From: Alphaproteobacteria bacterium
Lineage (GTDB): Bacteria; Pseudomonadota; Alphaproteobacteria; Acetobacterales; Acetobacteraceae
Length of the DNA stretch: 41,587 bases
Assembly (NCBI GenBank): GCA_026400815.1
Contig: JAPLOI010000055.1
Span: forward strand, 1-41,587
Direction of reading: 5' to 3'
In this document: in pieces, positions 1-41,587 of the stretch
How the letters are laid out: the number at the start of each line of letters is the position of its first letter
Position numbering within the stretch: position 1 is the stretch's first letter
Notes under the pieces: model-generated
The model's database searches: none
What the model saw: the letters and a program-made list of their open reading frames with translations, nothing else
Told to the model about the DNA's origin: nothing
Program-made: the position numbers and the translations under genes

Positions 1-189
1 GCCGGCGTTCTGGGCCGGGCCACGGGCGGCCGAGGCGGCCCAGATGGCAACCACGACGAGAAGCCCCAGGCTCCAGCCCGCCACGGCCAGCGCGGCGCAC
101 CAATCGGGGGACAGGTCGAGCAGGCCGCAGGCGCCGCCGAGCGCGGCGGTCATCAGCCCGACAATCAGAATGGTTACTGCAAGACGCAT
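1..189 (-). CDS. small hydrophobic membrane protein, partial
   Basis: The frame opens with ATG at 189 and runs off the left edge after 63 codons, so the C-terminus is missing. It starts MRLAVTILIVGLMTAALGG and then has a second hydrophobic stretch (LAVAGWSLGLLVVVAIWAA). That gives two membrane segments of about 18 to 20 residues separated by a short loop containing Cys and Asp-Trp-Cys. The first segment could instead be a signal peptide. I do not recognise a family. It is read away from the mobile-element remnants on its right, and the AT-rich stretch at about 200-225 may hold its promoter. It is a real-looking gene by composition and hydrophobic periodicity only. Confidence 0.5.
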   Translation of the reverse strand, partial: MRLAVTILIVGLMTAALGGACGLLDLSPDWCAALAVAGWSLGLLVVVAIWAASAARGPAQNAG

Positions 190-341
190 GCGGCCCAACG
201 GCAATGTTAAAATTTACTACAGCGGAAGATGCCCCGGCCGCCCGCGCGTTGCCCCCTCGTAGCATTACGTAGCCGATGGCGATCGGGAACCCCTGCGGCC
301 CGGCGGCGTTTGGTGCCGCTTGGTGTTGCGGGAGGTGGGCG

Positions 342-452
342 ATGGCCCTGCGGAAGACAGAGGTGCTGGTGGACGCACTGGGGGCCTGTGCGGATGCGCT
401 GGAACGCCATGCGGGGTCGTGTCCCCGGGCGTGGTGTAGGAGCGGTGGGTAA
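342..452 (+). CDS. hypothetical small ORF, 36 aa, possibly truncated
   Basis: An ATG at 342 follows a strong Shine-Dalgarno-like run (GGGAGGTGGGCG). The product begins MALRKTEVLVDALGACADAL and has balanced, gene-like codon use with an amphipathic helix and two Cys. It stops at TAA 450-452, exactly where a long inverted repeat (449-502) begins. This suggests the gene was cut short when the repeat or mobile DNA arrived. No function can be assigned, and a chance ORF remains possible. Confidence 0.3.
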   Translation: MALRKTEVLVDALGACADALERHAGSCPRAWCRSGG

Positions 453-502
453 GTCGCCCGCCGTAGCGACCGCCGAGAGTCTGGCGTAGGCGGGCGACTT
501 AC
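449..502. repeat. long inverted repeat (14-bp perfect arms)
   Basis: Arms GTAAGTCGCCCGCC (449-462) and GGCGGGCGACTTAC (489-502) are perfect complements around a 26-nt loop. It lies between a small truncated ORF and the transposase remnant, so it may be a piece of a mobile-element end or a terminator-like hairpin. There is no T-run after it. Confidence 0.6.
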
Positions 503-581
503 TCACGGCGGCGGTCACCGTAGCAGTGCTGGGTAGGGTTGGGCTGCGAGACGCAACTCTCACCCGAGGACTTCAACAACG

Positions 582-796
582 ACCGATGACAAGATCGCCC
601 TTCGCACACTGCTGGAGAAGGGCTTTGACTCGACGTTTCTGCGCGAGATGATCGGCTTCGCCGCCGAACGCCTGATGGCGCTGGAGACCGAGCCACTGTG
701 GGGTGCTGCCCCCGGCGAGCGCAGTGCAGGGCGGATCAACCAGCGCAACGGCTACCGCGACCGCGACCGCGACCGCGACTGGCAGACGCGGGCCGG
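582..796 (+). pseudogene. IS256/Mutator-type transposase, N-terminal remnant
   Basis: In the frame starting at 582 the translation reads TDDKIALRTLLEKGFDSTFL, then REMIGFAAERLMALE, then GERSAGRINQRNGYRDRD. This is the N-terminus typical of IS256-family (Mutator-like) DDE transposases. No ATG is in place at the expected start (an ACC codon stands at 582), and the family match stops after DWQTRAG at about 795, where the DNA switches to a serine recombinase. The catalytic DDE domain is absent. The family motif NGYRDRDW is expanded here to four RD units by a CGCGAC hexamer repeat at 756-779. Non-functional relic. Confidence 0.75.
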
Positions 797-1240
797 ATCG
801 CCGGGGAGAATTATGACGCCAGCGTGAGCGGAGCGGACCCTATCGAGACGCGGCCCGGCTTCGCCGCGATGTTGGATCGCATCGAAGGCAACAGGGTGCG
901 GCTGGTGCTGGTTGAGGATGCCAGCCGCTTTGCTCGCTCCGTACTGGTTGCGGAACTGGGGCTGCTGATGTTGCAGCAACGGGGCGTGCGTGTGCTGACC
1001 GCATCAGGCGATGACCTGACCGCAACCGACGTTCCGACGCGGGTTGCAAGGCGGCAGGTAGCCATGGCCTTCGCCCGGCTCGAAAAGAGCCGGTTAGTGC
1101 CGAAGCTGCAGGGGGTGCGCGGGATCGGGCCAGCGAGGCGGCAGGGCGCCGCGTAGGGGGCCGGAAGGCGGTGTTGGTGGGCGAGGGGCTGGCCCTGGCC
1201 CGGAGGCTCCGCAGGGCCTCGACTAAGATGGGGAAGCGGC
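797..1240 (+). pseudogene. serine recombinase (resolvase/invertase), internal remnant with frameshift
   Basis: From about 797 the frame encodes ENYDASVSGADPIETRPGF, then MLDRIEGNRVRLVLVEDASR. This is the middle of the resolvase N-terminal catalytic domain, with the conserved V-E-D-A-S-R-F-A-R segment. The start of the domain with the nucleophilic Ser is missing because the IS256 remnant is joined in front. The frame ends at TAG 1154-1156. Similarity continues in the next frame from about 1120 (GRRVGGRKAV...ALARRLRRA...GKRP), so there is a frameshift near 1120-1140. Downstream to 1486 the DNA is C-rich and I see no gene in it. Relic of a mobile element or prophage recombinase. Confidence 0.75.
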
Positions 1241-1486
1241 CCTCATCCGCACCCTGCGCGGCCCCGCCCGCCTGCTGGCCCTCGATCTCCCCGCCGCCCT
1301 CCAATTCCCCCCCCCCGCCCCCGCAAGCTGCGCCCCAGGCCCCTATCCACCCGCGTCACCCTACTCCCACCGACCGCCCCATCCCCCGCAACGTCATGGC
1401 CTTCGCCCGCTACAACCGCCGAAGATTCGGAAAAGGCGCCTGCCCTCCCCCACGCCCTCCCACGCCCTGACCATTCCGATATCATG

Positions 1487-3799
1487 TCATTTCAGAAAAA
1501 GCCGAACCACCCCCTCCGCCTCGATCCCCCGCACCCGCAGCGCGAACGTCTCCCCCGCCACCCACATCGCCGCCAGGTCCGAATAATGCCGGCTGCGCGG
1601 GTCGCCCGATTGCCCCGGCAGGTTGATCGCCCGCGCCGCGTCCCAGTTCCCCACATCGATCACCGCCGCGAAGGAGGCCCCGCCCGAAACCTGCGTCGCC
1701 GCCGGCCCCGCCCACCACCGCGCCATCACCGTCGCCCCATCCCCGCCGGAGCCGCCAATGCCCAGCCCCGCGCTCGTCACATCCGCACCCGGCACCAGGG
1801 CCGAAAGCGAATGCCTCAGCTCCAGCCGGTGCAGATCGCCCCATCGCCGCGCCCCCTCCGGCCGGGAAGCCAGGCTCTCCGCCGCCCTGTCCAGCGCCGC
1901 CTGCGCCAGCCCCAGCCGGTCCGCCAGCCGCCCCTCCACCCCGGCAAACGCCTCGCCCCGCACCAGCGCCAGCACCACATGCGGATGCACCAGCGGAATC
2001 GCCTCGCGCAGCCGCTCCGGCACCATCGCCTGCCGTACCGCCGCCGCCATGTCGCTCCACCACAGCTCGAACAGCGCCGCCGCCTCGCTCCCGGCCTCCA
2101 CCCGCCCGTCCCAGCCCCGCAGCACCACCGCCGCCTCCCCACCCAGCGCCGCCATCACCGGCCGCAACGCCTCCGCCCGCAACGAAACCGTGTCGCGCTG
2201 CAACGCCAGGCTCTCCTCCAGCCCGATCCGCTCTCGGTTCCCCAGCACCGTGGCAATCCGCCGGTAGCGGTCATCCGGGATCCACTCCCGGCTCGTCACC
2301 TGCGCCTCGGGCCAGCCGGGCGGGAACGGCATCTGGTTCGCCGTCGCGATCCACCCCTCTGAAGGGTTGAACCGGCTCACCATCTCCTCCTGGCCCAGGA
2401 AGCCGTCCCACCGCGCCCTGCTCGCCGCCGGCACCGGCATCAGCCCGTCATGCCCCACCCGCCGCGGCACCCGCCCGCCCGTCTGCCAGCCGATATTCCC
2501 GTCCACATCGGCATACATGTAGTTGCTGCCCCAGGCCGCGGTCCGGATCGCCGCGCGATACTCGTCCCAGTTCCGCGCCAGAACCACCGCCACATACTCC
2601 AGCGCCACCGAGGGCCCGGGCTCCCGCAGCGCCGATCGCGCCACCAGCGCATGCCGTGCCGCCCGATCCTCGAACACCACCGGCCCCAGCGCCGTCGTCG
2701 CCACCTGCGCCACCGCCGCTGCGCCCCCGCGCACCTCGATCCGCTCCTCCACCCGCGCGATCGGCAGCCACCCCTCCGGCCCCCGATAGGCAGAGCCATC
2801 GTCGTTCAGCTCCAGAACGTACAGATCCTCCTGGTCGATCTGGAAATCCGTCCGCCCGAAGGCGATCCGGTCATTGTGCCCGAACTGGAACCCCGGCCGC
2901 GTCGCCGGCCCCGCCCCGATCGCATCCAGTCCCGGTGCCCGCAGATGCGTGATGAACCGCGGCCCCGGCACCGAAACCGCCAGATGCGGATCATTGGCCA
3001 GGATCGCCCGCCCCGTCCCGCTGCGCCACGGCGCGATCACCCAGGCATTGCTCCCCTGCCGCGCATCGGGATCGGCCCAGCCCGCATCCCCCTGCCGTTG
3101 CGCCCGGGCAAACGGCAACGGCGCGGTCAGCCGGTTCAGCAGCGCCAGCTGGGAAGGATGCAGCTTCGCGCAGTCCAGCCCCTCCGGCACGTGCAGCGTG
3201 ATGGGCGGATCAAGAGGCGCGGCCAGCCCATCCAGCGCCAACGCCCCCTGCGCGGCCAGCACCGCCCGGCGCATCTCGGCGCGCAGGTTGGGTGCCGAGG
3301 AATCCCGCATCCGGATCAGGTCGTTCTCGTCCCACGTCTCCGGCCGCATCCCCAGTGCGGCGAACTCCGGCGGCAGCAGCGCGGGATCGGCGGCAACGGC
3401 GGCGATCCGCGCATTCACTCCCCGCGTCCAGGCCCGCGCCAACGGCCGCACCCGCGGGTCCTGGTGCCGCCATTCCGCCTCCACATCGCCGCGGAACGCC
3501 ACGGTGCGCGCCGCGATGTCGAACGGCACGAACTCGGCCCCGAACGCCACCGCCAGTCGGCCGAGCGAGCGGCGCCGCGCCAGGTCCATCTGCCACAGCC
3601 GCATGCTGGCCGCCGCATAGCCCTGCCCGAAGAACGCATCCTCCTGGCTCTCCGCATTGATATGCGGAATGCCCCACCGGTCCCAGGCGATCTCCATCGT
3701 GGCGCCGATCCCCTCCACCCGCTCGCCACGAACCTCGGACCGCACCTCGCCGACCGCCGCAAGCCCAGCCGCCAGCCCGATCACATCCCGCCGTCGCAT
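1487..3799 (-). CDS. penicillin acylase family protein (peptidase S45), Tat-exported
   Basis: Family enzymes are Ntn hydrolases made as a precursor that cuts itself into alpha and beta chains in the periplasm, and they hydrolyse amides such as beta-lactam side chains or acyl-homoserine lactones. The product is 770 aa, the usual length. The ATG at 3799 is chosen over an in-frame start at 3865 because it has AGGAAGGGG eight bases upstream and opens with a twin-arginine leader (MRRRDVIGLAAGLAAV). The motif RQGSNAW places the self-cleavage point and nucleophile at about G249/S250. The conserved NDPHL and FGHNDRIAFGRTD blocks follow. The substrate cannot be told from sequence. It stands alone, with mobile-element debris on its left and the integrative element on its right, and its GC-rich codon use fits the host chromosome. 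Confidence 0.9.
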   Translation of the reverse strand: MRRRDVIGLAAGLAAVGEVRSEVRGERVEGIGATMEIAWDRWGIPHINAESQEDAFFGQGYAAASMRLWQMDLARRRSLGRLAVAFGAEFVPFDIAARTVAFRGDVEAEWRHQDPRVRPLARAWTRGVNARIAAVAADPALLPPEFAALGMRPETWDENDLIRMRDSSAPNLRAEMRRAVLAAQGALALDGLAAPLDPPITLHVPEGLDCAKLHPSQLALLNRLTAPLPFARAQRQGDAGWADPDARQGSNAWVIAPWRSGTGRAILANDPHLAVSVPGPRFITHLRAPGLDAIGAGPATRPGFQFGHNDRIAFGRTDFQIDQEDLYVLELNDDGSAYRGPEGWLPIARVEERIEVRGGAAAVAQVATTALGPVVFEDRAARHALVARSALREPGPSVALEYVAVVLARNWDEYRAAIRTAAWGSNYMYADVDGNIGWQTGGRVPRRVGHDGLMPVPAASRARWDGFLGQEEMVSRFNPSEGWIATANQMPFPPGWPEAQVTSREWIPDDRYRRIATVLGNRERIGLEESLALQRDTVSLRAEALRPVMAALGGEAAVVLRGWDGRVEAGSEAAALFELWWSDMAAAVRQAMVPERLREAIPLVHPHVVLALVRGEAFAGVEGRLADRLGLAQAALDRAAESLASRPEGARRWGDLHRLELRHSLSALVPGADVTSAGLGIGGSGGDGATVMARWWAGPAATQVSGGASFAAVIDVGNWDAARAINLPGQSGDPRSRHYSDLAAMWVAGETFALRVRGIEAEGVVRLFLK

Positions 3800-3951
3800 G
3801 CCCAGCCCCTTCCTGATCCCGCTATCGCAGGTTCGATATCGATCCCCGCCGGAGCATGCAATCAACCGGCACCGCTCAGGCCAGCCCTGCGCCCCCCCCC
3901 CCGCAATGGCGCAACCCCGGCCCAGGCGGCACCGTCCCGGTCACAGAACCG

Positions 3952-4509
3952 TCACGGAGCCCCCCCGGCCGCATGTCCGGAACCCAGCCCGTCCCCATCC
4001 CTGCCGGAGGCGCTAGCCTTTGCGCCGACGCCCAAGACCGCGAGGCTCGCGACCGCTTTGGCCTCCTGGCCTGCGTGCCAACGCGGCCAGCACCGCGAAT
4101 GCAACCACGCAACACCCTTGTCCGGAATGCCAAATGGCAACAAGGGTGCCATAGGAAGGCGGTCGCCTTCACAACCCAAGCACTGCTCAGGCGACGAACT
4201 CACAGGGTTCCGATTCAGCCATTCGGTGACGCAACACTCAAACGCCTGCTGCTCTGCTTTCTCGCGCGAAAATCCCCCATCGAACTCGGCGATCCCCGCA
4301 CGCTCGTCATAGAAGGCATGCCAGTCAGCTCTAGACCAGCCGTCCAATCCTGGCCGCAGCCAAGCCAGGAGCTGGGGCTTGTTTGCGCGGATTAGGGTGC
4401 GAACGTCATCTGGCGCAGGAGAGGGCGCCCGGAGAACCAGATGTTCACCGTCAACCATAATCCGGACACCGGCTTCGTCCGCCACCGCGATGACTTCGGC
4501 GGGGGTCAT
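3952..4509 (-). CDS. TubC-docking-like protein with zinc-site candidate, element-borne
   Basis: The product is about 185 aa. Residues 1-50 (MTPAEVIAVADEAGVRI...ANKPQLLAWL) resemble the small TubC N-terminal docking-like domain often found beside replication genes of alphaproteobacterial islands. A middle helical part follows. Then comes a CxxC...HxxC pattern (CLGCEGD...WLHSRCW), a likely zinc site. The ATG at 4509 overlaps the stop of the primase-helicase (ATGA), so translation is probably coupled. A GTG at 4524 is an alternative start. From memory, family members end shortly after a segment like AVASLAVLGV. Here about 22 Gly/Ala-rich residues follow, as if the 3' end had been replaced at the element border. 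Function unknown. Confidence 0.6.
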   Translation of the reverse strand: MTPAEVIAVADEAGVRIMVDGEHLVLRAPSPAPDDVRTLIRANKPQLLAWLRPGLDGWSRADWHAFYDERAGIAEFDGGFSREKAEQQAFECCVTEWLNRNPVSSSPEQCLGCEGDRLPMAPLLPFGIPDKGVAWLHSRCWPRWHAGQEAKAVASLAVLGVGAKASASGRDGDGLGSGHAAGGAP

Positions 4510-7301
4510 ATCCTCTCGCTCCACCCAGCTCCAGCTCCGGCATCACGGGTATCACCCGTTTCAGACTGGACAGATGCACCCGCCCCTATGCCCCCTATGA
4601 CGCCTATGCTTGCTGGCTGCTGCTCTGATTGGCGTAGAGAATATGTCGCCGCCCCCCACTTGCCGATTGAAGCCTTCCGAACCAACACGAACCCAGCCAT
4701 TCTGGTACCAGCAAGCTTCTCTAATGCCGCAGCAATGAACTGTCGCCCACGCCCCTGCGGGTCTAGTATCTCGATCACCCGTTGGTCGACCAGAGCCGCC
4801 GTGATTGGCAAGTCGTGATGGCATTCCCACCACATAGCAAACACCTCGCCGACCATCTGGCGCCTTGTGTCACGAGACTTCGCTTCGCTCACACGGTCCG
4901 CAGGGTCTGTACAACCCAAAGCCAACAGCGGATCACGCACTTGCTGAGCCCAGTCGCGAAAGCTCCCCATAGGGCGACCACGAGGCAGGTCGTTCATTGC
5001 CCCCCAACGCCAAATCGTCAAAACGTCAGCCAGCAAGGCGGCCCGGTCCGCACTCACCTCTGCCAATATGTCCCCTGTAAATGGGCGGGCCTCAGGATCT
5101 TCGCTACCAGGATCAAGCTCAACGGTAATGAACCGGCGCGCTAAGTCCTCCGAGACCGTAAGGCCATTTCCTGTCAAGACGATAAACGCCGACGCGTTGA
5201 GCAACACCATCTCCGACCGCCCCAGAACCCGTATCCTCGCGGGTCGCTCGGTGATTGCACTCGCGAGAAGGTCTGACCGGAGAGACTGGCCGTTCAGGTT
5301 GTCAAGAAACAGTACAGGCCCACCCAACATGAGCTCCGAGGCGATCCGCTTCTCCAGCTCGTCGACAGTGCTGCCTCCAGTCACCGCGTGAGGCGGGCGG
5401 CCAAACGCTATGCTGCAGATGCAGCGAGCCAGCAGTCCTTTTCCTGCACCAGCACCTGACATCGACGCCGCGGTCAGCATCAGACCAGGAGCAAGAGGCA
5501 GGCTCGGACGGCACACGGCCGTCAGCAATCCACACAGGAATGCGCTTTCGTCACGCCCAGGCTTGAGACTAACGTCGACCACGGGCACTGAGCTACTCTC
5601 AAGGCTGATGAAAGTGGCGTCGGCGAACGCGAAAGTCCGGAAGCGCTCGCGCAGACGAGTCAGCGCTGCCTTCGCCTCGAAAAGCATAGGCATCATAGGG
5701 ACCATAGGGGTTACGTCGGGAACATGCTCCGAGTAAAATCCAGTGCCTGGGTCGTAGCCGTCACCCGAAATTATTGTGCCGTCGGGCCGCAGCAATGGAG
5801 CATTGGCTATCCCGTTAAGCGGCCGCAGTTTCCATTCGCCTTGCATGTCCAAATACAGCCGCGCAACACGGTCTGACAGCGTCACGGGGACTACGGTACT
5901 CTGATCGGCTTTTCGTGTTCGTGCGTGTGGCCGCGCAACTCGGTGGACCTCACGGACTATCCCCTCAACTCGAAGCAGCTGGGTCATCACACCCCCAGTC
6001 CGCTCGTCAAAGACCAACCGAACCGGAACTCCGCGATCGTATAAGTTGTCTTGTGTCGCCAAAATGTCACGAATCCTTATGGCGGTCGCGGGCAAATCGG
6101 CGCCATCTACTAGCAGGTCTGTGCGTTCAGCCGTCCGGCCTGCCTTATTTTCTTCGGCTTGTTCGTTCGTGTCCGCCCGTCCCTGATCGTACGACCGCAA
6201 GGCACATCGCGCGGCGTGGCGGAGCTTCTGATCGAGGCTTACCCAGCCACCGGCAACGATTTTGCCGTGGGGATAAGCGAAGAGAAGCAGGCCGACCTCC
6301 TTCGGCGAGAACCCCGCGGCCTTCAGCATCGCAGCCAGACTAAAATCCGCTGCACTGCGGCTGTCGTCGAGGCCCCGCTCGGTGAGGTCATCGACTAGGC
6401 CCGACCAGCGATCCGACAGACGGTTTCGGCTCGATAGCTGCGCCAGCAACCGCAGTTTGAGGAACAGCGGCAGTGATTCCACGCTGCCGATCCGCTCAGC
6501 ACCAGCGCTGCGAAGCTCGCCTATCAAAGCAGCCACATCACCGTCCGACTTCGGGTTGGTCGTGTTTGCGGACACGCCCTTCTTCGGCTTGCGGCGGACG
6601 AGGTCGCTATCAGCGAACCGGGCATCAAAATGGGGGCCAAGAGCAGCGGCCTGGGCCGCAGAATAAGTGATCGGCTCGCAGTGGATCAGCTTTGCATGGG
6701 ATACCCCACGGCCCAAGCGTCGCTTTTTCGCGCTCGGAAAATTGACCGTGCCTGGCAGGCGTAGAAGGCGGTCGATATTCTGGGTCCCGCCTGCTCCGAG
6801 TGCGGCCTCAATATCGCGGGTTTCGGCTTCAATCCGATCGATTGCCTCCGCCGAAAGCGGCTCACGCTCCACAACCCAAATCAGTTGAAGGCCGTTCCCC
6901 GAGTCGACAACCGCCGTCGGCGGAAACTCTTGGTCCTCCGCTAGGGCCACTGCTAATCTGGAAAGCCTAGCGCGCTCTTCTTTCAATGGAATTTCTGCGT
7001 CGAGTGGGTCGATGTCGGCGAAGCGAGTGAGCGCCGCAACCATAGTACTCTTCCGGGGCTTGGACACGCACCCGAAGGGTGTTTCATTGGGTTGGAAGTA
7101 AACGTTTTTCTCGTTGAGTTGGCATTTTTCTATCCAATCCAACGCATCTCCCAGGTGCCCAAGCGAATAAGTCGTTGTTGTCGTCGGGCCATCAGGGACG
7201 ATTGCCACGAGCGTGATGTGCGGCGCACCCGTACGCTCAAGCCAAAATTTTATAAATGTATTACATACATGTAAATCCGGCGTAGCGGAAGATGTCATCA
7301 T
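4506..7301 (-). CDS. RepB-type DNA primase fused to AAA-like helicase
   Basis: A 931-aa replication protein for the element. Residues 1-200 look like an archaeo-eukaryotic-type RepB primase: the metal-binding FADIDP (D96, D98), then VVDSGNGLQLIWVV, then IDRLLRLPGTVNFPSAKK. The middle (about 250-400) is helical with no clear match. The C-terminal half carries a P-loop GAGAGKG (616-622), the Walker B segment PVLFLDN (662-668) and a later LTGNGL...DLARRFI block, as in phage/island SF3-like helicases. The ATG at 7301 overlaps the upstream Toprim-like gene's stop (ATGA), and the next gene's ATG overlaps this stop, so the three form one translational unit. It probably primes and unwinds the excised circular element. 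I infer this from domains only. Confidence 0.85.
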   Translation of the reverse strand: MMTSSATPDLHVCNTFIKFWLERTGAPHITLVAIVPDGPTTTTTYSLGHLGDALDWIEKCQLNEKNVYFQPNETPFGCVSKPRKSTMVAALTRFADIDPLDAEIPLKEERARLSRLAVALAEDQEFPPTAVVDSGNGLQLIWVVEREPLSAEAIDRIEAETRDIEAALGAGGTQNIDRLLRLPGTVNFPSAKKRRLGRGVSHAKLIHCEPITYSAAQAAALGPHFDARFADSDLVRRKPKKGVSANTTNPKSDGDVAALIGELRSAGAERIGSVESLPLFLKLRLLAQLSSRNRLSDRWSGLVDDLTERGLDDSRSAADFSLAAMLKAAGFSPKEVGLLLFAYPHGKIVAGGWVSLDQKLRHAARCALRSYDQGRADTNEQAEENKAGRTAERTDLLVDGADLPATAIRIRDILATQDNLYDRGVPVRLVFDERTGGVMTQLLRVEGIVREVHRVARPHARTRKADQSTVVPVTLSDRVARLYLDMQGEWKLRPLNGIANAPLLRPDGTIISGDGYDPGTGFYSEHVPDVTPMVPMMPMLFEAKAALTRLRERFRTFAFADATFISLESSSVPVVDVSLKPGRDESAFLCGLLTAVCRPSLPLAPGLMLTAASMSGAGAGKGLLARCICSIAFGRPPHAVTGGSTVDELEKRIASELMLGGPVLFLDNLNGQSLRSDLLASAITERPARIRVLGRSEMVLLNASAFIVLTGNGLTVSEDLARRFITVELDPGSEDPEARPFTGDILAEVSADRAALLADVLTIWRWGAMNDLPRGRPMGSFRDWAQQVRDPLLALGCTDPADRVSEAKSRDTRRQMVGEVFAMWWECHHDLPITAALVDQRVIEILDPQGRGRQFIAAALEKLAGTRMAGFVLVRKASIGKWGAATYSLRQSEQQPASIGVIGGIGAGASVQSETGDTRDAGAGAGWSERI

Positions 7302-7837
7302 TGCACCTTCCCCTTGGCACCGGAGATCGGATGCTGGCCGTCTTTAGGCAAAACCAAAAATGTCTGAGGCAAACGCCCTTCCGCCGCAATGACCGCCATC
7401 CAAGCAGATAGGGTCCTTGCGTTACATTCAATCAATAGGCAGTGACCATTTTCACTCGCCGCCTTTACGGCTAGGTCGTAGTGCCAAATCTCAGCGCCAG
7501 ATGCATGGAGTAAGATCTTCTTTGACCAGCGCACAATAACTTTTATTGCGGGAAAGCCTGCCGGTCCGCGATCCATGCCGTCATCGTCGCCGACAAGAAT
7601 GACAGTCGGCTTAGCAAGTTTGTTTTTAAGTAGGATCTCGACTTCTGCGGGATCAACATTTGTACTGATTGGCAGAAGTGCAATTTTTCCGGCCTTCATC
7701 GCGCGCAAAAGGTGCGCGGAGCCTATTGCTCCCTCCCGGAGGCAACCGATAATCATTTCGTCGATGGTCAGCGTGCGGTTGTGCTGCGGTAGCGCCGGTC
7801 CAAAACTGGAAGTGTTCTTGTCGTGTTTGGGCGTCAT
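7298..7837 (-). CDS. Toprim-like domain protein, element-borne
   Basis: 179 aa. The central part has VILVGDDDGMDRGPAGFPAI, with an acidic DDD turn after a hydrophobic strand. This resembles the second Toprim motif (DxD), though a convincing glutamate motif is less clear. Proteins of this size with a Toprim-like fold often sit directly upstream of RepB-primase/helicase genes in alphaproteobacterial islands, and the two may work as a primase pair. The ATG start has GGAGA about 7 bases upstream. The stop overlaps the start of the primase-helicase. The assignment rests on context and one motif; an unknown alpha/beta protein is the alternative. Confidence 0.5.
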   Translation of the reverse strand: MTPKHDKNTSSFGPALPQHNRTLTIDEMIIGCLREGAIGSAHLLRAMKAGKIALLPISTNVDPAEVEILLKNKLAKPTVILVGDDDGMDRGPAGFPAIKVIVRWSKKILLHASGAEIWHYDLAVKAASENGHCLLIECNARTLSAWMAVIAAEGRLPQTFLVLPKDGQHPISGAKGKVQ

Positions 7838-7945
7838 TTTAGGTCTCCGAGGGAGAGCCCGCTGGAGTCAGGAGTCGATACGTGCTAAAAGTCTTATGCA
7901 AACTGACTTAAAGGACGCCGGCTCGGTTCCAACGGGCCGGTGTCT

Positions 7946-8215
7946 TTACTGATGGTCAGTGTCCGCGTTTTTGGGCCGGGCTTTTGTCGCCTGCACTGAC
8001 GCAATGATTTCTGAGCGGCGCCACCGTGGGCTACGGGGGGTGACGTAATAGGCTGCCGGGACGCGACCGGCGGCGACGTCGCGCCAGAACGTCGAGCGGG
8101 CCTGTCCGCGTTCCGCTGCCGCCTCGGCGGCGGTTAGTAGCGGGTCGTCTACGACATACAGTGGCCTACGGAATTTCGGGTTTTGGGGTGCGGGGGGAAA
8201 GAAAGGCGCGTCCAC
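7946..8215 (-). CDS. AlpA/MerR-like helix-turn-helix regulator (putative excisionase/activator)
   Basis: The GTG at 8215 is preferred because AAGGAG lies six bases before it. A GTG at 8248 in the same frame has no ribosome site. The product is 89 aa. It contains LLTAAEAAAERGQARSTFW, then RDVAAGRVPAAYYVTPRSPRWRRSEI. This is the winged helix-turn-helix layout of AlpA/excisionase-type proteins: a helix, a turn with an S/T-T-F-W contact region, then a wing leading to W-R-R-S-E. Such proteins in P4-like satellites activate integrase expression or act as directionality factors. It lies between the orphan gene and the replication genes, about 108 bases before the Toprim-like start. Confidence 0.7.
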   Translation of the reverse strand: MDAPFFPPAPQNPKFRRPLYVVDDPLLTAAEAAAERGQARSTFWRDVAAGRVPAAYYVTPRSPRWRRSEIIASVQATKARPKNADTDHQ

Positions 8216-8308
8216 GGCGGGCTCCTTGGGCCTAGTGAAGATGCCCACATCGAGCCATTGATCTCAGGCCACGAAAAAGCCCCACGAAAAGCCCACGAAA
8301 TTATATTT

Positions 8309-9001
8309 TCATGGGTTGGCGTTCTTCCACTTCCTGTAGATTGGTCGAATCTGATTCTCGATTGTTTTAATTGACATTTCTGGTGATTTTGGATAATGGA
8401 TTTTTAAAAATTCGTGGAGAGCGGTTGCTTCTTGAACAAGTGAGTTTTTTACAATATTTTCGTCTATACGACGCTGCAATTCAGCCTTAATAAAAGAACC
8501 GCTGCTAGGACGCCCGGGCGCCCCACTTTTCCCTGACAGATAATAATCCTGAGTCGAAGGAGATAATTGAAATGTTTTTAATTCCTTCGAATTTTCTATT
8601 AAATAAATATCAGACCAAAATACTTGAATCGGAAACGGATGAAGATGATTGTCTGGGCACACACCTAAATCGATGTCAAATTCTGGCGGACGTATATTTA
8701 CGACCGACCAATCCACTACAGATAAATCGTCTTTGCTGTGCTTGGATAAGCCCACTCCGCTTGGTCCAAGCCCGCGATAGAGTTGGGTCTTGGCAGCTAA
8801 AATAAGCTCTCCAGACTGATGAAGTACGTATGGTGCAACGCGGTGGCGGATCTGTTGACCACCCTCCTGACCGGCACGGATCGTCTCAAATACCTCGATC
8901 TGCCAACGTGCATCCGGGCGGTAGCCGAAGACCTTTTCTACCCACGAGGGCAGATCCCGCAATGGCACCCAAGCGGGCGGTATCGTCACTTCCGGTGTCA
9001 T
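8309..9001 (-). CDS. orphan protein of the integrative element, unknown function
   Basis: 230 aa, no family recognised. The N-terminal third (MTPEVTIPPAWVPLRDLPSW, then VEKVFGYRPDARWQIEVFE) keeps host-like composition. From about codon 90 on, the DNA becomes very AT-rich, so the gene may be mosaic. The C-terminal 70 residues (GRPSSGSFIKAELQRRID...TIENQIRPIYRKW) are helical and basic and could form a DNA-binding or protein-contact domain. The ATG at 9001 overlaps the integrase stop (ATGA), so it is co-translated with the integrase. By position it could be a recombination helper, a regulator or cargo. No transmembrane segment or nuclease motif is evident. Confidence 0.7.
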   Translation of the reverse strand: MTPEVTIPPAWVPLRDLPSWVEKVFGYRPDARWQIEVFETIRAGQEGGQQIRHRVAPYVLHQSGELILAAKTQLYRGLGPSGVGLSKHSKDDLSVVDWSVVNIRPPEFDIDLGVCPDNHLHPFPIQVFWSDIYLIENSKELKTFQLSPSTQDYYLSGKSGAPGRPSSGSFIKAELQRRIDENIVKNSLVQEATALHEFLKIHYPKSPEMSIKTIENQIRPIYRKWKNANP

Positions 9002-10284
9002 AGTTTATCCTCTGCGCTACGGCAGCATAGATCCCCCCAAGCATCCATCAACGCACGCCGCTTTTCGAGCAGGTCCGATCGTGCGTAGGCCGCCTCGGCC
9101 TTGTCTTTGATGCTGTGAGCAAGAGCCGCCTCGACCACCTCGCGCCCCTCTGGTCTGGTCTCACCAGCCCAATCACGGAACGTGGAGCGGAAGCCATGCG
9201 GTACGACGGCTCGGCCCTCCGCGTCACGCCAGCGTGGCGGCGCGCCCTCGGCCAACCCGTCGCACGCCATCCCGCGAACCAGCATGCTTAAAGACATATC
9301 GCTTAGCGCAATGCCCTTGCGTGTGCTTGGGAACACCAAATCGTCGGGCTTGCACATCAGCGGCCGCAATTCTTGCAACACAGCTAGCGCCGCGGATGAC
9401 ATGGGAACGCGATGCAATCGCTGGGCCTTCATGCGGTCAGGCGGAACCGCCCAAACCTTGCCCTCTAAGTCGACCTCGCGCCACGTCATGCCCCGAACCT
9501 CACCCGTCCTGGCGGCGGTCAAGATCACAAAACGTAATGCAAACGCGGAAATCCCTTTGTGCGTCGATAACGCAGCCATGAACGAGGGCATCTGGGTCCA
9601 CGGCAACGCGGGGCGGTGCTGCACTCGCTTAACCTTTCTCGGCTGGGGGAGTTCACCGGCGAGATGGCTCTTCCATCGGGCGGGGTTTTCGCCCGAGCAC
9701 CAACCCTTTACGCGAGCAGCATCCAGGACTGCTTCTATCCGTTGACGCAGGCGCGATGCCGTCTCCGGCGTGCGCCCCCAAATCGGGCGCAAAACGCGTA
9801 AGACCTCGTCGGTTGAAATGTCCGCCACCGGCATGGCGCCGATGATCGGAAACGCATGTGCTTGAAGTGTGGCCAGCCATTGAGCGGCATGCTTCTGGCT
9901 CCGCCATCCCTCACGTTTGCTTGCGACCAAAGCCATCGCCGCAGCTTCGAATGTGCGGTCCATGGCTTCGATTTCGGCGCGGAGCTTTAGCCGCCGCTCT
10001 GACCGGCGCTCAGCAATCGGGTCAACACCATCACGCAATTTTGAGCGGGCCTCCGCTGCCAGGACACGGGCTCTTGCGAGTGGGACGCCGTTGGGCGGCT
10101 CGCCAGCGGCGCCGAGCCCCATTTCACGGGCCTTGCCGTTCATCGTGAAGCGAAGCAGCCAACTCTTGGTGTCGCCAGGTGCCACTTGCAAATACAGGCC
10201 ATCGCCGTCCCCGAAGCGGACCGGACGCCCCTTGCCCGCTGGGTATTTCAGCGCCCTGACCATAACTGCTGAAAGCTTGCCCAT
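8998..10284 (-). CDS. tyrosine-type site-specific integrase (P4-like, DUF4102 N-terminus)
   Basis: The enzyme integrates and excises the element at its att site. The start at 10284 (MGKLSAVMVRALKYPAGKGR) matches family N-termini; an ATG 42 bases upstream would translate the TGGGGGTAG repeats and is unlikely. The product is 428 aa. The DUF4102 arm-binding region (FGDGDGLYLQV...KSWLLRF...LGAAGEPPNGVPLARARVLA) is followed by the core-binding domain and the catalytic domain. The active-site set is complete: R259 (TAARTGEVRG), H363-x-x-R366 (VPHGFRSTF), H390 (ALAHSIKD) and nucleophile Y400 (EAAYAR). Three direct repeats (10290-10325) and a TATAAT box (10400-10405) lie upstream. The downstream gene overlaps by 4 bases. 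Confidence 0.93.
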   Translation of the reverse strand: MGKLSAVMVRALKYPAGKGRPVRFGDGDGLYLQVAPGDTKSWLLRFTMNGKAREMGLGAAGEPPNGVPLARARVLAAEARSKLRDGVDPIAERRSERRLKLRAEIEAMDRTFEAAAMALVASKREGWRSQKHAAQWLATLQAHAFPIIGAMPVADISTDEVLRVLRPIWGRTPETASRLRQRIEAVLDAARVKGWCSGENPARWKSHLAGELPQPRKVKRVQHRPALPWTQMPSFMAALSTHKGISAFALRFVILTAARTGEVRGMTWREVDLEGKVWAVPPDRMKAQRLHRVPMSSAALAVLQELRPLMCKPDDLVFPSTRKGIALSDMSLSMLVRGMACDGLAEGAPPRWRDAEGRAVVPHGFRSTFRDWAGETRPEGREVVEAALAHSIKDKAEAAYARSDLLEKRRALMDAWGDLCCRSAEDKL

Positions 10285-10289
10285 CGCGT

Positions 10290-10325
10290 CTACCCCCAAG
10301 GCTCCTACCCCCACTTCTACCCCCA
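10290..10325 (-). repeat. three direct repeats TGGGGGTAG upstream of the integrase
   Basis: The + strand shows CTACCCCCA at 10290-10298, 10305-10313 and 10317-10325, i.e. TGGGGGTAG read with the integrase, at spacings of 12 and 15 bases. They lie 6 to 41 bases before the integrase start codon. Short direct repeats in this place are typical of integrase arm-type binding sites or of an operator for autoregulation. The copy nearest the gene may also serve as its ribosome-binding region. Confidence 0.55.
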
Positions 10326-10399
10326 AGACAAAGCGAGATGCAATGGGCTCCGGGTGGATCGAGCTAGACGCGATATCGACGTAATACCCCGAGATACCT

Positions 10400-10405
10400 A
10401 TTATA
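10400..10405 (-). promoter_or_regulatory. putative -10 box of the integrase operon
   Basis: TATAAT is read on the minus strand inside the AT-rich stretch 10396-10438, about 116 bases before the integrase start. No good TTGACA is found 16-18 bases upstream, so activation by a regulator such as the AlpA-like protein is possible. Confidence 0.4.
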
Positions 10406-10446
10406 TATGGACCTTGATGGAATTTTATGGATTATTGTAGGGCAGA

Positions 10447-10460
10447 CACCCTCTCCGCCA
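10447..10460 (+). other. attachment-site candidate: 3' end of a tRNA-Ser gene
   Basis: CACCCTCTCCGCCA equals the end of a typical alphaproteobacterial tRNA-Ser: last T-stem bases, acceptor 3' strand CCTCTCC, discriminator G (typical for Ser) and encoded CCA. The upstream bases do not fold into the rest of a tRNA, so only the 3' fragment is here. It sits between the AT-rich integrase promoter region and the chromosomal XRE gene, exactly where a tRNA-targeting integrase would leave an att core. The intact tRNA should then be at the other end of the element, which is not in view. Confidence 0.5.
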
Positions 10461-10477
10461 CGCGGCCGTAGCGAACG

Positions 10478-10978
10478 CTACTCGCCGCCTTCGGGCACCA
10501 GGGATTTGATCAGCTCGAACACGCGCTTGCGTACCGCCGGGTCGGTGATGCGGTAATAGGCGCGCACCAGTTCCAGCGTCTCGCGCCGGTTCATGGCCTC
10601 GTCGGCGGCGCCGCCGAAGCTTTCCTGGCCATCGGCGAAGCCGAAGCTGCGCCGTGCGCCCAGTGCCGCGGCCTGGCCGCCATAGCTCGCTGCCAGCGGT
10701 TCCGGCATGTCGTCGAAGAAGAAGCTGATCGGCACATCGAGCACGCGCGACAGGTCGAACAGGCGGGAAGCCCCCACCCGGTTCACGCCGCGCTCATATT
10801 TCTGAACCTGCTGGAAGGTCAGCCCCAGCGCCTCGCCCAGCCGCTCCTGCGACATGCCCAGCAGCGTGCGCCGCAGGCGAATGCGCGAGCCAACATGGGC
10901 GTCGATCGGGCTCGAACGCGATTCCCGCTCAGGGCGTGCGCCGGGCTCTTCGTCCCCGTCACCGATCGATCCCGACAT
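10478..10978 (-). CDS. XRE-family helix-turn-helix regulator
   Basis: 166 aa. Residues about 28-85 form a classic Cro/C1-type HTH (VGSRIRLRRTLLGMSQERLG, then LTFQQVQKYERGVNRVGASR). The C-terminal part ends with YYRITDPAVRKRVFELIKSL, a signature shared by a widespread alphaproteobacterial regulator usually found next to lnt and metK. Here it lies downstream of lnt on the same strand, but the DNA after it is the integrative element instead of metK. The ATG at 10978 has GGGGTAGGC just upstream. Targets are unknown. The gene probably belongs to the stable chromosome, and its end marks the border with the element. Confidence 0.85.
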   Translation of the reverse strand: MSGSIGDGDEEPGARPERESRSSPIDAHVGSRIRLRRTLLGMSQERLGEALGLTFQQVQKYERGVNRVGASRLFDLSRVLDVPISFFFDDMPEPLAASYGGQAAALGARRSFGFADGQESFGGAADEAMNRRETLELVRAYYRITDPAVRKRVFELIKSLVPEGGE

Positions 10979-11104
10979 GCCTACCCCATCCTGCTGTCGG
11001 GCATCCTGCCCCGACTCAACCGGTCCAGCGCGCGCAACCCCGCATGGGCCACCCGTTCCTGGTTGCTCGAAACCTTAGCGCTGCAACCTAAGATCGTCAA
11101 CAAA

Positions 11105-12613
11105 TTATGAAACACCCGTTGGTTTGTCTCGTCCGTAGAGAATTCGTGACAAACAGGCGCATCCCACCGCTATGCCAAGCGTTAAAAGCGATAGAAACGC
11201 GGGCACCGCCAACCCCCAGCGCGCGAACAGCGTCGGCGGCAACGCACCCGGCAGCGCTACCGAAATTGCGCCCATCTCGTTCATGCCGATCCGGCCGAGC
11301 TCCCGCCCGAAGGCGTCGTAGCCGGCGGAGATGCCCGTATTGGCCGCACGCATGATCGGCAGCCCCTCCTCCACCGCGCGCAGCCGTGCGGCGGCGAGGT
11401 GCTGGCGCGGGCCGGAGGAATTGCCGAACCAGGCATCGTTAGTCACCGTCACCAGCCAATCCGGCCGGTCTGATCGGTCCAGCACCGTGCCGGGGAAGAT
11501 CGCCTCGTAGCAGATCAGCGGCGAAACTGGGGGTAGCCCGGGCACCCGCAACGTCTCCGGCCCAGGGCCCGGCTGGAAGCCCGATGGCCCGAACTCCACC
11601 GGCAGCGGCAGCCAGTTGGGTTGGTACTCGCCGAACGGCACCAGATGCCACTTGTCGTAGAGCGCCACCGGTGGCCCCGCCCCGGCCAGCGCCACCAGGC
11701 TGTTATAAGGCCGTCGCGCCCCGTCGAAGCGCACCGTGCCGACCAGCGAGGGCACCACCGTGCCATCCGCCCGCCGGCTGGCCGCCGCGATCATCGCCCA
11801 GGCGCCCGCGTCCCGATCCAGTAAATACGGGCTCGCCGTCTCCGGCCAGACCACCACCGCCGGCCCCTCGCTGCCCACCACCGCCTCGCGCGTCAGCGCC
11901 AGGTACCGATCGAAGATCGCCGCCATCAGGCCGCGATCCCATTTCTGCCCCTGCTCCACGTTCCCCTGCACGAGAATCACGGTGACCCCCGGCGCCGCCC
12001 CTGCCGGCTGCCCCAACCGCCACCAGCCCAGCCCGGCCCACAGCGCCAGCACAGCCAGCCCGCCCGCCACCGCCCGCCGCCCCAACAACGGCGTGGCCGC
12101 CAATCCCAGCGTCAGCAGCGTCAGCCCATGCACCCCCAGCCACGCCGCCGGCTGCAGCATCACGTCGCCGGCCCACCCCGGCACCGCCCACACGCTGCCC
12201 CAGGGGTTCCACGGAAACCCGGTCAGCACGAATTGCCGCGCCAGCTCCGCGACCCCCCAGGCCCCGACCAGCGCCGCCACCCGCGACCAACCCGCCGGAA
12301 ACCGCCACGCCACCGCTGTCGCCGCCGCGATGAACAGCGCCATCACCGCCGCCAGCGCCGGCACCGCCAGCGGCACCAGCCACCAGTAGCGCGCCGCCTC
12401 GAACAGGATCGCCTCTGTCACCCAGTACAGCCCGGCCACATGATGCCCGAACCCGAACGCAAACCCCGCCGCCCACGCCCCCCGCCACCGCGCCTGGCCA
12501 CCCACCGCCCGCAGCAACGCCGGCACGGCCAACCACAACACCGGCACCAGATGCACCGGCGGCAACGCCAACGCCGACACCACACCCCAGGCCACCATCC
12601 GCAGCAAGCGCAT
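11105..12613 (-). CDS. lnt: apolipoprotein N-acyltransferase
   Basis: Lnt adds the third acyl chain to the N-terminal Cys of lipoproteins in the inner membrane, the last step of the pathway started by Lgt (also in this window). The protein is about 502 aa. It has a hydrophobic N-terminal half of several membrane helices, then a nitrilase-type domain with the catalytic triad E258 (VVWPETASP), K321 (LYDKWHLVPFGEY) and C368 (SPLICYEAIFP), and a last membrane helix near the C-terminus. AAGGAG abuts the ATG at 12613 directly, which is too close. A TTG at codon 3 (12607) would have ideal spacing and may be the true start. The run-on reading frame of the upstream dehydrogenase overlaps its first 196 bases. 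Confidence 0.95.
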   Translation of the reverse strand: MRLLRMVAWGVVSALALPPVHLVPVLWLAVPALLRAVGGQARWRGAWAAGFAFGFGHHVAGLYWVTEAILFEAARYWWLVPLAVPALAAVMALFIAAATAVAWRFPAGWSRVAALVGAWGVAELARQFVLTGFPWNPWGSVWAVPGWAGDVMLQPAAWLGVHGLTLLTLGLAATPLLGRRAVAGGLAVLALWAGLGWWRLGQPAGAAPGVTVILVQGNVEQGQKWDRGLMAAIFDRYLALTREAVVGSEGPAVVVWPETASPYLLDRDAGAWAMIAAASRRADGTVVPSLVGTVRFDGARRPYNSLVALAGAGPPVALYDKWHLVPFGEYQPNWLPLPVEFGPSGFQPGPGPETLRVPGLPPVSPLICYEAIFPGTVLDRSDRPDWLVTVTNDAWFGNSSGPRQHLAAARLRAVEEGLPIMRAANTGISAGYDAFGRELGRIGMNEMGAISVALPGALPPTLFARWGLAVPAFLSLLTLGIAVGCACLSRILYGRDKPTGVS

Positions 12614-13827
12614 CTCCTTGGTTGAGGGGAGGCAAGACCTGGGCTCTGCCCTGGACCCGGCAGGGGCGCTGCCCCTGCACCCCGCCAGGGACCTGAGGTC
12701 CCTGGACCCACATCAGTTTGTTCCGCCTTCCGCGGGGGAGGGGCCGTCGAAGTGGTGGAGAGACCCGGATGGCCCCTCCCCCGCCGAAGGCGGAAAAGTG
12801 AAGGGGTCTGGGGCCTAAGGCCCCAGCGGGATCCAAGGGCGGAGCCCTTGGTCGGGGCCCGGGGCGGAACTACGATGCGTTCTGCCGGGACGGGCTGGCC
12901 GGTGAGGTGGGCGGCGATGCATTCGGCGGCCATGAGGCCCATGTTGACCAGCGAGCCGTCGGTCACGCCCGAGACGTGCGGGGTGGCGAGCACGCGGGGG
13001 TGGGTGCGCAGGGCGTAGTCGGCGGGGGGCGGTTCGGTTTCGAACACATCCAGCGCGGCGCCGGCGATGTGGCCGCTGTCCAGCGCCGCATGCAGGGCGG
13101 CTTCGTCGATGAGGCCGCCGCGGGCGGTGTTCACCAGCCAGCTGCCGGCGGGCATCTGGGCGAGGGCGGCGGCATTGATGATGTGGTGGGTCTGCGGCGC
13201 GTAGGGGCAGTGCAGCGACAGCACCTCGCTGTGGCGCAGCAGGGTGGGGAGGTCTGGCGCGGCGGAGATGCCGTCGGGCAGGGTGGTGGTGCCGCCGGGG
13301 CGGCCGAGGGCCATGATGTGCATGCCGAAGGGCTGGGCGAGCAGCGCCACGTCGCGGGCGATGGCGCCGAAGCCGAGCAGGCCGAGGCGCAGGCCGCGGA
13401 TGTCGCGCACCTTGGTGGCGCCGCCGCGCCAGTTGCCGGCGGCGATCGTCTCGCCCAGGGCGCGGAAATCCTTGGCCATGGCCAGGATCATGGCCAGCGT
13501 GTGCTCCGCCACCGCGCGGGTGTTGGAGCCCGGCGCGCGGGCTACCATGATGCCGCGGGCGCGGGCGCCTTCCAGGTCCACGTCGTCCACGCCCACGCCG
13601 TGGCGGGCGACGATCGACAGGCGCGCGGAGGCATCCAGCGCCGCGGCGGTGACCGGGCCCTGGCGGGTGAGGATGGCGTGCGCCTGCACCTCCCGCGTGA
13701 GCGCGGCGACGGCCTCGGCGCTGGGGTAGGGCGGCATGTAGTGGATGGTGCAGCCGGCCGCCTCCAGCACCGCCACGGCGGGTTCGGCCAGGCGCGGGGA
13801 GGTCATGATCACGTCGAACCGGCTCAT
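12418..13827 (-). CDS. D-2-hydroxyacid dehydrogenase (SerA-like) with run-on C-terminus
   Basis: NAD-dependent oxidation or reduction of a 2-hydroxyacid; 3-phosphoglycerate dehydrogenase-like proteins belong to this family. Residues 1-320 are a complete two-domain enzyme. The nucleotide motif is GLLGFGAIA (150-157, with Ala for the last Gly), and the catalytic residues are R236 (NTARGG), E265 (VFETEPP) and H284 (ATPHVSG). It lacks the ACT domains of long SerA. After about residue 322 there is no stop. The frame runs on for about 145 codons through the palindrome cluster (12661-12851) and ends inside lnt at 12418, in another frame. The tail is Arg/Pro/Gly-rich and not a domain. The ATG at 13827 overlaps the stop of the acyltransferase gene (ATGA). 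Confidence 0.85.
   Translation of the reverse strand: MSRFDVIMTSPRLAEPAVAVLEAAGCTIHYMPPYPSAEAVAALTREVQAHAILTRQGPVTAAALDASARLSIVARHGVGVDDVDLEGARARGIMVARAPGSNTRAVAEHTLAMILAMAKDFRALGETIAAGNWRGGATKVRDIRGLRLGLLGFGAIARDVALLAQPFGMHIMALGRPGGTTTLPDGISAAPDLPTLLRHSEVLSLHCPYAPQTHHIINAAALAQMPAGSWLVNTARGGLIDEAALHAALDSGHIAGAALDVFETEPPPADYALRTHPRVLATPHVSGVTDGSLVNMGLMAAECIAAHLTGQPVPAERIVVPPRAPTKGSALGSRWGLRPQTPSLFRLRRGRGHPGLSTTSTAPPPRKAEQTDVGPGTSGPWRGAGAAPLPGPGQSPGLASPQPRRCACCGWWPGVWCRRWRCRRCIWCRCCGWPCRRCCGRWVARRGGGGRGRRGLRSGSGIMWPGCTG
12661..12851. repeat. cluster of GC-rich palindromes (REP-like)
   Basis: Five inverted repeats stand in line. CAGGGGC/GCCCCTG is at 12661-12677, CCAGGGACC/GGTCCCTGG at 12685-12705, CTGGGGCC/GGCCCCAG at 12808-12826 and CCAAGGGC/GCCCTTGG at 12833-12851. 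A 24-base imperfect pair (12722-12745 with 12771-12794, one mismatch) lies in the middle. The four short ones all have 3-base loops (GCT, TGA, TAA, GGA). I associate this architecture with dispersed repeats of Acetobacteraceae genomes. It separates the dehydrogenase from lnt and has erased the normal end of the former. Confidence 0.75.
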
Positions 13828-14645
13828 GCTTCCGGCTCCCGTGTGGTGCGTTCGTAATGCTTTAAGTATTTGTCGGTGATGAGGTCGGTCTTCACGACGA
13901 TGGCAACGTCCACGGTGTTGAACTGGCTGTCGATCACCGCGCCGTCGCCGACGAAGCCGCCCAGGCGCAGGTAGCCCTTGATCAGCGGTGGCAGGGCGGC
14001 CAGGGCGCGCAGCGGTGCGATCGTGGCGGGGTCCATGCGCCGCATCTCCACGTAGCGGGAGGCAACGGCGCGCGGGCGCAGCTCCGGCGGGGCCAGGTGG
14101 TGGGCGTGCAGGTAGGTCAGCTCGGTGGCCAGCGCGTCGGGGTCGGTGCCCGGCAGGCTGGCGCAGCCGAACATCAGGCCGATGCGGTGGCGGAAGACAT
14201 AGGCGGCGATGCCGCGCCACAGCAGCTGCATCACGGCGCGGTTGCGGTGGGCGAGATCGACGCAGGAGCGGCCGAGTTCCATCACCTCGCCGGGGAAGGC
14301 GATCACGGCGCCAAGTTCGTACTCGTCGGCGGAGTAGAAGCCGCCGACGCGTTGGGCGGCCTGGCTGCGGATCAGGCGGTAGGTGCCGACCACGCCTTCC
14401 GGGCCCGGGCCGATGGCGTGGTCGACGACCAGGAGGTGGTCGGCCACCGCATCGAAGCGGTCGCGGTCGCGGTGGGTGGCGCGGGTGGCGTCATCGGGGT
14501 GGGCGCCCATCTCCTCATAGAAGATGCGGTAGCGCAGCGCCTGGGCGGCATCGATCTCGGCGGCGGTGGTGGCGATGCGCACACCGAGCGTGCCGCTGCG
14601 CAGCTCGCCGAAGCCGGCATCGGGATCGGCGGGGGCATCGAGCAT
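13824..14645 (-). CDS. OlsB-like GNAT N-acyltransferase (ornithine-lipid synthesis type)
   Basis: About 273 aa. The fold is the hemolysin/OlsB branch of GNAT acyltransferases: LGVRIATTAAEIDAAQALRY, then RIFYEEMG, a VVGTYRLI strand, ELGRSCVDLAHRNRAVMQLL, and a C-terminal LIKGYLRLGG with DSQFNTVDVAIVV. OlsB moves a 3-hydroxyacyl group from ACP to ornithine, making lyso-ornithine lipid, a membrane lipid often used when phosphate is short. No olsA partner is in view. The ATG at 14645 is given. A GTG at 14660 overlaps the Fur stop (GTGA) and is an equally good coupled start. It is the middle gene of fur - olsB-like - dehydrogenase. Confidence 0.8.
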   Translation of the reverse strand: MLDAPADPDAGFGELRSGTLGVRIATTAAEIDAAQALRYRIFYEEMGAHPDDATRATHRDRDRFDAVADHLLVVDHAIGPGPEGVVGTYRLIRSQAAQRVGGFYSADEYELGAVIAFPGEVMELGRSCVDLAHRNRAVMQLLWRGIAAYVFRHRIGLMFGCASLPGTDPDALATELTYLHAHHLAPPELRPRAVASRYVEMRRMDPATIAPLRALAALPPLIKGYLRLGGFVGDGAVIDSQFNTVDVAIVVKTDLITDKYLKHYERTTREPEA

Positions 14646-14656
14646 GGTGGGGGTGT

Positions 14657-15124
14657 TCACGGACGGCGGCCTGTCCCGTTCGGGGCGCGCTTCGGCGCGG
14701 CGGTTTCGGCGGGCTGGGGCTCGCGCCGGCGGCCGAACAGCTCCAGCCGGTGGGATACGAGGTCGAAGCCCAGGCGGGTGGCGATGGCCTTCAGCACGCG
14801 CTCGTGCTCCGGGTCCTCGAATTCGATGACATGGCCGGTCTCCACGTCGATCAGGTGGTGGTGGTGGCCGTGCTCGGTGGGTTCGTAGCGGGCGCGGCCG
14901 CCGCCGAAATCCCGGCGTTCCAGGATGCCGCGCTCCTCCAGCAGGCGCACGGTGCGATACACGGTGGCAATCGAGATGCGGGCATCCAGCTGCACCGCGC
15001 GGCGGTACAGCTCCTCCACGTCGGGATGGTCGTCGGCGTCTGACAGTACGCGCGCGATCACGCGGCGCTGCCCCGTCATCTTGAGGCCCCGTTCGACGCA
15101 GAGGCGTTCGATGCGGCTTTCCAT
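14657..15124 (-). CDS. fur: Fur-family metal-responsive repressor
   Basis: 155 aa. An N-terminal winged helix (MTGQRRVIARVL...ISIATVYRTVRLLEERGIL) is followed by a dimer domain with a His cluster H85/H87-90 (EHGHHHHLIDVETGHVIEF) and EFEDPEHE, the ligands of the regulatory metal site. There is no CxxC pair, so it is not a typical Zur or PerR with a structural zinc site. In alphaproteobacteria this branch acts as Fur or Mur (manganese). The ATG at 15124 has GGAG at good spacing; an upstream ATG at 15160 has no such site. It heads the fur - acyltransferase - dehydrogenase operon. Confidence 0.88.
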   Translation of the reverse strand: MESRIERLCVERGLKMTGQRRVIARVLSDADDHPDVEELYRRAVQLDARISIATVYRTVRLLEERGILERRDFGGGRARYEPTEHGHHHHLIDVETGHVIEFEDPEHERVLKAIATRLGFDLVSHRLELFGRRREPQPAETAAPKRAPNGTGRRP

Positions 15125-15189
15125 CCGATCTCCCGTGCCCACCGTGGCCCACGCCCCCAATTGATGCCTTCAGGGCATGGCGGCGCCCA

Positions 15190-15221
15190 ACGGCACGGGT
15201 GGGCCGGACCCACCGTGCCGT
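15190..15221. terminator. hairpin between mucR and fur
   Basis: ACGGCACGGGTGGG pairs with CCCACCGTGCCGT with one bulge. It lies about 80 bases downstream of the mucR stop on the minus strand, before the fur start. No clear T-run follows, so this is a weak terminator or a palindromic repeat. Confidence 0.3.
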
Positions 15222-15302
15222 ATCAGGACCTGCGTAGCCGATAGGGGCTCGCCGTGTCCATGCAGGGGGCGGGCTGCCCCGCCGTTCAGCCCCGCGCGTT
15301 GC

Positions 15303-15710
15303 TCAACGGGCGCGCGGCTTGGTGCCGAGGCCGATCTTCTTGGCCAGGGAGGAGCGGTGGCTGGCGTAGTCGGGCGCGACCATGGGGTAGTCGGCCGGCA
15401 GGCCCCAGCGCTCACGATACTGGTCGGGCGTGAGGTTGAAGGAGGTCTTGAGGTGGCGCTTCAGCATCTTGAGCTTCTTGCCGTCCTCCAGGCAGATGAT
15501 GTGGTCGGGGAAGATGGATTTCTTCACCGGCACGGCGGGCGTCGGCTTATCGGCCTGCGCCGGCTCGCGCCCCACGGTGGACAGGGTGCGGTACACATCC
15601 TGGATCAGGGCCGGCAGGGCGTCTGGCGCCACGTTGTTCTTGGAGACATGGGCGGACACGATCTGCGCGGTCAGCGCCAATACATCGGCAGTTCCGGCAT
15701 CGTCGGACAT
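15303..15710 (-). CDS. mucR: MucR/Ros-family transcriptional regulator
   Basis: 135 aa, full length for the family. MucR proteins are histone-like repressors that bind AT-rich promoters and control surface polysaccharide, motility and symbiosis or virulence genes. The zinc-finger region reads CLEDGKKLKMLKRHLKTSF, then NLTPDQYRERWGLPADYPM. The second Cys of Ros is Asp here, and the second His position is not conserved, so the fold may use an altered metal site or none, as is known for some Mesorhizobium members. The upstream 15711-15818 region carries an AT-rich TATATA patch at about 15743 that could be its promoter and its own binding site. The TusA-like gene diverges from it. Confidence 0.93.
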   Translation of the reverse strand: MSDDAGTADVLALTAQIVSAHVSKNNVAPDALPALIQDVYRTLSTVGREPAQADKPTPAVPVKKSIFPDHIICLEDGKKLKMLKRHLKTSFNLTPDQYRERWGLPADYPMVAPDYASHRSSLAKKIGLGTKPRAR

Positions 15711-15818
15711 TCATGGCCCCTTTCATGGGTTTGGACTTGCCGTATATATGAATCGGGCGGCATCGCTTCGCAACGGACGTTTTTGCGGCACGACAACATT
15801 GGATGGGGTGGCGAGGCC

Positions 15819-16067
15819 ATGGCCGAGGACGGCAACACCGAGGCGGACCGCACGCTGGACATCACGCGCGACCTCTGCCCGATGACCTTCGTACGCACCC
15901 GCCTGGCCCTGGACCGGATGGCGCCAGGGGAGACGCTGCTGGTGGTGCTGAAAGGCGAGGAGCCGCGGCGCAACGTGCCGCGCAGCGCGCGCGAGCACGG
16001 CCACGAGGTGCTCGCGGAAGAAACCGGGCCGGATGGGCTGACGCGGCTGCTGCTGCGCCGCGCCTGA
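15819..16067 (+). CDS. TusA/SirA-family sulfur-carrier-like protein
   Basis: 82 aa. The N-terminal strand and helix carry the family signature around Cys20 (DITRDLCPMTFVRTRLALD). Here the usual CPxP is CPMT, as in many alphaproteobacterial members. TusA-type proteins carry persulfide sulfur for tRNA thiolation or molybdenum-cofactor enzymes. The rest (GETLLVVLKGEEPRRNVPRS...GHEVLAEE) fits the beta-alpha-beta-alpha-beta-beta fold. It diverges from mucR, and its stop lies 3 bases from the end of the convergent phasin gene, so no separate terminator fits between them. Confidence 0.85.
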   Translation: MAEDGNTEADRTLDITRDLCPMTFVRTRLALDRMAPGETLLVVLKGEEPRRNVPRSAREHGHEVLAEETGPDGLTRLLLRRA

Positions 16068-16070
16068 GCT

Positions 16071-16550
16071 CTAGGCTTTGGCCTGCTTCACCAGGTCGCG
16101 CAGTTCATCGAGCGCCTCGGCCACGCGGCTGTTCAGCGCGCCGAGCGCCTCGCCATTGGCTTTCTGGATCAGCTCGCCCATCTCGCGGGTGTTGGCCACC
16201 GCGCGCTCATAGGTGGTCTTCAGCAGCTCGGCCTGCTTGGCGGCCTTGTCCTGCGGGCCGTCGCCGCCGGCCAGGGCCTTCAGTGTTTCCGTCAGCTCCG
16301 CCATCGTTTGCTGCATGATCTCCATGTGCCGGCGGGCGACGGCCTGGGCGCCTTCCAGGGCGATGCGGTTGGCGGCCGACAGGGCTTCCAGGTTGCGCTG
16401 GTGGGCGCGCATCAGCGCATCGGCCCCCGGGGCGCCGGGCAGCTTGAGGTCGCCCAGCATCTTCTGGAACTCCTCCACCCCCGGCATGGTGCCGGTGGGC
16501 CAGGACATGTTCTGCCAGGGGTTGGGCGGCCACGACTTGTCGCTGGGCAT
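16071..16550 (-). CDS. phasin family protein
   Basis: 159 aa. It is strongly alpha-helical, with the phasin core LMRAHQRNLEALSAANRIAL, then EGAQAVARRHMEIMQQTMAEL, then a C-terminal helix ending LRDLVKQAKA. Phasins coat polyhydroxyalkanoate granules, and in some alphaproteobacteria they are general granule or stress proteins. The ATG at 16550 has AGGAAGG at about 8 bases. It follows the TetR-type gene by 4 bases, so the two are one transcript. No PHA synthase is in view. Confidence 0.88.
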   Translation of the reverse strand: MPSDKSWPPNPWQNMSWPTGTMPGVEEFQKMLGDLKLPGAPGADALMRAHQRNLEALSAANRIALEGAQAVARRHMEIMQQTMAELTETLKALAGGDGPQDKAAKQAELLKTTYERAVANTREMGELIQKANGEALGALNSRVAEALDELRDLVKQAKA

Positions 16551-16554
16551 GTGA

Positions 16555-17163
16555 TTATCCTTCCTGTTCCGTGAAGGGTACGTCGGGCGTGGTTTCGGCG
16601 GCGCGGCGCGGGGAGAGCCAGCCGGCGGCCTGTTCGGCGCGGGACAGGGCGCGGTCCAGGGCGGCCATGGTGGCCGAGAGGTCGGCGCTGTCGTCCTTCT
16701 GCCAGGCCTGCACGGTGTAGCCCCAGACGGCGAGCAGGCCGGCGGCGCGCAGGGGCAGGGGGCCACCGCCGCAGCCGGAGGCTTCCAGCAGCCAGGCCAT
16801 GCTGCGCAGGCTGGCGCCGGCCAGCAGTGCTGCGGCCATGGGATCGAAGGGCACGCCGCGCAGCAGGGCGATCACGCCGGCGCGGTGGGCCTGCAGGAAA
16901 TCGATGCGGCGCATCACGAGGTCGAACAGCCGGTCGCGCGGCAGGCCCTCGGCCGGGGCGTCCTTCAGCGCGAAGGCGTCGGCCATGGCGCCGAAGCGCC
17001 GCAGCAGGGCGCAGCGATCGGGGATGTGGCGCCGGGCGGCATCGAGCGGGAGGCCCGCGGCGCGTGCGGCGGCAGGGATGGAGAGCCGCGCCCAGCCGCG
17101 CGCGGCAATCTCTTCGAAACAGGCGGCGACGAGGGCCGCTTCAATGTCCGGTGCGTCGTCCAT
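16555..17163 (-). CDS. TetR-like regulator, phasin partner
   Basis: 202 aa. The N-terminal 50 residues form a TetR-type HTH (AALVAACFEEIAARGWARLS, then IPAAARAAGLPLDAARRH). The C-terminal part (RIDFLQAHRAGVIALLRGVP, then LRAAGLLAVWGYTVQAWQKD) resembles the ligand domain of the TetR/COQ9-like group. It lies 4 bases before the phasin start, so it probably controls PHA-granule functions, but its ligand is unknown. The DNA upstream (17164-17348) holds the tripartite hairpin repeat. Confidence 0.75.
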   Translation of the reverse strand: MDDAPDIEAALVAACFEEIAARGWARLSIPAAARAAGLPLDAARRHIPDRCALLRRFGAMADAFALKDAPAEGLPRDRLFDLVMRRIDFLQAHRAGVIALLRGVPFDPMAAALLAGASLRSMAWLLEASGCGGGPLPLRAAGLLAVWGYTVQAWQKDDSADLSATMAALDRALSRAEQAAGWLSPRRAAETTPDVPFTEQEG

Positions 17164-17220
17164 GGGCGGAAGATGGGGGCGCGGGGCGGGAATGTCACCC
17201 GGAATCAGGGGAAGAAGGAA

Positions 17221-17345
17221 AGAGTCTTCTTTTTCTGAAGAAAAAGAAGCAAAAAGACTTTATGAATTTGGTGCGGAAAGACTCGGTCTCTCCGCATCAA
17301 ACGTAGAAAAGTTTTTTGGTTCTTTTTTTCAAAAAAGAACCGCTT
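17221..17345. repeat. tripartite hairpin repeat, copy 1
   Basis: The left block (17221-17260) contains the hairpin CTTCTTTTTC-TGAA-GAAAAAGAAG. The right block (17307-17345) contains GGTTCTTTTTT-TC-AAAAAAGAACC. The two blocks match copy 2 at 35307-35443 in 39/40 and 39/39 bases. The 46-base core between them is different in sequence but also folds (TGCGGA...TCCGCA around AGAC/GTCT). It lies between the TetR gene start and the proC end. Confidence 0.85.
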
Positions 17346-17348
17346 GCT

Positions 17349-18149
17349 TTACCCTGCCAGCTCCCGCGAGCGCTTCGTGGCGGCCGCAATCGCCTTGGAG
17401 AGTGCGGCCGGCATGGCGTCTGATTCCATCAGCACGGACAGTGCCGCCGCGGTGGTGCCGCCCGGGCTGGTGACGTTCTTGCGCAGTTGGGCCGCGTCTT
17501 CGGCGCTGGCGGCGAGCAGGGCGCCGGAGCCGGAGACGGTTTCGCGCGCCAGCTGGCGGGCCAAAGCGGGGGGCAGGCCCTGTTCCAGCCCGGCCTGCTC
17601 CATCAGCTCCGCCAGCAGGAACACATAGGCCGGGCCGCTGCCGGAAACGGCGGTGACGGGGTCGATCAGGCCTTCGTCGTCCACCCAGGCCACCGAGCCG
17701 ATGGCGGCGAGCAGCGTGTCGCACAGGGCGCGCTGGGTGGTGGAGACGCCGGGGCCGGGGCAGGCGACGGTCACGCCCTGGCGCACGGCGGCGGGGGTGT
17801 TGGGCATGGCGCGCACGATGGCGGCGTTGTCGCCGAGCAGGGTGCGCATGCCCGAGAGGGTGCGGCCGGCCATGATGGAGAGCATCACGGCATCGCCGGC
17901 GAAGCGGGCGTAGAGCGGCAGGGTCTCGGCGGCGTTCTGCGGCTTCACCGCCAGCACGATGGCCGCGGGCTTGAAGCCGGCGGGGATGGCGGCGGCATCG
18001 GCCACCACGGTGACTTCCGGGCCCGGCGAGGGCGGCAGGGTGGGATCGACGGCCACGGAGGGGGCCAGGCCGCGTTCGCGCCAGCCGGCGAGCATGGCGC
18101 CGCCCATCTTGCCGAAGCCGACGAGCAGGATGGGGGGGATGTTGGTCAT
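17349..18149 (-). CDS. proC: pyrroline-5-carboxylate reductase
   Basis: 266 aa. It performs the last step of proline synthesis: NAD(P)H-dependent reduction of 1-pyrroline-5-carboxylate to L-proline. The N-terminal Rossmann motif is LLVGFGKMGGAM. Further marks are IVRAMPNTPAAV, the active-site segment SGSGPAYVFLLAELME, and NVTSPGGTTAAAL near the C-terminus, all as in known ProC. It is downstream of the YbjN-domain gene by 33 bases on the same strand, a neighbourhood common in alphaproteobacteria. The tripartite hairpin repeat begins 3 bases beyond its stop and could serve as its terminator. Confidence 0.95.
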   Translation of the reverse strand: MTNIPPILLVGFGKMGGAMLAGWRERGLAPSVAVDPTLPPSPGPEVTVVADAAAIPAGFKPAAIVLAVKPQNAAETLPLYARFAGDAVMLSIMAGRTLSGMRTLLGDNAAIVRAMPNTPAAVRQGVTVACPGPGVSTTQRALCDTLLAAIGSVAWVDDEGLIDPVTAVSGSGPAYVFLLAELMEQAGLEQGLPPALARQLARETVSGSGALLAASAEDAAQLRKNVTSPGGTTAAALSVLMESDAMPAALSKAIAAATKRSRELAG

Positions 18150-18182
18150 GGGCGCGGGCCTCCAGTGGGAGGCCGGATCAAA

Positions 18183-18686
18183 TCACGCTTCGCCGACGCA
18201 CTCCAGCATGGCGGCCTGCAGCGCCTCGGCGGGGGGCTTGCCGCCCCAGAGCACGAACTGGAAGGCGGGGAAAAAGCGTTCGCATTCGCTGATGGCGATG
18301 TCCACCATGTCTTCCAGGCTTTCGGCGGAGGCGCCGGGGGCGCCGCGCAGCAGCACGGAGTGGCGGAACACCGGCATGCCGTCGGTGGCATCCAGGCCGA
18401 AATGGCCGATCCACAGGCGGTCATTGGCCAGGGCCAGCAGTTCATAGAGTGCCGCGCGGCGGCGTTCCGGCACCTTCAGGTCGAAGGCGCAGGTGAAGTG
18501 CATGGCGCTGATTTCGTTCGACCAGGAGAAATACAGCCCGTAGTCGCACCAGCGGCCCGGGGCCTCGGCGGCCATTTCGGATTCGCTGCGCCGGTCGCAC
18601 AGCCAATCGTTGGCGGCGACGATCTGCTCGACGACATCGAGCGGATTGGCGGCGAGGTCGCTGTAGGTGGCTGCATGGGCGGACAT
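18183..18686 (-). CDS. YbjN domain-containing protein
   Basis: 167 aa. It carries the YbjN fold common in alphaproteobacteria near proC: NPLDVVEQIVAANDWLCDRR, WCDYGLYFSWS, FDLKVPERRRAALYELLALA and LWIGHFGLDATDGMPVFRH. YbjN proteins resemble type III secretion chaperones in fold, and their role is poorly defined. The ATG at 18686 is chosen over an in-frame one at 18701 because GGGGAG lies at a suitable distance from the former. It probably shares a transcript with proC. Confidence 0.85.
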   Translation of the reverse strand: MSAHAATYSDLAANPLDVVEQIVAANDWLCDRRSESEMAAEAPGRWCDYGLYFSWSNEISAMHFTCAFDLKVPERRRAALYELLALANDRLWIGHFGLDATDGMPVFRHSVLLRGAPGASAESLEDMVDIAISECERFFPAFQFVLWGGKPPAEALQAAMLECVGEA

Positions 18687-18805
18687 GCGGTGTCTCCCCA
18701 AGGGTGAAATGGCGCCGCTGCTCCGGTCGCCATGGATATAAGCCTAGGCAAGGCCGCAGGGGTGTCGCAAGAGCGAATCAAGAGACAGTCGTGTGAACTT
18801 AAACT

Positions 18806-18823
18806 GGCGTATTAAGATACGCC
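18806..18823 (-). terminator. short hairpin downstream of ubiK
   Basis: GGCGTAT-TAAG/CTTA-ATACGCC forms a 7-bp stem with a 4-base loop, followed on the minus strand by AGTTTAAG. It starts 16 bases after the ubiK stop. The weak T-run makes it a possible but not certain terminator. Confidence 0.4.
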
Positions 18824-18838
18824 CGTGCGCGCCGTACC

Positions 18839-19144
18839 TCAGGCGATCATGCCTGGGCCGCCGCCGCCGGGCTTGCGGGTGAGTTCGTCCAGCTTTGCCT
18901 CCAGCGCGGTGAGGCGGGCCTCGGCCGCTTCCTGGGCCTCGCGGGCGCGGGCGGCCATGGCAGCCACCGCCTCGAACTCCTCGCGGCGCACCAGGTCGAG
19001 CCGGCGCAGCGCCTCGTCCACACGGGCGCGGACCATCGCCTCTGCCTCATCCTTCAGGCCGGCGATGGCCGAGACGGCGCCGCCGGCAATGCCGGCCAAG
19101 TCGTCGAACAGCCGGGGGCGGTTTCCGGGGGGGGTGTCGGCCAT
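18839..19144 (-). CDS. ubiK: ubiquinone biosynthesis accessory factor UbiK family
   Basis: 101 aa. The N-terminal half (RLFDDLAGIAGGAVSAIAGL) contains the conserved amphipathic helix. The rest is a long coiled coil (VDEALRRLDLVRREEFEAV, then ARLTALEAKLDELTRK), the BMFP/YqiC architecture. UbiK helps assemble the soluble Ubi complex in ubiquinone synthesis and associates with membranes. It diverges from hldD-lgt; ubiK next to lgt is a recurring alphaproteobacterial order. A hairpin follows at 18806-18823. Confidence 0.88.
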   Translation of the reverse strand: MADTPPGNRPRLFDDLAGIAGGAVSAIAGLKDEAEAMVRARVDEALRRLDLVRREEFEAVAAMAARAREAQEAAEARLTALEAKLDELTRKPGGGGPGMIA

Positions 19145-19212
19145 GTCGATTCTCCATGGGCTTGGCCCGGTCGGCTATACGACAGGCGCGGGCAGCCTTA
19201 TACGCCGATTCC

Positions 19213-20187
19213 ATGATCCTGGTCACCGGAGGCGCCGGCTTCATCGGCTCGAACCTGCACGCGGCACTGGTGCGCCGCGGGCTGGAAACCGTTGTCGTGG
19301 ACCGGCTGCGCAGCAACGGCAAATGGCGCAACCTGGCCGCCCATCCGCCGGCGCGGATCGTGGCGCCGGAGGAGCTGGATGGGTTCCTGGACGGGCATCC
19401 GCCGGTGGAGATGGTGTTCCATCTCGGCGCCATCAGCTCCACCACGGCGGCGGATGGCGATCTGGTGTGGGCCGCGAACGTGGAGCTGCCGCAGCGCCTG
19501 TGGCGCTGGTGCGCGGCGCGCGAGGTGCGGATGGTCTATGCCTCCTCCGCCGCCACCTATGGCGATGGCGGCCAGGGCTTCGAGGATGGGCTGGAGGGGC
19601 TGGAGCGGTTGCGGCCGCTGAACCTCTATGGCTGGAGCAAGCACGCCTTCGACCTGTGGGTGGCGCGCACCCTGGCCACCGGGGCGTCGCGCCCGCCGCA
19701 ATGGGCGGGGCTGAAGTTCTTCAACGTCTATGGCCCGAACGAGGCGCACAAGGGCGCGATGATCTCCGTGGTGAAGGTGAAGCTGGACGAGGTGCGCGCC
19801 GGCCACGCGCCGCGCCTGTTCCGCTCCGACCGGGCCGATGTGGCGGATGGCGAGCAGCGGCGGGATTTCATCTGGGTGGGCGATACCGTGGATGTGATGC
19901 TGTGGCTGCTGGACCATCCCGGGGTGAACGGGCTGTTCAACCTGGGTACCGGCACCGCGCGCAGCTACCGGTCGGTGGCCGAGGCGGTGTGCCGTGCTTC
20001 CGGCGCCGTGCCCGGCATGGAGTTCATCGACATGCCGGAGGTGCTGCGCGGCCGCTACCAGAGCTTCACCGAGGCGCCGATGGGCCGGCTGCGCGCGGCG
20101 GGCTTCGCGGGGCAGTTCACCTCGCTGGAGGCGGGCGTGGCGCGCTACGCCGCGATCCTGCAACACGACCCGGATGGGGTGGCATGA
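19213..20187 (+). CDS. hldD: ADP-L-glycero-D-manno-heptose 6-epimerase
   Basis: 324 aa. It converts ADP-D-glycero- to ADP-L-glycero-beta-D-manno-heptose for the inner core of lipopolysaccharide. It is an SDR-type epimerase with the NAD motif GGAGFIGS at 6-13, the catalytic Y139-x3-K143 (NLYGWSK), and the family blocks LKFFNVYGPNE, DFIWVGDTVDV and FNLGTG. The ATG at 19213 starts exactly at the Rossmann strand (MILVTGGAGF); an ATG 57 bases upstream would add an unlikely leader. Its stop overlaps lgt (ATGA). Finding it inside the ubiK-lgt neighbourhood is a lineage feature. Confidence 0.92.
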   Translation: MILVTGGAGFIGSNLHAALVRRGLETVVVDRLRSNGKWRNLAAHPPARIVAPEELDGFLDGHPPVEMVFHLGAISSTTAADGDLVWAANVELPQRLWRWCAAREVRMVYASSAATYGDGGQGFEDGLEGLERLRPLNLYGWSKHAFDLWVARTLATGASRPPQWAGLKFFNVYGPNEAHKGAMISVVKVKLDEVRAGHAPRLFRSDRADVADGEQRRDFIWVGDTVDVMLWLLDHPGVNGLFNLGTGTARSYRSVAEAVCRASGAVPGMEFIDMPEVLRGRYQSFTEAPMGRLRAAGFAGQFTSLEAGVARYAAILQHDPDGVA

Positions 20188-20969
20188 GCTTCGAACTGTT
20201 CCCCGACAGCACCACGCTGCTGGTGCTGGGCCCCTTGGTGCTGCGCTACTACGCGCTGGCCTATATCGGCGGGCTGGTGATCGGCTGGCGCTGGATGCGC
20301 CGGCTGGTGGAACGCACGCCCGTGGTGGCAACCCCGCTGCAGGCGGATGACTACCTCACCTGGGCGACGGCCGGCGTGGTGCTCGGCGGGCGGCTTGGTT
20401 ACGTGCTGTTCTATCAGCCGGAAAAATACCTCGCCGACCCCGTGGCGATCTTCCAGGTGTGGCAGGGCGGCATGTCGTTCCATGGCGGCATGCTGGGGGT
20501 GGCGATCGCCACCTTCGCCTATTGCCGCAAGCATGGCATCCCGCTGTGGGGCTTTGCCGACCGGGTGGCGGTGGTGGCGCCGGTGGGGCTGTTCCTTGGC
20601 CGCATCGCCAACTTCATGAACGGCGAGCTGTGGGGCCGTGAAGCCCCGCCCGGCCTGCCCTGGGCGATGCACTTCGCCCATGGCGGCGACGTGCTGCGCC
20701 ACCCCAGCCAGCTCTACCAGGCCGGCATGGAAGGCCTGGTGCTGCTGGCGGTGATGGTGCTTCTGGCCCGCAGCGATGCGGTGCGGGCACGAACCGGGAT
20801 GCTCACCGGCGTGTTCCTGTGCGGATACGCGGTGGCGCGGATCATCGGCGAGTTCTTCCGCGAGCCGGATGCCTATCTCGGCTACCTCTATGCCGGCGCC
20901 ACGATGGGCCAGTTGCTGAGCCTGCCGATGCTGCTGCTGGGGCTGGTGCTGGTCGCGCGCGCGCGATGA
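20184..20969 (+). CDS. lgt: prolipoprotein diacylglyceryl transferase
   Basis: 261 aa, inner-membrane enzyme. It moves diacylglycerol from phosphatidylglycerol to the lipobox Cys of prelipoproteins, the first step of lipoprotein maturation. Seven hydrophobic segments are apparent. The signature GRIANFMNGELWGR is at about 139-152. The essential H100 lies in SFHGGMLG, and RHPSQLYQAG and RIIGEFFREPD are also conserved. The start overlaps the hldD stop and the stop overlaps the methyltransferase start (both ATGA), so the genes are translated as a coupled set. Confidence 0.96.
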   Translation: MSFELFPDSTTLLVLGPLVLRYYALAYIGGLVIGWRWMRRLVERTPVVATPLQADDYLTWATAGVVLGGRLGYVLFYQPEKYLADPVAIFQVWQGGMSFHGGMLGVAIATFAYCRKHGIPLWGFADRVAVVAPVGLFLGRIANFMNGELWGREAPPGLPWAMHFAHGGDVLRHPSQLYQAGMEGLVLLAVMVLLARSDAVRARTGMLTGVFLCGYAVARIIGEFFREPDAYLGYLYAGATMGQLLSLPMLLLGLVLVARAR

Positions 20970-21943
20970 GCGGGCCGGAGCGGCTGGACCATTTCATGGC
21001 CCGGGCCAACGCCGCCTACTACGCCGGGCCCGATCCGCTGGCCGGCTTCACCACCGCGCCGGAGATTTCCCAGGTGTTCGGGGAGTTGCTGGGCGCCTGG
21101 GCGACGGTGGCGTGGCAGGCGATGGGCGCGCCGGAGGATGCGATCCTGGCCGAGGCGGGGCCGGGCCGCGGCACGCTGATGGGCGATGCGCTGCGGGTGC
21201 TGCGCCGTGCCGCGCCGGGTCTGGCCGGGCGGGTGCAGCTGGTGGAGACCTCGCCTTCCCTGCGCGCGCGCCAGGCTTCGGTGGTGCCGGGGGCCGCGTG
21301 GCACGACCGCATCGAGGACCTGCCCCCTGCCCCGCTGCTGCTGTTGGCAAACGAGTTCCTGGATGCGCTACCGATCCGCCAATGCGTGCGCCGCGGCGCC
21401 GGCTGGGTGGAGCGGCACGTGGCCGGGGGGGGCTTCGTGGAAATTCCCTGCCCTGCCCCGCCGGGCCCCGACGCGGCCGAGGGCGAGGTGGTGGAATGGA
21501 GCGATGCCGCGCGCGCGGTGGTGCGGCATGTGGCCGCCCGCGTGGTGGCGTACGGGGGTGCGGCGCTGTTCATCGATTACGGCCCCGAGCATTCCGCGCC
21601 CGGTGACAGCCTGCAGGCAGTGCGAGCCGGGGAGGCTGCGGACCCGCTGGGCCCGGCGGGCGAGGCCGACCTGACTGCCCATGTGGATTTCGCCGCCCTG
21701 GCCGCGATCGCGCGCGAGGCAGGTGCTGCGGTGCAGGGGCCGGTGGCGCAGGGCATTTTCCTCACCCGGCTTGGCCTGTTCGAACGCAGCCGGGCACTGG
21801 CCGGCCGCCAGCCACCCGCGACGGCCGGCGCGCTGATGCAGGCCGCGCAGCGCCTGGCGGAGCCGCATTTGATGGGGCGGCTGTTCAAGGCGATGGCGGT
21901 TTGCCACCCTGCCCTGCCCCCCCTGCCGGGATTTGCCGCATGA
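20966..21943 (+). CDS. MidA/NDUFAF7-family SAM-dependent methyltransferase
   Basis: 325 aa. The family (COG1565) methylates arginine in the NDUFS2 subunit of respiratory complex I in mitochondria; in bacteria the target is presumed similar but not proven here. The SAM site is AEAGPGRGTLMGDALRV, and the family motif ANEFLDALPIRQ follows. FIDYGPEHSAPGDSLQAV and DLTAHVDFAALA match the C-terminal blocks. It overlaps lgt and pgeF by 4 bases on either side, the standard lgt - midA - pgeF order. Confidence 0.9.
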   Translation: MSGPERLDHFMARANAAYYAGPDPLAGFTTAPEISQVFGELLGAWATVAWQAMGAPEDAILAEAGPGRGTLMGDALRVLRRAAPGLAGRVQLVETSPSLRARQASVVPGAAWHDRIEDLPPAPLLLLANEFLDALPIRQCVRRGAGWVERHVAGGGFVEIPCPAPPGPDAAEGEVVEWSDAARAVVRHVAARVVAYGGAALFIDYGPEHSAPGDSLQAVRAGEAADPLGPAGEADLTAHVDFAALAAIAREAGAAVQGPVAQGIFLTRLGLFERSRALAGRQPPATAGALMQAAQRLAEPHLMGRLFKAMAVCHPALPPLPGFAA

Positions 21944-22701
21944 CCGAAGCCGAGTTCGTCGCCGCCCCCGGAATCGCGGCCCGGCACGGGTTCTTCACCC
22001 GCCGCGGCGGCGTTTCCACGGGGCCCTATGCCAGCCTGAACTGCGCCTGGTCCGGCCAGGATTCGCGTGAGGCGATCCTGGAGAACCGCCGCCGCGCGGC
22101 CGAGGCCGTGGGGGCGGCGCTGGACAACCTCATCGGCCTCACCCAGGTGCACGGGCCCGACGTGGTGCGGGTGGAAACCCCCTGGCGCCCCGGCGAAGGC
22201 CCGCGCGCCGATGCCGCCGTTACCAGCACGCCTGGCATCGCCATCGGCATCGTGACGGCGGATTGCGCCCCGGTGTTGTTCGCCGATGCCGAGGCCGGGG
22301 TGGTCGGCGGCGCCCATGCCGGCTGGCGCGGCGCGCTCTCGGGCGTGCTGGAAGCAACGCTTTCGGCCATGGAAGCCCTGGGGGCGGATCGAAGCCGCAT
22401 CGCCGCCGCCGTCGGCCCCTGCATCGGCCAGGCGAGCTATGAGGTGGCGGCCGATCTGCGCGATGCCGTGCTGGCGCGCGACCCCGCCGATGCCCGCTTC
22501 TTCGCCGATGGCCGGCCGGAGCGCTGGCAGTTCGACCTCGCCGGCTATTGCGCCGAGCGCCTGCGTGCGGCTGGCACCGGCACGGTGGAGGCACTGTTCC
22601 TCGATACGCTGACGGACGAGGCGCGCTTCTTCAGCCACCGGCGCCGCACCCTGGCCGGCGGTGGCGTGATTGGGCACCAGATGTCGATCATCACGCCATA
22701 A
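21940..22701 (+). CDS. pgeF: PgeF / laccase-domain protein (YlmD-type purine nucleoside phosphorylase family)
   Basis: 253 aa. The family uses a zinc site of two His and one Cys, visible as H71 (LTQVHGPD), C109 (TADCAPVL) and H126 (GAHAGWRG). Members act on adenosine or inosine in vitro, and in E. coli YfiH (PgeF) removes misplaced L-Ser from peptidoglycan precursors. The N-terminal HGFFTRRGGVSTGPYASLN block is well kept. The ATG overlaps the previous stop (ATGA). It is the last gene of the coupled lgt set. Confidence 0.93.
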   Translation: MTEAEFVAAPGIAARHGFFTRRGGVSTGPYASLNCAWSGQDSREAILENRRRAAEAVGAALDNLIGLTQVHGPDVVRVETPWRPGEGPRADAAVTSTPGIAIGIVTADCAPVLFADAEAGVVGGAHAGWRGALSGVLEATLSAMEALGADRSRIAAAVGPCIGQASYEVAADLRDAVLARDPADARFFADGRPERWQFDLAGYCAERLRAAGTGTVEALFLDTLTDEARFFSHRRRTLAGGGVIGHQMSIITP

Positions 22702-22709
22702 GGCACGTC

Positions 22710-22778
22710 ATGCCCTATCTCTGGATGTTCATGGCGATGATCTTCCTGGCGACGCTGGTGTCCTGTGTCCTGCTCTAG
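22710..22778 (+). CDS. 22-aa hydrophobic micropeptide, putative
   Basis: The ATG at 22710 is 8 bases after pgeF and encodes MPYLWMFMAMIFLATLVSCV followed by two Leu: one membrane span. Its last 14 bases overlap the GTG start of the lipoprotein gene, so it could act as a leader ORF for translational coupling. It could also be a chance frame in GC-rich DNA. No strong ribosome site is seen. Confidence 0.3.
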   Translation: MPYLWMFMAMIFLATLVSCVLL

Positions 22779-23658
22779 GCTCGCCCTGGCCCTGGTGCTG
22801 CTGGTTGCCGCCTGCGGTGACCTGCCGCGGCCGTTCGAGGGGCGGCCGGGGGCGCTTGCCTCCCGCTTGTCCCAGCCTCCGCCGGCGCGGCTGGCGGTGG
22901 TGCCCACCGGGCAGGTGCTGCTGGGCGATGCCGCGGCCGGGCAATACGCCAGCGCCGTGGCCGAGGCGATGCAGGAGGAGGCATTGCCCGCGGTGGCCGA
23001 GCCGGTGCGCCCCGGCGACTGGCGGCTGGAGCTTTCGGCCGCGCTGCGCGGTTCGCAGGTGGTGCCCGGCTTCCGCGTGCGCGATCCCGCCGGCGCGGAG
23101 CGCGGCCTGGCCGAGGCCCAGCCGGTGCCGGCCGCCACCTGGAGCGAAGCCGCACCCGACATGCTGCGCCGCGCCGGGCGGGAGGCAGCGCCGACCATCG
23201 CCGGCCTGCTCGCCGGCATCGAGGCGGCCCGGCGCGATGCCGACCCGGACAGCCTGGTGAACCGGCCGGTGCGCATCCATCTGCGCCCCATCACCGGCGC
23301 GCCCGGAGACGGCAACCGCGCGCTGGCCCGCCACATGCGCGAGCAGCTCATCCGGCTGGGCATGACCGTGCAGGACAAGGCCGAGGGCGCGGATTATGCC
23401 GTGGGCGCGGAGGTGTCGCTGGCCGACATGCCGGGCAACCAGCAGCGCGTGGAAATCCGCTGGCGCGTGGCCGATGCGCGCGGGGCGGAGGCCGGGCAGG
23501 TGGCGCAGCTGAACCAGGTGCCGCGCGGCACGCTGGCCGGGCTGTGGGCCGATGTGGCGCTGGTGGTGGCGCAGGAGGCCGCCGGCGGGATCAAGGACGT
23601 GATCGGCAACCAGACCAATCCACGCCGTGCGCCCGTTCCGCCGGCGCCGCGATCGTAG
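22765..23658 (+). CDS. conserved hypothetical lipoprotein
   Basis: 297 aa starting with GTG. The leader MSCSRLALALVLLVAACG has a clear lipobox (LVAAC), so the mature protein begins at about Cys17 and is anchored by Lgt, LspA and Lnt. The body has a repeated alpha/beta pattern (LAVVPTGQVLLGDAAAG, WRLELSAALRG, VRIHLRPITGAPGDGNRAL, YAVGAEVSL, VEIRWRVADARG). This suggests an envelope protein with a peptide- or ligand-binding fold, but I do not recognise a named family. It lies between pgeF and prs and probably shares the upstream transcript. Confidence 0.75.
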   Translation: MSCSRLALALVLLVAACGDLPRPFEGRPGALASRLSQPPPARLAVVPTGQVLLGDAAAGQYASAVAEAMQEEALPAVAEPVRPGDWRLELSAALRGSQVVPGFRVRDPAGAERGLAEAQPVPAATWSEAAPDMLRRAGREAAPTIAGLLAGIEAARRDADPDSLVNRPVRIHLRPITGAPGDGNRALARHMREQLIRLGMTVQDKAEGADYAVGAEVSLADMPGNQQRVEIRWRVADARGAEAGQVAQLNQVPRGTLAGLWADVALVVAQEAAGGIKDVIGNQTNPRRAPVPPAPRS

Positions 23659-23690
23659 AATCGGCCAAGCGGCCTTGACAGCCGGGCTCG

Positions 23691-23719
23691 TTGGACAGGG
23701 GGGCGGGCTGTTGCTAGAA
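23691..23719 (+). promoter_or_regulatory. putative sigma-70 promoter of prs
   Basis: TTGGAC (23691-23696) and CTAGAA (23714-23719) are separated by 17 bases, about 107 bases before the prs start. A TTGACA at 23675-23680 lies nearby but has no -10 at proper spacing. The match is modest. Confidence 0.3.
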
Positions 23720-23826
23720 CGCCGCCGCCCGCCTTGCCTTGCGCCGCCGCGGCCGCGCCGTTGCCCAACGCCGGCTCCCCCGGCCCACGGTTCCGGTCCG
23801 GATCGCCCCATCTGGATCCCCGCCCC

Positions 23827-24759
<933 letters not shown>

Positions 24760-24769
24760 GGACGACACG

Positions 24770-25321
24770 ATGCCGACCCTCACCCAAACCCGCTTCTGGT
24801 TCCTGCGCCACGGCGAGACCGACTGGAACGCCAAGGGCCTCAGCCAGGGCAATGTCGATATCCCGCTGAACGCCAACGGCATCGCCCAGGCTCAGGCGGC
24901 CGCCCCGATGCTGGTCAACCGCGGTATCGCCAGCATCGTCGCCTCCCCACTGTCGCGCGCGCATGACACGGCGAAGGTGGCGGGCGAGTTGCTCGGCCTG
25001 CCGGTGCACCTGGACGAAGGGCTGCGCGAAACCGCTTTCGGCGCCCAGGAAGGCCAGCCGATGTCGGAATGGTTCTCGCACTGGGTGGAAGGCAGCTACA
25101 CGCCGCCCAACGGCGAAAGCTTCGCCGATTTGCGCACCCGCGCCCTGGCTGCTGTCAACCGTTCCCTGGAACGCCCGGGCTTGGTGCTGATCGTCGCCCA
25201 TGGCGCGCTGTTCCGCGCCCTGCGCGCCGAAATGGGCCTGGAGCCCAATGTGCGCACCCGCAACGCCTGGCCGATGCTGTGCGATCCCGGCACGCCGTGG
25301 ACGCTGACGGACGCCGCTTGA
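24770..25321 (+). CDS. histidine phosphatase family protein (phosphoglycerate mutase-like)
   Basis: 183 aa. The catalytic RHGET motif is at residues 13-17 (FWFLRHGETDWNAKGLSQGN), the second His is in IVAHGALFRAL, and an Arg lies in SPLSRAHDTA. The enzyme forms a phospho-His intermediate. Its substrate cannot be told, and alphaproteobacterial members of this size are often annotated as broad phosphatases. GAGGA lies 8 bases before the ATG at 24770. It probably shares a transcript with prs. It converges on the ABC operon, with only about 29 bases between the stops. Confidence 0.88.
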   Translation: MPTLTQTRFWFLRHGETDWNAKGLSQGNVDIPLNANGIAQAQAAAPMLVNRGIASIVASPLSRAHDTAKVAGELLGLPVHLDEGLRETAFGAQEGQPMSEWFSHWVEGSYTPPNGESFADLRTRALAAVNRSLERPGLVLIVAHGALFRALRAEMGLEPNVRTRNAWPMLCDPGTPWTLTDAA

Positions 25322-25350
25322 GCTGAGGGGCGCTGGCCTGGGCCTGGCGC

Positions 25351-26757
25351 TCAGGCACCGCCCATCTCCGGCCGTAGCGCCACGCCACGCCGCGCCACCT
25401 TGCCGGCCATCGCGGCATCGTGGGTGACGAGCAGCAGCGCCATGCCGGTTTCGGCCACCACCTCGCGCAGCAGCTCCATCACCTCGGCCTGGGTCACCAG
25501 ATCCAGGCGCGAGGTCGGCTCATCGGCAAACAGCAGCGCGGGGTCCAGCAGCAGCGCCCGCAGCAGGGCGAAGCGCTGCAGCTCGCCGCCGGACACCTGG
25601 TCCGCGCGGCGGGCCAGCAGGGCCGGGGCCAGGCGCAGGCGCTCGCGCAGCCGTGTGGCCAGGACGGAATCGAGGCGATGGCGCCGGATCACCGCGGCCA
25701 GCGCATCGCCCAGAGTCATCGCCGGGGCAAAGGCGGCGAGCGGATCCTGGTAGAGTTTCTGCAGCGCGAAGGCCGAAAGGCCGCCGCGGCGCCGCACCGT
25801 GCCGGCATCCGGCGGCACGAGGCCCAGCAGCATGTTGCCCAGCGTGGACTTGCCGGTGCCGCTCGGCCCGGTCAGCGCCACCACCTCGCCCGCGCCCAGC
25901 GCGAGGTCGATCCCGGTGAACAGGCGCTGCGGCCCGTAGCGCTTGGCCAGCCCCTCTCCCTCCACCACGGCGGCGCCGGCGGTGCGGTGCGGCCAGGGCG
26001 CCCAGGCCTCCGGCTCGGCGGCCAGCAGGCGCCGCGTGTAGGGATGCTCCGGCGCGGCCAGCACGCGCGCCACCGGGCCCTGCTCCACGATCTCGCCTTC
26101 CAGCATCACGGCCAGCTCGCCGCCCAGGGCGCGTGCCATGGCGATGTCGTGGGTGATCACCAGCAGCGTGGCACCGCGCGCCACCTCCTCTGCCAGCAGT
26201 GCCGCCACGCTGTCGCGCAGTGCGGCATCCAGCCCCTTGGTCGGCTCATCCGCCAGCAGAACCGGCGCACCGGCGATGCGGGTGGCGGCGAGGGCAACGC
26301 GCTGGCACATGCCGCCGGAAAGCTGGAACGGAAAGCGGCGCTCCGCCGGTGCGAGCCCCACGGCGGCCAGCGCGGCGGCGGCGGCCCGGCGCGCCGCCGG
26401 CCACGGCAGCCCGGCCACGAAGCGCGGCACCTCGGCCACTTGCGGCATCGCCGGCATGGTGGGGTCCAGCGCCGCCCAGGGTTCCTGCGGCAGCATCGCG
26501 AGCGCCCGGCCCCACAGCGCGCGGCGCCCGGCGGTGTCGCGCGCCGGCAGCGCGTCGGCGCCGAGGCGGATCGCGCCGGTGGCGTGCAGCTCCGCCGGCA
26601 GCGTGCCCATCACCGCCTGGGCCAGCAGCGACTTGCCGGAGCCGGTCTCGCCCAGGATCACCAGGGGCACGCCGGGCTCCACCCGCAGCGTGGCCGGTGC
26701 CACGATCCGCCCCTGCGGCCCATGCACCGCCACCTCGTCGAGCGCCAGCACCGTCAT
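25351..26757 (-). CDS. ABC importer ATP-binding protein, two fused ATPase domains (Dpp/Nik/Cnt type)
   Basis: 468 aa, two complete ATPase modules in one chain. Module 1 has GETGSGKS, the signature LSGGMCQRVALA and Walker B LLADEPTKGLD. Module 2 has GPSGTGKS, the signature VSGGELQRFALL and Walker B LFADEPTSRLD. This equals DppD plus DppF (or NikDE, CntDF) fused. Many importers of this class keep them separate, although fusions occur. The ATG at 26757 overlaps the stop of the permease (ATGA). It is the last gene of the SBP - permease - permease - ATPase operon and drives uptake of its ligand across the inner membrane. Confidence 0.92.
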   Translation of the reverse strand: MTVLALDEVAVHGPQGRIVAPATLRVEPGVPLVILGETGSGKSLLAQAVMGTLPAELHATGAIRLGADALPARDTAGRRALWGRALAMLPQEPWAALDPTMPAMPQVAEVPRFVAGLPWPAARRAAAAALAAVGLAPAERRFPFQLSGGMCQRVALAATRIAGAPVLLADEPTKGLDAALRDSVAALLAEEVARGATLLVITHDIAMARALGGELAVMLEGEIVEQGPVARVLAAPEHPYTRRLLAAEPEAWAPWPHRTAGAAVVEGEGLAKRYGPQRLFTGIDLALGAGEVVALTGPSGTGKSTLGNMLLGLVPPDAGTVRRRGGLSAFALQKLYQDPLAAFAPAMTLGDALAAVIRRHRLDSVLATRLRERLRLAPALLARRADQVSGGELQRFALLRALLLDPALLFADEPTSRLDLVTQAEVMELLREVVAETGMALLLVTHDAAMAGKVARRGVALRPEMGGA

Positions 26758-27563
26758 GTGCCGCGCCCCCCGGCGGCGAGCTGCAGGCCCAGCACGCTGG
26801 CGGCCAGCAGCAGCCCGGGCATCAGCACGTGCCAGGGCGCCTCCTCGTAGTAGGGCAGCAGCTCCGTCATCATGCTGCCCCATTCCGGCGTGGGCGGGCG
26901 CAGGCCGATGCCGACGAAGGCGAGGGCGGAAAGCGCGGTCACGGCGGCGGCGGCGCTGAAGCCGAGCAGCGTCAGCAGCATCGGGCCCAGCTCCGGCAGC
27001 AGGTGGTGGCGCAGCAGATGCCAGGGGCCGAGGCCGAGCAGCCGCGCCGCCTCGGCCTGCGGGCGGGCGAAGACGGAGCCGGCCACGCTGCGGGTGAGGC
27101 GGAAGTATTCCACCCAGAAGGCCAGCGAGAGGCCGAGATACAGCGGCAGGAAGTCGCCGGGCGCGAAGGCGGCGAAGATCAGCACCAGCAGCAGGCCGGG
27201 CAGCGCCATCACCCCGTCGGCCAGCCCCACCAGCACCCGCTCCACCCAGCCGCGGCGCCAGGCGGCGAGCAGGCCCAGCAGCAGGCCCGGCACCGCGGCG
27301 CACAAAGCCGTTGCGGCGGCGAGCCCGAGCGAGAGGCGGGTGGCATGGGCCAGCCGCGCCAGCATGCTGCGGCCCAGGTGGTCGGTGCCCAGCAGGTGGC
27401 CCGGTGCGCCGGGCGGCAGCAGGGTCGCCGAGAGGTCCTGGCGCATCGGGTCGCCGGTCAGCAGCGGGACAACCAGGCCAAAGCCCAGCACCGCGCCCAG
27501 CAGCGCCAACCCGATGACGCGCGTGCCCCTCATGCCCACCCTTCTCATGACGGCCCTTCTCAT
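26754..27563 (-). CDS. ABC importer permease, DppC/NikC type
   Basis: About 269 aa. It has a hydrophobic N-terminal helix (TRVIGLALLGAVLGFGLVV), the family segment HLLGTDHLGRSMLARL, and an EAA loop ARLLGLGPWHLLRHHLLPEL followed by membrane helices. There are three in-frame ATGs at 27563, 27548 and 27533, lying in a near-tandem duplication (ATGAGAAGGG repeated). The first overlaps the stop of the preceding permease (ATGA) and is chosen; the others have AAGGG sites too. It works as a heterodimer with the DppB-type permease. Confidence 0.88.
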   Translation of the reverse strand: MRRAVMRRVGMRGTRVIGLALLGAVLGFGLVVPLLTGDPMRQDLSATLLPPGAPGHLLGTDHLGRSMLARLAHATRLSLGLAAATALCAAVPGLLLGLLAAWRRGWVERVLVGLADGVMALPGLLLVLIFAAFAPGDFLPLYLGLSLAFWVEYFRLTRSVAGSVFARPQAEAARLLGLGPWHLLRHHLLPELGPMLLTLLGFSAAAAVTALSALAFVGIGLRPPTPEWGSMMTELLPYYEEAPWHVLMPGLLLAASVLGLQLAAGGRGT

Positions 27564-28507
27564 GACGGCGGGCGCCGGCGCGGATCGATGGCGAGGCAGG
27601 TCAGGTCCACCGCCGCGTTCAGCGCCACGAAGATCAGGCCCATGGCCAGGGCGGTGCCCTGCACCATCGGCACGTCGCGCGCCACCACCGCGTGCACCAG
27701 CGCATGGCCGATGCCGGGCCAGGCGAACAGCGTCTCCACGATCACCACGCCTTCCACCAGGGTGACCAGCTGCACGCCGAGATAGGCGGTCACCGGCACG
27801 GCCGCGTTGCGCAGCGCGTGGCGGCGGATCACCGCGCCCTCCGGCAGGCCCTTGGTGCGGGCAAAGGCGAGGTAGGGGGAATGGGCCACCGCCACCATGG
27901 CATCGCGCGCCACGCGGCTGGACACCGCGGCGAGGCCGATGGCGAGCGTGGTGGCCGGCAGCACCACTTCCCGCCATCCGCCCACCCCCGCGGCGGGCAG
28001 CCAGCCCAGCTGCACCGCGAACACCATCATCAGCACCAGCCCGATCACGAAGGCCGGCACGGCGCGCAGCACGGCGCCAACGGCCATACCGGTCCGGTCG
28101 GCGGCCGAGCCCGGCCGCATCGCCAGCAGCACGCCAAGCGGCGGGCCGACCAGCGCGGAGAGCAGCAGCGCCACTACAGAGAGCAGCAGCGTGTGGCCCA
28201 GATAGACCGACAGCTCCTCCACCACCCGGTCGCCGCTGACCAGCGACACGCCGAGGTCGAACCGCGCGAGATCCCCAAGCCAGGCACTGAGCAGCTGCCA
28301 CCAGGGCCGGTCCAGCCCCAGCTCGGCGCGCACCGCCTCGGCCGCCGCGGTGTTCACGTGGTCCATGCCGTAGCGCCCGGCGGCGACGCGGTAGGCCATG
28401 TCGCCCGGCAGCAGCCGCACCATCAGGAAGCAGGCGATGCCCACCGCCATTGCCACCAGGGCGGCCTGCAGCAGGCGCGCGCCAAGCGCGCGGATCAATC
28501 CGCCCAT
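27560..28507 (-). CDS. ABC importer permease, DppB/NikB type
   Basis: 315 aa. An N-terminal helix (ALVAMAVGIACFLMVRLLPG) carries the typical RLLPGD motif. The periplasmic part follows, then VVALLLSALVGPPLGVLLAM, the EAA-type loop GLPEGAVIRRHALRNAAVPV, and the C-terminal VEGVVIVETLFAWPGIGHAL block. The ATG at 28507 lies 13 bases inside the end of the substrate-binding gene, and its own stop overlaps the next permease. The tight overlaps show one translational unit. Confidence 0.92.
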   Translation of the reverse strand: MGGLIRALGARLLQAALVAMAVGIACFLMVRLLPGDMAYRVAAGRYGMDHVNTAAAEAVRAELGLDRPWWQLLSAWLGDLARFDLGVSLVSGDRVVEELSVYLGHTLLLSVVALLLSALVGPPLGVLLAMRPGSAADRTGMAVGAVLRAVPAFVIGLVLMMVFAVQLGWLPAAGVGGWREVVLPATTLAIGLAAVSSRVARDAMVAVAHSPYLAFARTKGLPEGAVIRRHALRNAAVPVTAYLGVQLVTLVEGVVIVETLFAWPGIGHALVHAVVARDVPMVQGTALAMGLIFVALNAAVDLTCLAIDPRRRPPS

Positions 28508-30024
28508 CGCATGCCGGCGATGCGGTAGGAGATCTCCAGCGGGTCCACGCTGCCGCCGGCGGTGCGCCGGCTGAAGGCCACTGGGTAGTCGTACCAGGCG
28601 ACCGGGATCACCGGCATCTCGTCGTGCAGGATGCGGGCGATGCGCTGGGCCAGGGCGCGCCGCGCGGCGGGGTCGGCCTCCTCGCCCATGCGCGCGGCGG
28701 CGGCCAGCAGCTCTGGGCTGGACCAGCCCATGGCGCCCCACTCACCGCCCTGGGCGCCGAAATCCTGCAGCACGGTGCCGAGCGGGTCGGGTACCAAGGC
28801 GAGGTTGCGGGCATACAGCGCCATCTCCAGCGTGCCGTCCGTGTGGCCGGCGGGGATCTCCCCGCTGTTCACGATGGCGACCTGCAGGTCGATGCCGGCC
28901 TCGCGCAACTGGCCCTGGATGGCGGTGGCCAGCACCGGCAGCTCCGGCCGGTCGGTGAAGGTGCGCAGCGTCACGCGGAAGGCGCGGCCGTCTCGGGCAC
29001 GGATGCCGTCCGGCCCGGCGCGCCAGCCGGCCTCGTCCAGCAGGCGCTGCGCGGCGGCAAGGTCGCGGCGCGGCGGCGGCAGGTCGGCGATGTACCAATC
29101 CGGCAGGGCCGGCGGGAAGAACTGGTTGGCCGCACCCTCCGGGCTGCGCAGCAGGGCACGGGCCATGCCGTCCCGGTCCAGCGCCAGCGCCACGGCGCGG
29201 CGGACGCGCACATCGGCGAAGAAGGGCAGGTTGGCATTCAGCTTCAGCGCCCGGGTGCGCGGGATCGGCACCGTCACCACTTCCACGCGTGCGTTGCGGC
29301 GCAGCCGGTCCACGGTCTCTGGCGCCAGAGTCGTCACGATTTCCGCCTGGCCGCCTTCGGCCATCGCGGCCCGTGTCTCGCCACGGCCGACCGCGAGGTA
29401 CGACACGCGCTCAATGGCCGGGGCCGGGCCCCACCAGCCGGCGAAGCGCTCGGCATCCAGCCGTTGCGGGGCCAGCAGGTCGGTCAGGCGATAGGGCCCG
29501 GAACCGATGATCGCGCGCACCGCGCCACCCTCGCCATAGGAAGCGGGGGCCAGCACGATGGCCCCGGAATGGGCCAGGAAGGCGGGCAGGGAGAGGAAGG
29601 GCTGGCGGGTGCGCACCACCACCTCGCCCGCCTCCGCGGTGATGGCCTCCACTGGCGCCTGGGCCAGCGGGCCGGGCTGGGCGCGCGCGCGCACCAGCGC
29701 CGCCGCCACCGCCTCGGCCGTGACCGGCGTGCCGTCGTGGAACGTGGCACCCGCGCGCAGGGCGAAGCGCCAGGCCAGCCGGTCGGCGTCCAGCCGCCAG
29801 GCGCGCGCCAGCAGCGGCACCAGGGCCCCTGCGGCATCGGTGCCGACCAGCGTTTCGGCGATCTGCATCCGCTGGAACACGTAGCCGGAGCGTGCGGGAT
29901 CGAGACCGCCGATCTCCCAGGGCGTGACCACGCGCAGGGTTCGCACGGGGGCCTGGGCCCGGGCTGTGCCGGGCAGGACCCCGGGGGCAGCGGCGAGGGA
30001 GGCCAGCAGGGTTCTGCGCTTCAT
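28495..30024 (-). CDS. ABC importer substrate-binding protein, SBP_bac_5 (peptide/nickel/opine-metallophore class)
   Basis: 509 aa. A signal peptide (MKRRTLLASLAAAPGVLPG...ARAQA) is cut near residue 24. The family 5 fold follows: VVTPWEIGGLDPARS, a LARAWRLDAD...FALRAGATFHDGTPVTAE block, SGPYRLTDLLAPQ, and VRRAVALALDRDGMARALL. This class binds peptides, Ni complexes, or opine-type metallophores (CntA). The leader is very short: GAGG lies about 6 bases before the ATG, and a perfect 19-bp Zur-like palindrome begins 11 bases upstream of the ATG. The likely role is scavenging a metal or metal chelate under zinc limitation. The ligand itself is inference. Confidence 0.9.
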   Translation of the reverse strand: MKRRTLLASLAAAPGVLPGTARAQAPVRTLRVVTPWEIGGLDPARSGYVFQRMQIAETLVGTDAAGALVPLLARAWRLDADRLAWRFALRAGATFHDGTPVTAEAVAAALVRARAQPGPLAQAPVEAITAEAGEVVVRTRQPFLSLPAFLAHSGAIVLAPASYGEGGAVRAIIGSGPYRLTDLLAPQRLDAERFAGWWGPAPAIERVSYLAVGRGETRAAMAEGGQAEIVTTLAPETVDRLRRNARVEVVTVPIPRTRALKLNANLPFFADVRVRRAVALALDRDGMARALLRSPEGAANQFFPPALPDWYIADLPPPRRDLAAAQRLLDEAGWRAGPDGIRARDGRAFRVTLRTFTDRPELPVLATAIQGQLREAGIDLQVAIVNSGEIPAGHTDGTLEMALYARNLALVPDPLGTVLQDFGAQGGEWGAMGWSSPELLAAAARMGEEADPAARRALAQRIARILHDEMPVIPVAWYDYPVAFSRRTAGGSVDPLEISYRIAGMRWAD

Positions 30025-30034
30025 GACGCCTCAA

Positions 30035-30053
30035 GATGTTATACTATAACATC
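30035..30053 (-). promoter_or_regulatory. Zur-like operator upstream of the SBP-ABC operon
   Basis: GATGTTATAGTATAACATC (minus strand) is a perfect 9+1+9 palindrome in otherwise GC-rich DNA. Its core ATGTTATANTATAACAT equals the Zur consensus I know from gammaproteobacteria. It overlaps a -10-like TATAGT and lies 11 to 29 bases before the start codon, where a repressor would block transcription. Confidence 0.65.
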
Positions 30054-30281
30054 ACACATATCCCCCGCCGGCACATTTCGCAACACTGCATGCACCACCC
30101 CGCGGGCCGCGGTGTTTTGGCGTCATGCGCCCGTAGTCTTCCCAGGTGGACAGTGCGGCGTCGGCGCTCCTAAGGGAGTCGTCGGCTGCCTCTGGACGGC
30201 AGCCAGTCGGCGTCGCCTGTTATTAAAATTACCAACAGGTGCACCGATCTGACTTCATGCGGCCATCCAGGTACCTCACCG

Positions 30282-30711
30282 ATGACGCTTCCGGCTCTGG
30301 CTGCCAGGGCAAAATTGCCCCGGATCCTCTCGCTCTGGTCCACCAGCATCATATTCGCCGTTGCAGTGATGCTGCCGTTGCTGACCCATATGGCGGTCAA
30401 TATCGGCCAGTCCTTCACGGCGGCCCGGCTCGATGCCGAAAACAACCGCATGGCGGCGGCCAGGGTGGCCGCGGCTGGCTGGCGTTCGAGATTGCGCCCC
30501 AGCTGTTCGGAACCCTCGGTCTGGCCCGGCTGCTGGACCAGGATGAGGTGCTGACCGTGCGAGACCGGGCCGGGCGGTTGTTCTGGCGCACCTATGCCCA
30601 TGATGTGGGGGAACCCCTGCCCGACAGCATGGCCGGTGCGCTTGCCTCGGCGGGCGGCGCCGGGGTCTTCCGCAACATCTCGATCCTGACGAAAGAGGCA
30701 CGGACGCTGGC
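30282..30711 (+). pseudogene. sensor protein remnant (membrane N-terminus, frameshifted, 3' truncated)
   Basis: The first frame gives MTLPALAARAKLPRILSLWS, then TSIIFAVAVMLPLLTHMAV, one membrane helix, then NIGQSFTAARLDAENNRMAA. Near 30475-30485 the sense continues in the next frame (LAFEIAPQLFGTLGLARLLD, QDEVLTVRDRAGRLFWRTYA). Such a layout suggests the N-terminal sensor part of a signalling protein such as a histidine kinase or diguanylate cyclase. The gene is cut at about 30711 where fliF sequence begins on the other strand. The 228 bases before it (30054-30281) hold no gene; I see only small hairpins there (GGCTGCC/GGCAGCC at about 30180-30205). Confidence 0.5.
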
Positions 30712-32346
30712 CTTCACCATGCTCTCATCCTCGCCCGCATCGCCGCCGGCCAGCGCCAGCGCGGTGCCAGACATGCCGCCGCCCATTCCTGCCATTCCTC
30801 CGCCGCCGCCCCCGCCGCCGCTGCCGGAGGGTCCCTCCAGCAGCCGCGTCACGTCGTTCGCCAGGCCCAGGGAGGCCGCGGTGATCGTGCCATCGGCCCC
30901 GATCGCCATCGCACCCCCGCCCGGCAGCCCCGCCACGGCCGAGGCCGGCAGCGCCTTGTTGCCCAGCTGCGTCACCCGCAGCACCATCGGGCGGAACACC
31001 ATCAGCAGCGCCAGCACCGCGATCAGGCCCACCACGGCGGTTTGCGCCATGCGCGTTACGTCGGAGGCATCGATGCCCAGGCCCAGGAAGCCGCGCGGCT
31101 CCAGCCCGGCCATGTCGGCATCACCGGCGAAGCGCATGGAAACCACTTCCACCTGGTCGCCGCGCGCGGCGTCGAAGCCCATCGCGCTGCGCACCAGCCG
31201 GCCGATCCGCTCCAGCTCCTCCGCCGTGCGCGGCTTCCAGGCCAGCACGCCATCGGCGCCCTTCTCCTCCGTGCCATCGACCAGCACGGCGATCGTCACG
31301 CGGCGGATCTGCGGCTGCTCGCGCACGATGGTGCGCACGGTCTTGCCGATCTCGTAGTTGGTCGTCTCTTCCTGCCGCGCTTCCTGGGTGCCGGAATTCT
31401 CCTTGCCGGCATCGGCGTTCGGCAGGTTGTTTTGCACGGAGACGTTGGCGGCCTGCTCCGTGGTCTTGCTGTTGTCGGTCACGCTCTGGGTGCTGCGCAC
31501 CACCTGGCCCTCGGGGTCGTATTTCTCCTGCGTCTCCTGCACGCGGTCGAAATCCATCTGCACGTTGGCCTCAACGCGCACGCGCCCCTGGCCCAGCCCG
31601 CGCTCCAGCATCTCCTCCACCGCGCGCGACAGGCGCATCTCGGTGGCGCGGCGGATCTCCTCCGCCCCCATGGCGGCGGCCGACGGCCCCACCGCTTCCC
31701 CGGCGCGCGCCAGCAGCGTGCCGCGGCTATCCACCACGGAGACATTGCGCGCCCGCAGCCCCGGCACCGCGCCGGCCACCAGGTTTACGATTGCCTGCAC
31801 CGCCTCGCGGTCCAGCCGCCCGGCGCCCGCGGTGGTGAGCATCACGGAGGCCTGCGCATCCTGCTTGTCGCGTGCAAACGGCTCGCGCCGCGGCAGCACC
31901 AGGTGAACGCGCGCCGCCCGCACGCCGGAGATGGTGCGGATGGAGCGCGCGATCTCGCCCTCCAGCGCCCGCGTCTCGGCAATCTTCTGCTGGAACTGGC
32001 TTTGCGTGATGCCGTCGCCACGGTCGAGCAGCTCGTAGCCGATGGAGCCGCCGCTCGGCAGCCCATCCCGCGCCAGGGTCACGCGCAGCCGCGCCACCTG
32101 GTCGGCCGGCACCAGGATCTGCGTGCCGCCGGCGCCCAGCTGGTGCGGGATCTTCTGCTTGTCGAGGATATCGACGATCTGCCCGGCCTCGCGGGCATCC
32201 AGTTCCGAATACAGCAGCGCCATCCGGTCGTTGCCGCCGCGCAGGGCGAGCATGCCCAGCAGGCCCAGAAGGCCCACCGCCACCACGCCCATGGCAATCA
32301 GCCGCGCGGCGCCCAGGGCCTTCAGCCCATCCAGCACCGCGTTCAT
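30592..32346 (-). CDS. fliF: flagellar MS-ring protein FliF, C-terminus replaced
   Basis: 584 aa. FliF forms the MS ring at the base of the flagellum. The ATG at 32346 has AGAGG at good spacing; an in-frame ATG at 32388 lacks one. The first membrane helix (LIAMGVVAVGLLGLLGMLAL), the ring-building domains (IPHQLGAGGTQILVPADQVA, SIRTISGVRAARVHLVLPRR, TNYEIGKTVRTIVREQPQIR) and the second helix (AVVGLIAVLALLMVFRPMVL) are intact. After DESMVK (about residue 545) the conserved cytoplasmic FliG-binding end (normally ...VEGQ..ASS...HPEE) is missing. A 39-residue tail read from the antisense of the dead sensor gene takes its place. The protein should not bind FliG normally. No other flagellar gene is in view. 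Confidence 0.9.
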   Translation of the reverse strand: MNAVLDGLKALGAARLIAMGVVAVGLLGLLGMLALRGGNDRMALLYSELDAREAGQIVDILDKQKIPHQLGAGGTQILVPADQVARLRVTLARDGLPSGGSIGYELLDRGDGITQSQFQQKIAETRALEGEIARSIRTISGVRAARVHLVLPRREPFARDKQDAQASVMLTTAGAGRLDREAVQAIVNLVAGAVPGLRARNVSVVDSRGTLLARAGEAVGPSAAAMGAEEIRRATEMRLSRAVEEMLERGLGQGRVRVEANVQMDFDRVQETQEKYDPEGQVVRSTQSVTDNSKTTEQAANVSVQNNLPNADAGKENSGTQEARQEETTNYEIGKTVRTIVREQPQIRRVTIAVLVDGTEEKGADGVLAWKPRTAEELERIGRLVRSAMGFDAARGDQVEVVSMRFAGDADMAGLEPRGFLGLGIDASDVTRMAQTAVVGLIAVLALLMVFRPMVLRVTQLGNKALPASAVAGLPGGGAMAIGADGTITAASLGLANDVTRLLEGPSGSGGGGGGGGMAGMGGGMSGTALALAGGDAGEDESMVKASVRASFVRIEMLRKTPAPPAEASAPAMLSGRGSPTSWA

Positions 32347-32528
32347 CCGAGCCTCTGTCGCGTATATCGTGAAGACACGTGGGGCCACATGGCCGCGGGA
32401 TCTCCTGCACCGCCGGCGTCCTGCCGGCGGGGCCAGAGTGGCGCCCCCAGGTTTTCCTTAGGTTAACGCCCCGGCATTTTCTGCCGGGCGATCACGTCAC
32501 GAAGCGGTTCAGGCGGCTTGTGTTGCTG

Positions 32529-33290
32529 TCAAACCGTGAATTGCTCGGCGATGATCCGCTCGCTCAACCCCTGGTCGGGATCGAACAGCACCAGCGCGCT
32601 CTGGCTGCGATCCTCGCGCACCTGCACGCTCAGCACGTCGCGCACCTCGGTGAAGTCTGCCACCGCCGCCACCGGGCGCTTGTCGCTCTCCAGCACCTCG
32701 AACAGCACCTCCGCCGTGCTGGGCAGCAGCGCCCCGCGCCAGCGCCGCGGCCGGAACGCGCTGATCGGCGTCAACGGCAGCAGATTGGCCGAAAGCGGCA
32801 CGATCGGCCCGTGCGCCGACAGGTTGTACGCCGTGGAGCCCGCCGGCGTGCTCACCAGCACCCCGTCGCAGGCCAGCTCCGCCAGCCGCACCCTGCCATC
32901 CACCGTGATGCGGATCTTGGCCGCTTGGCGCAGCTCGCGCAGCAGCGCCACCTCGTTCAGCGCCAGCGCCTGCACCGTGGCACCCTCCGCCGTGGTGGCC
33001 ACCATGCGCAGCGGATGCAGCTCCGCCATCTGCGCCCGCGCCAGCCGCCCCGGCAGGTCGTCCTCGTCGAACCGGTTCATCAGGAAGCCGACGGAGCCGC
33101 AATTCATGCCGTACACCGCCATGCCGCTGCCCAGGAAGCGATGCAGCGTCTCCAGCATGAAGCCGTCTCCGCCCAGGCTCACCGCCACGTCCGCGTCCTC
33201 GGGGCCGCATTCGCCGTAGCGCGCCACCAGCCGCGCCCGCGCCTCCTGCGCCAGCGCGGTGTCAGACGCCATGAAGGTGATGTGCCCCAT
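32529..33290 (-). CDS. nadK: NAD kinase
   Basis: 253 aa. It phosphorylates NAD to NADP using ATP or polyphosphate. The family motif GGDG is in [12 protein letters not shown], preceded by [16 protein letters not shown]. The NE motif is in [15 protein letters not shown], and [20 protein letters not shown] is the NAD-binding block. The ATG at 33290 ([20 protein letters not shown]) gives the usual alphaproteobacterial length; ATGs at 33314 and 33368 are possible longer starts. It stands between fliF and a proline-rich membrane protein gene, on the same strand. Confidence 0.93.
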
Positions 33291-33438
33291 CCGCACCGTG
33301 CGCGGCGCGGGCATCTCGGGCGGTAAGGCGGGGCCGGTGAGCGGCGTGAGGGTCAAGCAAAGCCCCATAGGAGATCGATCAAGGTCTGGCGCATGCGAGC
33401 CTCCCGCCCGGGGTTGGCGGCACCCTACCGGAGCGGCC

Positions 33439-34095
33439 TCAGCGTGGCCAGTCGATGCGCGGGCCGGCCGGGGGGGCGGAGTTCGGGCCGCCATCGCCCT
33501 CCTCCTCGCTGCGCCGGCGCAGGAAACGGCCGGGCAGGCGTGGCGGCGGCGGCAGGCCAGGCTCCGGCGCCTCGGTCGGCATGCCGCCCAACGGCGGTGG
33601 GGGCGGCAGCTCCACCTCGCGCGCACCCGGGCCGGGCGGCGGCACGAAGCGCGGCTCGGTGCGCGGGCGCGCCGGGCGGGGTGGCTCCGGCCGGCCCATA
33701 TCGGCGCGGTTCATCTCCGTCTGTGCCTTGTCGCGCATGTAGGCCAGCATCTTGTCGGCCACCGGGTCGCCGAAGCCGCCCCCGGCGCCGCGCGGCCGCG
33801 GCTCGCGCGCCGCGGGCGGGATCGGCGGCTGCAGCGGCTCGTCGTCATCGTCCATCCCTGGCAGGCCGCGCCCACGCAGGCCCAGCCCGCGCTCCGGCAG
33901 CCGCAGCGTCAGCCCGCGGATTTCCTCGTGCAGCGCCTCGATCTGGCCTTCCATCTCGCGCAGCTTGGCCCGCAGCCCGAAGGTGCTGAACGGCATCAGC
34001 AGGAACAGCGCCAGGTAGAACGCCACGGGCACGAGAACGGCCACCACCGCCCACCACGGCATCCAGTCCGGCAAGGAGAGCGCTGAGAGATCCAT
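33439..34095 (-). CDS. hypothetical single-pass membrane protein with coiled coil and proline-rich tail
   Basis: 218 aa. Residues 12-37 ([20 protein letters not shown]...) form one membrane helix. A short coiled coil follows ([20 protein letters not shown], then GLTLRLPE). The remaining 140 residues are low-complexity and rich in Pro, Gly and Arg, with one helical patch ([20 protein letters not shown]). The likely topology is N-terminus out and a disordered cytoplasmic tail. I know no function. Such proteins occur in Acetobacteraceae-type genomes. It is divergent from the aminotransferase gene. Confidence 0.65.
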
Positions 34096-34169
34096 GCCCT
34101 TATCATGCCAGCCCTGGATTTCACCGCAATCCCATGCAATCAGGCGCCCGCGTCCCGCGAGGTATCCCG

Positions 34170-35303
34170 ATGAAGCTGCTCATCCCCGGCCCCGTCACCA
34201 CCCGCCCGGAAGTCCGCGCCGCCATGGCCGAGGACATCGCGCCGTGGGACAATGATTTCCGTCCCGTGCTGGCAGAGGTGCAGGCCCGCCTGCTGCCCAT
34301 CGCCGGCGGCATCCCCGGCACCCACGCCGCCCTGGTGCTGCAGGGCTGCGGCCACTTCATCACCGAATCCGCCCTGCGCAGCTACCTCGCCCCCATCGGC
34401 CATCCCAAGGCCGGCCGCATCCTCATCCCCGCCATCGGCGCCTATGCCGACCGTATGAAGCGCCTGGCCACCGAAGCGGGCCGCGACGTCGTCTCCCTCG
34501 CCCTGCCCGACCAGGTGCCCGCCGACCCCGCCGCGATCGCCGCCGCCCTGGCCGCCGACCCCAGCATCACCCATGTCGGCGCCGTCTATTCGGAAACTGG
34601 CACCGGCGTGATCCACGACGTGGCCGCCCTCGGTGCCGTGGTCCGCGCCGCCGGCCGCCGCATGATTGTCGATGCCGTCTCCGCCTTCGGGGCGCTGCCG
34701 TTTGACCTCGCCGCCCAGCCGGAGGTCGATGCCGTGGTGTTCACCTCCAACAAGTGCTTCGAGGGCCTGCCCGGCCTCGGCTTCGCCATCTGCCGCCTCG
34801 ATGGCCTGGAAGCCAACAAGGGCAACGCCGGCAGCTGGAGCTTCGACTTGTACTCGATCCACGAGATGAACCTGCGCTCCCCCGGCAGCTTCCGCTTCAC
34901 CCCCCCGGTGCAGGTGCTCAGCGCCTTCCGCGTGGCGCTGGACATCTACGAGGCCGAAGGCGGCCGCCCCGCCCGCCACGCCCGCTACCAGGCCAATGTG
35001 GACGCGCTCTACGCCGGCATCCAGCGCCTCGGCCTCTCCCCCTACGTGCCGCGCGAGCACCAGGGCCCGGTGGTGATGAACACCCACGCCCCGGCGGACC
35101 CGGCCTGGAACCTGCAAACCTTCGTGGATGGCCTGAAGCGCCGGGGATTCCTCATCTCCAACTTCTACAACACCCCCACCCCCAGCTTCCGCGTCGGCTG
35201 CATCGGGGCGATCACACCGGAGGACATGAACCAGTTCGTGGCCGCGATCGACGAGGTGCTGAACGAGATGCAGGTGCGGAACCGGTCGCCCCAGGCGGCG
35301 TAA
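34170..35303 (+). CDS. PLP-dependent aminotransferase, 2-aminoethylphosphonate-pyruvate transaminase-like (PhnW)
   Basis: 377 aa. It is a class V (small-domain) aminotransferase with the PhnW-type opening MKLLIPGPVTTRPEVRAAMA and EDIAPWDNDFRP. Other marks are LQGCGHFITESALR, VGAVYSETGTGVIHDV, DAVSAFGALPFDLA, and the PLP lysine in FTSNKCFEGLPGLGF. PhnW converts 2-aminoethylphosphonate and pyruvate to phosphonoacetaldehyde and alanine. No phosphonatase, other phn gene or phosphonate transporter is nearby, so a different amino donor is possible. GAGG lies 7 bases before the ATG at 34170. The tripartite hairpin repeat begins 4 bases after the stop. Confidence 0.82.
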   Translation: MKLLIPGPVTTRPEVRAAMAEDIAPWDNDFRPVLAEVQARLLPIAGGIPGTHAALVLQGCGHFITESALRSYLAPIGHPKAGRILIPAIGAYADRMKRLATEAGRDVVSLALPDQVPADPAAIAAALAADPSITHVGAVYSETGTGVIHDVAALGAVVRAAGRRMIVDAVSAFGALPFDLAAQPEVDAVVFTSNKCFEGLPGLGFAICRLDGLEANKGNAGSWSFDLYSIHEMNLRSPGSFRFTPPVQVLSAFRVALDIYEAEGGRPARHARYQANVDALYAGIQRLGLSPYVPREHQGPVVMNTHAPADPAWNLQTFVDGLKRRGFLISNFYNTPTPSFRVGCIGAITPEDMNQFVAAIDEVLNEMQVRNRSPQAA

Positions 35304-35306
35304 GCA

Positions 35307-35443
35307 AGAGTCTTCATTTTCTGAAGAAAAAGAAGCAAAAAGACTTCATTCGTTTGCGCGCGGCGCCGCTCGGGTTTCCCGGGCAGCCAACACCGCAAAC
35401 GGATAAAAGTTTTTTGGTTCTTTTTTTCAAAAAAGAACCGCTT
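35307..35443. repeat. tripartite hairpin repeat, copy 2
   Basis: The left block (35307-35346) and right block (35405-35443) repeat those of copy 1 at 17221-17345 (39/40 and 39/39 identical). The 58-base core between them is GC-rich, unrelated in sequence, and closed by CGTTTGCG/CGCAAACG with an inner CCCGGG-type fold. It fills most of the gap between the aminotransferase and fhs. Confidence 0.85.
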
Positions 35444-35481
35444 TCTTTCCCTCCCCTACCCTTTCTTGTATCGTCCGCCCC

Positions 35482-37152
35482 ATGAGCATCGACCTAGAGA
35501 TCGCCCGCAAGGCCACCCTACGCCCCATCGCCGAGATTGCCGCCCGTGCCGGCATCCCGGCCGATGCCCTCGTCCCCTACGGCAAGACCAAGGCCAAGAT
35601 CGAGTGGGACTTCATCCGATCGCAGGACAGCACGCCGGATGGCGCCCTGGTCCTGGTCACCGGCATTTCCCCCACCCCCGCCGGCGAGGGCAAGACCACC
35701 ACCACCGTTGGTCTCGGCGACGCGCTGAACCGCATCGGCACCAAGGCGATGGTCGCCCTGCGCGAGCCCAGCCTCGGCCCCTGCTTCGGCGTGAAGGGTG
35801 GCGCCACCGGCGGCGGCTATGCCCAGGTGCTGCCGATGGAGGACATCAACCTCCATTTCACCGGCGATTTCCACGCCATCACCTCGGCCAACAACCTGCT
35901 GGCCGCGATGTTGGACAACCACATCTACTGGGGCAACGAGCTCGGCATCGACCCGCGCCGCATCTTCTGGCGCCGGGCGCTCGACATGAACGACCGGGCG
36001 CTGCGCGGCATCGTCGGCTCCCTCGGCGGCGTGGCCAACGGGTTTCCGCGCGAGGACGGGTTCGACATCACGGTGGCGTCCGAGGTGATGGCGGTGCTGT
36101 GCCTGTCGCGCGATCTGGATGATCTGCGTGCCCGCCTCGGCCGCATGGTGGTCGCCGCCCGCCGCGACGGCAGCTTCGTGACCGCCGCCGACCTCCAGGC
36201 CGATGGCGCCATGGCCGTGCTGCTGCGCGATGCGCTTATGCCCAACCTGGTGCAGACCATCGAGGGCACGCCGGCCCTGATCCATGGCGGCCCCTTTGCC
36301 AACATCGCCCATGGCTGCAACTCGGTGATCGCCACCAAGCTGGCGCTCAAGCTTTCCGATGTCGTCGTGACCGAAGCCGGCTTCGGCGCCGATCTCGGCG
36401 GCGAGAAGTTCCTGGACATCAAGTGCCGCCAGGCCGGTCTGGCGCCGAGCTGCGCCGTGGTGGTGGCCACCGTGCGTGCACTGAAGATGCATGGCGGCGT
36501 CGCCCGCAAGGATCTTGGCCCGCAGGATGTGGCGGCCGTGTCGCGCGGCGTGGTCAATCTGGCGCGCCACGTGCAGAACCTGGGCAAGTTCGGCCTGCCC
36601 GTGGTGGTGGCGCTCAATCGCTTCAACACGGACACCGCGGAAGAGATCGAGGCGATCCGCGACGCCATGGCCGCCCTGGGCACGGAGGTGTTCCTCTGCA
36701 CCCACTGGTCCGATGGCGGCGCAGGGGCCGAGGGCCTGGCCCGCGCGGTGGTCGCCCGCATTGCCGCCAAGACCGCCGCCTACAAGCCGCTCTATCCGAA
36801 CAACCTGCGGCTGGCCGACAAGATCCGCGTGATCGCGCATGAGATCTATCGCGCCGACGACATCGACCTCGCCTCCGGCGTGGCGAAGAAGCTGGAAAGC
36901 TACGAGAAGGCCGGCTTTGGCGATGTGCCGGTGTGCATCGCGAAAACCCAGTACAGCTTCAGCAGCGACCCCACCCTGCTCGGCGCGCCCACCGGGCACA
37001 CGCTGACGGTGCGCGACGTGCGGCTTTCGGCCGGGGCCGGCTTCGTGGTGGCGGTGTGCGGCGACATCATGACGATGCCCGGCCTGCCGCGCGTGCCGGC
37101 GGCGAACACGATCACGCTGAACGATCTCGGCGGGATCGAAGGGCTGTTCTGA
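35482..37152 (+). CDS. fhs: formate-tetrahydrofolate ligase
   Basis: 556 aa, the standard length. It joins formate to tetrahydrofolate with ATP, feeding one-carbon units into purine and serine metabolism or into formate assimilation. The P-loop is in [20 protein letters not shown]. The signature blocks are [40 protein letters not shown] and [38 protein letters not shown] and the [10 protein letters not shown] end are intact. It is a single-gene unit with a hairpin repeat before it and a strong hairpin after it. Confidence 0.97.
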
Positions 37153-37203
37153 GGCGACGAAGCCTCGAACGGCAACGGCCCTCATCCTTTCGGATGAGGG
37201 CCG
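37151..37203 (+). terminator. paired hairpins after fhs
   Basis: GAGGC-GACGAA-GCCTC overlaps the fhs stop. A perfect 12-bp stem, CGGCCCTCATCC/GGATGAGGGCCG with loop TTTC, lies at 37176-37203. The second is very stable but is not followed by a T-run. It can stop transcripts from fhs and, being symmetric, from the pilin gene on the other strand. Confidence 0.6.
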
Positions 37204-37249
37204 CAGGCCTGGGGTCAGACCGCCCGGCGCGAGGCGCCAGGCGCAGGGA

Positions 37250-37405
37250 TCAGAACGCCAGCACGTTGAAGGCGTTGGTCAGGCGGCCGGAGAGCGCGGT
37301 GAACGCGGTGGCCAGGCCCACGGCGAGCACGCCGGCGATCAGGCCGTACTCCATGGCGGTCACGCCACGGCGGTCGGCAGCGGCGGTCTTCAGGATCTGA
37401 ATCAC
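37250..37405 (-). CDS. Flp/Fap-type pilin subunit
   Basis: 51 aa. The typical short Flp prepilin has a brief basic leader (VIQILKTAAADRRG), the processing site G/VTAMEYGLIAG with Glu at +5 of the mature part, and one hydrophobic helix to the end (VLAVGLATAFTALSGRLTNA). Flp pilins are cut by TadV-like peptidase and exported by the Tad apparatus to make adhesive pili. None of the tad/cpa genes is in view. No ATG is available at the right place. The GTG at 37405 is the best start but has no clear ribosome site, and an AAGAGAG lies 20-odd bases upstream. A GT41 glycosyltransferase diverges from it. Confidence 0.82.
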   Translation of the reverse strand: MIQILKTAAADRRGVTAMEYGLIAGVLAVGLATAFTALSGRLTNAFNVLAF

Positions 37406-37645
37406 GGTCTGGAATATGGAATGTGTCTCTCTTGGATGAGGGAAGCGGAAGGCCCCGGTGGTGGCGTTCCCGGCTTTCCGGTAGCGCCCTGCGGTGGCGC
37501 AGATGTAACGGAGTGTTTCTTTTCGACTGGTTACAGAGATTAATGTTTTTTTAGCGATTGCGCCGAATGTGCCGCCCCGTGGCGCGCCTTGCGGTTGGCG
37601 GCGAAGCCGGCCATGGAGCCGGTCTGCCGTGGCGGAGGGAGTGGG
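37406..37645. promoter_or_regulatory. divergent intergenic region, pilin and GT41 gene
   Basis: 240 bases with no gene. An AT-rich stretch at about 37505-37558 (TGTTTCTTTTCG...TTAATGTTTTTTTAGCG) stands out from the GC-rich flanks and is the likely promoter zone for the pilin on the minus strand. I see no exact -35/-10 pair. Confidence 0.3.
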
Positions 37646-39316
37646 ATGGAGCAGGCGGTGAGCGATCCCGATGCGTTGGTGGCCGAAGCGGAGCAGGTGC
37701 TCGCCGCCGGGCCGGATGCGGCGATGCTGGGGCGGCTGGCGGAGGCGTGGCGGGCGCATCCGACCCATGCCGGTGTGACGCGGCTGCTGGCGGATGGCTT
37801 GCGGCTGGCGGGGCAGCGGGACCAGGCGGTGGCGGCCTATGCGGCGGCGTTGGCGCTGGATGCGATGAGCTTCGAGGCGTGGTTCGGCATGGCCACGGCG
37901 CAGGTGGCGCGCGGGGCGTTTGCCGTGGCGCGGGATGCGCTGGTGCAGGCGCTGGGGCTGCGGCCGCAGGCGGAAGAGGCGCGCTGCCTGCTCGCGGAGG
38001 CGCTGTTCCATTTGGGTGAGGCGGATGCAGCCAGTGCGGCGTATCAGCGGGTGATCGCGCGCGGGGAACCGGCGCTGCGCGATGCGGCGCTGGCGAGCCT
38101 GGCGGTGATGATCCCCGGCAGTGCCGCAGCCTCCCACGAGATGGTGCGGGCGGTGCGCGAGGCGTGGATCGGGCGGGTGGGGGGCGCGATCAAGGCGATG
38201 CCGATGCGGGCGGCGCCTTCGGTGCGGCGGATCCGGGTGGGGTATCTCTCGGCGTTCTTCGGCGAGCGGAACTGGATGCGGGCCGCCTATGGCGTGATCA
38301 ACCGGCATGATCGTGCGCGGTTCGAGGTGTATCTGATCGCCGACGGGGCGGAGCCATCGGCCGAGGCCGGCTATGTGGCGCAGGCGGATGACCGGGTGCT
38401 GCAGGCCAGGGGGATGGCGAACGGGGCGCTGGCGCGGGCGATCGCACAGGCGGAGCTGGATGTGCTGGTGGACCTGAACGGGTATGCGCTGGCCGGGCGG
38501 CTTGGGTTGTTCCCGTACCGCCCGGCGCGGCTGCAGCTGGGGTGGCTGGGGCATTCCGCCACCTCCGCGGTGCCGGGGATCGATGCGCTGGTGGGCGATG
38601 CCGTGGTGGTGCGGCCGGAGGAGGAGGGGCATTTCTCCGAGCGGGTGTTGCGCGTGCCGGGGACGTGCCTGGCGTTCGGGGTTTCGTATCCCACGCCCGA
38701 TGTGGCGCCGTTGCCGTGGCTGGCGAACGGGGCGCCGACGCTGGGGTGCCTGGGGTCCGGCCATAAGCTGACGCCGCGGACGCTGGAGGCGTGGGCGGCG
38801 ATCCTGCGGGCGGTGCCGGCGGCGCGGCTGGTGGTGGGCAATGCATCGCTGGACGACGAGGGCAACCGGGATGAGCTGCTGCGGCGGCTGGAGGGCAGGG
38901 GGGTGGCGGCGGCGCGGGTGACGCTTTCGGGGCGGGCGGAGCATTTCGAGTTCCTGCGTGGCTACGGGGCGATCGACATCGCGCTGGACACGTGTCCGAC
39001 CAGCGGCACCGCCACCACCGCCGAGGCGCTGTGGCAGGGGGTGCCGGTGTTGGCGGTGGAGGGGGACCGTTGGGCTTCGCGCAGCAGTGCCTCGCTGCTG
39101 CGGGCGGCGGGGCTTTCGGCGTGGGTGGCGCGGGATGCCGACGGGTTCGTGGGCCAGGCGGTGGCGCTGCTGGGCGATCCCGCGACGCCCGGGAGATTGG
39201 GCGCGCTGCGGGCGGGGATGCGGGAGCGGTTGATGGCGAGCGCGGCCGGCGACAGTGCGGGTTTGTGCCGGGCGCTGGAGGCGATCTATACGCAGTGTCT
39301 CAACGAATTGTCCTGA
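37646..39316 (+). CDS. GT41 (SPINDLY/O-GlcNAc-transferase-like) glycosyltransferase with TPR N-terminus
   Basis: 556 aa. Residues about 5-170 are degenerate TPR helices (LADGLRLAGQRDQAVAAYAA, ALFHLGEADAASAAYQRVIA) for protein contact. The catalytic part has IRVGYLSAFFGERNW, then LDVLVDLNGYALAGRLGLFP, LQLGWLGHSATSAVPGIDAL, and the sugar-nucleotide site DIALDTCPTSGTATTAEALW with QGVPVLAVEG. Bacterial members glycosylate surface proteins such as flagellin or adhesins on Ser/Thr. The ATG at 37646 has GGAGGGAG before it. Divergent from the pilin gene and upstream of an SBP gene by 12 bases. Confidence 0.88.
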   Translation: MEQAVSDPDALVAEAEQVLAAGPDAAMLGRLAEAWRAHPTHAGVTRLLADGLRLAGQRDQAVAAYAAALALDAMSFEAWFGMATAQVARGAFAVARDALVQALGLRPQAEEARCLLAEALFHLGEADAASAAYQRVIARGEPALRDAALASLAVMIPGSAAASHEMVRAVREAWIGRVGGAIKAMPMRAAPSVRRIRVGYLSAFFGERNWMRAAYGVINRHDRARFEVYLIADGAEPSAEAGYVAQADDRVLQARGMANGALARAIAQAELDVLVDLNGYALAGRLGLFPYRPARLQLGWLGHSATSAVPGIDALVGDAVVVRPEEEGHFSERVLRVPGTCLAFGVSYPTPDVAPLPWLANGAPTLGCLGSGHKLTPRTLEAWAAILRAVPAARLVVGNASLDDEGNRDELLRRLEGRGVAAARVTLSGRAEHFEFLRGYGAIDIALDTCPTSGTATTAEALWQGVPVLAVEGDRWASRSSASLLRAAGLSAWVARDADGFVGQAVALLGDPATPGRLGALRAGMRERLMASAAGDSAGLCRALEAIYTQCLNELS

Positions 39317-39328
39317 GGAGGAACGGCC

Positions 39329-40900
39329 ATGCGCCGCCTGCTTCGCCTTGCCGCCATGGCCCTTGCCGTATTGCCCGGGGTGGCGGCGGCCCAATCGGCT
39401 TCCACCCTGCGCGTGGTTCTGGTGAACGACCTGGCAAGCCTGGACCCGGTGGTTTCCACCGCGGCCTTCGTGCGCAACCACGGGTTCCTGAACTACGACC
39501 AGCTTTTCGCGCTGGACAGCAAGGGCGAGGCGCAGCCGCAGATGGTGGGCGCCTGGAGCAAGAGCCCGGACGGGATGAGCTATTCCTTCACGCTGCGCGA
39601 CGGGCTGGCGTTCCATGACGGCTTGCCGGTGAAGGCGGCGGATGCGGTGGCTTCGGTGAAGCGCTGGGCGCAGCGCGACGTGGTGGGCCGGGCGTTGGCG
39701 GCGGCGACGGCGAGCATGGAGGCGGTGGACGACAAGACTTTCACGCTCAAGCTGAGCCGGCCCTTCGCGCTGGTGACCGAGGCGCTGGCGCGGCCGACGG
39801 CGTCCGCGCTGTTCGTGATGCCGGAGCGGATTGCCGCCACGCCGGCGAACACGGCCTTCACGGACCCGATGGGCTCCGGGCCGTTCATCTTCCAGAAGGA
39901 CCTGTGGCGCGCGGGCGACCGGGCGATCTACCTCCGCAACCCCGCCTACAAGCCGCGCGCCGAGGCGGCCGATGGGCTGGCGGGCGGCAAGGTGGCGAAG
40001 CTGGAGCGGATCGAGTGGCGGGCGATGCCCGACCAGGCGACGGCGGCGGCGGCGTTGCAGGCGGGCGAGATCGACCTGATCGAGCAGCCCTCCCCGGACA
40101 TCCTGCCGGTGCTGGAGCGTAATCCGAACATTCGCACCATGGCGCTGAACCCGGTGGGCTCGATGGTGTGGCTGCGGCTGAACCACACGCTGGCGCCGTT
40201 CGACAACCCCAAGGTGCGCCAGGCGCTGCTGTTCCTGGTGAACCAGAAGGAGAACCTGGATGCCGCCGGCATCCGGGCGAGCGAGCAGGTGCCGTATTGC
40301 CCGGCCTATTTCCTGTGCGGCACGCCGCTGGAGAGTGCGGCCGGCGCGCAGGGGCTGAAGGATGCTGATATCGCCAAGGCGAAGGCATTGCTGGCCGAGG
40401 GCGGGTATGCCGGGCAGAAGGTGGTGTTCCTGAACGCGGCCGACAGCCCGATCAACAACGCGGTGACGCTGACCATGGCCGAGGCGATGCGCAAGGGCGG
40501 CATCAACGTGGACGTGGCGACGATGGACTGGGCGACGCTGACGCAGCGGCGCAACAACCGCACGCCGGCGGACCAGGGCGGCTGGCACCTGTTCGTGACG
40601 GTGGCCAATGTGCTCGACGGCGGCTCGCCGCTGACCAATCTGTACCTGGCAAGCCCCTGCCAGGGCGGGCTGGCGGGCTGGCCGTGCGACCAGAAGCTGG
40701 AGGACCTGCGCCGTTCCTGGTGGGAGGAAGGCGACGCGGCAAAGCGCAAGACGATCCTGGAGGCGGTGCATACCCAGGCGTACCAGTCGCTGCCCTATGT
40801 GAATGCCGGGCAGTTCCGCACGCTGGCGGCGTATCGCAGCAATGTGGAAGGGCTGCGGGCGACGACGATCCCTGTGTTCTGGGGCGTTGAGAAGAAGTGA
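39329..40900 (+). CDS. SBP_bac_5 family substrate-binding protein, orphan
   Basis: 523 aa. A signal peptide (MRRLLRLAAMALAVLPGVAA...AQS) precedes a family 5 binding fold: LVNDLASLDPVVSTAAFVR, LRDGLAFHDGLPVKAADAV, MGSGPFIFQKDLWRAGDRAI, and FDNPKVRQALLFLVNQKE. It has two Cys pairs (YCPAYFLCG and SPCQGG...WPCD) that may form periplasmic disulfides. No permease or ATPase gene is adjacent, unlike the operon at 25-30 kb. It may deliver its ligand, probably a peptide-like solute, to a transporter elsewhere. GAGGAGGAA precedes the ATG. The GNAT gene overlaps its stop. Confidence 0.88.
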   Translation: MRRLLRLAAMALAVLPGVAAAQSASTLRVVLVNDLASLDPVVSTAAFVRNHGFLNYDQLFALDSKGEAQPQMVGAWSKSPDGMSYSFTLRDGLAFHDGLPVKAADAVASVKRWAQRDVVGRALAAATASMEAVDDKTFTLKLSRPFALVTEALARPTASALFVMPERIAATPANTAFTDPMGSGPFIFQKDLWRAGDRAIYLRNPAYKPRAEAADGLAGGKVAKLERIEWRAMPDQATAAAALQAGEIDLIEQPSPDILPVLERNPNIRTMALNPVGSMVWLRLNHTLAPFDNPKVRQALLFLVNQKENLDAAGIRASEQVPYCPAYFLCGTPLESAAGAQGLKDADIAKAKALLAEGGYAGQKVVFLNAADSPINNAVTLTMAEAMRKGGINVDVATMDWATLTQRRNNRTPADQGGWHLFVTVANVLDGGSPLTNLYLASPCQGGLAGWPCDQKLEDLRRSWWEEGDAAKRKTILEAVHTQAYQSLPYVNAGQFRTLAAYRSNVEGLRATTIPVFWGVEKK

Positions 40901-41346
40901 TCATCCGACCCGCCACCCCGGACGATGCCGGGGTGGTGGCGGAGATCAGCACCACCTCTCGCCACGCCGCCATGCCGACGATCCGGTGGGCGCATACGGC
41001 GGAGGAGGATCGGTGGTGGGTTGCGCATGTGCTGCTGCCGAAGGACGAGGTGTGGGTGGCGGAAGAGGGCGGCGTGGTGCTGGGGTTTCTGGCGCTGCAC
41101 CGGGATGAGGACGGGGACTGGGTGAGCCAGCTCTATCTGCGGCCCGGGCATTGGCGGCAGGGGATTGGGACGGTGTTGCTGGGGCATGCCAAGGCGCTGC
41201 GGCCCGGGGGGCTGCGGCTTTGGTGCTTCCATGTGAATGCGCGCGGGCGAGCGTTCTACGAGCGGCACGGGTTCCGGGTGGACCGGATGACCGATGGGGC
41301 CGGGAACGAGGAACGGGAGCCGGATATCCTCTACGTGTGGGCGTGA
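40897..41346 (+). CDS. GNAT family N-acetyltransferase
   Basis: 149 aa, GTG start overlapping the SBP stop (GTGA). The fold runs IIRPATPDDAGVVAEISTTS, then VWVAEEGGVVLGFLALHRDE, then the acetyl-CoA pyrophosphate loop HWRQGIGTVLLGHA, and LWCFHVNARGRAFYERHGFR (beta-bulge and C-terminal helix). The substrate is unknown; many relatives acetylate small amines or protein N-termini. Translational coupling to the binding protein suggests a shared transcript but not necessarily a shared pathway. Confidence 0.88.
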   Translation: MIIRPATPDDAGVVAEISTTSRHAAMPTIRWAHTAEEDRWWVAHVLLPKDEVWVAEEGGVVLGFLALHRDEDGDWVSQLYLRPGHWRQGIGTVLLGHAKALRPGGLRLWCFHVNARGRAFYERHGFRVDRMTDGAGNEEREPDILYVWA

Positions 41347-41408
41347 GTCGTCGCCGCGGGACGCGGGGTTTTGGCGGCGGATTCGGGGTGAAATTGGGCG
41401 CGGACGCG

Positions 41409-41452
41409 CTAGACCATGATCCGCGCTGACAGAAGCGCGGATCATGGTCTAG
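41409..41452. repeat. perfect 19-bp palindrome beside the IS630-type transposase
   Basis: CTAGACCATGATCCGCGCT and its exact complement flank the 6-base loop GACAGA. The outer ends are CTAG, and IS630 elements insert at TA. It lies 13 bases after the transposase stop and is probably the terminal region of the insertion sequence, able also to stop transcription from either side. Confidence 0.65.
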
Positions 41453-41464
41453 AGCAGAATCCTA

Positions 41465-41587
41465 TCAATCTGGCTCATAGCCTGTCGCCGTGAAATAGTT
41501 GGCGCATTCCTGTGGCGTGAAGGCGTCCAAGGCATCGCGGATCGCGTCCCATAGCTCGCTGATGCTGCGTGCGGCGGCCTTTCGGAG
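41465..41587 (-). CDS. IS630-family transposase, C-terminal part (cut by window edge)
   Basis: The last 40 codons are visible, ending ...KAAARSISELWDAIRDALDA, then FTPQECANYFTATGYEPD and TGA at 41465-41467. This end (FTPxECxNYFxxxGY) is diagnostic for IS630/Tc1-mariner-type transposases of alphaproteobacteria. The catalytic DDE residues would lie outside the window, so integrity cannot be judged. The palindrome at 41409-41452 would mark this end of the element. Confidence 0.85.
   Translation of the reverse strand, partial: LRKAAARSISELWDAIRDALDAFTPQECANYFTATGYEPD

Follow-up and report, generated by a model that had tools for sequence, protein, structure and literature searches.

We identified a four-gene operon in the window (the whole 41,587-nucleotide stretch of alphaproteobacterial DNA that was analysed) that probably encodes an importer of the NikA (cluster C) type, repressed by Zur and serving zinc acquisition, whose substrate-binding protein (SBP) most likely takes a zinc chelate. 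On sequence grounds, Zur control of the operon is well supported, as its predicted operator is common to zinc genes of the same genome. Under the mechanism we propose, when zinc is plentiful, zinc-loaded Zur (candidate gene on contig C18) would sit on the operator palindrome and block the promoter; when zinc is scarce, Zur would come off the palindrome, allowing synthesis of the SBP, both permeases and the fused ATPase. Instead of bare Zn2+, the SBP would then bind zinc as a small chelate or zinc-ligand complex, which the ABC transporter would carry into the cytoplasm. Where the operon of a relative is headed by a TonB-dependent receptor, this receptor would take the complex across the outer membrane.

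Accounts of zinc uptake in Gram-negative bacteria usually centre on ZnuABC. The operon points to a second importer class under Zur, built from SBP and permease families other than those of ZnuABC. This class is found repeatedly in alpha-, beta- and gammaproteobacteria, in a single gene order and sometimes accompanied by its own TonB receptor.

The operon, its predicted operator and a candidate Zur

The four genes lie on the minus strand, and neighbouring genes overlap or nearly touch (Table 1). Pfam annotation and a motif scan agree with the original prediction of an operon of one binding protein, two permeases and a fused ATPase. Together they provide the parts of a cluster C (NikA-class) importer: an SBP_bac_5 binding protein, two BPD_transp_1 permeases and two ABC ATPase domains. 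The fused ATPase is matched by Pfam ABC_tran over two stretches, and has Walker A motifs at residues 36 and 297 and signature motifs at residues 146 and 388. As had been claimed, no metallophore synthase was found by Pfam among the four operon genes.

Table 1. Features of the operon and its promoter, in coordinates of the window.
Feature	Coordinates	Strand	Basis or remark
Substrate-binding protein (SBP), SBP_bac_5, cluster C, NikA/CntA-like, 509 aa	28495..30024	-	Pfam, NCBIfam, PDB sequence search, AlphaFold, Foldseek
Permease B, BPD_transp_1	27560..28507	-	Pfam, NCBIfam
Permease C, BPD_transp_1; start codon uncertain, 27509 to 27563 possible	about 26754..27548	-	Pfam, NCBIfam
Fused ATPase, NikD-like half then NikE-like half	25351..26757	-	Pfam, NCBIfam, motif scan
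Perfect 19-bp palindrome GATGTTATACTATAACATC, predicted Zur operator	30035..30053	.	10 bp upstream of SBP ATG

The perfect palindrome on the operon promoter was recovered at exactly the position originally given for it. Its 17-bp core, ATGTTATACTATAACAT (30036-30052), fits the Zur consensus ATGTTATANTATAACAT with zero mismatches, so that this part of the prediction also held. The core is the sole match in the window at up to three mismatches, and no match was obtained in 100 dinucleotide shuffles. The SBP promoter carries an operator that matches the GTTA-N5-TAAC palindrome described as the Zur box in PMC4176598. Scanning for promoters gave no match of sigma-70 type in the vicinity of the operator.

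The genome of the host, a freshwater bacterium, was scanned for the same core (5,111,241 bases on 89 contigs, 97.55% complete; the window is contig C22). At up to three mismatches the core occurs at four places genome-wide, two of them exact, and the reversed pattern occurs at two. The other exact core (C76:3863) is upstream of an outer-membrane-like ORF of 305 aa, which is followed by a gene of the ZnuA family (Pfam ZnuA, E 1e-83). A core with three mismatches (C32:10130) occupies the gap that separates a znuC-znuB pair from a DUF445 gene in divergent orientation. The remaining place (C37:65841, three mismatches, AT-rich) was judged to be a chance match, since weak places are equally numerous for the reversed pattern. 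The original prediction had staked itself on the palindrome marking zinc genes in this genome, which it does, exactly at znuA and with three mismatches at znuCB/DUF445.

A genome search found two Fur-family genes. Translation of the Fur-type gene in the window (14657-15160, minus strand) confirmed the earlier statement that its product lacks a CxxC pair; the protein has a single cysteine and its best NCBIfam matches are Fur models. With no CxxC pair, it was rejected as the regulator of the operon. The separate Zur that had been anticipated has a good candidate in the protein encoded at C18:12413-12781, which has two CxxC pairs and for which the top NCBIfam model is Zur (E 2.6e-32, 111.8 bits, under the cut-off of 167). 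This gene is located near a COG0523-type GTPase gene, with one gene, which we take to be HisI-like, between them. The predicted regulator of the palindrome is therefore probably encoded in this genome.

Conservation and gene neighbourhood in relatives

In a set of 120 genomes (the host's own and 119 relatives), SBP orthologues were found in 12 (E < 1e-100, 43-100% identity), clearly apart from many paralogues with 27-37% identity. A Zur-like site is present upstream of seven of the 12 orthologues at up to three mismatches, and of eight at up to five; the site is exact in G105, a genome of a different family. No Zur-like site was found near the SBP in G024, G052, G032 or G014, and in G032 a site with two mismatches is located upstream of a TonB receptor that precedes the SBP. 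Within the genus, several sisters keep the palindrome amid diverged upstream DNA; the copy in G008 is degenerate. Matches with at most one mismatch, counted mostly irrespective of the genes beside them, occur in 35 of the 120 genomes, compared to 2 of 120 for the reversed pattern.

A search of a wider collection gave 514 confirmed stretches, and 52 of the best 80 (L082-L133) are taken as orthologues. Among the matches listed, the orthologues come, by record titles, from alpha-, beta- and gammaproteobacteria and one Arthrobacter, and most of their loci have the order SBP-permease-permease-fused ATPase. Five of the 52 listed loci have no ATPase match above 150 bits, and 39 of the 47 ATPase ORFs at the 52 loci passed a strict two-motif test. 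Seven of the eight ORFs that missed it are single ORFs of about 475-815 aa with one motif match missing, and the other (L100) is split.

When sequences were anchored on the SBP start, a site with up to four mismatches was found at 40 of 69 orthologue loci, which include near-identical sisters, were chosen by similarity and are not independent, vs 5 of 69 for the reversed motif. The same scan gave a site at 4 of 44 distant SBP loci, a set that includes L136, in truth a broken orthologue. Sequences under 200 bases were left out of this tally (the orthologue L121, which has a site with two mismatches, and the distant loci L040 and L147). The expectation that orthologous operons keep the site thus held in part: it is present at 7 of 12 orthologues (up to three mismatches) and 40 of 69 (up to four), and the other 29 of the 69 have no site at up to four mismatches near the SBP start. 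Three of the four site-positive distant loci, from Rhodobacterales, represent a second SBP5 system, likewise Zur-marked, whose two ATPases are separate. The operon family is rare, occurring in 7 of 385 alphaproteobacterial genomes drawn evenly (own genome included) and in 11 of 394 genomes from the family of Rhodobacter capsulatus, where a site with two to four mismatches is present near the SBP at 6 of 10 loci (a count with no reversed control).

A TonB-dependent receptor gene is located directly upstream of the SBP gene at 11 of 62 orthologue loci. One further receptor, divergently oriented, is present at L126 and another, more distant, at L127; Pfam confirmed receptor identity in two representatives and in the distant receptor of L127. 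Three of the 11 receptor-headed operons (L096, L099 and L114) have a site with one or two mismatches upstream of the receptor, and the other eight have none there (six or more mismatches; the L100 sequence is short). An orthologue of the dedicated receptor is absent from this genome (best score 44 bits) and from its genus mates (41-46 bits), and a large metallophore is therefore less likely here.

Zinc genes lie beside the operon in a number of relatives. In Hydrogenophaga (L091) and Rhodoferax (L093) the operon adjoins znuA/znuB and a COG0523 gene, and in Microvirga (L122) it is beside genes for a Zur-like protein, ZnuA, COG0523 and DUF1826. Other neighbours are a Zur-like gene at L206, znu genes at L124 and L130, zigA in Pantoea ananatis (L166), and COG0523 and DUF1826 genes in G002. 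Overall, 15 of 70 orthologue loci have a zinc-gene neighbour vs 3 of 25 controls (one of the three, L144, is itself Zur-marked), a modest excess. This count excluded duplicates (L082, L083 and L131), fragments (L135, L136 and L147) and plasmid loci (L162-L166). Clustering of the neighbours was swamped by antisense ORFs, with clusters identified in part. Taken alone, the zinc-gene neighbourhood is weak evidence.

In Paracoccus aestuarii, plasmid copies of the operon have as neighbours a gene annotated as a zinc ABC SBP and a metal ABC operon that includes two permeases. We dropped the reading that this operon stands beside zur and znu genes, as the neighbouring Fur-family regulator, found on one plasmid, matches Fur models best (E 3.7e-26, vs 3e-4 for Zur). 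Because the regulator matches Fur rather than Zur, this neighbourhood, which may concern manganese or iron, was not counted as zinc evidence. Fur-family genes that are not Zur-like lie beside the orthologues at L163 and L106.

Predicted cargo and competing explanations

In a profile search of the PDB with the SBP, chains of NikA, CntA and SaNikA rank above DppA and OppA (dipeptide and oligopeptide binders). At the level of class, the original assignment to the importers that include NikABCDE and Cnt is supported, with the SBP closest in sequence to the NikA and CntA types. The AlphaFold model of the SBP has a mean pLDDT of 92.7, and Foldseek searches with it place NikA structures first by E-value; DppA and AppA have TM scores of 0.81-0.85, about equal to NikA, so that fold comparison from this predicted structure does not separate metal from peptide binders. 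These fold scores, the presence of di- and oligopeptide binders in the SBP_bac_5 family and the specificity left open in the account of a similar transporter in PMC5387054 agree with an operon that is Zur-regulated to import a peptide, amino acid or other zinc-sparing nutrient and not zinc. We consider this unlikely, given that nickel and metallophore binders come first in the sequence profile ranking and that the TonB receptors and znu/COG0523 genes adjacent in some relatives point to metal import.

The nearest curated NCBIfam models to the operon are of the NikA/NikB/NikC/NikD class, as would be expected if the operon encoded a nickel or cobalt importer with incidental Zur control. The scores are far under the cut-offs: the SBP has 195.2 bits against Opp5A_nikA (cut-off 600) and 99.2 bits against the CntA model (E 2e-28, cut-off 800), and none of the operon proteins reaches the curated NCBIfam cut-offs for NikA, NikB, NikC, NikD or NikE, or for CntA, CntC, CntD or CntF. 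Ordinary membership of NikABCDE or Cnt was rejected on these scores. Furthermore, NikA positions Arg137, Tyr382, Trp398 and Tyr402, which we take to be the Fe-EDTA contacts of the E. coli protein, are not kept in the SBP in the PDB profile-search alignment, and the operator is common to zinc genes, which makes nickel or cobalt import very unlikely. The SBP lacks cysteine and contains four histidines, and five of its arginines are invariant in 40 sequences; this composition would suit an anionic ligand more than a site for a bare ion. From these residues we infer a ligand of an anionic chelate type, different from that of NikA, which is consistent with a zinc chelate as cargo.

The link to opine or nicotianamine metallophores that had been raised for the operon was not supported. 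No gene of the NAS family (PF03059) was found in this genome by a search that was positive in its control, Methanosarcina acetivorans; a search with PF10100 (opine dehydrogenase) had no match in the genome and none in its controls either. CntA is among the matched families, at a score far below its cut-off, and opine zincophore clusters described in PMC7438024 use dipeptide/oligopeptide-type ABC importers. Import of an endogenous opine-type (nicotianamine-derived) metallophore, like that by Cnt in Staphylococcus, is nonetheless highly improbable, with neither a NAS-family gene found in the genome nor a synthase among the four operon genes. It is extremely improbable that the palindrome is a chance match, a reading we rejected, or is bound by another Fur-family protein: the window has a second Fur-family gene, some orthologues (L163 and L106) have neighbouring genes of this family that do not resemble Zur, and the reversed motif also gives two weak places in the genome, but the exact match is common to znuA, shuffles gave none, sites at orthologues and matches across the 120 genomes far outnumber those of the reversed motif, and the site is kept in diverged promoters.

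Comparison with known transport systems

The closest described system is in Paracoccus denitrificans, where, according to PMC5387054 (Front Microbiol 2017), pden1338-1344 encodes a COG0523 protein, two hypothetical proteins, a Ni/dipeptide SBP, two permeases and one ATPase, and zinc depletion of the medium raises its expression 8.6 to 16-fold. A 15-bp palindromic Zur motif lies 26-40 bp upstream of the pden1341 start, and Zur shifts the pden1341 promoter in vitro (EMSA) (PMC5387054). The authors described direct control of a cluster C transporter by Zur as "somewhat unusual" and did not settle on a specificity (PMC5387054). As described there, pden1341-1344 and the window operon are alike in their cluster C SBP, two permeases, one ATPase gene, gene order and Zur site. 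The two hosts belong to different orders of bacteria and, unlike the published pden1338-1344 cluster, the window operon has no adjoining COG0523 gene.

The pden1341 protein is likely to be orthologous to the window SBP; the congener P. aestuarii has an SBP orthologue with 46-47% identity. The published pden1341 15-mer was found in none of the 394 sampled genomes. Two loci from the Rhodobacter capsulatus family come close to the published layout of COG0523, two hypotheticals and transporter: at L208, genes for ZigA/COG0523, DUF1826, the SBP and two permeases all point the same way, with an ATPase frame of only 156 aa, and L210 combines ZigA with the SBP, a pair of permeases and a long ATPase frame. 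A scan of the region around the SBP start gave no Zur-like site at either locus (eight mismatches).

With pden1341-1344 as described in PMC5387054, the statement that no fused-ATPase member had been described under Zur was too strong at the level of class. The operon kind is already reported in Paracoccus, and the window operon is a new member in an Acetobacteraceae-like lineage. We recognised no further account of such a transporter under Zur among the open-licence papers listed by literature searches, and the Caulobacter Zur regulon table of PMC4176598 lists none. To this, the present analysis adds a wide distribution, a fused-ATPase layout that recurs, and TonB receptors as partners in some lineages. 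We tentatively suggest, as a possibility somewhat short of even, that the orthologues form an unnamed zinc-import family of Proteobacteria (NikA-type SBP, two permeases, fused ATPase, optional TonB receptor and Zur control) that scavenges foreign zincophores. If so, the substrate of the family would be a zinc chelate common in the environment and not produced by the hosts themselves. Its conservation offers many orthologues for testing the cargo that the account in PMC5387054 left open.

The window operon shares its transporter class with NikABCDE, and differs in the fused ATPase that stands for NikD and NikE, the zinc-type operator and scores far below the NikA cut-offs. It has an SBP class in common with the staphylopine importer CntABCDF, as a distant profile match. 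CntABCDF responds to zinc limitation, has a pair of ATPase genes and is adjoined by an operon for opine synthesis; the window operon, in contrast, has neither a second ATPase gene nor an opine synthesis operon. ZnuABC and AztABC have their predicted regulator and role in common with the window operon but use a ZnuA-family SBP (PF01297) and an ABC-3 permease, neither of which was found by Pfam in the window operon. By Pfam, the genome has its own znuA and znuCB besides the operon. The second SBP5 system of Rhodobacterales (L139, L144, L150 and L160) is similar in having an SBP_bac_5 protein and an upstream Zur-like site with two or three mismatches, and is distinguished by 25-30% SBP identity and the order SBP-ATPase-ATPase-permease-permease, with two separate ATPases.

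Genes beside znuCB and znuA

The gene divergent from znuCB in the window's own genome belongs to the DUF445 family (Pfam, E 6e-91) and could be a Zur target. At the znuA locus of this genome, which has no TonB-dependent receptor orthologue, the outer-membrane-like ORF matches DUF6662 weakly, slightly below the cut-off, and its product is a possible outer-membrane route for zinc.

Coordinates of features at the loci compared
Feature	Position	Context
Zur-like site, 3 mismatches	L008 5131-5147 (G000:C32)	between znuCB and divergent DUF445 gene
305-aa outer-membrane-like protein	L007 2925-3842 (G000:C76)	between exact Zur palindrome and znuA
Fur-family gene	L106 7305-7757	immediately before orthologous SBP, Sphaerotilus natans
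Orthologous operon, split	L136 5753-10899	IS21-type transposase/IstB pair (Pfam)
PAS-domain gene remnant	window 30282-30722	upstream of window operon
PAS-domain gene, open 949-aa frame	L070 7945-10791	sister genome (PAS domains by Pfam)
FliF gene	window 30592-32388	convergent to PAS-gene remnant

Related importers and their regulators

In the genus mate G002 the start of the operon is present twice, in diverged versions (L079 and L081), each with a Zur site containing one mismatch and a divergent COG0523 gene; the window SBP shares only 46-47% identity with its best match in G002. The Fur-family gene in Sphaerotilus natans is PerR-like by NCBIfam, with a score below the cut-off, and a regulator other than Zur may act at this operon. 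A separate Zur-marked SBP_bac_5 importer, distinct from the window type, occurs in Rhodobacterales (L139, L144, L150 and L160) in the order SBP-ATPase-ATPase-permease-permease, and at L144 it lies close to genes for a Zur-like and a ZnuA-like protein.

Disrupted genes

The transposase-split operon of L136 has lost some of the stretch covering the SBP and permease. DNA comparison with the sister genome revealed that the PAS-domain gene upstream of the window operon is broken and lacks approximately 300 bp that the sister has, with similarity ending near 30722, within the FliF gene.
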